A stretch of 64,000 nt of DNA from Hydrogenimonas cancrithermarum (lineage in GTDB: Bacteria > Campylobacterota > Campylobacteria > Campylobacterales > Hydrogenimonadaceae), in the NCBI RefSeq assembly GCF_030296055.1, contig NZ_AP027370.1, forward strand, positions 1,910,501-1,974,500, read 5' to 3'. Below are positions 1-64,000 of the stretch, one piece after another. The notes below the pieces were generated by a model. It was not told where the DNA came from and did not search any database. It saw only the letters and a list, made by a program, of their open reading frames with translations. A program made the position numbers and the translations under genes. Positions within the stretch are counted from its first letter, which is position 1. Every line of letters begins with the position of its first letter.

Positions 1-7
1 TTTCCAT

Positions 8-45
8 AAAAAAAGGCCGGAACGCCAAAACAGGCGCCCGACCTT
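8..45 (-). terminator. Rho-independent terminator after the first cytochrome gene
   Basis: Read on the minus strand, a GC-rich stem (arms at 33-45 and 13-26, with G-U pairs) is followed by a run of seven T residues. It lies 20 bases past the stop codon of the cytochrome gene that ends at 67, so it probably ends that transcript. Confidence 0.7.
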
Positions 46-66
46 CAAAACTTGAAGAAGTATAAC

Positions 67-366
67 TTACTTCAGGCCGTGGATGTACTCTGCGACCGCT
101 TTGATGTCAGCATCGCTCATAGATGCGACCTGACCTTTCATCAGCATACCCATCCCGTGCTTGTTGAGCGTGCCCGCTTTGTAGCCTTTGATATCTGCTT
201 CGAGCGTCGCAACGTCCATTCCACCGATAACGGCAGATTTCCCGAGCGCTTTCTTTTCACCTTTGGCACCGTGGCATCCGGCACATTTTTTGAACAGAGC
301 CGCTCCATCAGCCATGACCAGGCTTGCCGCTCCGGCGAGCATCAATGCGAGTGTTACTTTTTTCAT
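67..366 (-). CDS. Small periplasmic cytochrome c (class I, monohaem)
   Basis: This 99-residue protein has a signal peptide (about residues 1-19, ending VMADG) and one haem-binding CAGCH motif near residue 29. A later Met in the stretch HGMGMLMKG is the likely second axial ligand, as in small class I cytochromes c. It probably shuttles electrons in the periplasm. The start is supported by an AAAAGGAG ribosome site. Upstream lies a perfect TATAAT and, 31 bp further, an FNR-type box at 428-441, so anaerobic or nitrogen-oxide control is likely. The electron partner is unknown; Nap, the cd1 nitrite reductase or NorC are reasonable guesses from the window. Confidence 0.88.
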   Translation of the reverse strand: MKKVTLALMLAGAASLVMADGAALFKKCAGCHGAKGEKKALGKSAVIGGMDVATLEADIKGYKAGTLNKHGMGMLMKGQVASMSDADIKAVAEYIHGLK

Positions 367-427
367 AATAATCTCCTTTTGGAATTTTTGATATGTTCGT
401 ATTATAGCGAATTGTCGTCACCAAAGC

Positions 428-441
428 TTGATGAAAATCAA
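428..441 (-). promoter_or_regulatory. FNR/DNR-type operator, TTGATGAAAATCAA
   Basis: A perfect TTGAT-N4-ATCAA palindrome is centred 31 bp upstream of a perfect TATAAT (401-406, minus strand) that serves the cytochrome gene ending at 67. This spacing matches class II activation by FNR-family proteins. The same bases form a 10-bp stem with a GAAA loop (423-446) followed by eight T on the plus strand, so the site may double as a transcription terminator. No plus-strand gene here needs one. Confidence 0.7.
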
Positions 442-472
442 GCTTTTTTTTAATGAATGTTACAATCCGAAA

Positions 473-805
473 TTAGCAGGCCGGTACATTGCCGCTGTCG
501 TTTGCATACTCATATGCGAAATCGTAAAGATCTTTCAAGTATTTTTTGAATTTGCCGCTCGTGAAAATTTTTGCACCTTTCGGGCAGAGTTTTCCCATCT
601 CTTCGGCGAATTTTCCCTCTTCATAGAGCTCTTCCCACTCGTCCTGAGAGTGTTTCGCAGCGAATTTTGCACCGTTGAATCCGCACAGGTTTTTCACCTT
701 TTTGCTGTAGATCTTCTGTCCTTTGGCAGCGTCTGCAGATGCCGATGTCGCCATCAGACTCATAGCAACGAATCCCGCTGCGACCATTGTAAGTAGCTTT
801 TTCAT
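473..805 (-). CDS. Secreted cytochrome-c-like protein without a haem motif
   Basis: The 110-residue protein has a clear signal peptide (residues 1-25, ending SASA) and a mature part beginning DAAKGQKIYSKK, the usual opening of a class I cytochrome c. Where the CxxCH haem site should follow, it has LCGFNGAKFA, with only one Cys. Two more Cys occur later (in LCPKG and the C-terminal VPAC), so disulfides are possible. The start has a strong AGGAGG site. I recall similar proteins in other Campylobacterota that are labelled cytochrome c without a haem site. The fold assignment is inference, and no catalytic role can be given. Confidence 0.75.
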   Translation of the reverse strand: MKKLLTMVAAGFVAMSLMATSASADAAKGQKIYSKKVKNLCGFNGAKFAAKHSQDEWEELYEEGKFAEEMGKLCPKGAKIFTSGKFKKYLKDLYDFAYEYANDSGNVPAC

Positions 806-880
806 GTATACCTCCTAAATTTGTTACCCACATTGTAAAGTACAATCGTGGAGTAATCGTGAAAACGATTTTAGCACAAA

Positions 881-1219
881 CTATTTTATTTTCCCAAATA
901 CTTTATAGGTTTCCCAGTAGGTGTCGATCGCTTTGCGTAAATCTGTATCACTTAGCGCTGTTTTGGGCATCAGTCCATACTGTTTTATAAGTTCTTCTGA
1001 AGCAAGCACTTTTTTCTTCGTAGGATTTTTGATGAAATCGTAGAGTGCCTCCTTGACGCGCCGTTCGCTGCTGTGTTTGAGGAGGTAATTGAAGAAAAAC
1101 TTATCGAGTGAGACCGTCAACCGCTTGTGACAGGCTACACAGTTTCGTTCATAGATGTTTACATTTTCGGCGTTCAGCAAGCTCAGCAAGAGTAAAAAAG
1201 TGACACTTAACCGTTCCAT
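881..1219 (-). CDS. Monohaem c-type cytochrome, last gene of a two-component operon
   Basis: A 112-residue protein with an N-terminal signal peptide (ending near LLNAE) and one CVACH haem site near residue 33. The rest is helical and charged, with no second haem motif. Its start codon overlaps the end of the histidine kinase gene by 13 bases, so the two are translated together. A redox protein co-made with a sensor kinase could feed the same respiratory response, but nothing in the sequence shows this. The ATG at 1219 is the only start that preserves the signal peptide. Confidence 0.8.
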   Translation of the reverse strand: MERLSVTFLLLLSLLNAENVNIYERNCVACHKRLTVSLDKFFFNYLLKHSSERRVKEALYDFIKNPTKKKVLASEELIKQYGLMPKTALSDTDLRKAIDTYWETYKVFGKIK

Positions 1220-2403
1220 TGTATGAATACCTCCGAGCCTTTTCCTTTTTTCGAATGGATGTCGATGTGCAATCCATACTCTTTCGCGATCATCGCGACG
1301 ATATTGAGGCCGATACCGAAGCCGCCGGCACTTGTATCGAACCGTTTGTAGCGCTTGAAGACCTCTTTGATCTGTTTTTCGTCCATTCCGCTGCCGGTAT
1401 CCTGCACCAGCAGTTCGCCAGGCCTGAGCCGCACAAAGATCTCACCGCCTCTGCGATTGTATTTGATGGCATTGGAGAGCAGATTGTCGATGAGCCGGGC
1501 CATTTTTCCCTCATCGATCCAGAGTTTGACGCCGGGCTGGATATCGGTTTCGATCTCTATTTTTTTCGATTCGGCCAGAATTTTGAAGTAATCGGCCCGC
1601 TCCTGTACCAGCCGGCTCAGATCGACCTCACGGTTCTGCGAGGCGATTTTGTGATTGAGAACGAGATAGGTAAGGTCCTGGTAGATGTTGCTGATGGTTC
1701 GTGCGGCGATTTCGATACGTTTGATCTTTTTTCTCAGCTTCGGCTCGAGGTTTTGTGTGTCGATCATCTCTATATTGCTCAAAATGGCGTTGACGGGGGT
1801 GTTGAGTTCATGTGTCGTGTCTTTGATAAAATGATCGAGCAGTCGGATGGCATTGCGCATGGGGGCGAGAAAGAGACGTACCAACGCGAGACCCGCAAGC
1901 AAAAAGAGTGTCAGCATTGCACCTCCGTAAAGGAGGAGGTTCTTCCATGTTTGGAGGAACCATTCGCCGTCGTCGTCGATTTCGACGACGACATATTTGG
2001 CTCCGAGATAGTAGGAGTCGAGGACATGAATGTAGTGGATGACATGGCCGGTGGTGTAGATCACTTTATCGAGTTGCACGCTTTCGGGATGCTTGAGTGT
2101 CGAAAAGATCCGTACTTTGTCGGCATCGTAGATTGCGGAGCGGTAGAGAGGATTTCTTGGATAGGTGCGGTAGCGGTCGAAATAGATGTGAAGCAGTTTC
2201 AGCCCATCGATCAGCTCTTTGGAGTGCTCCTCCAGTTCGAGGCGTTTGGTCTGCAGCATCAGGTCTTTTTGGAGTGTGTAGTAGATCGTGCTGCCAAGAA
2301 TCAGAATGAGCAGTGCCAAAAAGGCGTAGAGCCCCAAAAAGCGCAGCAGTGTGCGCCGTTCGCTATGGGAGATACTTGTAGCCGTAGCGTTTGATGCTGA
2401 CAA
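1207..2403 (-). CDS. Membrane sensor histidine kinase
   Basis: A 398-residue kinase with two membrane helices (about residues 24-46 and 158-182) bracketing a periplasmic sensor of about 110 residues. The HisKA motif THELNTPVNAI carries the phospho-acceptor His. The ATPase domain shows the N box (LIDNLLSNAIKYN), G1 (VQDTGSGMDE) and G2 (GFGIGLNIV). It overlaps the response regulator gene by about 40 bases if the TTG at 2403 is the start, which has AGGA 11 bases upstream. The type is that of small Campylobacterota OmpR-family pairs. The signal sensed is unknown. Confidence 0.88.
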   Translation of the reverse strand: MSASNATATSISHSERRTLLRFLGLYAFLALLILILGSTIYYTLQKDLMLQTKRLELEEHSKELIDGLKLLHIYFDRYRTYPRNPLYRSAIYDADKVRIFSTLKHPESVQLDKVIYTTGHVIHYIHVLDSYYLGAKYVVVEIDDDGEWFLQTWKNLLLYGGAMLTLFLLAGLALVRLFLAPMRNAIRLLDHFIKDTTHELNTPVNAILSNIEMIDTQNLEPKLRKKIKRIEIAARTISNIYQDLTYLVLNHKIASQNREVDLSRLVQERADYFKILAESKKIEIETDIQPGVKLWIDEGKMARLIDNLLSNAIKYNRRGGEIFVRLRPGELLVQDTGSGMDEKQIKEVFKRYKRFDTSAGGFGIGLNIVAMIAKEYGLHIDIHSKKGKGSEVFIQWNG

Positions 2404-3037
2404 TTTTATCTTTTCCTATCGCTTTTCGCAATTTTTTGATGTAAGTACGCAGCGCCGATTCGCTTGGCGTCTCCTCGTAGCTCCACAGATACTCGTAGAT
2501 GGTTTCGTGGGGGAGAACTTCGTTCGGATGGCTCAAAAAGAGTTTGAGCAGTGTAAGTTCCTTGGGCTGAAGGGCGGTCGGTTCGTTGTCGATGTAGAGT
2601 GTGTTGCCGATAGAGTCGTACTCTATGTTCGGCGCGATCTCGATGCGTGGACTCTCCTTGTGTGAAAAGTTGCGCTTCAGAAGCGTCGTGACGCGAAGCA
2701 GCAGCTCTTTGAGCGCAAAGGGTTTGCGGATGTAGTCGTCGGCACCGCTTTCGTACCCCTCTTCGAGGTTTTCAATGGCGTTGAGCGATGTGATGAAGAT
2801 GGCAGGGGTGTCGATACCCCGCTCCCTGGCCTCTTTGAGCAGTTCGAAGCCGCTTGTTCCCGGGACGTTGACATCCAGCAGCAGCAGGTCGTAGCGCTTT
2901 TCGTAAAGCCTCTCCTCCGCCTCCTCGCCGTCGTAGGCCGTTTCGACCTCGAATCCTTCATCTTCCAGAAAATCGGTGATCGTTTCGGAGAGGTTCGTGT
3001 CGTCCTCCAGAAGAAATATTTTACTTTTTTGACCCAT
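2363..3037 (-). CDS. OmpR/PhoB-family response regulator
   Basis: The 224-residue protein has a receiver domain (acidic pocket EDD at residues 11-13, phospho-acceptor Asp55 in LLLLDVNVPG, conserved Lys in IRKPF) and a C-terminal winged-helix DNA-binding domain ending KRYGYKYLP. It pairs with the kinase gene that overlaps its end. Its own start overlaps the preceding DUF1104-like gene by 17 bases. Trx, the small secreted protein, regulator, kinase and cytochrome therefore form one compact minus-strand operon. Targets are not visible. Confidence 0.9.
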   Translation of the reverse strand: MGQKSKIFLLEDDTNLSETITDFLEDEGFEVETAYDGEEAEERLYEKRYDLLLLDVNVPGTSGFELLKEARERGIDTPAIFITSLNAIENLEEGYESGADDYIRKPFALKELLLRVTTLLKRNFSHKESPRIEIAPNIEYDSIGNTLYIDNEPTALQPKELTLLKLFLSHPNEVLPHETIYEYLWSYEETPSESALRTYIKKLRKAIGKDKIVSIKRYGYKYLP

Positions 3038-3245
3038 GCTTTAACTTTTTCAAAATCTCTTCGTAACGCTTTTTCTCCTGTGGCGACATCGTCACTTCGC
3101 GCTTTTTGAGCTCATGCAGAATGACCGGTAGGTTATCGCCTCCCGTTTTGAGCGCTGCCAGCAGCTCCTGCGTGCTGCGGTCGCTGTAGTCGATGGCGAA
3201 TGCCAGCGAAAAGGCGAGCAGAGAGATTCCCGCGAACCGCTTCAT
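3021..3245 (-). CDS. Small secreted DUF1104-like protein
   Basis: The 74-residue product has a signal peptide (residues 1-17, ending AFA) and a charged helical mature part with the pattern DYSDRSTQELLAAL followed by ELKKRE and a Lys-rich tail. This resembles DUF1104 proteins of Helicobacter and Campylobacter, which have no settled function. It lies 3 bases downstream of the thioredoxin gene and overlaps the regulator gene, so it is part of the operon. It might be the periplasmic input for the kinase, but that is only a guess. Confidence 0.65.
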   Translation of the reverse strand: MKRFAGISLLAFSLAFAIDYSDRSTQELLAALKTGGDNLPVILHELKKREVTMSPQEKKRYEEILKKLKHGSKK

Positions 3246-3248
3246 CGC

Positions 3249-3683
3249 TTATCCAATGTGGCGTGCAACGAGCTGTGCGATCTGCTGAGCCGGCAGCGCA
3301 CCGCTGACACGGTCGACTTCCTGCCCGTGTTTGAAGACGATGATTGTCGGAATGCCACGGATGCCGAAGGGGGCGGCGAGCTGCTGGTACTGTTCGGTGT
3401 TGACCTTCGCGAACTGCGCCTTGAGCGGAAACTGTGCCGCCGCCTCTTCGTAAGCCGGTGCCATCATACGGCACGGCCCACACCACGGCGCCCAGAAGTC
3501 GACGACGACCGGAATGTCGCTCTTTTGTATATGGGTTGGGAACGTTTCGGGCGTCAGTTCCACCGGGTGGGTATCGAGTAGGGACTGTTTGCAGTGGCCG
3601 CAGTTGGCTTTGGTGTAGTGATCTTTCAGCGGAATGCGGTTGACTTTGTGACAATGTGGACAGACTATGTGTATAGTGGACAT
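3249..3683 (-). CDS. trxC: Thioredoxin 2 with N-terminal zinc ribbon
   Basis: From the ATG at 3683, which has AGGAGG seven bases upstream, the protein is 144 residues. It begins with a zinc-binding pair CPHC and CGHC and continues as a thioredoxin fold with the redox site WCGPC and the cis-Pro loop GIPT. This is the architecture of thioredoxin 2, a cytoplasmic disulfide reductase often linked to oxidative stress. It is the first gene of the minus-strand operon that also holds the two-component pair. An upstream in-frame start exists at 3719 but has no ribosome site. Confidence 0.88.
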   Translation of the reverse strand: MSTIHIVCPHCHKVNRIPLKDHYTKANCGHCKQSLLDTHPVELTPETFPTHIQKSDIPVVVDFWAPWCGPCRMMAPAYEEAAAQFPLKAQFAKVNTEQYQQLAAPFGIRGIPTIIVFKHGQEVDRVSGALPAQQIAQLVARHIG

Positions 3684-3785
3684 ATCGAATCCTCCTTTAT
3701 GACATTCATTGAATTCCATTTACACCTATTTTACCTCAATTTTTGGAGCCTTTTTGTACAATAGGTACCAAAAAAGGGATAATTT

Positions 3786-4913
3786 TTGCAATTTGAAACC
3801 TATCCGTTTGAAAAACTGAACGTATTGCTCGAAAACATCGTACCGGATGCCCGGTACGATCCGATCGCATTGACGATCGGAGAGCCGCAGTTCGATACTC
3901 CGGCGTTCATCACCGAAGCGCTTTGCCAAAACGCGCCGCTTTTGAAAAAGTACCCCAAAACTTCCGGGGAACCGGACCTTCGGGAGGCGATGCGCGGATT
4001 TGTCAAACGCCGTTTTCATATCGAGCTGGACGACTCGCAGATCATCCCGACGTTCGGGACGCGCGAGTTGCTTTTCAACTTCCCGCAGTTCCTTCTCTCC
4101 GATATCGACGAACCGATGATGGCCTACACCAATCCCTTCTACCAGATTTACGAAGGGGCGGCGATCGCCTCGGGTGCGAAGGTGTTACACCTGCACCTGA
4201 CGAAAGAGAACGACTTTCTGCCGCGCATCGATGAAACGGAGCTTGCCGGCTGCGATCTGGTCATTCTGAATTTTCCGAACAACCCGACCGCTTCGGTCAT
4301 GGATCTTCAGACGATGGCCGAGTGGGTGAAACTGGCACTCGAATATGATTTCGTTCTGCTCAACGACGAGTGTTACAGCGAAATCTATACCCATGTCCCG
4401 CCGCCGTCGCTGCTGCAGGCGTCGATCGAGGCGGACAACCCGGCCTTCAAAAACGTGTTGGTCATCAACTCCGTCTCCAAGCGCTCCAGTGCACCGGGGC
4501 TGCGCAGCGGCTTCATCGCCGGGGACGATCGGATTTTACGCGAATATATGCGTTACCGTACCTACGTCGGCTGCGCTTCGCCACTGCCGCTGCAGATGGC
4601 TGCCGCCGCTGCGTGGAGCGATAACGAGCATGTCATCGCGTTTCGTGAAAAGTACAAAGAAAATTTCGAGATCGCCCGTGAAGTGCTGGGGATAAAAATA
4701 CCGGAAGCGACGTTTTACATCTGGCTCGAAGTGGGTGACGAATTGGAGTTTACGAAGCGTCTCTACGAGCGCTACAACGTCAAAGTTCTTCCCGGAAGCT
4801 TCCTCGGGCGCGAAGGGATCGGCCAGGGGTTCGTACGCATCGCGTTGGTCGAAAACGCCGAACGAACGCTGGAAGCGGTCAAGCGGGTGAAAGCGTGCCT
4901 GGAAGCGTGCTGA
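3786..4913 (+). CDS. dapC: Class I/II aminotransferase, probable succinyldiaminopimelate transaminase
   Basis: A 375-residue PLP enzyme. The PLP lysine lies in INSVSKRSSAPGLRSGF, the substrate arginine in the C-terminal part (GFVRIAL), and the Asn/Asp/Tyr PLP contacts in NFPNNPTA and LNDECYSE. The N-terminus (FEKLNVLLENI, then ALTIGEPQFDTPAF) is the form annotated in Campylobacterota as DapC, which transaminates N-succinyl-2-amino-6-ketopimelate on the lysine and cell-wall pathway. Its neighbour murC fits a cell-wall role. The start is TTG with AGGGA upstream. The substrate is inferred from family resemblance. Confidence 0.8.
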   Translation: MQFETYPFEKLNVLLENIVPDARYDPIALTIGEPQFDTPAFITEALCQNAPLLKKYPKTSGEPDLREAMRGFVKRRFHIELDDSQIIPTFGTRELLFNFPQFLLSDIDEPMMAYTNPFYQIYEGAAIASGAKVLHLHLTKENDFLPRIDETELAGCDLVILNFPNNPTASVMDLQTMAEWVKLALEYDFVLLNDECYSEIYTHVPPPSLLQASIEADNPAFKNVLVINSVSKRSSAPGLRSGFIAGDDRILREYMRYRTYVGCASPLPLQMAAAAAWSDNEHVIAFREKYKENFEIAREVLGIKIPEATFYIWLEVGDELEFTKRLYERYNVKVLPGSFLGREGIGQGFVRIALVENAERTLEAVKRVKACLEAC

Positions 4914-4955
4914 TTTTGTGGTGCGTGACGTCAGTTGAATAAAAAAGGAGAAAGT

Positions 4956-5543
4956 ATGCAATCGAACGAATTCGAAGATTTGAAAAACAATCCTCAGTTC
5001 ATGCTGGAGCTGGGACAGAAAGAGGAGGCGGCCGTAAAGGCCAAGGATATCGTCGGCATGTACGAAGTGCTCGATACGGCGGTGATGCTCGACCTCTCGG
5101 CAGAGCGGCTGGACCGCATCTATACCGAGATTTTACAGACGGTTTTCGACCGCCTGGCCGACAAGCTGACCAAAGAGCAGTTTTTCGACATCAACGATCA
5201 GCGTGATCTCTACACGATGCGAGGCATCTATGAGCACGGCATCGAGCGTTACAGTGACAACGACTTCAAAGGGGCCAAAGAGATTTTTTTGATTCTGCAC
5301 CATACAGCCAATGACGAGACGCTGAGCAAAGCAATGATGCCGCACATCGCCGCTGCGGCGTCGCAGATGAAGTTCGACGATTTCATCGACGAACTGGTCG
5401 ATGTGGAGAATCCCAACGACAGCGAGACCTACGGCTTTTTCCTGACCAACTTCAAGCCCTCCGTCGAAGGGTTCATGAAAGAGAAGGCCGAAGCGCTCGA
5501 AAGCGCGCTAAAAGAGCTGGAAACGCTTAAAAGTGAGAAGTGA
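4956..5543 (+). CDS. Conserved hypothetical protein, helical and acidic
   Basis: I do not recognise a named domain in this 195-residue soluble protein. It is strongly helical and acidic, with no signal peptide or membrane segment, and ends in a charged coiled-coil-like tail (EALESALKELETLKSEK). The ATG at 4956 has AAAGGAG seven bases upstream. It sits between dapC and murC, so a cytoplasmic housekeeping role is likely. The last codons and stop lie inside a threefold 7-bp tandem repeat (5531-5551), so the C-terminus could change if repeat number changes. Confidence 0.75.
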   Translation: MQSNEFEDLKNNPQFMLELGQKEEAAVKAKDIVGMYEVLDTAVMLDLSAERLDRIYTEILQTVFDRLADKLTKEQFFDINDQRDLYTMRGIYEHGIERYSDNDFKGAKEIFLILHHTANDETLSKAMMPHIAAAASQMKFDDFIDELVDVENPNDSETYGFFLTNFKPSVEGFMKEKAEALESALKELETLKSEK

Positions 5544-5551
5544 GAAGTGAG
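5531..5551 (+). repeat. Heptanucleotide tandem repeat AAGTGAG x3
   Basis: Three exact copies of AAGTGAG run head to tail, followed by a degenerate fourth (AAATAGG). The stop codon of the upstream gene (5541-5543) lies inside the array. Two other 7-bp arrays occur at gene boundaries in this window (38231-38251 and 61364-61391). Confidence 0.85.
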
Positions 5552-5602
5552 AAATAGGAAGTTTTTTTCGACAGGTTTCCGATCTCGTGAGCGGGGCGAA
5601 GG

Positions 5603-6919
5603 GTGAAGATTCATTTCATCGGTATTGGCGGTATCGGGATTTCGGCACTGGCGAAGTTCATGGCGGGCGAGGGGCACACCATCAGCGGATCGGATATCCG
5701 CCAGAGCGAGATTACCGACGAGTTGGCACTCAAGTTTGGCGCCAAGATTACGATACCCCACCATGGCGATGCGGTGGATGGGGCGGATATGGTGATCCAC
5801 TCCGCGGCGGTACGAAAGAACAATCCCGAGTATCTTCGCGCAAAAGCGCTGGGAATTCCTCTTTATGCACGCAAAGAGGCGCTGAAGTTCATTCTGAAAG
5901 ATAAAAAAGTCTATGCCGTCGGCGGGGCGCACGGAAAGAGCACGACGTCGGCGATGCTGGCCGAGCTTTTGCCTCAGAGCAACGCCATCATCGGCGCCAT
6001 CTCCAAAGCTTTCCACTCCAATGTCCGTACCGCTTCCAACGACGAAGTGGTTTTCGAAGCGGACGAGAGCGATGCCAGTTTTCTCAACTGCAACCCTTAC
6101 ATGGCGCTCCTCACCAATGTCGAACCGGAGCATATGGAGTACTACGAGTACGATCTCGATCGTTTCTACGGTGCGTATGAGAAGTTTCTTTCGCTGGCCA
6201 AAGTGCGTGTCATCAATGCCGAGGACCCTTTTTTGTCCGGGCTTTCGATGGAGAGCGTCAAACTCTATCCGAGCCGTGACATTCGCGATATCGAATATGT
6301 TCTGATTGGAGATGAACCGCATACCCGTTTCAGATTGAAAGATCTGGGGCTTTTCGACGTATTCGGAATCGGAGAGCATATCGCGCTCGATGCGGCATTG
6401 GCGATACTGGCTGCACTCCATGAGGGGCAGAGCCCCCAGGCGATTCGTGAAAATCTTCGTAACTACAAAGGGATCAAAAAACGCTTCGATATCATCGAAA
6501 ATCGCGATGAGTGCGTCGTGATCGACGATTACGGCCACCACCCGACCGAGATCAAAGCGACGATGGATGCGCTTCGACACTACGCTGCCATGCGGGGATT
6601 CAAAAAGATCCGTGCTATCTGGCAGCCGCACAAATACAGCCGCACGATGGACAATCTTCAGGGCTTTGTCGACTGCTTTTCGGGGGCCGACGAATTGGTG
6701 ATTTTGCCTATCTGGGCGGCAGGCGAAGTGGAGGTTCCGATCGACTTGAAGGGCGCTTTTTCAGGCTATGAACTGACGATGGCGGAAGGTGTGACGAAAG
6801 AGGGGGGCGCTGTGAAAATCGTCGATGCACACGGACAGACGATCAGGCGGTTCGACCGCGATCTGATCGTCGCTTTCGGAGCCGGCGACATCACCTACCA
6901 GATCCGGGGGTTGAAGTGA
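5603..6919 (+). CDS. murC: UDP-N-acetylmuramate--L-alanine ligase
   Basis: The 438-residue enzyme adds L-Ala to UDP-MurNAc in peptidoglycan synthesis. The N-terminal Rossmann motif GIGGIGISALA and the ATP loop VGGAHGKSTTSAM are clear. The central Mur ligase domain (EADESDASF, then NVEPEHMEYYEYD) and C-terminal domain (IDDYGHHPTEI, WQPHKYSRT) follow in order. Length is normal. The start is GTG after GAAGG. Its stop overlaps the mutS2 start by one base (TGATG), which implies coupled translation. Confidence 0.95.
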   Translation: MKIHFIGIGGIGISALAKFMAGEGHTISGSDIRQSEITDELALKFGAKITIPHHGDAVDGADMVIHSAAVRKNNPEYLRAKALGIPLYARKEALKFILKDKKVYAVGGAHGKSTTSAMLAELLPQSNAIIGAISKAFHSNVRTASNDEVVFEADESDASFLNCNPYMALLTNVEPEHMEYYEYDLDRFYGAYEKFLSLAKVRVINAEDPFLSGLSMESVKLYPSRDIRDIEYVLIGDEPHTRFRLKDLGLFDVFGIGEHIALDAALAILAALHEGQSPQAIRENLRNYKGIKKRFDIIENRDECVVIDDYGHHPTEIKATMDALRHYAAMRGFKKIRAIWQPHKYSRTMDNLQGFVDCFSGADELVILPIWAAGEVEVPIDLKGAFSGYELTMAEGVTKEGGAVKIVDAHGQTIRRFDRDLIVAFGAGDITYQIRGLK

Positions 6920-9132
6920 TGGATGAGGGGTTGAAGATCGTCAAACAACTCGATCTGACAGGCTATATCGAGAAGTTCGAGGGATTGCTCGCCCGGCCGA
7001 AACCGCTTTTTATCGAGGGGGACAGAGCACTGCACTTCAGGTTTATCCGTGCGCTCGAGGATGTGGAGTTCAAAGCGCCGCCGAAGGTAAAAAATCTGGA
7101 CGAGCTCTGGATGCGCCTTGGCAAACAGGGGGTTTTGGGCCTGGATGAAATTTTCGAAGCCGTCAAGGTCGTCCGATATTTCCGCTATCTCAAAAATATT
7201 CGCATCGAAAACGAGCTCGGTGCATGGCTTGGAGAGATCGATGTTCCCGAAGCGATCGTAGAGATCGACCGGATGTTTGACGAAAAAGGGCAGCTCGCCG
7301 ACAGTGTCGACGAACGGCTCGCGTCGCTCAAAGCGTCGATGAAGCAGAACCGCGAAGCGATCCGGCAAACCCTCTCGAGAATGCTGAACAGCTCCAAGCT
7401 CGGGCCGTATCTGGTCGATCGGCAGATTCACTATGTCAACGATGAAGAGGCACTTCTGGTGCGCGGCGGCTTCAACCATGTGATGAAAGGGACCGTCATC
7501 GGCCGTACGACAGCCGGCTTTTTCTATGTCCTGCCCGAAGCGATAAGCAAGCTCAAAGAGAAGGAGTCGGGGATTGTCAGCCGTCTGGAGGAAGTCTATT
7601 ACGAAATCGCAAGAAAAACGAGCCAGACGATGGCTGGATGGTTGAAGTTCTGGCGCTTCATCGACAAGGCGTTCGATCGGTTCGACCACTATCAGGCACG
7701 GATGCAGATGGCGCGGCTGGGCGATCTGTCGTTCGTGCTTCCGGGCAACGGCGATGCGATAAAGCTGGCTGACTTCGCTCACCCCGCGTTGGCCCATCCC
7801 AAGCCGGTGACGATCGATTTTTCAAAAGATGTGCTGATGATCACAGGGGTCAACGCCGGCGGCAAGACGATGCTGCTTAAATCGATTCTGGCATCAGCAT
7901 GGCTGGCCAAATACCTTCTGCCGATGAAGTGTGATGCCAAAAAGAGCAAAATCGGCAGTTTCAAGACGATCGAGGCGATCATCGAAGATCCGCAGAATGT
8001 CAAAAACGACATCTCCACGTTTGCCGGGCGGATGCGTCAGTTCTCACGCCTCTTTTCGCAGCAGGGTGTGCTGGTCGGGGTTGACGAGATCGAACTGGGT
8101 ACCGACAGCGACGAGGCGGCGAGCCTTTTTAAAGTGATGATCGAGGAGCTTGTCAAACGGAAGGTCAAGATCGTCATCACGACCCACCACAAGCGGCTTG
8201 CGGCGATGATGGCGGGAGATGACCGGGTGGAGCTCGTGGCGGCGGTTTATGATGAAAAGAATCAGAGGCCGACCTACACTTTCTTGCAGGGGATCATCGG
8301 CAAGAGTTACGCTTTCGAAACGGCCGAACGCTACGGCGTGCCAAAAAATATCGTCGCCAAAGCGCGCATCGAGTACGGGGAGGACAAGGAGAGGCTCAAC
8401 GAGTTGATCGAGCGCTCCAGCACGCTCGAAAAAGAGCTTCGCGAAAAACGCGAGCAGCTCGAGCGCGAAATCGAGGCACTTGAACGCGAGAAAGCACGCT
8501 ACAAAGAACTCAACGATACGCTGGAGAGCGAACTGTACGCAAAAAAACGCGAGCTCGAAGCGATCTACCGCGAAGCGACGAAACAGGCGCGTGAAGCGCT
8601 GAAGCAAAAAGATGAAAAGGCGATCCACCGCCAATTGAACCGGGCACACAAAACGGTGCAGAAAGCGAAAATCGAAGCCCCAAAGCGGATCGAGACCTTC
8701 GCTGTAGGTGACCAAGTGAAATATCGAAAGAATCGCGGCACAATCATCGCGCTCAAAGCCAAGGAGGCGACGATCGAGATCGACGGGATGAAACTGCGGG
8801 TGCCGCTAAGCGAGCTGAAACGCTCCGGAAACCCGCCAAAAGCCCCGAAAAAGAAGCAGGCAACGGTCTCCCTGGAGCGTTCACAGGCAAGTGCGGGGGT
8901 CAAGCTCGATCTACATGGACTGCGGGCCGAAGAGGCGATCGAGCGGCTCGACAAGTTTCTTTCCGATGCGCTGTTGGCGGGGTTTGACGAGGTGCTGGTC
9001 TACCATGGGATCGGAACCGGACGGCTGGCGCATGCCGTGAGGAGTTTTCTCAAAGAGCATCCGAGTGTGAAGGGCTTTCACGACGCCCCTCAGCATATGG
9101 GAGGTTTCGGAGCGACGGTTATCGAGTTGTAA
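6919..9132 (+). CDS. mutS2: MutS2 family ATPase with C-terminal Smr domain
   Basis: The protein of about 737 residues has a MutS-type core (Walker A GVNAGGKTMLLKS near residue 315, Walker B VGVDEIELGT, His-rich switch VITTHHKRLAAM). A long charged coiled coil follows (about 495-590), then a KOW-like basic stretch and a C-terminal Smr domain (LDLHGLRAEEA, HGIGTGRLAHAV). Family members suppress recombination or act on collided ribosomes (RqcU). It is not a mismatch-recognition MutS, since the N-terminal mismatch domain is absent. I chose the ATG at 6919, which overlaps the murC stop. Confidence 0.93.
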   Translation: MDEGLKIVKQLDLTGYIEKFEGLLARPKPLFIEGDRALHFRFIRALEDVEFKAPPKVKNLDELWMRLGKQGVLGLDEIFEAVKVVRYFRYLKNIRIENELGAWLGEIDVPEAIVEIDRMFDEKGQLADSVDERLASLKASMKQNREAIRQTLSRMLNSSKLGPYLVDRQIHYVNDEEALLVRGGFNHVMKGTVIGRTTAGFFYVLPEAISKLKEKESGIVSRLEEVYYEIARKTSQTMAGWLKFWRFIDKAFDRFDHYQARMQMARLGDLSFVLPGNGDAIKLADFAHPALAHPKPVTIDFSKDVLMITGVNAGGKTMLLKSILASAWLAKYLLPMKCDAKKSKIGSFKTIEAIIEDPQNVKNDISTFAGRMRQFSRLFSQQGVLVGVDEIELGTDSDEAASLFKVMIEELVKRKVKIVITTHHKRLAAMMAGDDRVELVAAVYDEKNQRPTYTFLQGIIGKSYAFETAERYGVPKNIVAKARIEYGEDKERLNELIERSSTLEKELREKREQLEREIEALEREKARYKELNDTLESELYAKKRELEAIYREATKQAREALKQKDEKAIHRQLNRAHKTVQKAKIEAPKRIETFAVGDQVKYRKNRGTIIALKAKEATIEIDGMKLRVPLSELKRSGNPPKAPKKKQATVSLERSQASAGVKLDLHGLRAEEAIERLDKFLSDALLAGFDEVLVYHGIGTGRLAHAVRSFLKEHPSVKGFHDAPQHMGGFGATVIEL

Positions 9133-9161
9133 TGGCGGTCCCGGCGGAACGCCTCACCCTT

Positions 9162-10943
9162 TTAGGCGACGATCCGGTTGCGGCCGGCGGCCTTGGCTGC
9201 ATAGAGTTTTTCATCCGCTCTTTTCAACATGGTCTGAAGGTCGTACCCGCATTCGTCGGTATCGGTCACGCCGCCGCTGAACGTAAAGGAGACCTCTCCT
9301 TCCGCCGTATCGATGACCCCTCTTTCTTTTACGATCGCCTGGAGGCGTTTCGCGATTTTCAATGCATCCGACCGGTTTGTGTATGGCATGAGAACCATGA
9401 ACTCTTCACCTCCAAGCCGAAATGCGAGATCGCCTTTTCTGAGATGTCCCGAGATGAGAGTCGCGAAATGTTTGAGGATTCTGTCTCCGATATCGTGGCC
9501 ATACCGATCGTTGATTTTTTTAAAATAGTCGATATCGAGGTATAAAACGGCGACGGGGTAAGCGTGGCGCTTCGCTCTGGCGAGTTCCGCTTCACCTGTC
9601 TCTTCGAGATAGTAGCGGTTGTAGAGGCCAGTCAATTGGTCGGTGATGGCCATCGTATAGACCTTTTTCTTTTCGTTTTCGAGCCGATAGACTTCAACCT
9701 CGCGTTTCGCGATGACATCGACGGCGATTTCGAATTTTCTCAACATATTGAGAATCTCCTCGGATGTTTCGAACGCCGGGTCGAGTGCGAACATTCCGAT
9801 GCCCGTCACCTTCTTTTTGTAGTTTCGAATCGGGAAAAGGTAGAGCTTTTTGGGTGTGTCGAAGCGGATACACTCAATGATCTCGCTTCCCATGACCAAC
9901 CTCTTCTGCTTGTAGAAAGTTTCGGAAAACTTATTGAGAATGTCCTCTTTCCGCCGATTGCAGGGAACGACGGTATCGTTGTCCGAGTCGAGTTTTATAA
10001 AGTAACTGTTGTCGATAAGCACAAGTGCAAGGATACGCGATATGGGGAAAACTTTTTGCATGATCTTCAAAATGTGCTGCGTGTCCCTGTGAAAACTGTC
10101 GAAAAATGCCGCCGCTTCGAAAACCTCCGGCATGATGGCGTTGATTTTGGAGATGAGTTCGATCTTGCGGGTTCCGCCATACTCCAGGTAGATACCGCAC
10201 TTGAGGTTCCTGAGCTCTTTGATGAGGAAGGGAATGAACGCTTTTTTTATAATCGATCCGTGCTGCGGTGCAATGAGGGAGAGTGGATATTTTTCAATAT
10301 TGTCCAGACCGTGGTTGACGATTTCCGTCGCCGGCATATAGTGGGTGTGAAATGGGATCATCGCTTGGAAATAGGATTTTTCGTCTGTGGCGAAGAGTGA
10401 GAAATTTTCGGTGACGGCGCCGAAAATATCGCTTGAAAAGAGAATCTCTGTCTGGACATCGTAGGTACAGATAGCGCCGGGGAAGTGCATGTAGGGGGTG
10501 AAGATGAATTTTATGCGGCGATCACCTGCGACAAGTTCCCAGTTTTCGGCCTGCACTTCGTAAAAATCGAGCCCCCAGTCGTAGTGCTCCAAAAGTTCGG
10601 CACTGCGCCAATGGGTGACAAGCTGCCGACCCTCCGTTCCTATCTCCGCAAGCAGGTCTTCGATGCCCGATGTTATGTCGGGGTCGGGATGCTGACAGAC
10701 GATGTATTTGATATGTTCGAGCGGGAGGATACGGCGAATCTTTTCTCTACTGTGGGGCCATGTCAATTTCGAACCGGGATCGATCAGAATACTTCGATCT
10801 CCGTTTTCGATCAAATAGACATGGCACTGAAAGGGGTCGTTTTCAAGAAGATGGCCGACCCACCAGATTTGTGGCGAGATTTCGATCGGTCCAGTAAGGT
10901 CATTTTCATGGTTGAATGGGGAAATGGATGGTGAAACTTTCAT
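9162..10943 (-). CDS. Diguanylate cyclase with N-terminal diiron metallo-beta-lactamase-like sensor
   Basis: The 593-residue protein starts with a metallo-beta-lactamase fold (about 20-240) carrying H85-x-D87-x-D89, H153, D172 and H228. This matches the iron ligands of flavodiiron and oxygen-binding diiron proteins, with Asp for Glu at the second position and Ile90 for the second His. A linker domain (about 250-420) and a coiled segment lead to a GGDEF domain with the active signature RLGGEEF and an intact I-site RKGD. It should make c-di-GMP under control of O2, NO or redox state. It has no signal peptide, so it is cytoplasmic. It converges on mutS2 and stands alone. The ligand is inference. 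Confidence 0.85.
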   Translation of the reverse strand: MKVSPSISPFNHENDLTGPIEISPQIWWVGHLLENDPFQCHVYLIENGDRSILIDPGSKLTWPHSREKIRRILPLEHIKYIVCQHPDPDITSGIEDLLAEIGTEGRQLVTHWRSAELLEHYDWGLDFYEVQAENWELVAGDRRIKFIFTPYMHFPGAICTYDVQTEILFSSDIFGAVTENFSLFATDEKSYFQAMIPFHTHYMPATEIVNHGLDNIEKYPLSLIAPQHGSIIKKAFIPFLIKELRNLKCGIYLEYGGTRKIELISKINAIMPEVFEAAAFFDSFHRDTQHILKIMQKVFPISRILALVLIDNSYFIKLDSDNDTVVPCNRRKEDILNKFSETFYKQKRLVMGSEIIECIRFDTPKKLYLFPIRNYKKKVTGIGMFALDPAFETSEEILNMLRKFEIAVDVIAKREVEVYRLENEKKKVYTMAITDQLTGLYNRYYLEETGEAELARAKRHAYPVAVLYLDIDYFKKINDRYGHDIGDRILKHFATLISGHLRKGDLAFRLGGEEFMVLMPYTNRSDALKIAKRLQAIVKERGVIDTAEGEVSFTFSGGVTDTDECGYDLQTMLKRADEKLYAAKAAGRNRIVA

Positions 10944-11099
10944 GATAGAGATAGGATAGCATAAATGGTTTCATGAACACCTTAGCGATATAAAAGAAAA
11001 ATCGTCGTAAACTTTATTCAATCACTGGATTTTGCGCACGATGCCTACAGCGTGTCGTATAATGTGCAGCGTCAGTCGATAACCGTTTCAAGGATTTCC

Positions 11100-12086
11100 A
11101 TGGAAAAAATACATAACCTTGTGATTGTCGGAGCCGGCCCTGCCGGAATCGCCACGGCAGTCGAGAGCTATATACTCGGTATCCGCGATATTGTCGTGCT
11201 GGAGAAAGATGAAAACCACAACGCGACGATCCGGAAATATTACAAAGAGAATAAACGGGTCGACAAAGATTGGAAAGGCCAGAAGGTCGAACTCGACGGC
11301 AACATCTACTTTATGGATGGAACGAAAGAGAGTACGCTCGATTTTTTCGACGAGATTATCGCCTACCACTCCGTAGAACTCCGCACCCATACCGAGGTGC
11401 AGAAGATTCTCAAAAAAGAGGGCCATTTCGACGTGATGATTCCCGGCGGGAGCATCAAGGCACGCTATGTGGTAGTGACGATCGGACGGATGGGAAAACC
11501 GAACAAGCCCGATTACAAAATTCCTCCTTCTATCAGAAAAAGGGTCAACTACACCCTCGATGAGTGCAGTGAAGGTGAAAAGGTTCTTGTGGTGGGGGGC
11601 GGCGATTCGGCGGTGGAGTATGCCGTGGACCTGGCGGAAAAGAACAGCGTGACGATCTGTTACCGTAGAGAGACGTTCAGAAGAGCGAACCCGACCAATC
11701 AGACCGCGATCGCCAATGCGATTGCACACGGCGAAGTACGTCCCTATCTAGGTGTCAATATTGAAGGGTTGGAAGAGGATAATGGCAAAGTCCGTGTACT
11801 TTTTTCCGAGCGTGAGGCCGAAACGTTCGACCGCATCGTCTATGCTATTGGCGGTACGACACCGAGCGCTTTTCTACAGGGGTCGGGCATCCGTATCGAA
11901 GAGGGAAAACCGGTCCATGACGAAAATTATATGACGGATGTGCCGGGCCTCTATGTCGCGGGTGACATAACACAGGAATCCGGCGGTTCGATTGCGTTGG
12001 GGCTTAACCATGGCTATGCCATAGCACAACACATTATGGAACACATGAAAGTGTGTGAAGGATGTAAACAATCTATTGTAAAATAG
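11100..12086 (+). CDS. FAD/NAD(P)-dependent oxidoreductase, YpdA/thioredoxin-reductase-like
   Basis: The 328-residue flavoprotein has an N-terminal FAD loop (IVGAGPAGIATA), a second nucleotide loop (VLVVGGGDSAVEYA) and the C-terminal FAD motif GLYVAGDIT. It lacks the CxxC redox pair of thioredoxin reductase. That points to the YpdA-like group, whose members reduce small-molecule disulfides or ferredoxin-like partners. Close relatives occur across Campylobacterota. The C-terminus has CEGC. The ATG at 11100 has AAGGA upstream, and TATAAT at 11058-11063 may be its -10. The substrate is unknown. Confidence 0.82.
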   Translation: MEKIHNLVIVGAGPAGIATAVESYILGIRDIVVLEKDENHNATIRKYYKENKRVDKDWKGQKVELDGNIYFMDGTKESTLDFFDEIIAYHSVELRTHTEVQKILKKEGHFDVMIPGGSIKARYVVVTIGRMGKPNKPDYKIPPSIRKRVNYTLDECSEGEKVLVVGGGDSAVEYAVDLAEKNSVTICYRRETFRRANPTNQTAIANAIAHGEVRPYLGVNIEGLEEDNGKVRVLFSEREAETFDRIVYAIGGTTPSAFLQGSGIRIEEGKPVHDENYMTDVPGLYVAGDITQESGGSIALGLNHGYAIAQHIMEHMKVCEGCKQSIVK

Positions 12087-12150
12087 ATTCGCACTATGCA
12101 TTATTCGGTGGCGTATGGTGTGTAATGTCAGAAAATACAACAGGAGATAA

Positions 12151-14466
12151 ATGAGAGATTTTTTCAGGTCCCTCCTTAAAAATATAAAGACGATTCCATC
12201 CGACTCGGATATACTTCATCAATTTCTTAGGGAACAGGTTTTGATCACGCTCTGTTCGAAGGTTCCTCTAACGATGAGTGCATCGATCGTGATCGCGACA
12301 AGTTTGCTGATGCTTCTTTGGTCTTTCGTCGATCATCTGCTGATAGGGATCTGGTATGCTCTTGTGCTTTTTCTTGCACTCGAACGGATATACAATGCTT
12401 TTAAAGGATGTAGATACGGTGATAAATCGCTGGAAGCGCGTTATCAGCGATTCCGGATCGAAGCGGTGATGATGGCGGGTCTTTGGTCGTTTGCCGCATT
12501 TGTATTCTATCCTGAAGGCCATTTCGAGTATGAACTGCTCCTGGCTCTGATCATCGCAGGAATGGCCGGTGGAGGGGCTATTACGCTCGGAATCGACCGA
12601 AGAATCGCCGATACCTACATCCTGATGGTATTGTCGCCATTGGCCTTGCGTTTCCTTATGTGTGCGGACAAAGCGCATTTCATTCTTTTCGTTATGACAC
12701 TTGTATTCATGGTGATTTTTATGGTAAGCACTCGGCAGCTCAGTAAAATCCTCGAAAAGGGGATTCGTCAGCATGGGGAACTCGACGAGATTCAGGGGCG
12801 GCTCAACATGATTTTGGATCAGACGCCGACGGGTATCTTCTATTACGACAGGAATTTCAGGATAGTCGATTGCAATCAAGCATTTTCACAGTTGTTGAAA
12901 GTCGAAAAAGAGAAGATTGTCGGGTTGGACCTGAATACGCTCGAAGACAGAAATTCATTGAAAATCCTTCGACAGGTCATCGATGGAAAGAGAACGTTGC
13001 GATATGACGGCCCCTATAAAAGCATGATGAGCCATAGAGAGATTTGGGTCAGTGCGGTGGTCGCACCGCTGATCGATCCTTCGGAGAGAATTCTTGGAGC
13101 CATCGCGGTTATCGAGGACAAGACCAACGAACATAAAGCGCTCGAAAAAGCCGAGTTTCTCGCTTTTCACGATGCCCTTACCTCGCTTCCGAATCGTAAG
13201 CTGCTGGGAGACCGGTACACGCTGCAAGTAGCGCAGGCGGAGCGGAAAGGCTCTTTTTCCGCGCTTCTTTTTCTCGATCTTGACCGTTTCAAACATGTCA
13301 ACGATACCTATGGCCACAAAATAGGCGACGAGCTTCTGAAGGAGACTGCTGCGAGATTGAAGGAGATTTTCAGAAGAGGCGATACGGTTTGCCGTCTCGG
13401 CGGCGACGAGTTCATCATCTTTTTGCCGATGATCTCTTCGGACTTGAACCGAAGCATCGACCATACCAGCCAGGTTGCGAAAAAGATTCATAAAGAGCTG
13501 GCACAGCCCTATGAAATCGATGGCCATCAGCTCTTTATCTCGACGAGTATCGGAGCTGTGATGATTGGTGGCAGTCGCGAAACACTCGACGAGGTGTTGC
13601 GTTGTGCGGATATCGCGATGTATCATGCAAAAAAAATGGGGCGAGGGGTGACGAGTTTTTATGAAGTAGAGATGGATGAAAAGATCAAGACAGCCATTAG
13701 AATGGAGCATGATCTGCGCCACGCTATCGACCGTAACGAGTTGAAGCTCTTTTTTCAGCCGATAGTCGATATTCGGACAGAGGAGATCTATGGAGCCGAA
13801 ACGCTGTTGAGATGGCACCACTCCTCCGGAAAGATGATCTCTCCTGCCGATTTCATTCCGGTCGCGGAAGAGTCGAAACTGATCCACCAAATAGGGCGAT
13901 GGGTGATAAAAGAGGCATGTCGTAAGATCGGAGAGTGGAGTGAAAAGGGGCGGCTCCCGATCCGTTATGTCAGCATCAATCTCAGCTCGAAGCAACTTGC
14001 CCACGGCAGTTTCTTCGATGAAACGATGGCGGCGATTCGCGATAGCGGTATCGATCCAAAGTGTATCAAATTCGAGATTACCGAAAGTGTGTTGATGGAT
14101 GAAAGTGAACAGACCCAGAAGATAATCAGCCGTTTCAATCGCGAGGGGATCGGATTTTTGATCGATGATTTCGGAACGGGTTACTCATCGCTATCTTACC
14201 TCAAACGTTTCAAATTCGAATCGATCAAAATCGACAAGTCGTTTATTCACGATATTTTGAGCGATGAAGACGATGTTGCACTGGTCCGGGCGATTCTCGA
14301 CATCGCCAAGCAGTTCGACTACCGGGTTATCGCAGAGGGTGTCGAGAGCGAAGCACAACGTAAAAAACTGGAGGAGATGGATCGAAATATGTTTTATCAG
14401 GGATATCTTTTCAGTAAACCGCTCGATGCGGACCGGTTTGCCAAAATGTTGAAAGGAGAAACATGA
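12151..14466 (+). CDS. Membrane c-di-GMP enzyme with PAS, GGDEF and EAL domains
   Basis: The 771-residue protein has five to six membrane helices in the first 190 residues and a PAS domain (about 215-330). Its GGDEF domain is intact (CRLGGDEF, with I-site RRGD). Its EAL domain carries ETLLRW in place of EALLRW but keeps ESVL, DDFGTGYSS and IAEGVES. It can plausibly both make and cleave c-di-GMP. The N-terminal membrane part could be a MASE-type sensor. The next gene overlaps its stop by 4 bases. The signal and net activity cannot be told from sequence. Confidence 0.9.
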   Translation: MRDFFRSLLKNIKTIPSDSDILHQFLREQVLITLCSKVPLTMSASIVIATSLLMLLWSFVDHLLIGIWYALVLFLALERIYNAFKGCRYGDKSLEARYQRFRIEAVMMAGLWSFAAFVFYPEGHFEYELLLALIIAGMAGGGAITLGIDRRIADTYILMVLSPLALRFLMCADKAHFILFVMTLVFMVIFMVSTRQLSKILEKGIRQHGELDEIQGRLNMILDQTPTGIFYYDRNFRIVDCNQAFSQLLKVEKEKIVGLDLNTLEDRNSLKILRQVIDGKRTLRYDGPYKSMMSHREIWVSAVVAPLIDPSERILGAIAVIEDKTNEHKALEKAEFLAFHDALTSLPNRKLLGDRYTLQVAQAERKGSFSALLFLDLDRFKHVNDTYGHKIGDELLKETAARLKEIFRRGDTVCRLGGDEFIIFLPMISSDLNRSIDHTSQVAKKIHKELAQPYEIDGHQLFISTSIGAVMIGGSRETLDEVLRCADIAMYHAKKMGRGVTSFYEVEMDEKIKTAIRMEHDLRHAIDRNELKLFFQPIVDIRTEEIYGAETLLRWHHSSGKMISPADFIPVAEESKLIHQIGRWVIKEACRKIGEWSEKGRLPIRYVSINLSSKQLAHGSFFDETMAAIRDSGIDPKCIKFEITESVLMDESEQTQKIISRFNREGIGFLIDDFGTGYSSLSYLKRFKFESIKIDKSFIHDILSDEDDVALVRAILDIAKQFDYRVIAEGVESEAQRKKLEEMDRNMFYQGYLFSKPLDADRFAKMLKGET

Positions 14467-15017
14467 TCAGGAGAGTAGTGATAGCGATAATGGTCCTCTC
14501 TTTCGGACTCTCTGCCGCTACAGCCGGCGATACGGTATTTGAAAACGAAATCGTTGCAGATGGAATACCTCTGAAACTCAACGGATCGGGTGTTAGAGAA
14601 AAGTTCTGGATCGATCTGTATGCCGTGGGGCTCTATCTTCCCAAAAAGGAGCGTGACGCACAGAAAATTTTGGAAGCGAAGGAGCCACAGCTGCTGCGGC
14701 TGGTTATCGTCTCCTCTTTTATATCGGACAAGACGATGAGAAAAGGGATCATGGAGGGATTCGAAAAAGCGACAGGAGGAGATCTTGCGCCACTGAAGTC
14801 CCGTATCGCAAAATTCGTCGAGTCGTTTGCCGACAGAATAGAGAAAGGGGATGTGTTCGAACTCTTTTATCGTCCCGGTTCCGGCCTCCTGATCGTAAAA
14901 AACGGAAAAGAGGTCGAAACGATCGAAGGAGACGACTTCAAAAGGGCACTTTTCGCGATATGGCTTGGGGATAAGCCGGCGCAAAAAAGGTTGAAAGAGA
15001 ATCTGCTTGGAAAATAG
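14463..15017 (+). CDS. Secreted chalcone-isomerase-like protein
   Basis: The 184-residue protein has a signal peptide (residues 1-21, ending ATAG) and a chalcone-isomerase-like fold suggested by LNGSGVREKFWIDLYAVGLYL and the C-terminal GDKPAQKRLKENLLG. Bacterial members are periplasmic and of unknown activity. They lack the plant catalytic context. The ATG overlaps the stop of the GGDEF/EAL gene (ATGA), so the two are probably co-translated, but the functional link is unclear. Confidence 0.8.
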   Translation: MIRRVVIAIMVLSFGLSAATAGDTVFENEIVADGIPLKLNGSGVREKFWIDLYAVGLYLPKKERDAQKILEAKEPQLLRLVIVSSFISDKTMRKGIMEGFEKATGGDLAPLKSRIAKFVESFADRIEKGDVFELFYRPGSGLLIVKNGKEVETIEGDDFKRALFAIWLGDKPAQKRLKENLLGK

Positions 15018-15019
15018 CC

Positions 15020-15373
15020 TCAGATATCTTTTTTCTTCAGGTCACCGTGGTAGACGATATCCTCGGCACGGATGGAGTCGTCGTTGAGCATTTCCGGCAC
15101 ATTCGGCCCCATCTCCAGTTTCGAACGCTCCTCTTCCAGCTCCTCTTCACTGTAGGCCATCATCATATCGGCAGTGATGACGTGCGGTACGGCCTGAATC
15201 TGCTTGACTTTCGCGATCTCTTCGCTTACACCTTCACCTTCGACGGTAACGATGATCTTGCCGATCGATTTGTCGTGAAAATGGTAGTCGCAAAAATCAG
15301 CGGCTTTAAGCGCTTCGACAACTTCGTCGATATACTCTTGCCGAACCTGTACTACAATGCTTGATATGTTCAT
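15020..15373 (-). CDS. napD: NapD, chaperone for NapA
   Basis: A 117-residue protein with the ferredoxin-like NapD fold (MNISSIVVQVRQEYI, SIGKIIVTVEGE) in its first 80 residues and an acidic C-terminal extension. NapD binds the Tat signal of NapA during cofactor loading in the cytoplasm. It is the last gene of the nap operon, overlapping napL by 4 bases, the normal place in Campylobacterota. Confidence 0.9.
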   Translation of the reverse strand: MNISSIVVQVRQEYIDEVVEALKAADFCDYHFHDKSIGKIIVTVEGEGVSEEIAKVKQIQAVPHVITADMMMAYSEEELEEERSKLEMGPNVPEMLNDDSIRAEDIVYHGDLKKKDI

Positions 15374-16326
15374 GGAATCCTCCAGATTAAGATGTGGTTG
15401 TCGTCGCTCGAACTGATGAGCGTTTTATTGTCGATGAAAATGATGTTGTTGAGTGTTGAGTGGGCACCTTTGAGCACAAGTTTGAGTGCTTTACTGCCAT
15501 TGTCGTAGATTCCGATATCGTTATCTTCGTTATAACCGAATGCACTGAGTGAGGCATCAGGGTTCAATGCACCTGCATAGACAAGGAATGTTGTTGGGTA
15601 GATGATCATTCGATCGTTTTTGAGATCATAAAGAACCGCTTTCCTGTCCTGTCCGCAAGCGAGGATTCGGTTATTCTTGAAATCGACTTTGAAGACATTG
15701 TCCTTGTTTCCCCCTTCCAGAGTTTTGAGCACTTTACCACTTTTTACGTCAGTTACGTAGACAATCCCGGATTCGCAGCTGCTTGCCACCCGTGAATGGT
15801 CTTCGTTGAGTTGGAAATCGGAGAAGACAGAAAGGCTCAGTTTGTTGTGGTAAAGTACTTTTTGGGTGCTGATTTCAAAGAGCATCAGTTCATTGTCCAT
15901 CGTCGCGATGAGAAGGTGGTCGTTGTCGACAAAACGGACTTCTCTCATGGGAATATGAGATTTTTCATCGATCAGTTTCATCAGTTTGTCATGATCGTAA
16001 AGATATAAAACGCGTGCTCCCTCTTCGGCCTGCACCTGAATGAGAAGTTTGGAGGCGTCGGCGTTGGCATCGACTCCGAATACTTTCGGTTTCATTAGAT
16101 CGCCCATGAAATCGTGAATGGGATCGAATGATATTTTGTTTAGAAGTTTTCTCGTTTTCCAATTATAAATCTCTACGGTTCCTGCATCGGTAGCGACATA
16201 AAGATTCGCAGTGTTGATCGAAATGTCGATGACGTTACCTTCGACGTCAATCGAGTGAAGTGGTTTTACAATGGGTGCCGCAACGGAAAGAAGAATGGTC
16301 GTGAAAAAAAGCAGTAAATATTTCAT
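15370..16326 (-). CDS. napL: NapL, periplasmic WD40-like protein of the nap operon
   Basis: The 318-residue protein has a signal peptide (residues 1-16) followed by beta-propeller repeats (for example ARVLYLYDHD, RVASSCESGIVYVTDV, ISSSDDNHILIWR). NapL is found in Campylobacterota nap operons between napF and napD. Loss in relatives lowers nitrate reduction, but its biochemical role is unknown. The start is ATG directly after napF. Confidence 0.88.
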   Translation of the reverse strand: MKYLLLFFTTILLSVAAPIVKPLHSIDVEGNVIDISINTANLYVATDAGTVEIYNWKTRKLLNKISFDPIHDFMGDLMKPKVFGVDANADASKLLIQVQAEEGARVLYLYDHDKLMKLIDEKSHIPMREVRFVDNDHLLIATMDNELMLFEISTQKVLYHNKLSLSVFSDFQLNEDHSRVASSCESGIVYVTDVKSGKVLKTLEGGNKDNVFKVDFKNNRILACGQDRKAVLYDLKNDRMIIYPTTFLVYAGALNPDASLSAFGYNEDNDIGIYDNGSKALKLVLKGAHSTLNNIIFIDNKTLISSSDDNHILIWRIP

Positions 16327-16332
16327 CTCTTT

Positions 16333-16842
16333 TTACCTTTGGTTGACGGATGTGATTTCGATCGCTTCGGTCGGGCAAACAGATAGACACCAGCTGCAGG
16401 CTGTACATTTCTCCATATTGATTTCCGGCCTAAAAAGGCCAAGAAAGACGATGGCATCCTCAAGGCATGGGTCTTTGCAACTGCTGCACATCACCTGGTG
16501 CCAGGCGATACATTTTAGTACATCGATCTCGACTTTGGCATCGATATAGTTTACCGTTTTATCGCTTAAAACATTGGCTTCGCAAGCTGATAGACAGGCA
16601 TCGCAGAAGGTACATCCCCGTTTTTGAAACGAAAGTTCCGGCGTACCGTCATCGCGTATATGAATGATATCTTCTTCGCACACTTTGGCACAGGGTTTTT
16701 CAATGCACTCGGGACAAAGTTTGAGAAAAAGATTGGCATCATTGTTATAAGGAGGTCGTACGATTGGTCGTTCACGCTCCTTTTTTCCTTTGATTGCCGA
16801 GGAGAGCGAGGCGAAAACGCCCCGTCTCTTTGGATCGGTCAT
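16333..16842 (-). CDS. napF: NapF, cytoplasmic iron-sulfur protein
   Basis: The 169-residue protein carries several Cys clusters for [4Fe-4S] binding (CPECIEKPCAKVC, CTFCDACLSAC, CSSCKDPC, CTACSWCLSVCP). No signal peptide is present, consistent with the cytoplasmic NapF that helps assemble NapA. I chose the ATG at 16842, one base after the napB stop with AAGG upstream. A GTG at 16854 lacks a ribosome site. Confidence 0.88.
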   Translation of the reverse strand: MTDPKRRGVFASLSSAIKGKKERERPIVRPPYNNDANLFLKLCPECIEKPCAKVCEEDIIHIRDDGTPELSFQKRGCTFCDACLSACEANVLSDKTVNYIDAKVEIDVLKCIAWHQVMCSSCKDPCLEDAIVFLGLFRPEINMEKCTACSWCLSVCPTEAIEITSVNQR

Positions 16843-16843
16843 C

Positions 16844-17410
16844 TTATTTAACACCTTCGTTGAGTGTATCTATGAGATTGGATCTTTTCTTCTCGTTCGG
16901 ATTTCTATAATCGGGCTGGAAAGTATTTTTGACCAGCGGTTTGACATTGGCCTGGGGAACGTGACACTGTGAGCAGTTGAAACGCTGTTGTGCCAGATGG
17001 TCAAGTTTCTTTTGGGTTCTGAAATCCATGAAGTGTGTCGGTGGAATCGGTGTCGCGCCGACGCTCGATGCGACTTCTGGCATATGGCATCCCAAACATG
17101 CATTGTTGTTTCTCGTGATCGGAAGAAGACCATCCACGCTATGCGGAATGAGCGGTGGTGCATTCTCGTACGATCGCTCGAAGCGTTTTGCCGTACCGGG
17201 TGCCGCCGTAACATCCACTTTCTTGACCGGCGCGACACCTTTTTCGGTGTAGAGGTTCTCTTTGCGAAGACCAAGCTCCTCTTCCGTCACTATCGTATTG
17301 GAAGTGGCACTTTTTGTACTTTGGGCACTGCTCTCTTGCGATTTATCGGCACAAGCACTCATGCTCAATACCAATGCGGCCGAGAGCGCCATTAGAATCG
17401 TTTTTTTCAT
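16844..17410 (-). CDS. napB: NapB, dihaem cytochrome c subunit of nitrate reductase
   Basis: The 188-residue periplasmic protein has a lipoprotein-like signal (LVLSMSACAD, with Cys21 possible for lipidation), a low-complexity linker, and two haem sites CLGCH and CSQCH. It also has the conserved IPHSVDGLLPI and PPTHFMDF segments of NapB. It passes electrons from the NapGH branch to NapA. The gene follows napH with a 4-base overlap. Confidence 0.93.
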   Translation of the reverse strand: MKKTILMALSAALVLSMSACADKSQESSAQSTKSATSNTIVTEEELGLRKENLYTEKGVAPVKKVDVTAAPGTAKRFERSYENAPPLIPHSVDGLLPITRNNNACLGCHMPEVASSVGATPIPPTHFMDFRTQKKLDHLAQQRFNCSQCHVPQANVKPLVKNTFQPDYRNPNEKKRSNLIDTLNEGVK

Positions 17411-18237
17411 TGTTTTTCTCCTTTGGCTTTACGCGTTGTAAAATCTCTTATACTAAATCCAAGTGCGTCATCGTCACATACTTCAATGCAGCGTGCGCAG
17501 TTGACACATTCGCCCATGTTCACGGTTGTACTCTCTTTCCCAATCATGAAAAGGACCTCGGTTTCGGGGCATACATCTTTACATTTCATACAGAGCGTAC
17601 AGTTGGGCTGGTTGTGGCGAACACGGATTAGACTGAAGCGGCCGATCAGGGAGTAGAAACCTCCAAGTGGGCAGATATGACCGCACCAGCCGTTTTTGAC
17701 ACCGAAAAGATCGAAAAGAAAGATCGCAAGCAAAACGCCGCCGCCCATCCCCATACCGAAGATGATACCCCGGTTGAAGATCGTGATTGGGCTGACTAGC
17801 TCGAATGCCGCCAGGCCGGTCAGTGCCGAGATGATAAGTGATAGGCCTAGAACCCAGTAGCGGGCATTTCTGCTGACCCACACCTTTCTTTCGGTTTTGT
17901 CCAGCAGCAGCACACGACGCATCCAGTTGGCAAGGTCGGTGACCATATTGACCGGACAGACCCAGCTGCAAAAGGCACGGCCTCCGATAATGCCGTAAAA
18001 GAGCGTGATGATGGCAGCGCCGATAAAGACGTTGATGCCCATCATCGCACCAGCTGAAAGCATCTGCAGTACCGCAAATGGATCGGCCAACGGAATTTTG
18101 TCGAAGAGCAGCGATGCACTAAGTGTTCCCTTGAGGACGTTCCAGCCATAGGCGTTGCCGGCGAAATAAAGAAAGAGCAGCCCGATTTGTGTGATTCGGC
18201 GCAATATTAGATATCGCATTTTAAAGAGCTTATTCAT
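17407..18237 (-). CDS. napH: NapH, membrane quinol dehydrogenase subunit
   Basis: From the ATG at 18237, with GAGGAG eight bases upstream, the protein is 276 residues. It has four or five membrane helices, the two CxxxCP motifs CSWVCPVN and CGHICPLG facing the cytoplasm, and two C-terminal [4Fe-4S] sites (CTLCMKCKDVCP, CVNCARCIEVC). NapGH oxidises menaquinol and drives NapAB where napC is absent, as here. The start overlaps the napG stop. Confidence 0.93.
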   Translation of the reverse strand: MNKLFKMRYLILRRITQIGLLFLYFAGNAYGWNVLKGTLSASLLFDKIPLADPFAVLQMLSAGAMMGINVFIGAAIITLFYGIIGGRAFCSWVCPVNMVTDLANWMRRVLLLDKTERKVWVSRNARYWVLGLSLIISALTGLAAFELVSPITIFNRGIIFGMGMGGGVLLAIFLFDLFGVKNGWCGHICPLGGFYSLIGRFSLIRVRHNQPNCTLCMKCKDVCPETEVLFMIGKESTTVNMGECVNCARCIEVCDDDALGFSIRDFTTRKAKGEKQ

Positions 18238-19072
18238 TAAAGAGCTCCTCATCCATATTCAGGTAATCCTGCGGTTTCTTTTCACTGCGTTCGGTTTTGG
18301 TCTTGAGCTCCTGAAGATTGCGTTGTTTGATACGCTCCTGATCTTTTTCACTCCACCCTTTGACGTAGTAGTCACCCGGTTTTCCCATCGCGACTTCGCG
18401 CGGCAGGACAAAGATGGCCGGCTTTTCTGTCACACAGGCGTGTTCGCACAATCCGCACCCGGTGCAGTGATCGGCATGGACGATGGGAACCAGCTTGGCA
18501 TGTTTTCCGGTCCGTTCATTTCGGATAAACTCGATTGTGATCGCCTCGCCGAGAATCGGACAGGCCCGGTAGCATGCATCACACTGAATACCCCAATAAG
18601 CGATACACGATTCATGGTCGACGAGGGCAAGGCCCATTTTCGACTTGTTGATATCGAGTACTTTTTTTCCGTCTACGACGCTCGAGACCGAATCCTCATC
18701 CAGTGCACCTGTCGGACAGACGGGTACGCATGGAATATCCGTACACATATAGCACGGAATATCCCTCGGGATGAAATAGGGTGTTCCCATCGGTTTTCTA
18801 TCACCTGGTTTCGCCATGATCAGTGTGTCATAAGGACATGCTTCTGCACACTGACCGCACTTGATGCATGTACGGAGAAAGTCGTCTTCAGCCAAAGCAC
18901 CCGGTGGGCGTAGTGTCAAAGGCGCCGATTTGGCTTCCTCGACATAGCCTGTCCAGACGATGCCTCCAAGTGCGGAAAGGCCGATACTTTGAGCCATGAT
19001 ACTCAAAAAGCGCCGTCGCTCCGTCACTTTTGGTTTTTTGGTCGATTTGACTTTCTCTTGACGTTCGTTCAC
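18230..19072 (-). CDS. napG: NapG, periplasmic iron-sulfur subunit
   Basis: The 280-residue protein has a Tat-type N-terminus (ERRRFLSIMAQS) and four [4Fe-4S] binding clusters (CIKCGQCAEACP, CYMCTDIPCVPVCP, CDACYRACP, CTGCGLCEHAC). With NapH it transfers electrons from menaquinol to NapB in the periplasm. It lies 17 bases after napA, the standard order in this phylum. Confidence 0.93.
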   Translation of the reverse strand: MNERQEKVKSTKKPKVTERRRFLSIMAQSIGLSALGGIVWTGYVEEAKSAPLTLRPPGALAEDDFLRTCIKCGQCAEACPYDTLIMAKPGDRKPMGTPYFIPRDIPCYMCTDIPCVPVCPTGALDEDSVSSVVDGKKVLDINKSKMGLALVDHESCIAYWGIQCDACYRACPILGEAITIEFIRNERTGKHAKLVPIVHADHCTGCGLCEHACVTEKPAIFVLPREVAMGKPGDYYVKGWSEKDQERIKQRNLQELKTKTERSEKKPQDYLNMDEELFNE

Positions 19073-19089
19073 TTTATATCCTGTCTCTT

Positions 19090-21894
19090 TTATGCTTTAT
19101 AGATCTTGACCGCACATTTTTTGTAGTCAGTCTGTTTGGACATAGGACATGTATGGTCGAGACAAACTTTGTTGATGAAGACACGTTCGTCGAACCAAGG
19201 TACGAAAACCAGTCCTCTCGGTGGTCTGTTACGTCCACGTGTCTCGATATGTGCTTTGACTTTTCCGCGTCGGCTTTCAACCCACACCATATCGCCGTCT
19301 TTCAGCCCTTTTGCTTTGGCGTCGAGTGGGTTCATATAGCAGAGTGCTTCTGGCATTGCACGGAAGAGCTCCGGTACACGCATCGTCATCGTACCACTGT
19401 GCCAGTGCTCAATCACACGGCCTGTACAAAGCCATGTATCGTACTCTTTATCCGGCTGTTCGGTCGGATCCATATATGGTCTGAAAAAGATCTTCGCTTT
19501 GTTGTGAAGGTCGACTTTCCCCATCGATGGATCGATTTTTTTGAGACTTCCTCGCTTGAGAACTTTGAGTGCAGGCCCATAGAATGCAAACTCTTCACCC
19601 GGTTTTGCGTGTTTGCGTGCATACGGATCGTACTTGACATTGAAGCGCCATGGTGTATCTTTTCCGTCGACGACAGGCCATCGGAGTCCACGTACCCGAT
19701 GATAGGTATCGAAGTCTGCGAGATCGTGACCATGACCAAGACCAAATTTTCGATACTCTTCCCACAACGCTTTCTGGATAAAGAATCCATAACCTTTCCA
19801 CGGTTTGCCGTCGCTTCCGAGGACGTTTCGGTTGTCACCGAAGACTTCACTGTTATCGAATCCTTCTCCGATCGGGTCATCCGCCTTGAAGCTTCTGTAA
19901 TAATCGTTTGCGAAAAGGATTTCGAACATGGTTGTATCTTCGTTGTATCCCATCGCTTTCGCTTTTTCGATGACGTTTGGAAGTTTTTTGCCGCCTTTGA
20001 TCGTCGCTTCACCCCATAGATCTTTGACGGTGAAGCGCTTGGAAAGCTCGACCCACTGCCATGTATCACTCATCGCGTCGCCGACAGGAACGACCTGCTG
20101 ACGCCAGTGTTGCGTACGTCGCTCGGCGTTTCCGTATGCACCCCATTTTTCGTAGATCATGGCAGATGGTAGGACGAGGTCGGATACTTTTGCCGAGATA
20201 CCTGGATAACCGTCGGATGTAACGATGAAACAGTCCATCTTTCGTGCCGCTTTGATCCAGTGGTTGGCGTTTGCGGAGTCCTGATAGGGGTTGCATACGT
20301 TGACCCATGCGAATTTGATTTTTCCGTCTTCGATCTGACGGTGAATATTCATGATATGCTGATAACCGACTGGGTTGATCGTACCTTCGGGCAGCTTCCA
20401 TATTTTTTCGGTTATTTTTCGGTGTTTCGGGCTTTTGACAACCAAATCAGCTGGAAGGCGGTGGGTAAATGTACCGACTTCACGTGCCGTTCCGCATGCA
20501 GAAGGCTGTCCTGTGAGCGAGAATGCGCCCATGCCAGGTTTCGCCTGTTTGCCCAGAAGGAAGTGGACCATATAGGACTGTTCGTTGACCCACGATCCAC
20601 GATAGTGCTGGTTCATGCCCATTGTCCAGAAGCTGACCATTTTACGGCTCTTATCGATGTAGAGATCACGAAGTGCCTCAAGTTTTCCTTTGAAAACTTC
20701 GATACTTTCGTCCGGATCACCTTTTGCGACGCTTGCAACATAATCCAATGTATATGGCTCAAGGCCTTTTTTGAACTCTTCGAAGCTGATCTCCCAGTGT
20801 CCGAGCGCATGGCCGCGATGGACCATTTTCATATTGTCGCCCGCTTTGTAGCCCAGAGGGGCGAGTCCGCCGGCTTCTCTTTCGGTTACTGTATGATTCG
20901 CTTCTTCTTTGATTGTTTCGAGCTCTTTGTCGCTGTATCCCAGTTTTTTCGCTTCGTCCGGCATTCTCATTCCATAACCGGTTTCGACGAATCCTGTCGC
21001 GAAAATCGTGTGTTTCTTGACAAAATCCCAGTCGATCACTTCCGGATGATTGTAGACGATCTCTCGTGCGAGATAGTTCCACATTGCGAGATCGGAGCCC
21101 GGTCGGAAGATGATCTCCATGTCGGCAAGGTCGGAACATCGATGTCGATAAGTGGAAATGTTGACGACTTTGACACGTTCGGGGTCAGAGAGTTTTCGAT
21201 CGGTAACGCGTGCCCATAGAATCGGGTGCATCTCCGCCATGTTCGCGCCCCATGTTACGATCGTATCGGTGATTTCAATGTCGTCGTAGCAGCCGGCCGG
21301 TTCGTCGATACCGAATGTCTGGATAAATCCGACAACGGCAGAAGCCATACAATGGCGCGCGTTGGGATCGATGGCGTTGGAGCGGAAGCCCGCTTTCATC
21401 ATTTTTGCGGCGGCATAACCCTCCTGAATCGTATATTGTCCCGATCCGAAGACCGCGACCGCTTCAGGACCACCTTCCTTCAGCGCTTTTCTAATGGCGC
21501 GCTCCATTTCATCGAATGCGCGCTTCCAGCTGACAGGGCGGAATTTTCCCTGTTTGCTGAAATTGCCTTTTTCATCCATTCGCAGAAGTGGCGTCGTAAG
21601 ACGGTCGGCACCGTACATAATTTTCGCGTTGAAGTATCCTTTGATACAGTTCAGACCGCGATTGACAGGTGCTGCCGGGTCGCCTTTGACTGCAACGATC
21701 TTTCCTTCTTTGGTTGCGACCATGATACCGCATCCGGTACCACAGAATCGACAGACCGCCTTGTCCCATCGCCAGCCACTTTCGGCTGCACTGGCTTTGG
21801 CCTCTACTTCGGTAGGAACTGACATCCCAACAGCGCTTGCAGCCGTAGCGGCCGCCGCACTCTTGAGGAAGTCACGTCGTGACATAGATGACAT
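19090..21894 (-). CDS. napA: NapA, periplasmic nitrate reductase catalytic subunit
   Basis: The 934-residue molybdoenzyme has a Tat signal ([14 protein letters not shown]), a [4Fe-4S] motif CRFCGTGC near residue 48, and the Mo-ligand Cys within [15 protein letters not shown]. It reduces nitrate to nitrite with bis-MGD in the periplasm. The length of about 930 residues is the Campylobacterota form, longer than enterobacterial NapA. It is the first gene of napAGHBFLD. An FNR-type box lies 138 bp upstream with a TAAAAT -10 at 22004-22009. Confidence 0.97.
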
Positions 21895-22237
21895 ATTTAC
21901 CTCCTAATAAATTTGCACGTTTCTGGAATCACCAAGCGCCCAGATTCAAAGAATTATTTTAATTATTCCTTGAATCCAGGCACTAAGACTCCAACACAAA
22001 TTTATTTTACATGAGTCCGACTGAATTCTTCTTGATTTATGTCAAAAATATTTATGAATGAGACAAAAAAACTAAATAATGAAAAAAAGATTAATATTAT
22101 TTATTAACTTATCTATTATGAGTAAGATTGATTGCTTTTATAATCGAAGCTGAATTGTATGAAAAATCAGAATACTAAAGTCGAACACGTAGTTACGCTG
22201 GAAGAGAGTGTTTTTCGTTTGTTTTGAAAGAGGAGTG
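21895..22237. other. Intergenic region upstream of napA
   Basis: This AT-rich 343-bp stretch holds the napA ribosome site (AGGAGG at its left end), a putative -10 at 22004-22009 and the FNR-type box at 22032-22045. Between 22046 and 22237 I see no gene, repeat or terminator-like stem. Confidence 0.6.
22032..22045 (-). promoter_or_regulatory. FNR/DNR-type operator of the nap operon, TTGATTTATGTCAA
   Basis: The box centre is exactly 32 bp from the centre of TAAAAT (minus strand, 22004-22009), the class II FNR geometry. It would activate napA at low oxygen or with nitrogen oxides. The candidate regulator is encoded just to the right (22238-22885). Confidence 0.75.
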
Positions 22238-22885
22238 TTATAAATAGAAAGTTTCGAGACCCTCCTTGTCAAGAATAATAATCTCATCTTTCTGTTTTTC
22301 GATGAGGCCAAGTGTTGAGAGTTTTTTCAAAATTCGTGAAAGCGTCTCCGGTGTCATGTTCAAATCGGCGGCGATCATGCTTTTTTTGAGTTTTGAAATT
22401 TCATCACCATGCTCGCAGATAAATTTCGCTACTCTGGCCGTTGAATTCATCACCATATTGGTTGCAATGACGTTTTCTAGATATTTGATCTTTTTCGAAA
22501 GCGATTTGATAAATGCAAATGAAACCTCGGAATCTTTGAGAAACTCCTGCTCGAATGCTTCATAGTTTATGACTAGGGCTTTCCCATCGGTTTCGAATTC
22601 GGCGGATGCGGGGTAGCACATATGTTCAAGGTTGACAATTTCTGCAATCATGTCGATCGGGAAAAAGTGATGAAGGATCACTTTGTTTCCCTTTTGATCT
22701 GTTTTGTATACCTGTAATATACCATCAATGAGGATGATCAGAGATTTTGCTTTGTCTCCTTCGAAAAAAACGATCGATCCCTTTTTGTATTCCACAACAT
22801 TGGAGATCTCTTCGAGACGTGCAAACTGCTTGTCGTCCAAATGACGAAAAAGATAGAATTTTTTTAATTGGCTCAGTATATTCAT
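22238..22885 (-). CDS. Crp/Fnr-family regulator, DNR/NnrR-like
   Basis: The roughly 215-residue protein has an N-terminal cyclic-nucleotide-type beta-roll (about 15-110), a dimer helix and a C-terminal helix-turn-helix. The recognition helix reads TPETLSRIL. Its E-x-x-S-R signature is the one FNR uses to read TTGAT half-sites, which is exactly the box found nine times here. It lacks the N-terminal Cys cluster of oxygen-sensing FNR, so it is closer to DNR, NnrR or NssR regulators that respond to NO. The start at 22885 overlaps the upstream small gene; an ATG at 22894 is also possible. Confidence 0.85.
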   Translation of the reverse strand: MNILSQLKKFYLFRHLDDKQFARLEEISNVVEYKKGSIVFFEGDKAKSLIILIDGILQVYKTDQKGNKVILHHFFPIDMIAEIVNLEHMCYPASAEFETDGKALVINYEAFEQEFLKDSEVSFAFIKSLSKKIKYLENVIATNMVMNSTARVAKFICEHGDEISKLKKSMIAADLNMTPETLSRILKKLSTLGLIEKQKDEIIILDKEGLETFYL

Positions 22886-22886
22886 A

Positions 22887-23072
22887 TCATGCATATCTTA
22901 AAAAAAGTCCGATGATGATCGAAAGCAATACCACGATCGAAAGCATCACAGGTGTATAGATTTTTTTCGGAATTGGATAGTGTCTATCGATCCATTCGGT
23001 AATTTTCATTGCAGGAAAAATCATGAAAAAGAGCATCACGATACTAAAGACTAAGGTGAGGACTATGTTCAA
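22887..23072 (-). CDS. Small two-helix membrane protein upstream of the regulator
   Basis: A 61-residue protein if the TTG at 23072 is used, which has AAGGA seven bases upstream; another TTG at 23087 adds five residues. Two membrane helices (about 3-22 and 40-58) flank a short loop IDRHYPIPKK. The stop overlaps the Crp/Fnr regulator start region, so they are co-transcribed. I do not recognise the family. Confidence 0.6.
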   Translation of the reverse strand: MNIVLTLVFSIVMLFFMIFPAMKITEWIDRHYPIPKKIYTPVMLSIVVLLSIIIGLFLRYA

Positions 23073-23145
23073 GATGTTTCCTTGCAAACTTTAATAATGC
23101 TGAGAAGTATAGAGTGAATTACCTAAGAAATAGTTTAGGGCAGTG

Positions 23146-23159
23146 TTGATGTAGGTCAA
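23146..23159 (+). promoter_or_regulatory. FNR/DNR-type operator, TTGATGTAGGTCAA
   Basis: The box is centred 32 bp upstream of TACCAT (23182-23187), a plausible -10, in front of the membrane protein gene at 23213. The right half-site reads GTCAA, as in most copies in this window. Confidence 0.6.
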
Positions 23160-23212
23160 AATATTTCCAGCTAATCTATGTTACCATTGATTCCAAAAAA
23201 CTGGGATTTTGA

Positions 23213-23611
23213 ATGCAGAAATTTTTCTATCTCGAAGGCGGTTATCTGATTCTCGCTGCGGTCGTCCTGCTTGTGACACTCTTTGTGACAACGCGTCCAT
23301 TTATGGGGAAAAATGCAAAGAAAAAGGGGTTGATGGCTGTTTCGGCCATTCTTGCAGTGATGATCGGCGGACACTACTGGGTAACGATGGATAGGATGGA
23401 GAAAGTGAAGCAGGCCTTTGAAAATGGGGATGAAATTATCTGTGAAAGCCGGCTGATTCGCAAAGGTGCCCAATCTATCATTCTTAAAAAAACTTTGGGA
23501 TGGCGTATTGAAGGGGATTACTTTGTTTCAGACGCTTACAGTCGCCCTTTTTTTATGGCACGTTGCATCATATATAAAAAAGCTCAAAACAACATTTTGA
23601 AAAAGCCCTGA
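23213..23611 (+). CDS. Hypothetical membrane-anchored protein
   Basis: The 132-residue protein has two N-terminal membrane helices (about 9-27 and 38-56) and a basic soluble C-terminal domain containing two Cys. No family is recognised. An FNR-type box and -10 lie in front, so it is likely made under denitrifying conditions. It lies between the regulator and the nor genes. A stem (23602-23623) overlaps its stop codon and may end transcription. Confidence 0.65.
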   Translation: MQKFFYLEGGYLILAAVVLLVTLFVTTRPFMGKNAKKKGLMAVSAILAVMIGGHYWVTMDRMEKVKQAFENGDEIICESRLIRKGAQSIILKKTLGWRIEGDYFVSDAYSRPFFMARCIIYKKAQNNILKKP

Positions 23612-23623
23612 AATATGGGCTTT
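23602..23623 (+). terminator. Possible terminator stem
   Basis: AAAGCCC and GGGCTTT form a 7-bp stem with an 8-base loop overlapping the stop codon at 23609-23611. There is no strong T run after it, so termination is uncertain. Confidence 0.35.
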
Positions 23624-23693
23624 GAGCCCAACTATCTTAAAACCAACTAAAACAAAAAATTCATCTTCTAAATTACAAAAAAATCGCTTCTTC

Positions 23694-23707
23694 TTGATGT
23701 ATGTCAA
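23694..23707 (+). promoter_or_regulatory. FNR/DNR-type operator of the nor-nir operon, TTGATGTATGTCAA
   Basis: The box centre is exactly 32 bp from the centre of CATAAT (23730-23735). The first gene downstream starts at 23777, and genes are packed without gaps to 32745, so this site probably controls the whole nor-nir unit. Confidence 0.75.
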
Positions 23708-23776
23708 TCCCAAATCCGATAAAAATTGTCATAATTGACGTATGCCTTGTTTGGGGTATATAACGAAAGGAGTGTC

Positions 23777-24118
23777 ATGGAACCTGTGATCTATATGCCG
23801 CAGATTGCGTCGGATCAGTTTTTGGGAATATTTGTTGTGGCAACACTCGTACTGGTATTCGGGGTGGGTTTTGCTGCAGCGATTACACTCTCGAAAATGG
23901 GATTTATCTCCAGGAGATGGCAGCTTGTCGGCTATATATTCTGGATATTGCAGGCTTACAGTTTGTACGATCTCGCTGTTCGGATTCAAAGCAGTCCATT
24001 TACGACGAAAGTATTGTTGGTAGCGATGGTGGCGTATCTCTTTGCGCCGCATCTGTACTTCTACCTGATCGACGAGTCGGAAAAACGCTATGAATCCGCC
24101 AATGACGGACAACTATAA
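23777..24118 (+). CDS. Three-helix membrane protein at the head of the nor-nir operon
   Basis: The 113-residue protein has three membrane helices (about 14-36, 47-62 and 73-93) and a short charged tail. The ATG at 23777 has AAAGGAG upstream; a longer frame to 23735 would start at the -10 element and is unlikely. It is 16 bases before norC. I do not recognise the family. Its position suggests a role in assembly or function of the NO reductase. Confidence 0.7.
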   Translation: MEPVIYMPQIASDQFLGIFVVATLVLVFGVGFAAAITLSKMGFISRRWQLVGYIFWILQAYSLYDLAVRIQSSPFTTKVLLVAMVAYLFAPHLYFYLIDESEKRYESANDGQL

Positions 24119-24134
24119 AAACAAAGGAGGAGTG

Positions 24135-24800
24135 ATGAGCAAGAAGAGTGCTTCTGTCTGGACGAGTATACCGTTTTGGCGTCGTTCGGCAGCATGGGTA
24201 ACCGGTACGGCAACCGTACTTTTGATCTGGCTAACGTTCGATACGATGGGGCAGATCGCAATGGGTAGCGATGCCGATCTTGAAAAAGGGATCAAACATA
24301 GGATTCCCGCTGCATCGGTCATCAACTATCATATCGATTATGTGATGGATGAAAAGCGTGGGCACGAGGTTCCGGTTATCGGAGAAAAAGAGCCGTTTTT
24401 CGGCAAAGAGTGGAGCAATCAGGAAGCGGCGGACCTGCTGCATCTTGGTAAACTCGCTTCACAGGCAAAAAACTGTATGAACTGCCATACGCTTCTGGGC
24501 AACGGTGCCTATTACGCACCGGATCTGACCAAAGCGTGGCTTGATACAAAATGGAATGATGGCACAATGACCGGTATTACCGGCAAAGAGACGAAAGAGG
24601 AAGCGATGGCGGAATTTTTGATGCATCCTTCCCGATATCCTACGCATGCGCGTATGATGCCAAACCTGGGAATTACGAAAAAAGAAGCGGTTGCGTTGGT
24701 TGCATTCTTGAAACATATGAGTTCTATCGATACCAACGGTTTCCCCCGTAACTTCTCCCAGTCTGCGAAACGTTTAGAAGGAGGTACACATGCTCACTAG
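24135..24800 (+). CDS. norC: NorC, cytochrome c subunit of NO reductase
   Basis: The 221-residue protein has one N-terminal membrane helix (about 18-36) and one haem site C114-M-N-C117-H118 followed by TLLGNGAYYAPDL, the NorC signature. It passes electrons from periplasmic cytochromes to NorB. It is longer than the usual 150 residues because of a loop between the helix and the haem. A strong AGGAGG precedes the ATG. norB overlaps its end by 11 bases. Confidence 0.93.
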   Translation: MSKKSASVWTSIPFWRRSAAWVTGTATVLLIWLTFDTMGQIAMGSDADLEKGIKHRIPAASVINYHIDYVMDEKRGHEVPVIGEKEPFFGKEWSNQEAADLLHLGKLASQAKNCMNCHTLLGNGAYYAPDLTKAWLDTKWNDGTMTGITGKETKEEAMAEFLMHPSRYPTHARMMPNLGITKKEAVALVAFLKHMSSIDTNGFPRNFSQSAKRLEGGTHAH

Positions 24801-26244
24801 TGCACATTTGAAGTATGAATCGCAAAAACTTGCGATGAACTATTTTCGCGTAGCGATCGTCCTGTTCGGCGCACAGTTGCTGATGGGTCTCATTGCCGCG
24901 ATTCAATTTCTATATCCTGGGTTCTTGTTCGAACTTTTTGACTTCAGTGTCGCCCGGATGGTGCATATCAACGCACTTGTCGTCTGGATGCTTTTCGCCA
25001 TGATCGGATCGGTCTACTACATGATCCCTGACGAAACGGGCGAAGAGGCTGTTGCGATCGGCCTTGGAAAGTTGGCATTCTGGGTTTTGACCGCCGCCGT
25101 TACGGTTGTCGTTCTGGTCTACATCTTTATACAGGTCGGGTCTGCAAGCGAAACGACAATCTGGTTCATCAATGAAGGACGCGAATATCTTGAAGCCCCA
25201 CGCTGGGCAGACATCGGTATTGTCGTCGTCGTTCTTATCTTTTACTGGAACGTTTTCGCGACCTACATGAAAGGGCGCAGAACCGGTATTATGACCGTTA
25301 TGGTTGCGAACCTTTTTGCCTTGGCGGGCCTCTATCTGTGCGGTATGTTCTTTACCGACAACATCTCCATGGACCAGTACTGGTGGTGGTGGGTCATTCA
25401 CCTTTGGGTTGAAGCGACATGGGAAGTTTTCGTCGGTACACTTGCCGCATACGCCCTTATCAAGATTCTCGGTGCGAAACGAGAGATTGTCGAAATGTGG
25501 TTATGGATTGAAGTTCTGATGCTTTTTGGTTCAGGTATCCTTGGCCTCGGACACCACTACTTCTGGATCGGTACACCTGAGTACTGGTGGGAAATCGGTG
25601 CACTCTTCAGTGCCCTGGAACCGGTTCCGCTGGTTGCGATGTTCGTTCATGTCCTTTATGATTGGGGCAAAGAACAGGGGCATTGCGAAGCGAAAGGCAA
25701 CGCGCATGCTATCAACAATACGCCTGCCATGGCATGGATTGCGGCCAACGCGTTCGGAAACTTCCTTGGTGCAGGTATCTGGGGATTTTTCCACACATTG
25801 CCACAGGTCAATATCTATACACACGGTACGCAGTTTACGGCGGCACACGGCCACCTGGCGTTCTTCGGCGCTTATGCGACGATTCTTATCGGAATGATGT
25901 ATCTCGCTGTGCAGGGTGCATACGGTGTCAAAACTATGAAGATGACATTCAAGACAAAAATGTCGCTTTTCCTCATCATTTTCGGTGTACTCGGTATGAC
26001 GGTCGCATTGACGATCGCCGGATATGAGCAGGTTCTCGTCGAACGTGCGGATCTTGGTGGCGGATGGGATGCATTCTTCATCGCACAGGAACTGCCTTGG
26101 TACGTACAGGCTCAGGCGTGGCGCTTGGTGATGGGCCTCGTCACCTTTGCGGGATTCGTTTATCTCGCATGGGACCTTTTGACTATCGGAAAAGTCACAG
26201 CTACTGAGGAAGCAGCTGAAGGCATGGCCGCTCAAGCGGCATAA
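24790..26244 (+). CDS. norB: NorB, catalytic subunit of cytochrome c-dependent NO reductase
   Basis: The 484-residue protein has 12 membrane helices and reduces 2 NO to N2O. The helix VI motif WWWWVIHLWVEATWEVF holds the non-haem iron His and the Glu four residues later that mark cNOR. Other conserved His lie in GHHYFWIG and HGHLAFFGAYA. It has no N-terminal quinol-oxidase extension, so it is the cNor type and partners NorC. This is a useful in-window standard for the divergent haem-copper subunit at 56681. Confidence 0.96.
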   Translation: MLTSAHLKYESQKLAMNYFRVAIVLFGAQLLMGLIAAIQFLYPGFLFELFDFSVARMVHINALVVWMLFAMIGSVYYMIPDETGEEAVAIGLGKLAFWVLTAAVTVVVLVYIFIQVGSASETTIWFINEGREYLEAPRWADIGIVVVVLIFYWNVFATYMKGRRTGIMTVMVANLFALAGLYLCGMFFTDNISMDQYWWWWVIHLWVEATWEVFVGTLAAYALIKILGAKREIVEMWLWIEVLMLFGSGILGLGHHYFWIGTPEYWWEIGALFSALEPVPLVAMFVHVLYDWGKEQGHCEAKGNAHAINNTPAMAWIAANAFGNFLGAGIWGFFHTLPQVNIYTHGTQFTAAHGHLAFFGAYATILIGMMYLAVQGAYGVKTMKMTFKTKMSLFLIIFGVLGMTVALTIAGYEQVLVERADLGGGWDAFFIAQELPWYVQAQAWRLVMGLVTFAGFVYLAWDLLTIGKVTATEEAAEGMAAQAA

Positions 26245-26308
26245 AAGTGAGGAAGAGGTTGCTCTTCCTTACGATTTATATTTAATATAAGAATGAAAGG
26301 AGTAAACT

Positions 26309-26464
26309 ATGTGGGAAGCATGTACAGATCTGGCATGCGGCAATTTGTTTGCATGGCTGAATCAAGGTCCGTTAACGCTTACGATCTTTTTGCATACGGT
26401 CATCGTCATCCCGATGTTCTTCATCTATTTTCAGGAGAAGAAACGTCTGGAACAAGGTGAGTAG
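26309..26464 (+). CDS. 51-residue single-helix microprotein between norB and nirS
   Basis: The reading frame starts at an ATG preceded by AAAGGAG and encodes MWEACTDLACGNLFAWLNQG, then a membrane helix (about 22-41) and a basic tail (QEKKRLEQGE). Two Cys lie in the short N-terminal part. It sits in the 270-bp gap between norB and the cd1 gene, so it is part of the operon. It may be a small subunit or assembly factor for NorBC, comparable in size to CydX or CcoQ, but that is inference. Confidence 0.65.
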   Translation: MWEACTDLACGNLFAWLNQGPLTLTIFLHTVIVIPMFFIYFQEKKRLEQGE

Positions 26465-26513
26465 CCTTCGGGCTGCTTTTGTGGGGAGGGCTTATCCAAA
26501 TAAAGGAGAGAAT

Positions 26514-28223
26514 ATGAAGCTTGGGAAAATGCTAAGTATGGCTGCAGCTGTCTCAATGGTTGCCGGATCGCTCTATGCCGGTACATCGAAGATGGATTTC
26601 GCAAAAGTGTACGAAAAAGAGTGCCAGGGATGTCATGGACCGATTCACCAAGGTGGCGTCGGCTCCGACCTTCGGCCAAAAGCGCTTAAAAAGAAGAATG
26701 CGCAGATGCTCGCCGAAACCATTTTGAACGGACGACCGGGTACGGCGATGCCTGAATGGAAGCATCTGTTCAGCAAAGACGATGCCGCTGGCATGGTCGA
26801 TTGGTTGATGAACTGGAAGAATACGGTGGAACTTCGCCTCAGTCTCGATGAGGTGAAAAAAACCTGGAAGAAGCTTGCGGATCGAAAACAGCTTCTGAAA
26901 AAATATCCGCATGCGACGGATGTCAAGAGTGTCATGAATATTGTCTTCGCGACCGAGCGTGACGCATCGCTCGTCGATTTCATCGACGGTACGAACGGAA
27001 AAGTCCTCTCACGCCACAAAGCCGGCTTCGCGGTTCATGTTACGGTGACCAACAAGCGGATGCCGCGTTATGCATACTCCATCAGCCGCTCAGGCCGATT
27101 GACGATGTTCGATCTGGCAGCGCCGGGCCAGCCCGCCCTTGCAAGTGTCCAGGTAGGACAGGAGTCACGCGGTCTGGCAGTCTCTCCAGACGGTAAATAT
27201 GTGATGGCGGGCAACTACAACCCCGGTGGAGCAGTCCTCTGTGACGCATTGACGCTCGAGCCGCTCAAAGTTTATCAGACGGCTGGCGTCATCGATCCGG
27301 ACGGTAACATCGTCGCGAGTCGTGTCGCATCGATCGCCGATACACCGTATGGCCCTTATTTCGCATTCGCATTGAAAGATGGCGGCCATGTTTACATCGT
27401 CGATTACAGCAAACCCGACTTTCCGATTGTCGGTGATGTTCCGAACATCGGTAAAATTCTTCACGATGCATTCCTGAACGAAGGAAAAGAGATCGGCCGA
27501 TACTACATGATTGCATCTCAGGGAAGCGATGTCATCGGTATCGTCGATTTCAAAACCAAAAAACTGGCAGCGAAGGTCTATACCGGTCCGGGAACGAAAC
27601 CGCACCCGGGACAGGGAAGTTCGTGGTATAACAAAGACTACGGCCAACTCAATGCAACTGTCAGTATGAATGTTGGTAATGTCGTTATCTGGGATATGAA
27701 CTGGGATGTCGTCGCCAACGTTCCGACAGCGGGCGGTGGACTCTTTGTCGGTACGAGCAAAGACACTCCCTATCTGTGGGCAGACTGTGTGCTCGGATCA
27801 CCCGAAAACTACAACAAAGTGTATCTGATCAACAAAGAGACACTCGAAACCGACCGAATCATCGAAGTCGGCAAGAAAAAGGGTAGACTGATCGATGCGC
27901 ATACAGGAAAAATTCTCCAGACCTGGGATGCGACACAGTACCAGACGGTCAAAGGGAAAGAGGTCGATTCCAAGCTTTCAAACGAAAAACTTCTTACCTA
28001 TACGGCCAAGAAAGGCAAGAAGGTCAAAAAACCCGTACAGCCTCGTCTGCTTCATGCAGAGCCTGCAAACCATGGCAAATGGACATTCATTTCCGAGTGG
28101 ACAACCGGACGTATCGGTATCTATGATGCCAAAACAGGTAAGTTCATCAAGTATATCTACAACTTGACGACACCTACCTTTACTTACTCTGTCGAACATC
28201 GTCAGCATATTCCTGGCGCATAA
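26514..28223 (+). CDS. nirS: Cytochrome cd1 nitrite reductase
   Basis: The 569-residue periplasmic enzyme reduces nitrite to NO. It has a signal peptide (1-22), a c-type haem site C37-Q-G-C40-H41, and an eight-bladed d1 propeller. YAVH-type ligand context (GFAVHVTV), the distal LHDAF and KPHPGQG His residues, and the C-terminal PRLLHAEP are all retained. Both active-site His favour a true NirS rather than NirN. A Lys-rich segment (about 465-510) is longer than in classical NirS. The ATG has AAAGGAG upstream. Confidence 0.88.
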   Translation: MKLGKMLSMAAAVSMVAGSLYAGTSKMDFAKVYEKECQGCHGPIHQGGVGSDLRPKALKKKNAQMLAETILNGRPGTAMPEWKHLFSKDDAAGMVDWLMNWKNTVELRLSLDEVKKTWKKLADRKQLLKKYPHATDVKSVMNIVFATERDASLVDFIDGTNGKVLSRHKAGFAVHVTVTNKRMPRYAYSISRSGRLTMFDLAAPGQPALASVQVGQESRGLAVSPDGKYVMAGNYNPGGAVLCDALTLEPLKVYQTAGVIDPDGNIVASRVASIADTPYGPYFAFALKDGGHVYIVDYSKPDFPIVGDVPNIGKILHDAFLNEGKEIGRYYMIASQGSDVIGIVDFKTKKLAAKVYTGPGTKPHPGQGSSWYNKDYGQLNATVSMNVGNVVIWDMNWDVVANVPTAGGGLFVGTSKDTPYLWADCVLGSPENYNKVYLINKETLETDRIIEVGKKKGRLIDAHTGKILQTWDATQYQTVKGKEVDSKLSNEKLLTYTAKKGKKVKKPVQPRLLHAEPANHGKWTFISEWTTGRIGIYDAKTGKFIKYIYNLTTPTFTYSVEHRQHIPGA

Positions 28224-28234
28224 GACAGACCACA

Positions 28235-28257
28235 CTCTCTCCCTTTTTGGGAGAGAG
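28235..28257 (+). other. Intercistronic hairpin after nirS
   Basis: CTCTCTCCC and GGGAGAGAG form a perfect 9-bp stem with a TTTTT loop, 12 bases after the nirS stop. No T run follows, so it is more likely to stabilise the nirS message or attenuate than to terminate fully. Confidence 0.55.
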
Positions 28258-28291
28258 ACTCTACACCATATCCCTGCATAAAGGGTCTATC

Positions 28292-29401
28292 ATGAAAAAT
28301 GTATCTATTTTGATTCTTCTTGCTGTTACACTTTTCTCTGCAGAGTATCTAACGAACAAATCGTGCAACGAGTGTCATCCCGATATTTATGACGAGTATC
28401 AGTCATCCTATCACTCGAAAACTTACTTCAATGATGAATTGCATAGAAAAGTGGCGCAGAAAGTACCGGTCTATGATTGTGGCCGCTGCCACATGCCCGC
28501 GGCGAAGAATCTTTCGGATATGGAGGCGGGAAAGACAACACCGAATCCTATTCACAAAGAGCAGAAGGATGCTATCTCCTGTTTTTATTGCCATCAGATA
28601 GCCTATGTCAAGAAGTCGCACAAATTTAACATCAATACGCTTGCGCGTCAGGCGGCGGGCTACAAACCGACACTCTACGGCTCTCTCGACAATCCTGATG
28701 ATAGTGACAAGCATGGAATGGTCAAAAGTCCTATCTATGACAAATATGCCTGCATGGGATGTCATTCGCATAAGCGCAACGCGCAAGGGGTACTTATATT
28801 CAAAGCGATGGATGAAAACCAGGACAGTAAAGGGTGTATCAAATGTCATATGCCCTATATCGAGGGTCCTGTCGAAAAGATGAACAAACGTTCCAGAACA
28901 GAGCATAGAAGCCACTTTTTTGCTGGAATACACGATGCGGAGATGCGAACGAAGAGTGTGGATATCACGATCAGACCAGAAGGCAACACCATTCATGTGG
29001 TCATTGAAAACAAGATGGAACATCCGCTCATTGTGCAGGCTGCTCGGATGAAATATCTGAAGCTCAAAGTGATACGTGACGGAAAAGTGATTTGGGAAAA
29101 TTTCAAAACAGATCCGATGGAGGACAAGCAGGCAACGTTCGTAACGGAGTTCGCCGATGAGCATGGAAAGCGCGTCGCGATTCCATATTTTGCGAAAAAA
29201 CGTGGATTTGTGAACAATTTGGGTGCAAAAGAGAAAAAAGAGTTCGTTTATAAGGTTCCTTCACTGCACAAAAATGATAGAATTGTGGCCGAAATGTATG
29301 TCATACTGGCAAAACCGAGTTGTGCAGCCGTTTTGGACCTCGAGGACAAAACGCTGACAGAGCCGATATTGATGAAAAAAGTCGAAACGATTGTAAAATG
29401 A
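28292..29401 (+). CDS. Periplasmic pentahaem cytochrome c
   Basis: The 369-residue protein has a signal peptide (ending near FSAEY) and five CxxCH sites (CNECH, CGRCH, CFYCH, CMGCH, CIKCH) in its first 200 residues. A haem-free beta-rich C-terminal domain of about 150 residues follows. The spacing resembles cytochrome c554-type multihaem proteins. Its position directly after nirS suggests it delivers electrons to the nitrite reductase or takes them from the quinol pool. The start at 28292 has AAGGG upstream. Confidence 0.82.
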   Translation: MKNVSILILLAVTLFSAEYLTNKSCNECHPDIYDEYQSSYHSKTYFNDELHRKVAQKVPVYDCGRCHMPAAKNLSDMEAGKTTPNPIHKEQKDAISCFYCHQIAYVKKSHKFNINTLARQAAGYKPTLYGSLDNPDDSDKHGMVKSPIYDKYACMGCHSHKRNAQGVLIFKAMDENQDSKGCIKCHMPYIEGPVEKMNKRSRTEHRSHFFAGIHDAEMRTKSVDITIRPEGNTIHVVIENKMEHPLIVQAARMKYLKLKVIRDGKVIWENFKTDPMEDKQATFVTEFADEHGKRVAIPYFAKKRGFVNNLGAKEKKEFVYKVPSLHKNDRIVAEMYVILAKPSCAAVLDLEDKTLTEPILMKKVETIVK

Positions 29402-29408
29402 GGATGCT

Positions 29409-29720
29409 GTGAAAAAGATAATGGTTACCGTTGTTTTGACTGCACTTGCAGTGATGGCTGACAACGGAGATGGAGAAAAACTTTTCAAAACGTACTGCTG
29501 GGGATGTCATCACCAGACGGCCGAAGCGTTCGGCCCGTCGTTCAAAACGATTGCCTCGAAACGCGACAAGGGCCAGATCATTGCAATGATCGCCGATCCT
29601 GAGGGAACTTTCAAGTCGCTTGGATACAAGCGAAATTCGATGCCATCGTTCGGTGATTTGAAACCGGAAGAGATGCAGGCGTTAGCCGATTATATTATGA
29701 AATTCAAGGATGCCAAATGA
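29409..29720 (+). CDS. Small monohaem cytochrome c
   Basis: The 103-residue protein has a short signal peptide, one haem site CWGCH near residue 29, and a later Met in RNSMPSFGDL as the second ligand. This is a typical class I cytochrome and may be the direct electron donor of the cd1 enzyme, like NirM or NirC elsewhere. The start is GTG after GAGGA. Its stop overlaps the nirF start (ATGA). Confidence 0.85.
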   Translation: MKKIMVTVVLTALAVMADNGDGEKLFKTYCWGCHHQTAEAFGPSFKTIASKRDKGQIIAMIADPEGTFKSLGYKRNSMPSFGDLKPEEMQALADYIMKFKDAK

Positions 29721-30871
29721 ACCTGTTGAAAAAATCTATTCTCGTTGCGGGCCTGTTCGCACTTTCGGCACTTTCGGCGGATCTGCCGAAAGACCCTGCG
29801 CTTATCTTACCGAAATCGAAAGACAAACTTTTTGTCGTCGAGCGTGAAAATTCAGCCCTTGCCGTCATCGAGAACAATATGTTTACCAACGAAATCAAGG
29901 ATATGCACAACTTCAACCATGCCGTCGTGAAGTTTCGCGACAATGACGGGTATGTGATAACCCGTGACGGGTATGTGGTCAAGTTCGATCCGATCCGGGA
30001 GAAGAAACTCAAAGAGTACAAAACCAGTGAGAGCGCCATTGGATTTATCGTCGGCGACAACTATGTCGCAGTGGCAAACTACGACAACAAAACCGTTGAA
30101 ATTCTCGACCGTGATCTGAACCATCTGCAGACGATCGAAACCGGAAGCAGAAACGTCGGCATCAAAGAGTATGGCGACTATCTTGTCTTCGCCTGTATGG
30201 ACAGTGATGAACTCTGGGTCATGAAGGATGAGATGCCCACCGGTAAAACGCCGAAATTCAGACTCTACAAAAAGATCGAGCACGCCGGTGAAGTCCCGTT
30301 CGACGCGATGATCGACAAAAACCTCTATGTCGTCGGCTTCTTCAACTCCAAAAATGTCGGCGTATTGGACCTGGACACGATGAATTACCGGAAAGTGCCG
30401 CTGAAAATGGGCAAAAAGGAGCGCATACTCAAGGTGCCGCATTTCGGTTTTTGGAGTATCAGCGGCGACTACTTCTTCATTCCGGCCGTCGGAAACAGAA
30501 AAGTCTTTGTCTTCGATCACGGTTTCAATTTCGTCAAAGCGATCGAAGTGGAAGGCAATCCCGTCTTTACGGCACTGAGCCCGAATAAAAAGTGGCTTGC
30601 CGTCACTTTCAGCGGAAAGAAATTTCCGGTGGTACAGATCGTCGATGCGAAAAGGCTCGAAGTGGTTCGCCGTCTCGAGTTTCCGGGTATGATTCTGCAT
30701 GTACGCTGGTCGCCGAATCATCCCTATCTCTACTTTTCGGTCAATGATAAAAATATGGTCCAAGCCTACAAGACAACCGATCCCGATCCGAAAAAGTGGT
30801 GGCTGAACCTCGAGTGGCAGATCCCAAAACCTTCCGGCATCTTCGTCTTCGAGAAAAAAGAGAGCCACTGA
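29717..30871 (+). CDS. nirF: NirF-like haem d1 biosynthesis protein
   Basis: The 384-residue protein has a signal peptide (1-21) and a d1-type beta-propeller without any c-haem motif. NirF acts late in haem d1 synthesis in the periplasm. Conserved His residues appear in HNFNHAVVKF and KVPHFGFW. It overlaps the preceding cytochrome gene and abuts nirJ. No separate NirN is present in the window, so this protein may carry the whole late stage. Confidence 0.85.
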   Translation: MNLLKKSILVAGLFALSALSADLPKDPALILPKSKDKLFVVERENSALAVIENNMFTNEIKDMHNFNHAVVKFRDNDGYVITRDGYVVKFDPIREKKLKEYKTSESAIGFIVGDNYVAVANYDNKTVEILDRDLNHLQTIETGSRNVGIKEYGDYLVFACMDSDELWVMKDEMPTGKTPKFRLYKKIEHAGEVPFDAMIDKNLYVVGFFNSKNVGVLDLDTMNYRKVPLKMGKKERILKVPHFGFWSISGDYFFIPAVGNRKVFVFDHGFNFVKAIEVEGNPVFTALSPNKKWLAVTFSGKKFPVVQIVDAKRLEVVRRLEFPGMILHVRWSPNHPYLYFSVNDKNMVQAYKTTDPDPKKWWLNLEWQIPKPSGIFVFEKKESH

Positions 30872-31995
30872 TGTTTCGTCTCTCCAATCTCATCAAATCG
30901 GTGACAAGCGGCAAAAAAGAGCGGGTCCTGGATGGCAGCATCGTTATCTGGAACTTTACCAACCGCTGCAACCTCGCATGTCACCACTGCTACAGCTACG
31001 CCGATCCCAATTCGGAAGATTTTCTGAGTACCGAATTCATTTTGGGCTCCATCCCGGAGTTGAAAAAAGCCGGCATCAAATTTGTCATTTTCAGCGGGGG
31101 TGAACCACTGATTCGCCGTGACATTTTCCAGATCGCCGAAGCGATGCGGGAAGCGGGTATCGTTACCTACCTTTCGACCAACGGCCTTTACGTGAGTGAA
31201 AAGAATGTCGACAGAATTATCGAAACGTTCAACTATATCGGTATCAGTATCGACGGGATCGAAGAGGTTCACGACAAGTTCCGTGGCCTCGAAGGCGCGT
31301 ACCGCAAGAGTCTCGATGCGATTGCGTTGATTCAAAAACACGGCGGCAACGCCGGTATCCGCTTTACGATCACGAACGAGACGAAAGAGAGTTTCTACCC
31401 TATCTTCGAACTCGCCGAAAATATCGGTGTCGACAAGATTTACATCTCCCATCTGGTCTACAGCGGCCGCGGGCTGGACAATCTCAAGATCGACATCTCC
31501 AAGGCCGAGCGCCGTGAGTTCGTCGAGTTTATCATCGACAAAGCCTTCGAGTATATCGAGGAGGGAAAAGATATCGACATCGTCACAGGCAATATGGAGA
31601 TGGATGCGATTGTGTTTCTGGAAAAGTTTGGCGAAAAGTATCCGGATCTCAAAGAGGAGATGGCACGGCGCCTTGGAAACTGGGGCGGAAACAGTGCCGG
31701 ACGAAAGCTCGGCAACATCGACTGGATGGGGCGTGTCAAACCCGATCCGTTCTTTCCTTTCTATATCGGCAATATGACCGAGCGGCCTTTCAGCGAGATA
31801 TGGCTGGATGAGAGCAACGAGATGCTGACGAAACTGCGTGAGCATCCGAGAAAACTGGAAGGGTATTGCAAGGATTGCGGTGTCATCGATATCTGCAACG
31901 GCGGATCGCGAAGCCGTGCCTACGCGATTCACGGGGATTTGTGGGCGGAGGACCCGTCCTGTTATTTAAATGAAGATGAAAGAAGAGGATTGTAA
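30871..31995 (+). CDS. nirJ: NirJ, radical SAM enzyme of haem d1 synthesis
   Basis: The 374-residue enzyme has the radical SAM motif CNLACHHC near residue 31, the GGEPL strand, and a C-terminal Cys cluster (YCKDCGVIDIC) for a second Fe-S site. It replaces propionate side chains on the d1 precursor. The ATG begins where the nirF stop ends (TGATG). Its location among nirF and nirE supports NirJ over other SPASM-type proteins. Confidence 0.92.
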   Translation: MFRLSNLIKSVTSGKKERVLDGSIVIWNFTNRCNLACHHCYSYADPNSEDFLSTEFILGSIPELKKAGIKFVIFSGGEPLIRRDIFQIAEAMREAGIVTYLSTNGLYVSEKNVDRIIETFNYIGISIDGIEEVHDKFRGLEGAYRKSLDAIALIQKHGGNAGIRFTITNETKESFYPIFELAENIGVDKIYISHLVYSGRGLDNLKIDISKAERREFVEFIIDKAFEYIEEGKDIDIVTGNMEMDAIVFLEKFGEKYPDLKEEMARRLGNWGGNSAGRKLGNIDWMGRVKPDPFFPFYIGNMTERPFSEIWLDESNEMLTKLREHPRKLEGYCKDCGVIDICNGGSRSRAYAIHGDLWAEDPSCYLNEDERRGL

Positions 31996-31998
31996 CTT

Positions 31999-32745
31999 AT
32001 GGGCAAAGTCTATCTGACCGGCGCCGGACCGGGCGATATCGATCTTTTGACGGTGAAGGCGCTGCGTGTAGTGCGTGAGGCCGATGTGATTATCTACGAC
32101 CGTCTCGCAAACCCCGATATTCTGAAAGAGGCGAAGGATGGCTGTGAATTTGTCTATGTCGGCAAGGCGGACGGCCGTCATACGCTGCCGCAGGATCAGA
32201 TCAACGAAGTGATCTACCAAAACGCACTCAAATACGACAATGTCGTCCGGCTCAAGGGAGGCGACCCGCTGGTTTTCGGACGAGGGGGCGAGGAGGCGAA
32301 ATACCTCAAAGAACGCGGCATCGCTTTCGAATTCATTCCAGGCGTCACTTCGGCCATATCCGTGCCGGCGTATGCGGGCATTCCCGTAACACACCGGGGG
32401 GTCGCCGTTTCGTTCAAAGTCGTCACGGGTCACGAAGCGCCCAATAAAGAGCATTCGCAAGTCGACTGGGAGTCGATGAAAGCGGATGAGACGATCGTTT
32501 TTTTGATGGGGCTGCACAACCTTGGAAACATCGCCAAAAACCTCATACGTATCGGCCGTTCCGAAGATACGCCGTGTGCCGTGATCAGCAAAGGAACGAC
32601 GCCCGAGCAGAAGAGTGTCACAGGTACGCTGGCCGACATTCATGCGAAAGTCAAAGCCGCAGGTATCAAAACACCGGCACTTATCGTTGTCGGGAAAGTG
32701 GTGGAACTCAAAAAAGATCTGGAGTGGATCAACGAAAAGGATTGA
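31999..32745 (+). CDS. nirE: Uroporphyrinogen-III C-methyltransferase
   Basis: The 248-residue SAM-dependent enzyme makes precorrin-2. Motifs include VYLTGAGPGDIDLLT, VIYDRLANPDIL, RLKGGDPLVFGRGGEE and GIPVTHRG. It is the first step from uroporphyrinogen III to both siroheme and haem d1. In this operon it serves as NirE; it could also supply siroheme for the nitrite reductase at 50043. The start has only a weak ribosome site and follows nirJ by three bases. Confidence 0.92.
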   Translation: MGKVYLTGAGPGDIDLLTVKALRVVREADVIIYDRLANPDILKEAKDGCEFVYVGKADGRHTLPQDQINEVIYQNALKYDNVVRLKGGDPLVFGRGGEEAKYLKERGIAFEFIPGVTSAISVPAYAGIPVTHRGVAVSFKVVTGHEAPNKEHSQVDWESMKADETIVFLMGLHNLGNIAKNLIRIGRSEDTPCAVISKGTTPEQKSVTGTLADIHAKVKAAGIKTPALIVVGKVVELKKDLEWINEKD

Positions 32746-32755
32746 TAAAAGTCAA
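32742..32755 (+). promoter_or_regulatory. FNR/DNR-type operator, TTGATAAAAGTCAA
   Basis: The box overlaps the nirE stop codon and is centred exactly 32 bp from TATCAT (32778-32783). The implied start of transcription at about 32789-32790 coincides with the ATG of the peroxidase gene, so this promoter would give a leaderless message. Confidence 0.65.
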
Positions 32756-32788
32756 TGATTTTTTCGTCAGATGGAGATATCATGAAAC

Positions 32789-33913
32789 ATGAGAACCCAT
32801 CTGATCATTCTGCTAATCACAACGCTCGTTTTCACCCTCTACTTCAATATCGGATTTTTGATTCCCAAGCCTAGCGAAACATTCGATCTGCCGGTTGATG
32901 AATCGCTTCGCAAAGAGGCTTTGCATCGGGGGCTTTCGCCGGTGCCGTCATCCTGGGATAGAGCGCTTCAGGTTGTGGACGACTCCGACAACCCTCTATC
33001 GTCAAAAAAGATCGCATTGGGGCATCGCCTCTTTTTCGACCCGGTTCTATCTAAAGACCGGACGCTCAGTTGTGCCAGCTGTCACATTCTTGAAGCCGGC
33101 GGCGACGACAATCGGCCGACGGCGATCGGTTACCACAACCAGCCCAATCCGAAACATCTCAATTCGCCAACGGTTTTGAATGCGGCATTGGCGAAACGGC
33201 AGTTTTGGGATGGCAGGAGTCCGAGTGTGGAAGATCAGGCCAAAGGGCCGATCCAGGCACCGTTCGAGATGGCGATGTCACCTAAGAAGGTGGTCGAGCG
33301 ATTGAAAAGGCGGGACGATTATGTCGAAGCCTTTGCAAATGTGTTTCCAAAAAAGGGGATAACGTTCGACACGGTAACCAAAGCGATCGGTGCTTTCGAG
33401 CGGACACTGCTGACACGCGGGGCGTTTGACCTCTTTTTGGAGGGGGATGACGATGCCATCTCGGATGAGGCGAAAGCGGGTCTCTATCTTTTTATGCGTA
33501 TCGGATGCAAGGGGTGTCATACGGGAATGAGCGTAGGTGGACAGAGCCTTCAGCACTTTCCGCTCAGGCGCTACAATTCGATTCTCGCACCAGAATCACG
33601 CTTCGTCAACGGTGCACGTTATTTTGCCGGTTTCAGCTGGCAGAAACCTCGCGGTGACGCAGCCTTCCCTTTTTCGGATATCGGTGAATTTCACGGCAGG
33701 AACGGCCAATTTGTTTTTCGTGTGCCGATACTGCGTAATGTGACACGTACCGCCCCCTATTTTCATAACGGATCGATTGAAACGATCGAAGAGGCGGTTC
33801 GGATCATGGCCAGACACCAGCTTGGTTTGACGTTGACAAACGATCAGATCGATCAGATCGTAGCCTTTCTCAAAACGTTAGAAGGCAAACCGGTCGATTA
33901 TGTGGTTCGATGA
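32789..33913 (+). CDS. Dihaem cytochrome c peroxidase
   Basis: The 374-residue protein has an N-terminal membrane anchor or signal (about 4-24) and two haem sites, CASCH and CKGCH. The MauG/CCP fold shows as LGHRLFFDPVLSKD, QFWDGR and VPILRNVTRTAPYFHNGS. It reduces H2O2 in the periplasm with cytochrome electrons. A loop of about 20 residues before the VPILRN motif looks longer than usual. The only in-frame start gives a weak GGAG site 12 bases away. Confidence 0.88.
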   Translation: MRTHLIILLITTLVFTLYFNIGFLIPKPSETFDLPVDESLRKEALHRGLSPVPSSWDRALQVVDDSDNPLSSKKIALGHRLFFDPVLSKDRTLSCASCHILEAGGDDNRPTAIGYHNQPNPKHLNSPTVLNAALAKRQFWDGRSPSVEDQAKGPIQAPFEMAMSPKKVVERLKRRDDYVEAFANVFPKKGITFDTVTKAIGAFERTLLTRGAFDLFLEGDDDAISDEAKAGLYLFMRIGCKGCHTGMSVGGQSLQHFPLRRYNSILAPESRFVNGARYFAGFSWQKPRGDAAFPFSDIGEFHGRNGQFVFRVPILRNVTRTAPYFHNGSIETIEEAVRIMARHQLGLTLTNDQIDQIVAFLKTLEGKPVDYVVR

Positions 33914-34296
33914 TGCAAAGAACCTTGGCGACGTTGCTGCTGACGATACAACTTTTCGCTGATACGATTCAATGGATGGGATCGTTCGACAAGGCGTTGG
34001 TTCTTGCCCAGCAAAGCGGAAAACCGATGCTGGTTGTGCTTGTTACGCGTGAGTGTGGGGCATGCAGAGAACTTTTCGCTACAACATTCCGCGACAAAGA
34101 TGTCGTCGATCTCGTCAACGAAAAAACCATTGCGGTCATCGTGACCGAAGAGAATGAAGATTATCCGATCGAATTGCTCTATACACTGGTGTATCCGACG
34201 CTCTTTCTACTTTCTCCACAAGAGGTTTTTTTGAAAGAACCGCTCAGAGGAACAGTCGATGCCTCACTGTTGAAAGAAAAATTTCTGAATGAATGA
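33913..34296 (+). CDS. Periplasmic thioredoxin-fold protein
   Basis: The product of about 127 residues has a signal peptide (ending QLFAD) and a thioredoxin-like fold with redox motif ECGAC and the cis-Pro turn VYPTLF. It resembles SoxW and thiol:disulfide proteins that keep cytochrome Cys residues reduced for haem attachment. The ATG overlaps the peroxidase stop. Its 3' end overlaps the convergent gene by 33 bases. Confidence 0.78.
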   Translation: MQRTLATLLLTIQLFADTIQWMGSFDKALVLAQQSGKPMLVVLVTRECGACRELFATTFRDKDVVDLVNEKTIAVIVTEENEDYPIELLYTLVYPTLFLLSPQEVFLKEPLRGTVDASLLKEKFLNE

Positions 34297-34638
34297 GCGT
34301 TGGTTGGGAGTGAGTTCCATCGAATCGACCGGGGTACCGCTGTCGTCGAGAATGACGAGTCTGTTGCCCTCTATCTTCAGGTGTGTTTTTCCCCATTTTT
34401 TGAGGTAGTCGTCGTAGGCGAGGAAGACTTTCGCATTGTCGAGTTTCAGCTTTTCACCACTTCTTTTGTCGATGAGATCGAGCCCTCCGATGGTTTTGGT
34501 TATTTCGTAGGGGAAGTAGGGTGCGAGTTTTTCAATGACCTGTGCATCTTTTTTTTCCGGCATATTGACGATCAGTGCGGAGATACTCAAAAATGCGAAA
34601 ACGAACATCAGAAAGTAGACGATTTTTTTGTTGAACAT
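34264..34638 (-). CDS. Hypothetical membrane-anchored protein
   Basis: The 124-residue protein has one N-terminal membrane helix (about 6-25) and a soluble domain with the pattern KLKLDNAKVFLAYDDYLKKWGK. No family is recognised. It follows the siroheme-synthase-like gene by 2 bases on the minus strand, so it shares its promoter. It overlaps the end of the convergent thioredoxin-fold gene. Confidence 0.6.
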   Translation of the reverse strand: MFNKKIVYFLMFVFAFLSISALIVNMPEKKDAQVIEKLAPYFPYEITKTIGGLDLIDKRSGEKLKLDNAKVFLAYDDYLKKWGKTHLKIEGNRLVILDDSGTPVDSMELTPNQRSFIQKFFFQQ

Positions 34639-34640
34639 GG

Positions 34641-35216
34641 TTATTGGCCTTTTTTAAAGAGGTTGTCGATGTAGATTCTGGCTTTTTCATCGAGAAGTTT
34701 CATCCGCTCTTTTCCTTTCGGAAGGGAGGCGCGCAGCTGCTTCATCTCTTCCAGGAAGTCTGCGACAGAGTCGGGAATGACCGTTTCGATGGCCCGGCGC
34801 AGGTATTTTGCGACGGAGGGAGAGATGCCCGATGTGGAGAAGGCGACGGTTAGCGCCCCCTTTTTGGTATAGGAGGGGAAGATGAAGTCGCAGTAGTCGA
34901 CCGAGTCGACACTGTTACAGAGTGTGTGGCGCATCTGGCATGCATCGTATATCTCTTTTTGCAACGAAAGATCGTCGACGGCGACGATGACGACGAAATA
35001 TCCTTCGATATCTTCAGGCCGATAGGGGCGTTGGTGGAGCGTCAATCCGTTCGTCTCGGCCATGGTTCGGACGGTATCGGATATTTCGGGAGCGATAACG
35101 GTGATCTCTTTCGTGAAATCGAGCAGTTTTTCGAGTTTTTCACCGGCGATATTGCCGCCGCCAACCAGAAGAATCTTTTTGCCATCGAGTTTGATAAAAG
35201 CCGGAAAATACGCCAT
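34641..35216 (-). CDS. Precorrin-2 dehydrogenase / siroheme synthase N-terminal type
   Basis: From the ATG at 35216, with GAGG upstream, the protein is 191 residues. The NAD-binding motif ILLVGGGNIAGEKLEKLL and the segment SVDYCDFIFPSYTKKGALTVAFSTSGISPSVAKYLR (positions about 115-150) mark the Met8p/CysG-N family. It oxidises precorrin-2 and may insert iron to give siroheme, needed for haem d1 and for the assimilatory nitrite reductase. It is divergent from the NirDLGH gene and shares an operator with it. Confidence 0.88.
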   Translation of the reverse strand: MAYFPAFIKLDGKKILLVGGGNIAGEKLEKLLDFTKEITVIAPEISDTVRTMAETNGLTLHQRPYRPEDIEGYFVVIVAVDDLSLQKEIYDACQMRHTLCNSVDSVDYCDFIFPSYTKKGALTVAFSTSGISPSVAKYLRRAIETVIPDSVADFLEEMKQLRASLPKGKERMKLLDEKARIYIDNLFKKGQ

Positions 35217-35271
35217 GAAGTGCCTCGGTTCAAGATAGCGTAATCTTATCATACTCCACTTGAAATTGCCT

Positions 35272-35285
35272 TTGATGCGCATCAA
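35272..35285. promoter_or_regulatory. Bidirectional FNR/DNR-type operator, TTGATGCGCATCAA
   Basis: This fully symmetric box lies between divergent genes. TATAAT (35309-35314) is 33 bp away on the right and TAAGAT (35243-35248, minus strand) is 33 bp away on the left. One site can therefore serve both siroheme dehydrogenase and NirDLGH. Confidence 0.75.
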
Positions 35286-35341
35286 GGAAAGTGTAAAGAT
35301 GAAATCTCTATAATGGGTAAAAAAAATCGGGGATCATCAGG

Positions 35342-36331
35342 ATGGAAAAAGAGTTTTTAACAGTGATACAGAAGAGCTTTCCGATCTCCAAGCGTCCATT
35401 TGCGGATTTGGCACGTGAGCTTGGAAGCAACGAGGAAGAGATTTTAAAGCTTTACAAGAGGTTGAAGGAAGAGAAGGTGATCCGGCAGACTTCCGCGATT
35501 TTCGATACGAAGTCGCTGGGATACAAATCGTCGCTTGTCGCATTCAAGGTAGACGAGATCGAAAAAGCGGCCGGGATCATCAACGCGCATCCGGGTGTGA
35601 GCCACAACTATGAGCGCAACAACCCCTACAATCTCTGGTTTACGATCGCCGTGGCACCGGATTCGAAACTCGGTTTGGAGAGAACGGTGAAGCTTCTGGC
35701 CGAAAAGGCGGATGCGGAGGAGTTCATCGTTCTGCCGACGAAAAAGATGTTCAAAATCTCCGTGCAGCTTGATGTCAAAGGCGACCGAGCGAAAAAAGAG
35801 ACCGTCAAACGTGCGAAAAAAGAGCCGATGACGCTCGAGCCGATCCATTTCGAAATGATCAAAGGGCTTCAAAAAGATATCGAACCTGTCGCCGAACCTT
35901 TCGCGCCGATCGTCGATACTCTTGGGATCGACTACGAAACGCTCGCCACGGAGGCGGAGCGGATGAAAAAGGCGGGGTTGATGCGCCGGTTCGCCGCGAT
36001 TCTCTACCACAGAAAAGCCGGGTTTACCGCCAATGCGATGGTGGTCTGGAAAGTTCCCGAAGAGCGTGCGGAAGAGATCGGCGAGACGGTTGCGGCCTAC
36101 AGTGCGGTCAGCCATTGCTATCTTCGTCCCGTCTACCCCAACTGGCCCTATCCACTCTTTTCGATGGTGCATGGCAAGTCCAAAGAGGAGGTCGAAGCGA
36201 TCGTCGGAGAGATGGCGAACGAGATCGGTGTCGAAGAGTATGATTATCTCTACTCCACACGCGAGTTCAAAAAGGTGCGGATCAACTACTTTTCGCCGGC
36301 GTTTGAACAATGGGAGGAGCGGTACGCTTGA
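35342..36331 (+). CDS. Fused NirDL/NirGH-type siroheme decarboxylase
   Basis: The 329-residue protein contains two AsnC/Lrp-like halves (about 1-155 and 165-325), each with a helix-turn-helix-like start and a ligand-binding core (VSHNYERNNPYNLWFT; VSHCYLRPVYPNWPYPLF). Such paired domains decarboxylate siroheme to 12,18-didecarboxysiroheme on the haem d1 path. In many denitrifiers the parts are separate genes; here one polypeptide holds both. The conserved HNY and HCY motifs carry the likely active-site His. Confidence 0.88.
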   Translation: MEKEFLTVIQKSFPISKRPFADLARELGSNEEEILKLYKRLKEEKVIRQTSAIFDTKSLGYKSSLVAFKVDEIEKAAGIINAHPGVSHNYERNNPYNLWFTIAVAPDSKLGLERTVKLLAEKADAEEFIVLPTKKMFKISVQLDVKGDRAKKETVKRAKKEPMTLEPIHFEMIKGLQKDIEPVAEPFAPIVDTLGIDYETLATEAERMKKAGLMRRFAAILYHRKAGFTANAMVVWKVPEERAEEIGETVAAYSAVSHCYLRPVYPNWPYPLFSMVHGKSKEEVEAIVGEMANEIGVEEYDYLYSTREFKKVRINYFSPAFEQWEERYA

Positions 36332-37560
36332 GCATGTTCAAGCAGTACAAAGAGGCGATCGAGAGTTCCAATATCGTCTCGAAAACCGATATCAACGGCA
36401 TCATCACCTTCGTCAACGACGAATTCTGCAAAATTTCCGGCTACAGTCGCGATGAATTGATCGGCCAGAACCATAACATCGTCCGTCATCCGGATGTGCC
36501 GAAGGAGAAGTTCAAACGGCTTTGGGATACGATTCTTGCCAAAAAAACCTATCGAGCGACTGTCAAGAACCGTGCGAAAGACGGCAGTACCTTCTATGTC
36601 AACACGACGATCATTCCGATACTCGACGAGAACGATCTCATCGAAGAGTTTATCGCGATCCGGTACGATGTGACGAAAGAGGTGGAGCTGAAGATGGCAC
36701 TGGAGAAGAAAGAGCGCGAATTGGAGATGCTCAACCAGACGCTCGAAGAGCGGGTTAGGCTGCAGACGAGAAAACTCTACGAACTCAACAAACACCTCGA
36801 AGAGCGGGTGCGTGAAGAGGTACAGAAGAACGAAGAGAAGCAGAAGATGCTCTTTTTGCAGTCACGCATGGCGAGTCTGGGACAGATGATGGCCAACATC
36901 GCACATCAGTGGCGACAGCCGCTGACGGAACTGGCACTGGCGCTCTTCAATCTCAAAAAAGCTGCTCACAGGCAGGAAGTGGATCAGGTCGACGCGATCT
37001 ACAGTGATGCCAAATCGATGATCCAGAATATGTCGCAGACGATCGAAGATTTCATCAACTTTTTCAAACCCGACAAGCCCAAAGCGCCCTTTGCACCTGC
37101 CGAAAGTCTGGAGGAGGCACTGCAAATTCTGGGGAAAACGCTTGAGAAGGAGTATATATCGATCGAAAAATCGGTGGACACGTCACTCAGGGTGGTCGGT
37201 GTGAGTAACGAACTGTCGCAGGTACTCATCAATCTGCTGCAGAATGCGAAAGATGCATTCAAGCAGCAGGCGTATGAGGAGAAATCGATCCGAATCGCCA
37301 TGAAACGATCGGATGATAGTGTGCTCATCGAGGTCGAGGACAGTGCAGGAGGGATCGAAAATGGCGTGATCGATCGTATTTTCGAACCCTACTTCACGAC
37401 AAAACATGCGGCAAAGGGTACGGGATTGGGTCTGTTTATGTCGAAGATGATCATCGAAAAGAGTTTCGGCGGGACTATCGAGGTGGGAAACGGTGAGAAA
37501 GGCGCCCGCTTTACGATTAAACTTCCACTGGAACATCCAAGCGAGAGAGAGGTCGAGTGA
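36328..37560 (+). CDS. PAS-domain sensor histidine kinase
   Basis: The roughly 410-residue cytoplasmic kinase has a PAS domain (about 10-115; ISGYSRDELIGQNHNIVRHP), a long coiled coil (about 120-180), a HisKA-type site IAHQWRQPLTELAL and an ATPase domain (NLLQNAKDAF, VEDSAGGI, GTGLGLFMSK). The PAS domain resembles those of energy-taxis receptors and may bind a flavin or haem. The TTG at 36328 overlaps the upstream stop and has GGAGG ten bases before it; an ATG at 36334 is an alternative. Confidence 0.87.
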   Translation: MSMFKQYKEAIESSNIVSKTDINGIITFVNDEFCKISGYSRDELIGQNHNIVRHPDVPKEKFKRLWDTILAKKTYRATVKNRAKDGSTFYVNTTIIPILDENDLIEEFIAIRYDVTKEVELKMALEKKERELEMLNQTLEERVRLQTRKLYELNKHLEERVREEVQKNEEKQKMLFLQSRMASLGQMMANIAHQWRQPLTELALALFNLKKAAHRQEVDQVDAIYSDAKSMIQNMSQTIEDFINFFKPDKPKAPFAPAESLEEALQILGKTLEKEYISIEKSVDTSLRVVGVSNELSQVLINLLQNAKDAFKQQAYEEKSIRIAMKRSDDSVLIEVEDSAGGIENGVIDRIFEPYFTTKHAAKGTGLGLFMSKMIIEKSFGGTIEVGNGEKGARFTIKLPLEHPSEREVE

Positions 37561-38249
37561 TGCCGTGCAGTTCGAAACTGGCTCGTCTGAAGGTACTGCT
37601 TGTCGAGGATGAGAAGCGTCTGGCACAGCTGCTGAAAGAGGCGATCGGCGACTACTTCAAAAGTTTCGAGGTTGTACATGACGGTATCGAAGGGCTTGAG
37701 CGGTGTAGAAAAATGAAACCCGATGTCGTTATTACCGATATAACGATGCCGAAAATGACGGGTCTGGAGCTTGCATCGACAATCAAAAAGGAGAGTCCGG
37801 AGATCCCCATCGTCATTCTCAGTGCCTACAGCGACAAAGAGAAGCTGCTGGGTGCGATCGATGTGGGCGTCGTGAAATATTTCATCAAGCCGTTCGATCC
37901 GGAAGAGCTTCTGGACTATATGTGTACACTTTCGGAGAGGATCAAAAAAGAGAGCCTCGTGAAGTTGAAAGCACCATTCGCCTATGATCTGCAGAGCGAG
38001 CAGTTGTTCAAAAAAGGGGTGCTTGTCCATCTGAGCAAACGCGAAAGCCGCTTTATCGCACAGCTTCTGCACAGTCCGAACCACTATCTTTCCAACGAAG
38101 CGATCAAGACGGTTCTTTGGGAAGGAGAGAGTGTCAGTGATGAACGTCTGCGCACTTTTATACGACGTGTCCGGAAAAAAAGCGACAAGGCGTTGATCGA
38201 AAACGTTTCCGGACAGGGGTATGTTTTAAAGATGATGGATGATGGATGA
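37560..38249 (+). CDS. Response regulator with winged-helix output
   Basis: The 229-residue protein has a receiver domain (phospho-acceptor Asp60 in VVITDITMP, conserved Lys in FIKPF) and a C-terminal OmpR-like winged helix (RLRTFIRRVRKK, SGQGYVLKM). It is translated with the kinase gene through a TGATG overlap. The last codons and stop lie inside a threefold GATGATG repeat (38231-38251). Confidence 0.87.
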   Translation: MPCSSKLARLKVLLVEDEKRLAQLLKEAIGDYFKSFEVVHDGIEGLERCRKMKPDVVITDITMPKMTGLELASTIKKESPEIPIVILSAYSDKEKLLGAIDVGVVKYFIKPFDPEELLDYMCTLSERIKKESLVKLKAPFAYDLQSEQLFKKGVLVHLSKRESRFIAQLLHSPNHYLSNEAIKTVLWEGESVSDERLRTFIRRVRKKSDKALIENVSGQGYVLKMMDDG

Positions 38250-38251
38250 TG
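38231..38251 (+). repeat. Heptanucleotide tandem repeat GATGATG x3
   Basis: Three exact copies run head to tail across the stop codon (38247-38249) of the response-regulator gene. Unit length and position match the repeat at 5531-5551. Confidence 0.85.
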
Positions 38252-38266
38252 CGTTAGAAACTGTTC

Positions 38267-38941
38267 TTAACGCCAGATGATTGGCAGTGTGTCGTCGAGT
38301 TTGGAGACGTCGAACGCTTGAGAGGGTTCATCGATATCTCCGATGTTGTTGGATGTTTTGATGAATTTCTGGAGGTAGTAGGGGCGCTCGTAGCCTCTGC
38401 TTTTGAGCTCTTCGATCATCATGTTGATATCTTCTGGTTGGAGAAGATCGGCATGGACGGTTGTCCTGACTTCGAAATCGAATCTCTTTTCGATCAGGTA
38501 GTCGAGGGTATCGGCGAATCTGTCGAAGCGGCTCGAACCTGTGATGTAGCCGAATTTTCCATTTCTCGCTTTGAAATCGAGTGCTATATAGTCGACGAGA
38601 CCCTCTTCCACAAGCTCTTTGACACGGACGGGATTGAGCCCATTGGTGTCGAGTTTGATCATGTATCCCATCGCTTTGATCTCTCGACAGAGCGGTGCGA
38701 GATCGTTGAGTGTCGGCTCTCCGCCACTCAGCACGACGCCGTCGAGCAGTCCCGTCCGCTTCTTTAAAAAAGCGACAAGGTCCTCCAACGTATATTCACC
38801 CGATTTCGAAAAGACGATATCGCTGTTGTAGCAGTAGATGCAACGCATGTTGCATCCGCAAAACCATGCGATCGCCGCCAGTTTGCCCGGGTAGTCGAGA
38901 TGGGTGAACGGCGTGATGTCGTAGATCGGTTTATCGCTCAA
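38267..38941 (-). CDS. nrdG: Anaerobic ribonucleotide reductase activating protein
   Basis: The 224-residue radical SAM enzyme has the motif CNMRCIYC and SGGEPTLND. It generates the glycyl radical on NrdD using SAM. The start is TTG, overlapping the stop of a 50-residue gene that continues the nrd unit. It ends convergently with the response-regulator gene. Confidence 0.9.
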   Translation of the reverse strand: MSDKPIYDITPFTHLDYPGKLAAIAWFCGCNMRCIYCYNSDIVFSKSGEYTLEDLVAFLKKRTGLLDGVVLSGGEPTLNDLAPLCREIKAMGYMIKLDTNGLNPVRVKELVEEGLVDYIALDFKARNGKFGYITGSSRFDRFADTLDYLIEKRFDFEVRTTVHADLLQPEDINMMIEELKSRGYERPYYLQKFIKTSNNIGDIDEPSQAFDVSKLDDTLPIIWR

Positions 38942-39083
38942 CGAACTGCTTCCTCTGGCGGTGTTCGCCTTTCTTGCCGATGTTGAAGCTCTCTACAGGC
39001 CGATGATAGCCCATCACTCTGGTATACACAGTGCATTTGGTCCGTTTCGATTCGAGTTTTTTGAGTGTTTCATTTCGATCCAT
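38931..39083 (-). CDS. 50-residue NrdD-associated protein
   Basis: The frame starts at an ATG with an excellent AAGGAGG site and encodes a 50-residue basic protein. Its middle reads CTVYTRVMGYHRPVESFN and is followed by GKKGEHRQRKQF. This is the pattern found at the extreme C-terminus of many anaerobic ribonucleotide reductases. It lies between nrdD and nrdG and overlaps nrdG. It is probably a detached C-terminal piece of NrdD encoded as its own protein. Confidence 0.78.
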   Translation of the reverse strand: MDRNETLKKLESKRTKCTVYTRVMGYHRPVESFNIGKKGEHRQRKQFVER

Positions 39084-39106
39084 GATTGTCCTCCTTGGTT
39101 TTTTGG

Positions 39107-41248
39107 TCAAGATGCTTTTTCATCATTGTTTTTATTCTTATCTTCCATTTCATCATAGGTCAACAGCAGCTCCTCGTCACACTTTGGACAGTATTCGTGT
39201 TCGCCAGGAATGTAGCCGTGTTTCGGACAGACCGAAAAGAGCGGTGTAATGGTGATGTAGGGGAGCCTGAAGTTTGTAATCACCTTTTTGACGAGGTTTC
39301 GGCACGTCTCGGCCGAGCTGATGCGCTCTCTCATGTAGAGGTGCAGCACCGTCCCGCCGGTATATTTGCACTGCAGCGTATCTTGCAGCTCGAGCGCTTC
39401 GAACGGATCTTCGGTCCAATCGACCGGGATCTGCGAGGAGTTGGTGTAGTAGATGTTCTCTCCTTCGCCGGCTTGGATGATGCCCGGGTACCGTTTTCTG
39501 TCCTCTTTGGCGAAGCGGTAGGTCGTTCCCTCGGCCGGTGTCGCTTCGAGATTGTAGAGGTTGCCGCTCTCCTCCTGGTAGGCTTTGAGTTTCTCGCGCA
39601 TGAAGTCGAGGATTTCGATGGCGAACTGTTGGCCGCTCTCGGTGGCGATATGGTCGGTATCGCCGGTGAAGTTTCGGATCATCTCGTTCATGCCGTTGAC
39701 GCCGATCGTGGAGAAGTGGTTGTTGAAACCGGGCAGGTAGCGCTTCGTGTAGGGGAAAAGCCCCCGGTCGTAGAGCTCCTGAATGAATTTTCTTTTCTTC
39801 TCCAGTGTCGAGGCGGCCATATCCATCAACTCCTCCAGACGGGCAAGAAGCGCACTTTTATCACCTTTATGGACAAAACCGAGGCGTGCCATGTTGATCG
39901 TCACGACCCCGATGCTGCCGGTCATCTCGGCACTTCCGAAGAGCCCGCCGCCGCGTTTGAGGAGTTCGCGAAGATCGAGTTGTAGCCGGCAACACATGCT
40001 GCGGACATGCCCCGGCTTGTACGCCTCTTCATTGGGAACGAGGTTGCCGTTTTCATCCCGGACATACTGGCTTCCGATGAAATTCTGGAAGTAGGAGGAG
40101 CCGATCTTGGCCGTATTCTCGAAAAGGATATCGGTGTTTTCGCCGTACCAGTCGAAATCTTCGGTGATGTTGACGGTCGGGATCGGAAAGGTGAAGGGCT
40201 GGCCCGTACTGTCGCCTTCGGTCATCACCTCGTAGTAGGCGCGGTTGATGAGATTCATCTCTTTCTGGAAATGTTTGTAGCGCAGTTCTTCCAGTTTCGA
40301 TACAGAGGGATCTCTTTGTTTCACGATGCGGATCAGCTCGTTGTCTTCGAGCCCTGTGAAGAGATGGCGCTGGGCACGTGTCGGCATCTGCTCTTTCAGA
40401 TCTTCGGGCACGGTCCAGTCAATCGTGATATTGGTAAAAGGGGATTGACCCCAGCGTGCCGGAACGTTGAGGTTGTAGACAAAGCTTCGGATCGCCTTTT
40501 TGATCTCTACGTAGTCGAGTTTGTCTTTGAATACATAAGGAGCCAGGTATGTGTCGAACGAGCTGAAGGCTTGTGCACCGGCCCATTCGCTCTGCAGGAT
40601 ACCAAGGAAATTGGCCATCTGTCCGAGTGCTTCTCTGAAGTGGTTGGGCGGGCGGCTCTCGACACGTCCCCTGACGCCGTTGAATCCTTCGTCCAACAAA
40701 ACACGCAGGCTCCATCCCGCACAGTAGCCGCTGAGACAGTCGAGGTCGTGGATATGGTAGTCTCCGTTTCGGTGGGCATATCCTTCGGCTTTGGAGTAGA
40801 CCTTGTCGAGCCAGTAGTTGGCGATCACTTTCCCGGCTGTGTTGTTGATGAGTCCGGCGTGTGAGTAACCGGTGTTGGAGTTGGCGTTGATGCGCCAGTC
40901 GCTTTTGCCGATATACTCTTCGATCGTTTCGGTGGAGTTGACAAAGGTCGTGTCTTCGGTCAGGCCGTAGATATGTTCGCGCTGCATTTTGTGCGTGTGG
41001 CGGTAGATCATGAATGCGCGCATCACTTCGAAGTAGCGTGCTTTGAAGAGTTCCTGCTCGATCATATCCTGAATGTCTTCGACGGCGGCGATCCGTTTGC
41101 TTTCAAGCCGTTCGAGAACATTGAAAAAGATCGTATTGTCGTACTGTGTGTTTTGGCTTTTGAAAGCCGCTTTGATGGCGTCTTCGATTTTGTATGGAGC
41201 GAAAGGTTCTTTGGAGCCGTCACGTTTGAGTATCTCTTTGAGTATCAT
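39107..41248 (-). CDS. nrdD: Anaerobic ribonucleoside-triphosphate reductase
   Basis: The 713-residue enzyme reduces ribonucleotides without oxygen. It has an N-terminal ATP-cone (about 1-90) and conserved core segments such as HIHDLDCLSGYCAGW and PFTNITID. A Cys-rich zinc site lies at the end (VCPKHGYIPGEHEYCPKC). The classical glycyl-radical segment (RVxGY) is missing from its own C-terminus and appears instead in the 50-residue protein downstream. Confidence 0.92.
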   Translation of the reverse strand: MILKEILKRDGSKEPFAPYKIEDAIKAAFKSQNTQYDNTIFFNVLERLESKRIAAVEDIQDMIEQELFKARYFEVMRAFMIYRHTHKMQREHIYGLTEDTTFVNSTETIEEYIGKSDWRINANSNTGYSHAGLINNTAGKVIANYWLDKVYSKAEGYAHRNGDYHIHDLDCLSGYCAGWSLRVLLDEGFNGVRGRVESRPPNHFREALGQMANFLGILQSEWAGAQAFSSFDTYLAPYVFKDKLDYVEIKKAIRSFVYNLNVPARWGQSPFTNITIDWTVPEDLKEQMPTRAQRHLFTGLEDNELIRIVKQRDPSVSKLEELRYKHFQKEMNLINRAYYEVMTEGDSTGQPFTFPIPTVNITEDFDWYGENTDILFENTAKIGSSYFQNFIGSQYVRDENGNLVPNEEAYKPGHVRSMCCRLQLDLRELLKRGGGLFGSAEMTGSIGVVTINMARLGFVHKGDKSALLARLEELMDMAASTLEKKRKFIQELYDRGLFPYTKRYLPGFNNHFSTIGVNGMNEMIRNFTGDTDHIATESGQQFAIEILDFMREKLKAYQEESGNLYNLEATPAEGTTYRFAKEDRKRYPGIIQAGEGENIYYTNSSQIPVDWTEDPFEALELQDTLQCKYTGGTVLHLYMRERISSAETCRNLVKKVITNFRLPYITITPLFSVCPKHGYIPGEHEYCPKCDEELLLTYDEMEDKNKNNDEKAS

Positions 41249-41559
41249 GTTTTCTTCTTTATCTGATTTGCCTGAAAATATCTCCTCTCTTCACGAACGG
41301 GTTCGTGAAGAAATTCCTCTCACTGAAGCTTTGTCTCTCGGAAAGAGATGAAACGCTCACGATTTTCATCTGCTCTTGTGTTTTCGATGAAAGTCATGAA
41401 CGTTTTGTTAGACATAAACTGAAGAGCAGGGCCCGAAGCCCGGGGAGAGAAGGCTCCGGATCCTGCTCTTCGATGCAAGCTGTTGGAGTAGGTACCGAAT
41501 CATTTTTCGGTCACTGAAATGATAGAACGATTCGACTTGCCAAGCCATAAAAAAACTTC

Positions 41560-41613
41560 TCACGAAAATGTCACTAAATCCCATTGTTTGGGTATTCAGT
41601 GACGTTTTTGTGA
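41560..41613 (-). terminator. Long hairpin with T run on the minus strand
   Basis: TCACGAAAATGTCACT (41560-41575) pairs with AGTGACGTTTTTGTGA (41598-41613) over 16 positions, two of them G-T, and an inner CCCA/TGGG pair extends it. Reading leftward it is followed by GAAG and seven T. It looks like an intrinsic terminator or attenuator for leftward transcription, ahead of nrdD. Confidence 0.45.
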
Positions 41614-41619
41614 CATCGG

Positions 41620-41633
41620 TTGACATGTGTCAA
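41620..41633 (+). promoter_or_regulatory. FNR/DNR-type operator, TTGACATGTGTCAA
   Basis: This perfect palindrome has its centre exactly 32 bp from TAAAAT (41656-41661). The outer bases are TTGAC rather than TTGAT on both sides. It should control the microprotein, hemerythrin, DUF2249 and NnrS-like genes that follow. Confidence 0.72.
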
Positions 41634-41689
41634 CATTTTAAAAAGAGTTTTTTTGTAAAATTATTTTACGCCAAATGAAAGGATCGTCA

Positions 41690-41764
41690 ATGGATTGGAT
41701 TCTTGTCTCTTTTCTCGCACTCACTGCGGCGCTGATGGGTAAAATATTTTTGATGTTCAAATAG
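41690..41764 (+). CDS. 24-residue membrane microprotein
   Basis: The frame ATG to TAG encodes MDWILVSFLALTAALMGKIF and LMFK, a single hydrophobic helix. AAAGGA lies upstream at a fitting distance. It is 8 bases before the hemerythrin ATG and its stop overlaps that gene's ribosome site. The short length makes chance possible, but the ribosome site and promoter spacing favour a real gene. Confidence 0.5.
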   Translation: MDWILVSFLALTAALMGKIFLMFK

Positions 41765-41772
41765 GAGTCTCG

Positions 41773-42204
41773 ATGGAAATTTCAAACTATATGCGTGATG
41801 AGCACCGTATGTGTGACGAAGCGTTCGCCAAAGCGGAGCAGGCGGCGAGCAGTGGTGATTTTACAGAAGCTTTCAGACATTTCGAGGAGTTCATGGTCGA
41901 TACCCTCAAACATTTTGACAAAGAAGAGGAGATTCTCTTCCCGACTTTCGAAGAGGTCACCGGAAGCTCCGAGGGACCGACACAGGTCATGCGCTATGAG
42001 CACAACCAGGTCAGAGGGCTTCTCGAACAGCTCAAAGATGCGATCGACAAAGAGGACAGGGAGCGTTTCTTCTCCGTCGCGGATACACTGATGATTCTGC
42101 TTCAGCAGCACAATATGAAAGAGGAACAGATGCTCTATGCGATGTGCGACCGTGTACTCGCTTCACAGGCGCACGAAGTTGTCGAAAAGATGAAAACACA
42201 CTGA
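41773..42204 (+). CDS. Hemerythrin-domain protein
   Basis: The 143-residue four-helix protein has diiron ligands in order: H11 in DEHRM, the His of RHFEEF, HFDKEEEILFP (His and Glu), YEHNQVR, and QQHNMKEEQMLY (His and Glu). Such proteins bind O2 or NO, or supply iron for cluster repair like YtfE/RIC. It leads the module with DUF2249 and an NnrS-like protein under an FNR-type box, which supports a nitrosative-stress role. There is no ScdA N-terminal domain here; a DUF1858 domain is encoded in the sister module. Confidence 0.88.
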   Translation: MEISNYMRDEHRMCDEAFAKAEQAASSGDFTEAFRHFEEFMVDTLKHFDKEEEILFPTFEEVTGSSEGPTQVMRYEHNQVRGLLEQLKDAIDKEDRERFFSVADTLMILLQQHNMKEEQMLYAMCDRVLASQAHEVVEKMKTH

Positions 42205-42470
42205 TGCATCCCATGCTTGAACTGGATGTCCGCGGCCTCAACCACCCCGAACCCCTGGAACGATCGGTCGAGATGTTTAAACGGATGGGACCGAAGGATC
42301 TTTTCCGGCTCGTTATCCATCGGATGCCACAGCCTCTGCTGATGATTGCGCAGAGGCATGGTATTCGGTATCGGGTTTGCCAGGTTTCCGAGGCGGAGTG
42401 GCATATTTGGTTTACCCGGGATGAAAATCTCGATCTGACAGCATGCTGCAGCGGAGAGAAAGATGTTTAA
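42204..42470 (+). CDS. DUF2249 protein
   Basis: The 88-residue protein has the DUF2249 pattern LDVRGLNHPEPL and MPQPLLMIAQRHGI, a TusA-like fold of unknown function often found with hemerythrin and denitrification genes. The ATG overlaps the hemerythrin stop (TGATG). Its C-terminus holds a CC pair. The next gene starts 8 bases before its stop. Confidence 0.82.
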   Translation: MHPMLELDVRGLNHPEPLERSVEMFKRMGPKDLFRLVIHRMPQPLLMIAQRHGIRYRVCQVSEAEWHIWFTRDENLDLTACCSGEKDV

Positions 42471-43725
42471 TCAGGGGCTTTCGCTCGATCAGGCGCCGCC
42501 CTTCGGTGTCATTCTACGCTTCTTTCTCACGGTGCCTTTCTTCGGGATTCTCACGGCACTGGCACTTTTGAGTGCCGACCCGACGACACTCGGAGTCTGG
42601 GATGCTCCCGAAACGGTGGCCGTCGTCCATCTGTTGTTGGTTGGCGTCGTTGGAATGGCAATGGTCGGAGCACTTTTTCAGATGCTTCCCGTCATTGCGG
42701 GTGCCTCTATAAAAGCGCCGATGTATCATGCCCGGTGGATTCACGCTTTTATGGGACTTGGGACTTTGATGCTCGCCGGCGGTTTCTTTTTCGGAGAACC
42801 TTTCCTCCTGCATCCAGCCCTGGCATTGCTTCTTGGATCGCTCGGTTTTGTCGTTTTTCTGATGTTCTCCAAGCTGCTGCGTGTCGAAAACAAGACACCT
42901 TCCGTCGTCGGGATGATCGCTGCGATCACTGGCCTTGGGTTTGGAGTCTTCTTTGCGGCGCTCGTGACGCTTACCTTCATGGGGATCGATATCGGGCTGC
43001 TGCCCGGCGACTTGCGGACGATCCATATGCACTTCATGCTCTTTGGATGGATCGCCACGCTCATCATGGCTGTGGCATTTCAGGTGATCGAAATGTTCTA
43101 CGTCACACCTCCGTATCCCAAAGCGGTACGCAAATGGTTTCCCATGGCGATGCTCGCGGTTCTGGTTCTGCAGGTACCTTTCTATCTGGTGTCCGGAGGT
43201 GTCGTCATCGCACTGGATGCCGTTGCCGGGCTTTTGCTATTTGTGTTTGCGCTGGTGACGCTGAAGCGTCTGACGCAGCGAAAACGTCCCGTCGCCGATG
43301 CCACGGTATGGCTCTGGCGTACGGGGCTCGCTTCGCTTTTGTTGGCCGTCGTGCTGGCTTTTATCGGTGTGGCGACGAAACAACTTCCGCTTTTCGATGC
43401 GGCGGCGCTGCTGTTTGGGTACTTCGTCATCAGCATCATCTTTGCGATGAGCTACAAGATAATCCCGTTTCTGGTATGGTTCCATCTCAATGCGAAGGGG
43501 GTGATGGAGTGTCCGACGATGGGCGATATCATCCCTGCAAAAAGATCCAGGTGGCATCTTTGGATACACTGGGCACTGGCGGCGACGTTTTTACCGGCGT
43601 TCTTCATGCCGTTGTTGTGGAAGGTAACGGCACTGATTTTCCTTGCCGAGTCCATCCTCTTCGGTGCCAATCTCATCGCTGCCGCCAAAATCTACAACAA
43701 TCTGAAAGACAAAGGAATTTTATGA
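42463..43725 (+). CDS. NnrS-like 12-helix membrane protein
   Basis: The 420-residue protein has about 12 membrane helices. Conserved segments are APPFGVILRF, VVHLLLVGVVGMAMVGALFQ, HMHFMLFGWIA and YKIIPFLVWFH, which resemble NnrS and distantly haem-copper subunit I. His residues in helices could bind haem. It is homologous to the protein at 48347-49585, with shared APPF and YKIIPFLVWF motifs. NnrS members protect against NO. Whether this one has enzyme activity is unknown. Confidence 0.78.
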   Translation: MFNQGLSLDQAPPFGVILRFFLTVPFFGILTALALLSADPTTLGVWDAPETVAVVHLLLVGVVGMAMVGALFQMLPVIAGASIKAPMYHARWIHAFMGLGTLMLAGGFFFGEPFLLHPALALLLGSLGFVVFLMFSKLLRVENKTPSVVGMIAAITGLGFGVFFAALVTLTFMGIDIGLLPGDLRTIHMHFMLFGWIATLIMAVAFQVIEMFYVTPPYPKAVRKWFPMAMLAVLVLQVPFYLVSGGVVIALDAVAGLLLFVFALVTLKRLTQRKRPVADATVWLWRTGLASLLLAVVLAFIGVATKQLPLFDAAALLFGYFVISIIFAMSYKIIPFLVWFHLNAKGVMECPTMGDIIPAKRSRWHLWIHWALAATFLPAFFMPLLWKVTALIFLAESILFGANLIAAAKIYNNLKDKGIL

Positions 43726-44324
43726 ACTACCCCGCTTTTTTCGACGAGGTCGAACCGATCGATACGATTGACCCGCTTGCAGATATTCTGGGTGCTGTGG
43801 AAAACGGACGAATCACCTATAACTACATCGACATGGTCAAACTGGCAGGCCACTCCTGTCCCACCGTTGCAGGTGCCTGGCTTCTTAGCAGGATCGGCCT
43901 CGAAAAACTTTATGGTGAAGATCTGCCCGTTCGCGGGAATGTCAAAGTGGAGCTTCGCGGTGCGCTGGACGAGGGTGTCGAAGGTGTCATCGGCAGCTGT
44001 ATCGGCCTCATTACGGGTGCGGCGAACGAAGGAGGATTCAAAGGGCTTGGCGGCAGGATGGGGCGCAACAACCGGCTTTTTTACGGTGTGGAGATGGAGG
44101 GCGAAGTTCGCCTGACGCGTCTGGACAATGGTGTAAGCGTGGAAATGAGCTACAACCCTTCCATCGTACCCGGCAATCCCGAACAGCAGGTTTTGATGCA
44201 GAAAATCATGCAGGGAGTTGCCACGCCGGACGAGAAGAAGCGTTTTGGCGAGCTTTGGCAGGAGAGGGTGGAAAAAATTCTGCTACAAGAGGAGTTGTGG
44301 CCGAAAATGGTTACGCTCTATTAA
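43722..44324 (+). CDS. FmdE-family (formylmethanofuran dehydrogenase subunit E-like) protein
   Basis: The 200-residue soluble protein has the FmdE-type motif KLAGHSCPTVAGAWLLSR followed by a GSCIGLITGAANEGG segment. The family often binds zinc through Cys and His. The start overlaps the NnrS-like stop by 4 bases, so it belongs to the NO-linked module. No methanogenesis genes are nearby, so its substrate is not formylmethanofuran. The function is unknown. Confidence 0.75.
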   Translation: MNYPAFFDEVEPIDTIDPLADILGAVENGRITYNYIDMVKLAGHSCPTVAGAWLLSRIGLEKLYGEDLPVRGNVKVELRGALDEGVEGVIGSCIGLITGAANEGGFKGLGGRMGRNNRLFYGVEMEGEVRLTRLDNGVSVEMSYNPSIVPGNPEQQVLMQKIMQGVATPDEKKRFGELWQERVEKILLQEELWPKMVTLY

Positions 44325-47113
44325 CCGATGCTGTGCGGTTCATCGAGGTAGTATCCTTGGCAATAATCGACTCCCAGGGATACGACCATATCGTAAACCG
44401 CTTTTGAGTGGACAAATTCTGCAATGGTTTCGATGTCGAGTTTCTTGGCGAATTCGACAATCGCTTCCACGACGATACGGCTGTTTTTATCAGAATCGAT
44501 ATTTTTGATCAGCGATCCGTCGATCTTGATGTAGTCGACATCGAGTTCGAGCATGTAGGCGAAGTTGGAGTAACCAGTTCCGAAATCGTCGATGGCGATG
44601 CGGCATCCCAATGATTTCGCCGCCTTGATGAAACGATGCATCGTGTCGAAATTTTCAATACCTTCCGATTCGAGGATTTCAAAAATCACCCGACCGGCCA
44701 CCTCGAAGTGTTCAAGTGCATCGAAAATAAAGTTGTACGTCGTAGTGTCGGCAATGTCGTCGATCGAGAGATTGATCGAGAATTCATCCTCTCTTTGTGA
44801 AAAAAATGCGAAACTTTTCTCGATCATGATGCGCGTCAAATTTGGGTAAAGTTTCGAAGTTTTGGCGATTTCAAGGAAAGCGCCGGGGGATGTCACGCTG
44901 CCGTTTGGTTCGATCATCCGGATAAGGCATTCGTATTTGTCGTGTGTGTTGCCGCCATTTCGTTCGATCTTTTGTACATATGGGACGATACGCTCTTCGG
45001 TAATGGCCTTTTTCAGTTTTTCGGTATAGGTGATATTGTGTTCGATCCTGGATTTGATCGATGCGATATTCTTGATTACCAGGTAATCCCTTTTCTCCTC
45101 TTTCGCTCTTTTTAGCGCCATATCCGAAAATGCTACCATCTCTTCGGGCTTCAGTTTCTCTGTACCCTCTACACGCTTCCAGTCCACCATTCCGATCGTC
45201 ACTTCGATATTTATGGCAAATCCGTTGATTTCGTATGATGATTGGGTCAGCAATGCATGAAGCTCATGTGCAAACTGTGAGGTTTTCAGCTCCTGCGAGC
45301 GCTCTTCGTTTCCGAGAATCACAAATTCGTCGGCATAGGTATGAAATAGGGCAAATTCGTCAGGAAGCAGATGTTCCCTGAGACGTTCGGTCACTTTCAG
45401 CAGCAGTGCATCGCCCATTTCATATCCATAAAAGTCATTGATCTGTGCAAAATGGTCGATATCGACAAGCACGATGACGGGTGAAGATAGGGACCGGAGC
45501 ATTTTGAGCAGCTTCATGCGGTTGGGAAGACCGGTCAACGTATCGGTATAGATACGGTGAATCGCCATCTCTTTCTGCTCCATGATCTCCGTAATATCAT
45601 GGGATGCGCAGACAAATTCGCAGATTTTCCCCTTTTCATCAAGTATCGGTACGATGGTCGATTCTACATAGCATACGGTGCCGCTCTTTTTCTTGTTTTT
45701 AAAGATACCGTGCCAGATTTTTTTGTCCAAAATCCGTTCCCACACCTGTTTGTAGATTTCGCTTGACGTTTCGGGGTCTTTAATGATGTCATAGGTATGC
45801 CCTATGGCTTCTTGTGGTGAAAATCCGTAGAGTTCGACGAAATGGCTGTTGACATGGGTGATCGTCCCTTTCGCATCTGTCCGGGAGACGATCGAACTCG
45901 CATCGAGTGCTCTTCGATAGCTTTTTAAAAAGGCGATCTTTTCCCTGATTTCGTTTAGCATTCGCCGGAACGTTTTCGCCACTGTCGAGAGCTCGTCCTT
46001 CGTCTCCCAGCGGCCGATTTCGATGTCGAAATTTCCCTGCTTGATCGCTTCGGCTACGGCGAGAAGTTTACCAAGTGCCCTCATGAACGAGCTATAAAAG
46101 GATGTGGCGAAATAGATCGGTATAATCAATGCCAGGGCGAAGATGGCTATGCTTGCCGTCATGGTACGATGGACCTGCGCCAACTGTGCATCGTAGTTCC
46201 AGTCGAGCTGTTGCGTCATCGCATCATCCATTTTCGATCCCTCCTCAATCACTTCGGTCGCTTGGAGAAAGTAGTTTTTTGGATCGATTTCGACACGACC
46301 GGATGAATGGATGATCGTTTTATCGAAGAGTGCTTCGAATGTTTCGATCTTCTTTTCGAGGGACGCAAGATATTTTTTCACCAGTTCGCATGCCTGGTCT
46401 CCGTCGGAACATAGGCTGTAGAGGTTGTGATGGATTCGTTTTCGTTCGTTCTCAAGCCCGTTTTTCAGTGCGGATGCGTAGATGCGACCCTCTTCTCCGA
46501 TCTCTTCATACGATGCAGCACTTATACCCAACCCTCTTTGCAGGGCAATGATTTCATTCAGTCTGGGTAGATGGGTCTGAATGATTTTGACAAGATGGTG
46601 GTTGGATTGTTTGTATGTTTGTTTAAGTGTGCGAATACCGCCGGTTCTCTCTTTTTCGTAGAGGAGGGTGCCGATCAGCTGGCTGTAGCGTTGGAAGATT
46701 TCCTGGGGTGTTCGCTCGTTCCACTCTTTTGTGATCGTGCGGTATTGTTCCTGCAGTTTCGTAAAAACGGCTCTTTTTTCTTTTTCTTCCGAAAGGAGCG
46801 GTTTGAAATCTTTTTCGATCAGGTTTGTCATGATATTCGCTTTTGTTTCGAACGATTGGTCGCCGGATAGAAAAAAAGCGTTGGCATAGCCACGTTGAAG
46901 TGAGATATCGTGGAAAAGAGCGTTGATATTTCGATTTTCTTGCAACATCTGTTTGAGATGGAGAAGAGCGTTTTCCCGATCGTTCAGATATCGGTAGGAG
47001 ATGATGATGAGAATCAGATAGGGGAGAAAGAAAAATATAACCGCCAGCCCAAGTTTTTTGGGATAGCTGAGCATATTCATGATATAGATGCCTGGAACAA
47101 GAAGGCGACGCAT
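44321..47113 (-). CDS. NIT-sensor c-di-GMP phosphodiesterase with degenerate GGDEF
   Basis: From the ATG at 47113 (AAGGA eight bases upstream) the protein is 930 residues. Two membrane helices bracket a periplasmic helical domain of about 290 residues whose repeats (LQRGYANAFFLSGD; LQRGLGISAASYEEIGEEGR) fit the nitrate/nitrite-sensing NIT domain. HAMP, PAS (about 410-520), GGDEF and EAL domains follow. The GGDEF signature is YADEF, so cyclase activity is probably lost. EAL residues (ECLIRM, DDFGTGYSN, KIDGSLI) look intact. It should cleave c-di-GMP in response to nitrate or nitrite. Confidence 0.83.
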   Translation of the reverse strand: MRRLLVPGIYIMNMLSYPKKLGLAVIFFFLPYLILIIISYRYLNDRENALLHLKQMLQENRNINALFHDISLQRGYANAFFLSGDQSFETKANIMTNLIEKDFKPLLSEEKEKRAVFTKLQEQYRTITKEWNERTPQEIFQRYSQLIGTLLYEKERTGGIRTLKQTYKQSNHHLVKIIQTHLPRLNEIIALQRGLGISAASYEEIGEEGRIYASALKNGLENERKRIHHNLYSLCSDGDQACELVKKYLASLEKKIETFEALFDKTIIHSSGRVEIDPKNYFLQATEVIEEGSKMDDAMTQQLDWNYDAQLAQVHRTMTASIAIFALALIIPIYFATSFYSSFMRALGKLLAVAEAIKQGNFDIEIGRWETKDELSTVAKTFRRMLNEIREKIAFLKSYRRALDASSIVSRTDAKGTITHVNSHFVELYGFSPQEAIGHTYDIIKDPETSSEIYKQVWERILDKKIWHGIFKNKKKSGTVCYVESTIVPILDEKGKICEFVCASHDITEIMEQKEMAIHRIYTDTLTGLPNRMKLLKMLRSLSSPVIVLVDIDHFAQINDFYGYEMGDALLLKVTERLREHLLPDEFALFHTYADEFVILGNEERSQELKTSQFAHELHALLTQSSYEINGFAINIEVTIGMVDWKRVEGTEKLKPEEMVAFSDMALKRAKEEKRDYLVIKNIASIKSRIEHNITYTEKLKKAITEERIVPYVQKIERNGGNTHDKYECLIRMIEPNGSVTSPGAFLEIAKTSKLYPNLTRIMIEKSFAFFSQREDEFSINLSIDDIADTTTYNFIFDALEHFEVAGRVIFEILESEGIENFDTMHRFIKAAKSLGCRIAIDDFGTGYSNFAYMLELDVDYIKIDGSLIKNIDSDKNSRIVVEAIVEFAKKLDIETIAEFVHSKAVYDMVVSLGVDYCQGYYLDEPHSIG

Positions 47114-47207
47114 AAAGTATTTCCTTGATGGAATAATCAATTATCTACTATCATAGAATACTCTTCCCTCACTTTGAGATTAATTAATATTGTTTATAAA
47201 GAAATTT

Positions 47208-47714
47208 TTATTTTTTTATATAGGTTAAAAATGTTTTTCCGTTTGTCTCCCGTGCATAGACTTCGTATCCCTGTTCTTTGAAGGTGTCGATGAGGGGGGA
47301 TGGGAGAAAGTCGCTTTCTATCAAAAGTATTTCACCGCTTCCAAGATTTTTCAGTTCTCTGCTCACTTCCGCAAGCGGATTTTTCTCTTCATCGAGGAGT
47401 TTGTTGGCGTCGACGACGATTTTTGGTTCTTTTTGAATCCATGCAGGTGCTTCCTCTTCCTTGCTCTCTTCGATATCCGTTTCGTTCAGCGGAGGCTGGC
47501 CAACCTCTTTGCGCAGTCTGTTGACAAGATCGAGCGTTTCGTAACCGCCGATTTTCGCGACCTGTGTGAGTGTCGCTATTTTCGCGACGGTACGGCGTAG
47601 AATGGGGTTTTTCAGTTTTTTGTATTTGGGATTGAGTTGCATCAGGAACGCTTCGAGTTGCGGGTAGGCGTTCAGTAGATCATTGATTTTCGTTTTCGGT
47701 GTGATTTCTACCAT
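47208..47714 (-). CDS. DUF1858-DUF2249 fusion protein
   Basis: From the ATG at 47714 the protein is 168 residues. An N-terminal DUF1858-like domain (about 1-75; ITPKTKINDLLNAYPQLEAFL) resembles the ScdA/RIC N-terminal domain, and a C-terminal DUF2249-like domain follows a charged linker. Both families recur with NO and Fe-S repair proteins. It is the last gene of the minus-strand module beginning at 49956 and overlaps the small membrane gene by 35 bases. Confidence 0.75.
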   Translation of the reverse strand: MVEITPKTKINDLLNAYPQLEAFLMQLNPKYKKLKNPILRRTVAKIATLTQVAKIGGYETLDLVNRLRKEVGQPPLNETDIEESKEEEAPAWIQKEPKIVVDANKLLDEEKNPLAEVSRELKNLGSGEILLIESDFLPSPLIDTFKEQGYEVYARETNGKTFLTYIKK

Positions 47715-47952
47715 TTTGTTTTCTCTTTTCCGTTTTACACGATGTGTTTTCACAATAACTCTTTTTGAGTATGAACCAGACGTAAAAATCTTTCAACACC
47801 AGAACCAGCGACCAGATCCATAAGATATCGAGAACGATATTGTGCGGATAGTCCAAGCCGTAGTACATGGCCGGAAGTCCCAGAAGGATCGGCCATTTGG
47901 CGTAGTAGAAGAAAAGGATTCCGGCGCCGTAGAGGTGGCGCAGTTCGTGCAT
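47680..47952 (-). CDS. Small two-helix membrane protein
   Basis: From the ATG at 47952, with GAGGAG upstream, the protein is 90 residues. It has two or three hydrophobic segments (about 10-26, 34-58) and a basic tail with two Cys. A GTG at 47979, one base after the DUF59 stop, is an alternative start. I do not recognise the family. It lies between the DUF59 and DUF1858/DUF2249 genes. Confidence 0.65.
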   Translation of the reverse strand: MHELRHLYGAGILFFYYAKWPILLGLPAMYYGLDYPHNIVLDILWIWSLVLVLKDFYVWFILKKSYCENTSCKTEKRKQNGRNHTENENQ

Positions 47953-47980
47953 CCACTCCTCTTTCGTCTCTTTGTTCACT

Positions 47981-48292
47981 TTACAGGGCACCCAACGCTT
48001 TTTTGACGTTGTCGTCCGCCATCGAGATATTCCAAGCCGGCTCCCAGACCACTTCGACTTCGACTTCGCCGACGCCGGGAATCTCTTTGACGGCATCTTT
48101 GACCCACTGTGTCAGCATCTGATGCAGCGGGCAGCCGCGGGTGGAGAGAGTCATGACTACTTTGACATTGTTGTCATCGTCGATAATGGCATCGTAGATG
48201 AGTCCCATTTCGACAAGGTTGAAACCCACTTCCGGATCGATGACCTTTCGAATCGCATCGAAAACCTGCTCTTTTGTAATTTTTTCACTCAT
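47981..48292 (-). CDS. DUF59/MIP18-family Fe-S assembly protein
   Basis: The 103-residue protein has the DUF59 pattern VFDAIRKVIDPEVGFNLVEM and the conserved Cys region MTLSTRGCPLHQML. SufT, PaaD and MIP18 relatives help mature Fe-S proteins. Its place between an NnrS-like gene and a DUF1858/DUF2249 fusion supports repair of NO-damaged clusters, but that is inference. Confidence 0.87.
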   Translation of the reverse strand: MSEKITKEQVFDAIRKVIDPEVGFNLVEMGLIYDAIIDDDNNVKVVMTLSTRGCPLHQMLTQWVKDAVKEIPGVGEVEVEVVWEPAWNISMADDNVKKALGAL

Positions 48293-48346
48293 AATTTTCT
48301 CCGTTGTTCTATTGTTTATAAGGAAGCGGAGCTTCCGTGCTGTCGG

Positions 48347-49585
48347 CTATTTTTTACCGAAATTCATCATCCAGACGACACTCTGGACAAGAAAGATCGC
48401 GCCGATGGCGATAAATGTCGCGCCGGCCTTGAACATCGTATCGCTGCTAAAAAGCAGTCCAAATCCTGCAATCGTCACGCCTGCGGCGGAAAACCAGAAT
48501 TCGTACTCCGCCTCTTTTTTCGGATACATCTCTGCGAGCATCGGGACACGCTCTTTTCCGACGAGCGGACTGTAGCGTTCGAACCAGACCAGAAACGGAA
48601 TGATTTTGTAGAGGTGTCCATTGATCAGGAATGTAAAGAATCCCATCACCAGAAACCAGACGGCAGCAAGGCCGACGTTTTCGGGGCCACCCATGACCGC
48701 GACAAAACCGAGCGGCAGCGAGAGTGCGAGCGAGCCATAACCGAAGAGCATAGATTTGAACCAGATGTCGTACTCTTTTCTGGCGCGTGTTTTGTAGATG
48801 AGCCAGATCTGGTAGAGATAGAGCCCCATCGCTCCAATCATCGTCAACATTGCCAAGAAGCGGAAATCTTTGGAGTCAAAAAGTGTCGCGATCAGATAGA
48901 AGAGGACGCCGCCCACCATGATTTTGAAACTGAGGTTGATCGGCTTTTCGTCGAAGCCGTGTGAAAGTCCGAACATTGGCAGCAGTATCAGGCTCATCCC
49001 CATAATCGTAAGCGTTACGTAGCCGCCCAGGACCAGAACGATATGTGCATTCAGCCATTTACTGATGTCGACACCGACACCTGCCCCGATACCGAGTGCC
49101 ATCGCGAATCCGACCAGAATTCCCAAAAGAAGGAATCCGTTGGTGACGGCGACGGTTTTGACCGTAAGTGAAACGTGCTCGACCTTACGGAGTGTCATGA
49201 TCGTATCGGCGAGAAAGATGAGCATCGAAATGAGGACCATCATCCCTCCGTAGGGCAGCATTCCCGGTGCAAGCCAGAATCCAAGCACCATCAGAATGGT
49301 ACCAATCCCAAGAAGTGGCCAGATGACATAGTAGAAATCGACGCTGAAATGGCCCACTTCGAGTACGACCGGAACGAGCTGGGCCATCGCCCCGAAGATG
49401 ATCATCATAACGAAACCGAGCAAAAAGAGATGTGCCCAACCGACGACACTGATGTCGAAGTGGCTCGCATCGGCCCCGAACATCGGCAAAAGAAATGAAG
49501 CGATCAGATAGAAGATAGAGCCGATCACGAAAAATGGTGCGATCAGCGAGAAGGGAGGAGCAAACTCCCTCGAGACGTTAAACAT
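48347..49585 (-). CDS. NnrS-like 12-helix membrane protein (second copy)
   Basis: The 412-residue protein has about 12 helices with WAHLFLLGFVMMIIFGAMAQ, HIVLVLGGYVTLT and HLYKIIPFLVWF, matching the copy at 42463. Intramembrane His residues could hold haem. The gene follows a DUF2249 gene by 23 bases. Both copies thus pair with DUF2249 and an FNR-type box. It is a candidate NO-handling membrane protein of unproven activity. Confidence 0.78.
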   Translation of the reverse strand: MFNVSREFAPPFSLIAPFFVIGSIFYLIASFLLPMFGADASHFDISVVGWAHLFLLGFVMMIIFGAMAQLVPVVLEVGHFSVDFYYVIWPLLGIGTILMVLGFWLAPGMLPYGGMMVLISMLIFLADTIMTLRKVEHVSLTVKTVAVTNGFLLLGILVGFAMALGIGAGVGVDISKWLNAHIVLVLGGYVTLTIMGMSLILLPMFGLSHGFDEKPINLSFKIMVGGVLFYLIATLFDSKDFRFLAMLTMIGAMGLYLYQIWLIYKTRARKEYDIWFKSMLFGYGSLALSLPLGFVAVMGGPENVGLAAVWFLVMGFFTFLINGHLYKIIPFLVWFERYSPLVGKERVPMLAEMYPKKEAEYEFWFSAAGVTIAGFGLLFSSDTMFKAGATFIAIGAIFLVQSVVWMMNFGKK

Positions 49586-49608
49586 GCCTTCCCCCTATAT
49601 TTTTTATG

Positions 49609-49956
49609 TCAGCCGTGGCAGGCCGCGTCGTTGAGATTGGCGTTTTCGCTGGCACCTTCTCGGTAGCTGAAAATGAGTTTGACTCGGCCATCTTCGAGCG
49701 TTTCATCCTGGATGTCGAAGTTTTGGCCGATCTTGTCGAGAAGGCCCATCGGTTTTTTGTGGTTGATCATGACAAGTTTCTTGTCCGGACCGTCGATTAG
49801 TTTGAGTCCGCTCATTGCGTTGACCATCGGTTCCGGCGGCCCGCAACGGGATGTATCGAATTGGTAGTAGGTAATGCCGTCCTTCGTATATTTGTAAAAA
49901 TCTACGGTGGCACCCGGAACCTCGATTTTTTCTGCATCTGGCGGTAAAATTTCCAT
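49609..49956 (-). CDS. DUF2249-family protein, extended
   Basis: The 115-residue protein has a DUF2249-like core (FDTSRCGPPEPMVNAMSGL, LVMINHKKPMGLLDKIG) with an N-terminal extension and a C-terminal Cys-His tail (NDAACHG). It is the first gene of the minus-strand module and lies just downstream of a perfect TATAAT and an FNR-type box. The DUF2249 function is unknown. Confidence 0.78.
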   Translation of the reverse strand: MEILPPDAEKIEVPGATVDFYKYTKDGITYYQFDTSRCGPPEPMVNAMSGLKLIDGPDKKLVMINHKKPMGLLDKIGQNFDIQDETLEDGRVKLIFSYREGASENANLNDAACHG

Positions 49957-50013
49957 TTTCTCCCCTTTCTTCGTCAGTTTTGTGAATTATATACTAAAAG
50001 GTTTGAATGCCAC

Positions 50014-50027
50014 TTGATTTACATCAA
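50014..50027 (-). promoter_or_regulatory. FNR/DNR-type operator, TTGATTTACATCAA
   Basis: The box centre is exactly 32 bp from a perfect TATAAT on the minus strand (49986-49991). It should drive the operon DUF2249, NnrS-like, DUF59, small membrane protein, DUF1858/DUF2249. Confidence 0.78.
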
Positions 50028-50042
50028 TGATTCCGACAAATT

Positions 50043-51941
50043 TTATCTTGTTTGCATCTCGTTGATGATTTCGGTGAAAACTTCGAACCTTTTTTGAGAA
50101 GGTGCGATCATCTTCATCACGATCTCTCCAAGTCGTGGATCGATGGTATCGTTGATTTTGGAGGGGTGTTTTGCCGGACTCGTTTCGATAGGATTGAAAA
50201 GGTGTGTTCCCTGGTACGCTTTCGTTCCCGTGATTTTTTTGTAGATATCGAGTCCGAGAAGGAAGATTTCGTTATGCTCGATATTGGGCTGCCATTTGGG
50301 ATCGAATGCAAGCGGTTCGAAGCCGTTCGGTCCGCATACCTCCACATTCCAGCGCAGGATGAATTCGATCGCACCTTTCGAGTAGCGTCTGAAAAGCCGG
50401 CTTTCGAAACGTTCGAACGATTCACGCGGTTTGCGCAGATCGCGGTAGGCTTTCACGAGTTCGGCAACGTAATGTTTCGCACGGCTGAGCGGCACCGTCT
50501 TCATGATCGTGTAAGCCTCCTCCTGGGTGATGGAGGACTTGCCGCCGATCTGGATGTGCACACCGTAGACATTCTGTCCGTTCTCTTTGGCTTTACAGCC
50601 GATGAAGCCGATGTCGCCCAGTTCGTGCACGCCGCACCCTTTGACACATGCCGACCAGTGCATGCGGATCGCCGCATCGGCCGGAAGCGGGACCGTTTCG
50701 CCCAAAAATTCAGCCATTTCGATTGCATCGGCTTTGTTGGGGATGACACCGAACGGGCAGAGATCGATTCCCGCACAGGCGACCATCTGATTGAAGTAGG
50801 GGGTCGAGATGCAGTGGTAGCGGTCGTAAGGCTTTCGGGTCAACGCTCCGGGAATCTTCTCTTCCGGTACACCCAGAATGTAGAGATTCTGTGTCGTCGA
50901 GACGTTGAGCTTTCCGTTGCCGAGCTCCGCGGCCAGTTCGCCTGCCTCGATCATCGCCGTGCCGCTGAAGATGCCGGACGGTACGACCATATGGAGTGCG
51001 AAGCCGCCCTCTTTGAGCCGGATGCGGCCGTCACGCTCTTCGGTGCGCGGCTGTTTCACGAGGGTTTCGCCAGCCGTGTCGAAATCGTGCCCCGCCATCT
51101 CTTTGACCGTATCGACCACGAGTTTCATGCCAGCCTCTTTGATCAGAAAGTGGAGGCGGTTTTTGTTGCGGCTGTCACGGAAGCCGTAGTGCCGATACAT
51201 TTTGATGAGTGTTTCGTAGAAAGGGATCACCTCCTCGTAACGGACGAAAACATCCGCCGACTCGGCGATGGCACCCACTTTTCCACCGAGATAGACGTTG
51301 AAACCGTATTCGCCCTCTTTGACGGCCAGTGCAAAGCAGCAGTCGTGGGCGAAGAGGTTGCAGCGATTGGTCATCGATCCGCTGATGGATGTGTTGAATT
51401 TCCTCGGCAGCGCGGCGATCCAATCCTCTTTTTTGAGCCACAGATCCTGCATCTGCCCGATCAACGGCATGACATCGAGGATATTGTCGTGCGAGAGCGC
51501 GTTCAACGGGTCGGCGACGATATTGCGGAAGTTGTCGACACCTGTCTGCCAGCTTGTGATGCCGACACTTTCGAGCTCTTCTATAATATAAGGAATGTTT
51601 TCGATCTCCAGATGGCGCAGCTGTACCTGGGCCCGTGTCGTCAAATCCATATAGTCGTTGCCGTAGGCTTTCGCCATGCGCCCCAGTACACCCGCCTGCT
51701 CGCTCGTCAGGCGTCCGGCCGGAATGCGGATACGCATCATGAATCTGCCCGGCGTGGCCGGCCGGTCGAAGATACCGAAACATTTGAGAAAAAACTCCAT
51801 ATCTTCTTTAAGAATGGTGTCGTACCCTTTCTCGGCATAGGTTTGCAGCGCTTCCCACGCCTCTTTGTAGCTGCGGGTAGCTTTGAGTTTTTCGATTTTG
51901 TTTATTTTGGTATGTCTGGCTTGGATCTCTGCGAGTGTCAT
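50043..51941 (-). CDS. Ferredoxin-type assimilatory nitrite reductase (siroheme)
   Basis: The 632-residue protein contains the paired nitrite/sulfite reductase repeats. Siroheme and [4Fe-4S] ligands are in CAGIDLCPFGV and SACVKGCG. It reduces nitrite to ammonium in the cytoplasm with ferredoxin electrons. The size and motifs fit NirA better than dissimilatory sulfite reductase, and the divergent narK and nearby NasA-type gene support that. A sulfite reductase cannot be excluded. AGGAAAG precedes the ATG. Confidence 0.82.
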   Translation of the reverse strand: MTLAEIQARHTKINKIEKLKATRSYKEAWEALQTYAEKGYDTILKEDMEFFLKCFGIFDRPATPGRFMMRIRIPAGRLTSEQAGVLGRMAKAYGNDYMDLTTRAQVQLRHLEIENIPYIIEELESVGITSWQTGVDNFRNIVADPLNALSHDNILDVMPLIGQMQDLWLKKEDWIAALPRKFNTSISGSMTNRCNLFAHDCCFALAVKEGEYGFNVYLGGKVGAIAESADVFVRYEEVIPFYETLIKMYRHYGFRDSRNKNRLHFLIKEAGMKLVVDTVKEMAGHDFDTAGETLVKQPRTEERDGRIRLKEGGFALHMVVPSGIFSGTAMIEAGELAAELGNGKLNVSTTQNLYILGVPEEKIPGALTRKPYDRYHCISTPYFNQMVACAGIDLCPFGVIPNKADAIEMAEFLGETVPLPADAAIRMHWSACVKGCGVHELGDIGFIGCKAKENGQNVYGVHIQIGGKSSITQEEAYTIMKTVPLSRAKHYVAELVKAYRDLRKPRESFERFESRLFRRYSKGAIEFILRWNVEVCGPNGFEPLAFDPKWQPNIEHNEIFLLGLDIYKKITGTKAYQGTHLFNPIETSPAKHPSKINDTIDPRLGEIVMKMIAPSQKRFEVFTEIINEMQTR

Positions 51942-52002
51942 ACACTTTCCTGAATTAAGATGTCCGGAAAGTGTAACAAATTATTTTCAGAAGCATTGCC
52001 TG

Positions 52003-52044
52003 TTTTTTAATCAAGCAATAATCGACTCTGAGTTGATTAAAAAA
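52003..52044. promoter_or_regulatory. 12-bp inverted repeat between nirA and narK
   Basis: TTTTTTAATCAA (52003-52014) and TTGATTAAAAAA (52033-52044) are perfect inverted copies separated by 18 bases, in the 164-bp gap between divergent nitrogen-assimilation genes. The layout suits an operator for a dimeric regulator or a shared promoter element. Confidence 0.55.
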
Positions 52045-52105
52045 TAATCAATAAGAAGTTATAAAACACATTACAATTCCGGCATTAAACTTTTAAGGAG
52101 TTTCA

Positions 52106-53383
52106 ATGAAGTTGGGCGAACTTAAAACGGCGGGGCATCTGCCCACACTGCTCGCGGCTTTCCTCTATTTCGATTTCAGTTTCATGGTCTGGACGATGCT
52201 TGGGCCGCTGGCGACGGAGATTTCGGAATCGCTGGCGATGCACGGCTTCGCGTTGACCCCTGGGCAGAAAGCGACACTGCTGGCCATTCCGATTCTCTCG
52301 GGTGCCATTCTTCGTATCGTTTTGGGATTCGGTGTCGACAAGTTTGGGCCGAAAAAGACGGCATTGATGGCACAGGCCATTGTCATCGTGTCGCTGTTTT
52401 ACGCCTATCTTCGCGGTGAGAGCATCACCTACAACGAACTGCTGATGGTCGCCTTCGGCCTCGGTTTTGCGGGTGCGTCGTTTGCGGTGGCGCTCCCTCA
52501 GGCGGGGCAGTGGTATCCGCCAAGACTTCAAGGCCTGGTACTGGGGCTTGCCGGCGCCGGCAACATCGGTGTCGTCGTCGATTTCCTTTTCGCGCCGAAA
52601 ATCGCGGAGCTTTGGGGATGGCAGACGGTCTTTCTGGTCGGCGGCGTTCTTTCGACCTTCATCTTTCTCGTCTACACCTTCATGGCCAAAGATGCGCCAC
52701 CGTCGATCTATAAGCCGAATCCCAAGAAGCTGGGCGATTATCTGAAGCTTCTCAAAGACAAAGATACATGGTGGTTCAGCCTCTTTTACGCCGTCAGCTT
52801 CGGGGGTTTCGTAGGATTCGCGAACTACATGAAAGTCTATTTGATGAACACCTACCAGGTCGACATGAGCGCTTTCGGCCACGAGTTTCTGGGTGAAGAG
52901 AACGTGAAAGTCGTCGCGGGTTATTTCGGTGCACTCTGTATATTCGCCGGGGCGGTACTGCGGCCGGTGGGCGGCGGTATCGCCGACAAGCTGGGAGGCG
53001 TCAAGTCACTCTACATCTTCTTCGGTGCGGTCGCTACACTGGCGGTTGTCAACGCGACGCTGGTGCACAACTTCTACCTTGCCATTCTGGTACTTTTTCT
53101 CATCATGGCCAACCTCGGGATGGCCAACGGTGCGGTCTTCCAGCTCGTACCGCAGCGGTTTGGCAAAGATATGGGTATCATGACCGGTGTCGTCGGCTGT
53201 GCCGGCGGTCTTGGCGGAACGGCACTCATCAAGACGCTTGGATGGTCCAAAGGCGCCTTCGACAGTTACGCCGCGGGTTTCTTCATCTTTGCCGGTGTCG
53301 TACTCGTCGCCATTCTCGGTATCAGCCTGGTCAAAACCCGCTGGCGCACCACCTGGGGATTGAGTGCAGGCGGCCGTATTTAA
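52106..53383 (+). CDS. narK: Nitrate/nitrite transporter of the NarK/NasA family
   Basis: The 425-residue protein has 12 membrane helices of the major facilitator superfamily. The family's Arg in RIVLGFGVDKFGPKK and the nitrate signature segments GLAGAGNIGVVVDF and GVVGCAGGLGGTAL are present. It imports nitrate or exchanges it for nitrite. Between nirA and the PP2C/kinase gene, it probably serves assimilation. AAGGAG precedes the ATG. Confidence 0.92.
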   Translation: MKLGELKTAGHLPTLLAAFLYFDFSFMVWTMLGPLATEISESLAMHGFALTPGQKATLLAIPILSGAILRIVLGFGVDKFGPKKTALMAQAIVIVSLFYAYLRGESITYNELLMVAFGLGFAGASFAVALPQAGQWYPPRLQGLVLGLAGAGNIGVVVDFLFAPKIAELWGWQTVFLVGGVLSTFIFLVYTFMAKDAPPSIYKPNPKKLGDYLKLLKDKDTWWFSLFYAVSFGGFVGFANYMKVYLMNTYQVDMSAFGHEFLGEENVKVVAGYFGALCIFAGAVLRPVGGGIADKLGGVKSLYIFFGAVATLAVVNATLVHNFYLAILVLFLIMANLGMANGAVFQLVPQRFGKDMGIMTGVVGCAGGLGGTALIKTLGWSKGAFDSYAAGFFIFAGVVLVAILGISLVKTRWRTTWGLSAGGRI

Positions 53384-53481
53384 TCGATTTTGGACGATGA
53401 ATGATCGATTTCGAACCGATGCATGTTGTCCAATCGCTGCAATTCATAATATAATGCGATAAAAAATTCAAGGACAGAAAC

Positions 53482-54219
53482 ATGGGACGCGCGTTTGAAT
53501 ACCGCAAAGCGGCAAAACTGAAACGATGGGGAGCGATGTCACGCATCTTCCCAAAACTGGGCCGTGTCATCACGATGGCGGCCAAAGAGGGGGGACCCGA
53601 TCCGGAGATGAACCCGAAACTGCGCACGGCGATCCTGAACGCCAAAGCGCAGAATATGCCCAAAGACAATATCGAAGCGGCGATCAAGCGGGCTTCTGGC
53701 AAAGATGCGGCGGATATCAAAGAGATCGCCTACGAAGCCAAAGGCCCCCATGGGACGCTGATGTATATCGAAACGGCGACCGACAACGGGACGCGTACGG
53801 TGGCCAATATCCGTGCCATTCTGGTACGCAATGGTGGGGAGTTGCTGACCAGTGGATCGCTCGATTTCATGTTTACCCGCAAGGCGGTCTTCGAATTCGA
53901 CAAACGTGACGACATCGACCTCGAAGAGCTCGAGCTTGAGCTGATCGACTATGGCCTCGAAGAGCTCGAAGAGGACAGAATTCCGCAGGAGAACGGCGAG
54001 GACAGAGAGATCATCCGTGTCTACGGCGAATTCACGTCGTTCGGTGAACTGGGCAAAGCGCTCGAGGAGCACGGCATCGAGATCACCAAAGCTTCCTTGC
54101 AGCGTATTCCGAACGTTCCGCTGGAGCTGAGCGACGAGCAGATGGACGAAGTGAGCGAACTGATCGACAAACTCGAAGACGACGAGGATGTGCAGGCGGT
54201 CTACACCAACCTCGCGTAA
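53482..54219 (+). CDS. yebC: YebC/PmpR-family protein
   Basis: The 245-residue protein has the characteristic start [20 protein letters not shown] and the [20 protein letters not shown] segment. Members are DNA-binding regulators or aid translation of proline stretches. It is widely conserved and probably not specific to nitrogen metabolism, although here it sits between narK and a kinase gene. Confidence 0.94.
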
Positions 54220-54254
54220 TCGATATTATCGATATTAATGAAAAGGAGTGTGCC

Positions 54255-55889
54255 ATGGCGGACGAATTATTCAAAGTAAGTTCGTTCGGATTGGCCAAAG
54301 GCAAAGAGCTCGTCAGCGAAGATTTCTCCGCCGTCAGGGTCATTGACGACCTCTGTGTGGGCATCGTCTGCGACGGGGTCGGCAGTGCGGAAGCGGGGGG
54401 CAGGGCCGCCCGCCGCGTCGTCAACTACCTGATGAACAACTTCAAGAGACGCCCGCGAAGTTGGAGTATCGAAAAATCGCTGCACCGTTTTATCGCCGGC
54501 ATCAACGCCATTCTCTACCGTGAAGGGATCGAGGAGTACGAGCGGCCCGAGTACGTCACGACCCTCTCCATCGTCGTCATCGATGGCAATCGCCTCTACG
54601 GGGCCAACGTCGGTGACTCTCCCATTTTCCTCTATCGAAACAGCCATCTGCAGGAGATCTCGTTCGCCCACGTCAGCGACGAGCCGGGAATGGCGCATGT
54701 CATCACCCAGGCGATCGGCCTTTCGGAGACGGTGGACCCTTACCTGTTCGAAAACAATCTCGAAACCGGAGACATTCTTCTGCTCGCGAGCGATGGGCTC
54801 GAAAAGGTGCTTACGCCTCTTGAGATCGAGGCGAAGCTCAAATTCGGCGCCGCGTCGATCGTCAAGAACGCCAGCCGAAAGGTCGGCGACGACCTTCCCG
54901 ACGACACCACGGCCGTCGTCATCGAAATCGTTGGCGAAAGCAGGCGCCAAAGCCTGAAAAATATCGACCTCCCCATTCCCGTACGGCTGGAAAAAGAGCA
55001 GGAGATCGACGGTTACCGGCTTGTTGGGCCGCTCATTCGGAACGAACGCACCTGGCTGGCGGAAAAAAAGGGGGTGAGGTACGTTCTGAAATTTCCGCCC
55101 GTAGAAGCGGCCGAGGACGAACAGCAGCTCGACCTCTTCGTCCGTGAAGCGTGGAACGCTTCACGCCTCAAGGCCGGATTTTTCCCGAAAGCGGTCATTT
55201 CGAGAAACCGCACCGTCCGCTATTACGTTATGGAGTATCTGGAGGGCCCAAGCCTCAAAGAGCTGACCGAAAAAAAGCCGTTGCCGGTCGAAGATGCCAT
55301 CCAGCTCGGAAAGTTTCTGCTCCATGCGTGCCAGTTCCTGCTCAAGTTTGATCTGGTCCACGGCGATATCAAGCCTGAAAACATCGTCGTGCTCGAACGC
55401 CACGGCAAGCGGGTTTTCAAATTGGTCGATTTCGGCTCGATCGTCGAGATCTTCTCGATCGCTTCTCGTGCCGGGACACCGAGCTACCTCGCACCCGAAC
55501 GTTTCGCCGGCGAACCGATAAACGAGCAGACCGAAATTTTCGCGATCGGCGTGACGCTCTACGAGGCGTTGAGCGGAAAGTTCCCGTACGGCGAGATCGA
55601 ACCGTTTCAGAACCCGGTCTTCAAAACACCCAAGCCGGTGCGCATCTACAACAAGACGGTACCTGCATGGTTCGAAGCGGTCGTGATGCGAGCCATCGAA
55701 CGTGACAAAATACGCCGCTACGAAGTCTACAGCGAGATGGAGTATGAACTGACCCATCCCGAGAAGGTGAAACCGTACTATCCAGAAAACATATCGCTTT
55801 TCGAACGGGAGCCGGTGAAGATCTATCGGGCCCTTTTCGTGGTGAGTACACTCCTCAACCTACTGCTGGCCACCTTGCTCTTGAGATAA
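54255..55889 (+). CDS. PP2C phosphatase and Ser/Thr kinase fusion
   Basis: The 544-residue protein has an N-terminal PP2C-type phosphatase (GIVCDGVGSAEAGG, ANVGDSPIFLY, LLLASDGLEKVL, DDTTAVVIE; about 1-230) and a C-terminal protein kinase (VHGDIKPENIV, DFGSIVEI, PSYLAPERF; about 250-500), ending in one membrane helix. In Pseudomonas a similar fusion lies beside assimilatory nitrate genes, as it does here. It could set nitrate uptake or reduction by phosphorylation. The kinase loop has HGD rather than HRD. Confidence 0.88.
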   Translation: MADELFKVSSFGLAKGKELVSEDFSAVRVIDDLCVGIVCDGVGSAEAGGRAARRVVNYLMNNFKRRPRSWSIEKSLHRFIAGINAILYREGIEEYERPEYVTTLSIVVIDGNRLYGANVGDSPIFLYRNSHLQEISFAHVSDEPGMAHVITQAIGLSETVDPYLFENNLETGDILLLASDGLEKVLTPLEIEAKLKFGAASIVKNASRKVGDDLPDDTTAVVIEIVGESRRQSLKNIDLPIPVRLEKEQEIDGYRLVGPLIRNERTWLAEKKGVRYVLKFPPVEAAEDEQQLDLFVREAWNASRLKAGFFPKAVISRNRTVRYYVMEYLEGPSLKELTEKKPLPVEDAIQLGKFLLHACQFLLKFDLVHGDIKPENIVVLERHGKRVFKLVDFGSIVEIFSIASRAGTPSYLAPERFAGEPINEQTEIFAIGVTLYEALSGKFPYGEIEPFQNPVFKTPKPVRIYNKTVPAWFEAVVMRAIERDKIRRYEVYSEMEYELTHPEKVKPYYPENISLFEREPVKIYRALFVVSTLLNLLLATLLLR

Positions 55890-56003
55890 CTCATAGTTAT
55901 ACTTTTCATATCCTGCTGAACATTTTTTGGACAAGCCTGCTTTTCAGATGTATAAAAATTAACCATAAACGATGATAAAAATTCAACTTTCATTTGTCAA
56001 CAC

Positions 56004-56017
56004 TTGATCTATGTCAA
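56004..56017 (+). promoter_or_regulatory. FNR/DNR-type operator of the gNOR-like operon, TTGATCTATGTCAA
   Basis: The box lies 58 bp before the first gene of the divergent haem-copper operon. The -10 at the expected place (TTAAAC, 56040-56045) is weak. The box itself matches the consensus exactly. Confidence 0.62.
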
Positions 56018-56075
56018 GAAAACCCTTCACGCTCTTCAATTAAACTTCGTGCGAATACAAGATAAGGAGCGACGG

Positions 56076-56669
56076 ATGTTTCAGACATCGATCGAACTGT
56101 TGAAGTTCCACTGGATGGCCTACACGATCTATGCATTGTTGATCATTTCGGTCATTGCATGGTTCGGCTACAATCTGGGCCGTAAAGAGAAGGCCAGGTC
56201 ATGGGTACGTATCCCTTTTTATGGATACATCGCCTTTCTGGTCGCCGGCGGGGTGGGGCACCACATCTTCACCTACAACGCCATCCCCTGGGTGGCGGAG
56301 GATATCATGCGCCACGACATCAAGGCCGACAGAGAGTACGACATCTCCATCGAACGGCACAAATGGAAGCTCCCAGAAGAGCAGATGGTGGCAAACATGG
56401 GTGAGAAGGTCCGCTTCAACGTCCGGAGCAGAGACCTCACCTACGGTTTCGGCCTCTTTCGCAAAGATGGCACGATGGTGATGCAAATGCAGGTGGTTCC
56501 CAAGCACGATAACGACATTCTCTGGACTTTTCACGAGTGCGGGACGTTCGACCTCACATCCACCGAGTATGCAGGCCCACGCCAGTACGAAAAACATACG
56601 GGCGAAGACCTGATGCTGGTCAAAGATGCCCTCGTTGTCCACTGCAACGACAAATTCGCGAGCAAGTAA
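56076..56669 (+). CDS. Subunit II-like cupredoxin protein without CuA
   Basis: The 197-residue protein has two membrane helices (about 14-33 and 46-66) and a periplasmic cupredoxin domain. The CuA loop CSExCG is replaced by S162-T-E-Y-A166-G, and the upstream His is Tyr123. So the binuclear copper site is lost, as in quinol-oxidising subunit II proteins. It partners the divergent subunit I that follows by 11 bases. Electrons may come straight from quinol. Its start has AAGGAG upstream. Confidence 0.82.
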   Translation: MFQTSIELLKFHWMAYTIYALLIISVIAWFGYNLGRKEKARSWVRIPFYGYIAFLVAGGVGHHIFTYNAIPWVAEDIMRHDIKADREYDISIERHKWKLPEEQMVANMGEKVRFNVRSRDLTYGFGLFRKDGTMVMQMQVVPKHDNDILWTFHECGTFDLTSTEYAGPRQYEKHTGEDLMLVKDALVVHCNDKFASK

Positions 56670-56680
56670 GGAGACCATTG

Positions 56681-58378
56681 ATGCAAACAGTAGAGAAAAA
56701 ACCGTTTTTCGACCAGTTGATGAACGGCACCAACTTCGATGCCGACAGTCTCAGCGCCCTGCAGAAGGTGACGCTGCGGGCGGTGGTGATGAGTTTCATC
56801 TTTTTCGGCCTGGTGGCCCTGGAGGGGATGATCATGCGGATGGTGCAGACCGGCCCCGCCAATCCGCTTCCGGAGATGTTCAGCCATCCCGACCACTACT
56901 TTTCGATCATGACAGTGCACCCCATTGTGGGGATATTCGGCTCGACCTATCAATTGGTTTTCGCCGCCTTCATGTTTTTGGTGCCCTACCTGACCAAAAA
57001 GCCGCTCTACAGCGTGAAACTTGCCAATTTCGTCTGGCTCTGCATCACGATCGGTACGGCGTTGGCGTGGATCGCCGGGTTTATCTGGCAGTACGCACCC
57101 CTCTACACCCTCTACTGGCCGCTGCCTGCGGATACCGAACAGTTCAGTATCGTCGGCGGTTTCGTATTCGTCGTCGGGGTGGCGTTGATCATGGTGGGGA
57201 CGCTGGGGTTCATCTACAACATCTACGCCACGATCTTCGCCCGTGTCGGCGTGCATAAGAACAAGACGACCAAAGAGCTGCTCATCTCCGGTTTCGGGAT
57301 CGATGGGTTGATGAACCTGATTCACAAGCTTACCGGCAAACCTCCCTACTCCAAAGAGCCGGCACTCAGCCTCCCGGTGGTTGCCATCTTCCGCGGCACT
57401 GTGGACACCTTCCTCGACGCTATCGTCATTCTGGGTGCGGGGATTTTGGTTCTTGTCTATCTCATCGCCGACGCGGGCGGGCTGAGCTGGGATGTCCACG
57501 CGGTCGACTCGCTTCTTTACAAAAACTACTTCTGGTGGGGGCTCGATCTGGTGGCCGACGGCCTGGTCCTGATCTACGTGGCCGGGTCCTGGTACCTGCT
57601 GGCGACGATCATCACCGGCCAGAAGCTCTTTATGGAGAACGTCGCCCGGGCTGCACTGCTTTTGGAGCTTTTCGTCAGCTGGATGGTTTGGAGCCACCAT
57701 CTGCTGGCCGACCAGCCCCAGCCCGAGATGATGAAACTGGTTTCGGGCGAGATGGTGACGGCTTTCGAGCTGCTGACCCAGGGGCTGGCGCTCTTTATCA
57801 CGCTGGTGACGCTCTGGAAAGCGCGCCCGCTTAAAATGACGCCGGAATTGGCCTATCTGCTGGGCGGTCTGGTGGGATTCGGCCTGGCGGTTCCCGCAGG
57901 TATCATCCAGGCCGATATGGGCCTCAACCGTGTGCTGCACAATACCCAGTGGATCAGTTTCGCCCACTTTCACATCGCGTTGATCGTAGGGCTCTACATG
58001 ACGCTTTACAGCGCACTGTACGTGCTCTGGCCACTGGTCACCAACAACACGAAGCTCTTCAGCAAGAAGCTGACCTGGGCCCACTTCTGGCTCTATCTGA
58101 TCGGCGGGGTCGGCATGGGTGCCTTCGCCGGCATGGCGGGGCTTGACGGTATGCTGCGCCGCCATCTCTATGTGGACGGCGAGTTTGGCGGCCTGATGAT
58201 CCTGGCGGCCATCTTCGGCTCGATGGTGCTTATCGCCTGGTTCCTTTTCCTCTACAACATCGTCATGAGCGTAGGGCTCAAGGGACTCATCGGCATCTTC
58301 AAACCGGCCAACAACGACATCGCGAGTTACGGTATCGAAGAGGAGCCCGAACCGGCTCCCGCCGCCGTCAAAGCTTAA
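56681..58378 (+). CDS. Divergent haem-copper subunit I, NO-reductase-like (gNOR type)
   Basis: The 565-residue protein has about 14 membrane helices. Haem ligands His80, His429 and His431 and the helix VII pair His339-His340 are present. The helix VI CuB/FeB His is replaced by Asp289 (WWGLDLVADG), and the oxidase Tyr position is Asp293, where cNOR has Glu. This points to NO reduction with a carboxylate-bound non-haem metal rather than O2 reduction. Families called gNOR and related names have been proposed for such enzymes. Exact family placement needs a tree. An FNR-type box leads the operon. Confidence 0.8.
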   Translation: MQTVEKKPFFDQLMNGTNFDADSLSALQKVTLRAVVMSFIFFGLVALEGMIMRMVQTGPANPLPEMFSHPDHYFSIMTVHPIVGIFGSTYQLVFAAFMFLVPYLTKKPLYSVKLANFVWLCITIGTALAWIAGFIWQYAPLYTLYWPLPADTEQFSIVGGFVFVVGVALIMVGTLGFIYNIYATIFARVGVHKNKTTKELLISGFGIDGLMNLIHKLTGKPPYSKEPALSLPVVAIFRGTVDTFLDAIVILGAGILVLVYLIADAGGLSWDVHAVDSLLYKNYFWWGLDLVADGLVLIYVAGSWYLLATIITGQKLFMENVARAALLLELFVSWMVWSHHLLADQPQPEMMKLVSGEMVTAFELLTQGLALFITLVTLWKARPLKMTPELAYLLGGLVGFGLAVPAGIIQADMGLNRVLHNTQWISFAHFHIALIVGLYMTLYSALYVLWPLVTNNTKLFSKKLTWAHFWLYLIGGVGMGAFAGMAGLDGMLRRHLYVDGEFGGLMILAAIFGSMVLIAWFLFLYNIVMSVGLKGLIGIFKPANNDIASYGIEEEPEPAPAAVKA

Positions 58379-58391
58379 AGAAAATTTGTCG

Positions 58392-58411
58392 GACGCCCCT
58401 CGGGGCGTCCC
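58392..58411 (+). other. Intercistronic hairpin after the haem-copper subunit
   Basis: GGACGCCCC and GGGGCGTCC form a perfect 9-bp GC-rich stem with a two-base TC between the arms (a larger loop in practice). It begins 13 bases after the stop codon and has no T run right after it. It may protect or attenuate the operon message. Confidence 0.55.
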
Positions 58412-58436
58412 ATCAACTTTTTGTGGGAGGAAACCT

Positions 58437-59042
58437 TTGACAAATCTCGACCGCGTCGCCCGAGAGATCAAGACGGTGGGTCTCTACGACCTCATTCTAC
58501 AGGATGTGCAAAAGATTCTCGGGATCCAAAAGCCCACCGTCGAGCAGATTTTGGAGGTGTTGGGCAGCCATCCCCAGATTTTGTACGACTACAAACAGAC
58601 CAATGTGGAGTACAATCTTTCAAACATCCATCTTCGGGACATCCCTCTCGATGGACTCGAAGGCGAATGCCTGCAAAAAGCGAAAAAGGTCAACGAAAAC
58701 CTCTCTGTATTGCGGGCGATCGAGAAGTATACCCTCGACTTCGCCCACTCCTCGACACTGGTTATCATCTTCAGTGTGGAGTTTTTCGTCCTCTTTTCGG
58801 TGCAGTATTTCATCGTGCTTCTCAATCTCAAGGCCTACCAGTGGTATATTTATGGGCTATTCGCTCTCTCGATCGTGGCGGCGTGGTGGTACGCCAAGCG
58901 GGAACAGCGCAAGTATGGCAGGGAGAGTGCCCGCTTCGAGAAGCTCTACCACGAGACGCTCGAGATCCTGGAAGCGTTGGAGGAGAGCGGCTGTGTGAAA
59001 AAGGAGACGCTCTGGATCCACGAGAGTGACGAGCATGTCTGA
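58437..59042 (+). CDS. Hypothetical two-helix membrane protein in the gNOR-like operon
   Basis: From the TTG at 58437, with GGGAGG upstream, the protein is 201 residues. A soluble helical N-terminal half is followed by two membrane helices (about 100-125 and 132-150) and a charged coiled-coil tail. No known family is recognised. Its place directly after the subunit I gene suggests assembly or regulation of that enzyme. Confidence 0.68.
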   Translation: MTNLDRVAREIKTVGLYDLILQDVQKILGIQKPTVEQILEVLGSHPQILYDYKQTNVEYNLSNIHLRDIPLDGLEGECLQKAKKVNENLSVLRAIEKYTLDFAHSSTLVIIFSVEFFVLFSVQYFIVLLNLKAYQWYIYGLFALSIVAAWWYAKREQRKYGRESARFEKLYHETLEILEALEESGCVKKETLWIHESDEHV

Positions 59043-59535
59043 GTCGTTGAAACTGCACTGGGACGAGGCGACTTTCCTGGAGGGTGCCAGGCTCGCCTAT
59101 ACTTATCAAATGCGCCATACTTGGCGACGGTATGCGGGGTGGGTCTTTATCGCACTGACGCAGTTCGGGGTGGTAGGCGCGGTCAGCCACGGCGCCCCCG
59201 GGTTACTGCTGGTCTCGACACTGCTGCTTCTCTACTGGTACGGGCTGCGCTGGCCTCTACGGAAAGCGGCGTTGAGACGATTTTTCGAAAAGTCGCCGTT
59301 TGCCGGAGAGACTCTGCATATCGTTGCGGAAGAAGAGGGTCTTTGTATCAACCAACGATGCGTACCGTGGCCCGAGTTCAAACGCGTATTGGCTGCGAAA
59401 GAGGGCTATTTGCTCGATATGGAAGATAGCTTTCTCTATATCCCGAAAAACCGCTTTGAAAACTCCGATACCCGTGAAGCCTTCTCCTCTCTTTTGAGAA
59501 ACAGCGTGGAACAATTTCAAAAAGTGGAGCTTTAA
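59035..59535 (+). CDS. YcxB-like membrane protein
   Basis: The 166-residue protein has two N-terminal membrane helices (about 31-47 and 53-72) and a cytoplasmic C-terminal domain with the YcxB-like pattern VPWPEFKRVLAAKEGYLLDM and FLYIPKNRFEN. Function unknown. It overlaps the previous gene by 8 bases, so it is in the same operon. Confidence 0.72.
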   Translation: MSESLKLHWDEATFLEGARLAYTYQMRHTWRRYAGWVFIALTQFGVVGAVSHGAPGLLLVSTLLLLYWYGLRWPLRKAALRRFFEKSPFAGETLHIVAEEEGLCINQRCVPWPEFKRVLAAKEGYLLDMEDSFLYIPKNRFENSDTREAFSSLLRNSVEQFQKVEL

Positions 59536-59631
59536 ATGATCTCATATCTCTATATCGCGATTATCATAATCTTTCTGGCAGCGCTGATCGTTATCGCAAA
59601 AGTGGCCGACAAAGAGGATATGGAAGCGTAG
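59536..59631 (+). CDS. 31-residue membrane microprotein of the gNOR-like operon
   Basis: The frame starts at the base after the previous stop codon and encodes MISYLYIAIIIIFLAALIVI followed by a charged tail AKVADKEDMEA. One membrane helix plus an acidic end is the build of small oxidase subunits such as CcoQ or CydX. GGAGC lies 10 bases upstream. It is probably the last gene of the operon and may stabilise the divergent haem-copper complex. Confidence 0.6.
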   Translation: MISYLYIAIIIIFLAALIVIAKVADKEDMEA

Positions 59632-59750
59632 GGCCCATTTTGCCGCGTAATGGCAGTGATTAAATTTTAGTCATATAGAAGCGATCGAAAGTGCTACAAT
59701 CGAATCATTAATACCCTATGCTTTTCAGAGGTCTGAGGGATGGAGCGAAT

Positions 59751-61346
59751 ATGAGCGAAGCGAAAAGTGCGATCGACAGCTTTTTGGATCACAAAGCCGA
59801 AACGGGGATGCAGTGCGGCAACTACAGCATTGACATTCCCGAGTTGAAACCGGGCCAACAGTACCGTTTCCATTTCGACATGACGGCGTGTGTGGGATGC
59901 CACTGCTGCGAGGTGGCCTGCAACGAGCAGAACAACAACCCCGCCGATATCAAGTGGCGCCGCGTCGGGGAGATGGAGACGGGGCATTTCCCCGAGGTTC
60001 TGCAGCTCTTCAACTCGATGAGCTGCAACCACTGCATCGACCCTGAATGTCTGAAGGGGTGTCCCACCAACAGCTACATCAAACTCGACAACGGCATCGT
60101 TTTTCATGAAGACGAAACCTGCATCGGCTGTCAGTACTGTACCTGGAACTGTCCTTACGAAGTACCCGTTTTTCATAAAGAGCGTGGCATCGTCACCAAA
60201 TGCCACATGTGTGTCGACAAACTGGAAGCCGGCCAGACCCCAGCATGTGTGCAGGCATGCCCAGCCGGTGCCATCGAGATCGAAGTGGTCGACACGGAGG
60301 AGTGGCTGAGAGAGGGAATGGCCAAAGAGGGAGTGGCGCCGCATCTGCCCGATATCTCCATCACCAAACCGACGACGCGCTATACGCTGCCCGACATTCC
60401 CGAAGGCGAGGAGATCCGCCCGGCGGACGAGCATCTTCTCAAACCGGCCCATCCTGAACTTCCGCTAGTTTTCATGACGGTCTTGACGCAGATGTCGGTG
60501 GGCGGATTCGTCGCACTCTTTCTGGGCGAGCTGATCCATCTGCTGGGCCTCGACCTTCCTGCACCGAATCTTTGGATGGTGATCGCCGTACTGCTTCCTG
60601 CCGCGGTGGGGCTGCCGCTTTCCGCACTGCATTTGGGGCGTCCGATTCTGGCGATTACGGCAATGAAAAACCTCAAAACATCCTGGCTCAGCCGCGAAGC
60701 GGCGGCACTGGGGGCCTATGCTGGAGGCGTGACGTTTTTGGTGGGAATCTATGCACTCGGAGCACCGGGGTGGCTGAAGTTGATCGTCGAGATTCCGATA
60801 CTCGCGCTCGGCATCTACGGCATCTACGCCCAGTCGAAAATCTATCGTATCAAAGCGCGTCCGGCGTGGGATAGAAAGTCTACGACGTTTCGCTTTTTCG
60901 GAACGGGGTATCTCGGGTTCTTGCTTGTCGCGGTCGTTCTTGCGACGACGGGTGAGGCGCGCAGCGTGTTGGCACTGCTGGCACCTACGCTGATGCTGGG
61001 GCTCTACCAGATGCACTTGATCTACGAAGAGACCGTTTTTTACAAGTATCTGGAGAGGGAGCATCCGCTCTACTATCCGCTCAGCCGTACCAAACGGTTG
61101 CTGGAAGAGTATTTCGGTAATCTGAAGAAATTTCGCCTGGCGAGCCTGGCGCTCTTCGCGATCGGCCTGCCGATGGTATCGATCGTATTCGCTGCGGCCA
61201 ATATGGGGATCGCCGCGGCCTTTATACTTGCAATTGCCTTTGTCGGGGCAACGGTGAGTGAATTGGCCGGCCGGTATCTCTTTTATCGAACGGTGGTGCC
61301 GCTCGGACTTGCTGGGAACTTTTTCGCGGGGAATCAGCGCCATTGA
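59751..61346 (+). CDS. Fused DmsB-DmsC-like iron-sulfur and membrane subunit
   Basis: The 531-residue protein has a cytoplasm-type ferredoxin domain with four [4Fe-4S] sites (CVGCHCCEVAC, CNHCIDPECLKGCP, CIGCQYCTWNCP, CHMCVDKLEAGQTPACVQACP) in residues 40-200. A linker and an eight-helix DmsC-like quinol-binding membrane part (about 240-525) follow. No Tat signal is present, so the Fe-S domain stays inside the cell. With the next gene it could form a membrane-bound, quinol-driven cytoplasmic nitrate reductase. Confidence 0.83.
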   Translation: MSEAKSAIDSFLDHKAETGMQCGNYSIDIPELKPGQQYRFHFDMTACVGCHCCEVACNEQNNNPADIKWRRVGEMETGHFPEVLQLFNSMSCNHCIDPECLKGCPTNSYIKLDNGIVFHEDETCIGCQYCTWNCPYEVPVFHKERGIVTKCHMCVDKLEAGQTPACVQACPAGAIEIEVVDTEEWLREGMAKEGVAPHLPDISITKPTTRYTLPDIPEGEEIRPADEHLLKPAHPELPLVFMTVLTQMSVGGFVALFLGELIHLLGLDLPAPNLWMVIAVLLPAAVGLPLSALHLGRPILAITAMKNLKTSWLSREAAALGAYAGGVTFLVGIYALGAPGWLKLIVEIPILALGIYGIYAQSKIYRIKARPAWDRKSTTFRFFGTGYLGFLLVAVVLATTGEARSVLALLAPTLMLGLYQMHLIYEETVFYKYLEREHPLYYPLSRTKRLLEEYFGNLKKFRLASLALFAIGLPMVSIVFAAANMGIAAAFILAIAFVGATVSELAGRYLFYRTVVPLGLAGNFFAGNQRH

Positions 61347-61363
61347 TGCGACGCGTCAATGGA

Positions 61364-61391
61364 ATGGAAGATGGAAAATGGAGAATGGAAA
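61364..61391 (+). repeat. Heptanucleotide tandem repeat ATGGAAR x4
   Basis: Four 7-bp units (ATGGAAG, ATGGAAA, ATGGAGA, ATGGAAA) sit directly before and over the possible start codons of the molybdoenzyme gene. Alternative ATG codons occur in the same frame (61359 and 61392). Confidence 0.8.
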
Positions 61392-63698
61392 ATGATTGAA
61401 AAATTGAAATCGATGTTGGGGTTGGATATCAAGGAAGAGAAATATGCCTTGATCGATGATCCCTTTTTCGGCAAAGTGGCAAAAGAGAAGGCGCCTGACG
61501 AATGGGTGCGTTCGACCTGTGGCTACTGCGGCGTGGGGTGTGGGCTCTACATCGGCGTCAAAGAGGGGGATCCGGTCTATGTCAAAGGGGACCCGGACCA
61601 TCCGGTCAACCGCGGGACGCTTTGCCCGAAGGGGCTCAGCGAGCACGAGATGGTGCGCGCGCCCTCGCGGCTTCCTGGCGCGATGATAAAAAAGAACGGC
61701 AGATTTGAACAAGTGACTTGGGACGAAGCCTTCAGAGTGACCAGCGATGCGTTCAAAGAGATACAGGCCAAATATGGCAAGAGTGCGGTTGCCTGCATTT
61801 CGACAGGACAGCTTCTGACCGAAGAGTTCTATACGCTCGGAAAGTTCGTTCAGCTGGGGCTCGAGACCAACAACTACGACGGCAACACGACGCTCTGTAT
61901 GGCGAGTGCCGTCATGGGTTACAAGCAGAGTTTCGGAAGTGACGGCCCTCCGGGCTGCTACGAGGATTTCAGCCATGCCGAGGTGATCATGCTGATCGGC
62001 GCCAACATTGCCGACAACCATCCGATTCTCAAGCTCCATATCGCCCGGAACAAGAAGGTGCGGGGCAAGAAACCGACGATCATCGTGGTCGACCCGCGCC
62101 ACTCCAAGACGGCGAATATGGCCGACATCTACCTGCCGATCAAACCGCGTACCGACCTGGCGTTCATCAACGGTTTGTGCTACATCATCTGGGAGCAGGG
62201 GTGGATGGACGAGACGTTCATCAACGAGCGGACCGTCGGTTACAAGGAGTTTATAAAAGATATTCAGAAGTACCCGCCGCAGGAGGTGGCGCACATCACC
62301 GGCATCGACGTCAAGAGACTCTACGAAGTGGCGAGGTTCTACGCCGGGGCCGATGCGGCGATGAGTGCCTGGACGATGGGAGTCAACCAGTCGGCGATGG
62401 GAACCGATACCGTCAGTGCTATCGTCAACCTTGCCCTGATGACCGGCAACCTCGGCAAACCGGGCGGATCGCCGTTTAGTATCACAGGACAGTGCAATGC
62501 GATGGGAACGCGCGAGAGCGGCTTTACGAGCTCGATTCCGGGCTACCGCAACTTTGCGAGTGCCGAAGACCGCAGAGAGTATGCCGAAATCGTCGGCGTG
62601 CCCGAAGAGCTGGTACCCACAAGCCGCGGCTTTGCCTACCCGCAGATCATCGAAGCGATCGAAAGGGGGGAGATCAAGGCGCTGTGGGTCGTGGCGACCA
62701 ATCCGTTGGTGAGTTACCCCGATCAGCCCAGGCTTCGAAAAGCGCTCGCGAAGCTCGAGATGCTGGTGGTGCAAGATAGCTTCATGAGCGACACCGCCGA
62801 GCTGGCCGACGTACTTTTCGGCGCTGCCACATGGAGTGAAAAAACCGGTACCTACACCAACTCCGAGCGCCGCTGCAACCTCGCCAAAAAGTCGGTGCCC
62901 AACTACAAGGATTCCAAAAGCGACTTCGAAATCGTCGTGGAGTTCAGTAAATATTTCGATGGCAAATACGAACGGCTCTTCAATGGCTGGAGCAAACCCG
63001 AAGACGCCTTCGAAGAGTGGAAAAAAGTGAGCAAAGGGCGGCTCTGTGACTACAGCGGCATGACTTACGAAAAGATCGAGAAACTGGGCGGGATCCAGTG
63101 GCCCTGCAACGACGAGCACCCCGAAGGGACGCCACGCCTTTATGACGAGGGAATGAAGACCAGCAATGCCGAGGGTAAGCCGAAGTTCGTCTTCGCCGAC
63201 TGGTTTCCGATGGAGGAGAACATTTGCACCGCGTTCCCGCTCATTCTCAACACCGGCCGAACCGTCGAGCAGTTTCATACCCGTACCAAAACCGGTACCA
63301 TCAAGATTCTCGAAGACTTGGCGCCTGAAGCCTGGGTGGAGCTGAGCCCCAAAGATGCCGAAAAGCTGCAGGTCAAAAGCGGCGACCGCATTTCGCTCAG
63401 CTCTCCCCGCGGACGGGTCGACGACGTTATCGTTCGCGTCACCGAGGTTGTCGGAGAGGGGACGGTTTTCGTACCCTTCCACTTCAACGAGCAGCTCGTC
63501 AATAGGCTGACGCAGTCGCTCTTCGACCCCAAGTCATTCGAACCCAACTACAAGCAGACAGCCATCCAACTGCACAGCGAAAAGGTGCCCGAGGGCATCA
63601 AACTGGCCGAAGAGGAGATCGCGGGGGCGTTGGGGTACGAGAAAATCGAGAGTGAAAAAGAGATGATGGTGGTATCGCAGAAAGGAGCTGGGATTTGA
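61392..63698 (+). CDS. NasA-type assimilatory nitrate reductase (molybdopterin enzyme)
   Basis: From the ATG at 61392 the protein is 768 residues. It has an N-terminal [4Fe-4S] site (CGYCGVGC, CPKG), the Mo-ligand Cys in NTTLCMASAVMGYKQSFG, and the C-terminal substrate domain (LNTGRTVEQFHTRTKTG). No Tat signal is present. The core matches NasA/NarB, which reduces nitrate to nitrite in the cytoplasm. The neighbouring DmsBC-like fusion would link it to the quinol pool. Nitrate is the likely substrate because nirA and narK are near. Confidence 0.88.
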   Translation: MIEKLKSMLGLDIKEEKYALIDDPFFGKVAKEKAPDEWVRSTCGYCGVGCGLYIGVKEGDPVYVKGDPDHPVNRGTLCPKGLSEHEMVRAPSRLPGAMIKKNGRFEQVTWDEAFRVTSDAFKEIQAKYGKSAVACISTGQLLTEEFYTLGKFVQLGLETNNYDGNTTLCMASAVMGYKQSFGSDGPPGCYEDFSHAEVIMLIGANIADNHPILKLHIARNKKVRGKKPTIIVVDPRHSKTANMADIYLPIKPRTDLAFINGLCYIIWEQGWMDETFINERTVGYKEFIKDIQKYPPQEVAHITGIDVKRLYEVARFYAGADAAMSAWTMGVNQSAMGTDTVSAIVNLALMTGNLGKPGGSPFSITGQCNAMGTRESGFTSSIPGYRNFASAEDRREYAEIVGVPEELVPTSRGFAYPQIIEAIERGEIKALWVVATNPLVSYPDQPRLRKALAKLEMLVVQDSFMSDTAELADVLFGAATWSEKTGTYTNSERRCNLAKKSVPNYKDSKSDFEIVVEFSKYFDGKYERLFNGWSKPEDAFEEWKKVSKGRLCDYSGMTYEKIEKLGGIQWPCNDEHPEGTPRLYDEGMKTSNAEGKPKFVFADWFPMEENICTAFPLILNTGRTVEQFHTRTKTGTIKILEDLAPEAWVELSPKDAEKLQVKSGDRISLSSPRGRVDDVIVRVTEVVGEGTVFVPFHFNEQLVNRLTQSLFDPKSFEPNYKQTAIQLHSEKVPEGIKLAEEEIAGALGYEKIESEKEMMVVSQKGAGI

Positions 63699-63890
63699 CA
63701 AACGTAAATTTATGGCAGTTTGTGAGTTATTGTCTTGAAGGGGGAATTCTGTAACTTTCGCCATGGGGGAGTATTTGCAACTTCTTATATGATCGGATGA
63801 GATAAAATACAATATTTAGGCTTAGATCTCTTTTGCTTTGAAGTTATTGGTTATCACCTGACACCAAAGATGCCAAAGATACATATTCCC

Positions 63891-63938
63891 TTGACATAAA
63901 ATACAAAGGGCGATAGAATATCCTATATTGATATAGGA
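63891..63938 (+). promoter_or_regulatory. Sigma70 promoter with palindromic operator
   Basis: TTGACA (63891-63896) and TAGAAT (63914-63919) are spaced by 17 bases. A perfect palindrome TCCTATAT-TG-ATATAGGA (63921-63938) covers the expected start site, just before the ATG at 63946. This is the usual layout of an autoregulated toxin-antitoxin promoter. Confidence 0.72.
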
Positions 63939-63945
63939 AATCAAC

Positions 63946-64000
63946 ATGAAAACTATCTCCATTTCCGACATTGCAAAAAAGCCTTCGGTACTCGACAATC
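63946..64000 (+). CDS. Probable antitoxin, N-terminal fragment (cut by window end)
   Basis: Eighteen codons are visible, beginning MKTISISDIAKKPSVLDN, a start typical of small Phd/YefM-like or related antitoxins in this phylum. A strong promoter with an operator palindrome precedes it. The rest, and any toxin gene, lie beyond the window. Confidence 0.5.
   Translation, partial: MKTISISDIAKKPSVLDN

Follow-up and report, generated by a model that had tools for sequence, protein, structure and literature searches.

What reaction is catalyzed by a haem-copper subunit I in which the helix VI metal ligand is an aspartate, and what purpose does such a protein serve in a genome that also encodes an ordinary NO reductase? 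The gene, norG, lies in a window of 64,000 nucleotides (the whole stretch of DNA that was analysed), and an earlier note on this DNA had taken it for an alternative NO reductase, probably gNOR, coexisting with a full cNorBC; norC and norB were both located in the window (Table 1). Three families of NO reductase, gNOR among them, have been put forward on sequence evidence alone. We suggest that norG and the gene preceding it, norH, encode a gNOR-type (NorGH) enzyme that would draw electrons from quinol and clear NO arising in nitrate and nitrite metabolism, a reading to which we assign a probability of roughly 0.8.

Table 1. Positions, strands and supporting evidence for the norHG locus and related features of the window
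Feature	Positions	Strand	Evidence or remark
NirA-like ferredoxin nitrite reductase	50043..51941	-	NCBIfam NF007125, 3e-99
NarK-type nitrate/nitrite transporter	52106..53383	+	NCBIfam TIGR00886, 4e-73
PP2C phosphatase/Ser-Thr kinase fusion, nitrate-assimilation cluster	54255..55889	+	Pfam PP2C_2, Pkinase
Candidate Fnr/Dnr-type operator, TTGATCTATGTCAA	56004..56017	+	72 bp ahead of norH start
norH, gNOR subunit II, 197 aa, two TM helices and cupredoxin domain	56076..56669	+	Profile, AlphaFold, Foldseek
norG, gNOR subunit I, haem-copper fold, 565 aa	56681..58378	+	Pfam COX1, alignment, Foldseek
orf201, small two-TM protein of 201 aa, third gene of norHG unit	58437..59042	+	TTG start, GGAGG ahead
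YcxB-like protein	59035..59535	+	Overlaps orf201 stop; Pfam YcxB, 1.6e-5
Fe-S and DmsC-type membrane anchor fusion	59718..61346	+	Pfam Fer4_11, DmsC
NasA/NasC-like assimilatory nitrate reductase	61359..63698	+	NCBIfam NasC, 529 bits, below cut-off
norC of separate cNOR	24090-24800	+	
norB of separate cNOR	24790-26244	+	

The norG reading frame starts at an ATG preceded by the ribosome-binding site TAAGGAG; its product matches Pfam COX1 (PF00115; E = 3e-51), and haem-copper subunits I are the best Foldseek matches of its model. No NCBIfam model scored above its cut-off in a search with NorG, the top model, CtaD/CoxA, reaching 79.8 bits where 670.75 are required, so that ordinary annotation would at most say oxidase. 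The AlphaFold model is weak around the active site (pLDDT 66 overall and about 52 near helix VI) and was therefore used for the fold only, with no distances taken from it. Alignment assigns H80 and H431 to the low-spin haem, H429 to the high-spin haem and D289, H339 and H340 to the non-haem metal, with D293, four residues past D289, at the position held elsewhere by Tyr or Glu; a check of the translation showed that the earlier note had numbered the residues correctly and was right about the haem ligands and the H339/H340 pair. All seven residues (HDDHHHH) are invariant in 92/92 distinct full-length Campylobacterota homologues, a set that spans clades at 62-66% and 56-60% identity, and invariance that extends to clades only 56-66% identical means that D289 is neither a chance substitution nor a sequencing error.

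The replacement of the helix VI His could be fixed with the aid of a Trp that sits four residues ahead of the ligand His in all haem-copper proteins examined bar one B-type protein. Anchored on this residue, the gNOR segment W285-W-G-L-D289-L-V-A-D293 pairs gaplessly with WWVIHLWVE of cNorB, WFFGHPEVY of ctaD and WWTGHPIVY of ba3. Column 289 of the alignment contains Asp in 19/19 gNOR sequences and His in 15 of 15 reference proteins, which comprised A, B and C oxidases, cNOR, qNOR and Q-type (eNOR-like) proteins; column 293 contains Tyr in A and B oxidases, Glu in cNOR and qNOR, Gln in the Q-type and Asp in gNOR. These columns come from a generalised-affine alignment, which agrees with the Trp anchor; a first MAFFT alignment had set helix VI of the references one column off. 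No alignment supplies a His at position 289, and both substitutions claimed previously, Asp289 for the helix VI His and Asp293 where oxidases have Tyr and the cNorB of the window has Glu, are borne out.

Immediately upstream of norG, and preceded by its own ribosome-binding site, norH provides a second diagnostic feature that was absent from the earlier note. A Pfam search with norH alone returned no match, and a weak Pfam match of its members to CzcE was judged uninformative. A profile built from 43 norH relatives matched the Thermus ba3 CuA domain (2.5e-8 for a ba3-based CuA construct and 4e-5 for 1ehk chain B); the AlphaFold model (pLDDT 88) consists of two TM helices and a beta-barrel, and Foldseek retrieved subunit II of bo3, ba3 and aa3 oxidases. 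All of the CuA ligands are replaced in norH, with STEYxGP standing for CxExCG and the two His becoming Tyr and Gln, and the loss is conserved among its relatives, in which Cys, Cys, His and His have given way to Ser/Thr, Ala/Ser, Gln and Tyr. The gene is conserved in 79 loci and lies ahead of norG in essentially every locus with upstream DNA. Since NorH keeps the cupredoxin fold but has lost CuA, electrons would most likely be delivered directly from (mena)quinol and not from cytochrome c. Four His residues (12, 62, 63 and 95) are invariant in main-clade norH despite the loss of CuA; H12 and H62-H63 are predicted to lie where the two TM helices end on the periplasmic side, and the invariant residues may form a quinol or cofactor site.

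Which family these two subunits belong to was judged from a tree with A, B and C oxidases, cNOR, qNOR and Q-type proteins as references and, for gNOR membership, from published descriptions. The gNOR sequences form one long branch that groups with A and B against the C/cNOR/qNOR side (100/100) and lies outside A (100/100) and outside B plus the Q-type (99/100), although support is weak for just where it branches with respect to A and B; the protein does not fall inside any ordinary oxidase family. With D289 and D293, NorG departs from the three His ligands and Tyr of the A, B and C oxygen reductases; D289, the cupredoxin NorH and the tree position set it apart from cNOR and qNOR, and it has Asp where eNOR has Gln, the Q-type proteins forming a different clade. 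Where sNOR carries Asn in place of the Tyr (PMC8756737, Table A4), all gNOR homologues have D293. Proposals of gNOR/NorGH are credited to Sievert et al. 2008, Hemp and Gennis 2008 and Murali et al. 2024 in PMC8756737 and PMC11388526; the family has been described as having an active-site Asp at the Tyr position and as occurring in Sulfurimonas, Sulfurovum and Persephonella (PMC8756737, Table A4), as quinone-oxidising and non-electrogenic (PMC8906906) and as placed near the B-family oxidases, and it is listed as proposed only, with no purified or assayed member (PMC11388526). norHG resembles the published family in its Asp at the Tyr position, in having two subunits of which the second is a cupredoxin without CuA and in its occurrence in Sulfurimonas, Sulfurovum and their relatives, and no differing feature was found against these descriptions; the proposal that the gene is an alternative NO reductase, probably gNOR, is therefore supported. 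norHG is almost certainly a member of gNOR, to which known, sequence-proposed family it adds, and its product would turn over NO. A tblastn search of plasmid records found distant oxidases only and no gNOR. Genes on two Thermus thermophilus plasmids and one Thermomicrobium roseum plasmid (loci L151, L152 and L150), annotated as cbb3-type subunit I, are of the eNOR type, with Gln in place of the Tyr; the Thermus genes have a DUF542 protein and an Rrf2 regulator encoded next to them, neighbours indicative of NO handling. A haem-copper homologue on a plasmid of Azospirillum sp. TSH58 (L153, ORF from about 1481), has Tyr-His for the helix VII His-His and GYFHF for GHFH and is possibly another unusual NO reductase or a degenerate enzyme.

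An operator of the same type as that listed in Table 1 occurs upstream of norH in 62/81 distinct loci, mostly at 60-89 bp, against 2/81 control regions, and is present in all three gNOR clades. The window contains 9 copies of the pattern TTGAY-N4-RTCAA, where 0.37 would be expected, and the genome has it at 38 places against 2 for the reversed pattern. In this denitrification region Fnr/Dnr-type boxes are thus strongly enriched; they lie at 22032, 23146, 23694, 32742, 35272, 41620, 50014 and 56004, and the genes that they precede include napA, the norC operon (box at 23694-23707, 84 bp ahead of the first gene), a MauG-like dihaem protein and a siroheme decarboxylase fusion; a further match at 428 resembles a terminator hairpin and was rejected as an operator. 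We suggest that a regulator of the Crp/Fnr type activates norHG at the same time as the operons for nap and cNOR; the Crp-family regulator encoded at 22238-22894 would be our guess for the cognate protein. Separately, features of this genome at about 1,111,001-1,198,807 and 1,222,018-1,309,824 (G000:C1) recur unchanged 111,017 bases further on, as judged from two identical ccoN scores, identical operator sites and 100% identity in two sampled stretches; the repeat is either an artefact of assembly or a tandem duplication that is recent and very large.

The genes around norHG in the window run in the order nirA, narK, yebC, kinase, norH, norG, orf201, ycxB, FeS-anchor and nasA. orf201 follows norG in 59/63 loci, being missing only from the 58%-identity clade; its weak Pfam match to MSC was judged uninformative. 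Between norG and orf201, an inverted repeat, GGACGCCCCTCGGGGCGTCC (58391-58410), followed by a short T run resembles a terminator or attenuator, so that the expression level of orf201 may differ. The YcxB-like gene comes next in 35/63 loci, many of them of clade 1, and the PP2C/kinase fusion is close to norG in 15/63; the Fe-S/DmsC-type fusion is a probable electron-transfer partner of the nitrate reductase. Depending on the gene, nitrate-assimilation genes lie within 9.5 kb of norG in 11-18 of the 63 loci, not all of which are independent, and their orders and orientations vary. We rejected the idea of a constant tie between gNOR and nitrate assimilation, since the arrangement is found in only a minority of loci and the two genes lie within about 6 kb of each other in only 6 of the 14 genomes with both on one contig. 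In a locus of the same genus (L130), the flanking nirA, narK, yebC and kinase genes are 81-92% identical to those of the window and norG and norH only 58% and 49%, and in another locus (L012) norHG has been exchanged likewise, the kinase and FeS-anchor genes having stayed in place; diverged norHG amid conserved flanks shows that the cluster held on to a gNOR but changed the allele. The position of norHG inside a nitrate-assimilation cluster makes NO removal during nitrate and nitrite reduction its likely job, beside the main respiratory cNOR.

gNOR is common in sulphur-oxidising Campylobacterota. The 72 related loci, mostly 80-92% identical, are from Campylobacterota, including metagenome-assembled genomes named Sulfurimonas, Sulfurovum, Nitratifractor and Hydrogenimonas; those in Sulfurimonas and Sulfurovum (L037, L038, L042, L055, L056 and others) are 80-83% identical. 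Among 397 good Campylobacterota genomes, 46 carry gNOR and 49 NasA/NasC-like orthologues; NasA accompanies gNOR in 28 of the 46 and was undetected in 18. Restricted to cNOR-bearing genomes, gNOR and nasA associate (27/13 versus 16/28; Fisher p = 0.005, kinship ignored). These data bear on a different role, which we regard as a plausible though less favored alternative: that gNOR serves mainly in respiratory denitrification and is near the nas genes by accident. Such a role would fit the presence of cNOR in 40 of the 46 gNOR genomes, the operator type common to the norH, nap and norC operons and the majority of gNOR loci that lie outside nas clusters; against it, a dedicated cNOR is already present, six genomes have gNOR but no cNOR, the nas linkage recurs in differing gene orders, and one and the same cluster retained a gNOR through the allele exchange.

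The chemistry of the site bears on whether the enzyme has left O2 reduction behind. E363 of NorG aligns with Glu280, the helix VIII Glu of cNOR and qNOR, in a column where every oxidase and Q-type protein aligned lacks an acid; the alignment here is pinned by the HH pair at one side and the PTG/TQG motif at the other. As to the absence of a proton channel that goes with the non-electrogenic description of gNOR, the A-type PTG of helix VIII is TQG in NorG, but the helix is also rich in invariant polar residues. In cNOR, Glu211 and Glu280 are critical for activity and proton uptake (PMC3431322), and their part in proton delivery to the di-iron site has been discussed (PMC6713497). As aligned, gNOR has acids at both NO reductase positions as well as an acidic first-shell ligand, a combination that would favor iron over copper and NO over O2. 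We propose, then, that NorG contains two haems, one low-spin and one high-spin, the latter opposite a non-haem metal site, that this site, with two His, Asp289, Asp293 (Glu211 position) and Glu363, should hold iron and not copper, and that it should couple two NO to N2O. It is improbable, to our minds, that norHG encodes a divergent quinol oxidase which has retained O2 reduction, its acidic residues tuning a copper or iron site. The branch does lie on the A/B-oxidase side of the tree, the Arg-Arg pair of A and B oxidases is kept (R493-R494), the subunit II resembles that of quinol oxidases in being without CuA, and Fnr-type boxes control oxidases too in many bacteria; the cross-link Tyr and one His ligand are nonetheless missing from 92/92 sequences, carboxylates stand at both cNOR-type positions, a cbb3 oxidase is already encoded in the genome and norHG co-occurs with cNOR and nas. 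Action on another N-oxide, or a non-catalytic role in sensing or buffering NO, could be entertained for a family that is proposed only (PMC11388526) and whose metal site has no counterpart in the characterised families, but is equally improbable given haem ligands and a polar set around the site that are invariant over wide divergence, as expected of an enzyme.

Beyond the NO-clearing gNOR that we favor, a more speculative extension, which we hold to be rather doubtful, is that a two-His, two-carboxylate non-haem iron site unseen in characterised haem-copper enzymes arose within the A/B-oxidase lineage and converged on cNOR at the Glu211 and Glu280 positions, that orf201 completes a three-gene complex and that, in some of the Campylobacterota, the whole serves assimilatory nitrate reduction as a module dedicated to clearing NO. 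Many genomes of this phylum, complete ones included, carry gNOR beside cNOR, a second NO sink that standard annotation misses; the operator, the third gene and the nas-linked allele exchange yield specific, testable statements on when and why gNOR is used, and D289 and E363 are residues informative on how an oxidase scaffold becomes an NO reductase. The conserved box, the third gene and the recurrent nas-cluster location are apparently an unreported context of gNOR in the literature compared, and no mention of the His-to-Asp ligand change was found in that literature, Murali et al. 2024 apart.

Like cNOR and qNOR, gNOR has carboxylates at the Glu211 and Glu280 positions and would be expected to use non-haem iron and perform NO chemistry; unlike gNOR, those enzymes keep three His ligands and work with a haem c subunit or with a quinol domain fused to the enzyme, whereas the Asp ligand, the cupredoxin subunit and a place on the A/B-oxidase side of the tree are features of its own. 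With B-type (ba3) oxidases and eNOR it shares that side of the tree, a cupredoxin subunit II and the RR pair among other residues, but where gNOR has Asp and Asp, the B-type has His and Tyr and eNOR His and Gln, and the B-type ba3 enzyme compared keeps CuA. The arrangement of the locus recalls the nasC operon of Bradyrhizobium, whose co-encoded system disposes of the NO formed during nitrate assimilation (PMC4724949): in the nasC-bjgb operon, as here, NO removal is encoded with an assimilatory nitrate reductase and NarK, but the agents there are a single-domain haemoglobin and a flavoprotein, in contrast to the membrane haem-copper enzyme that norHG encodes.
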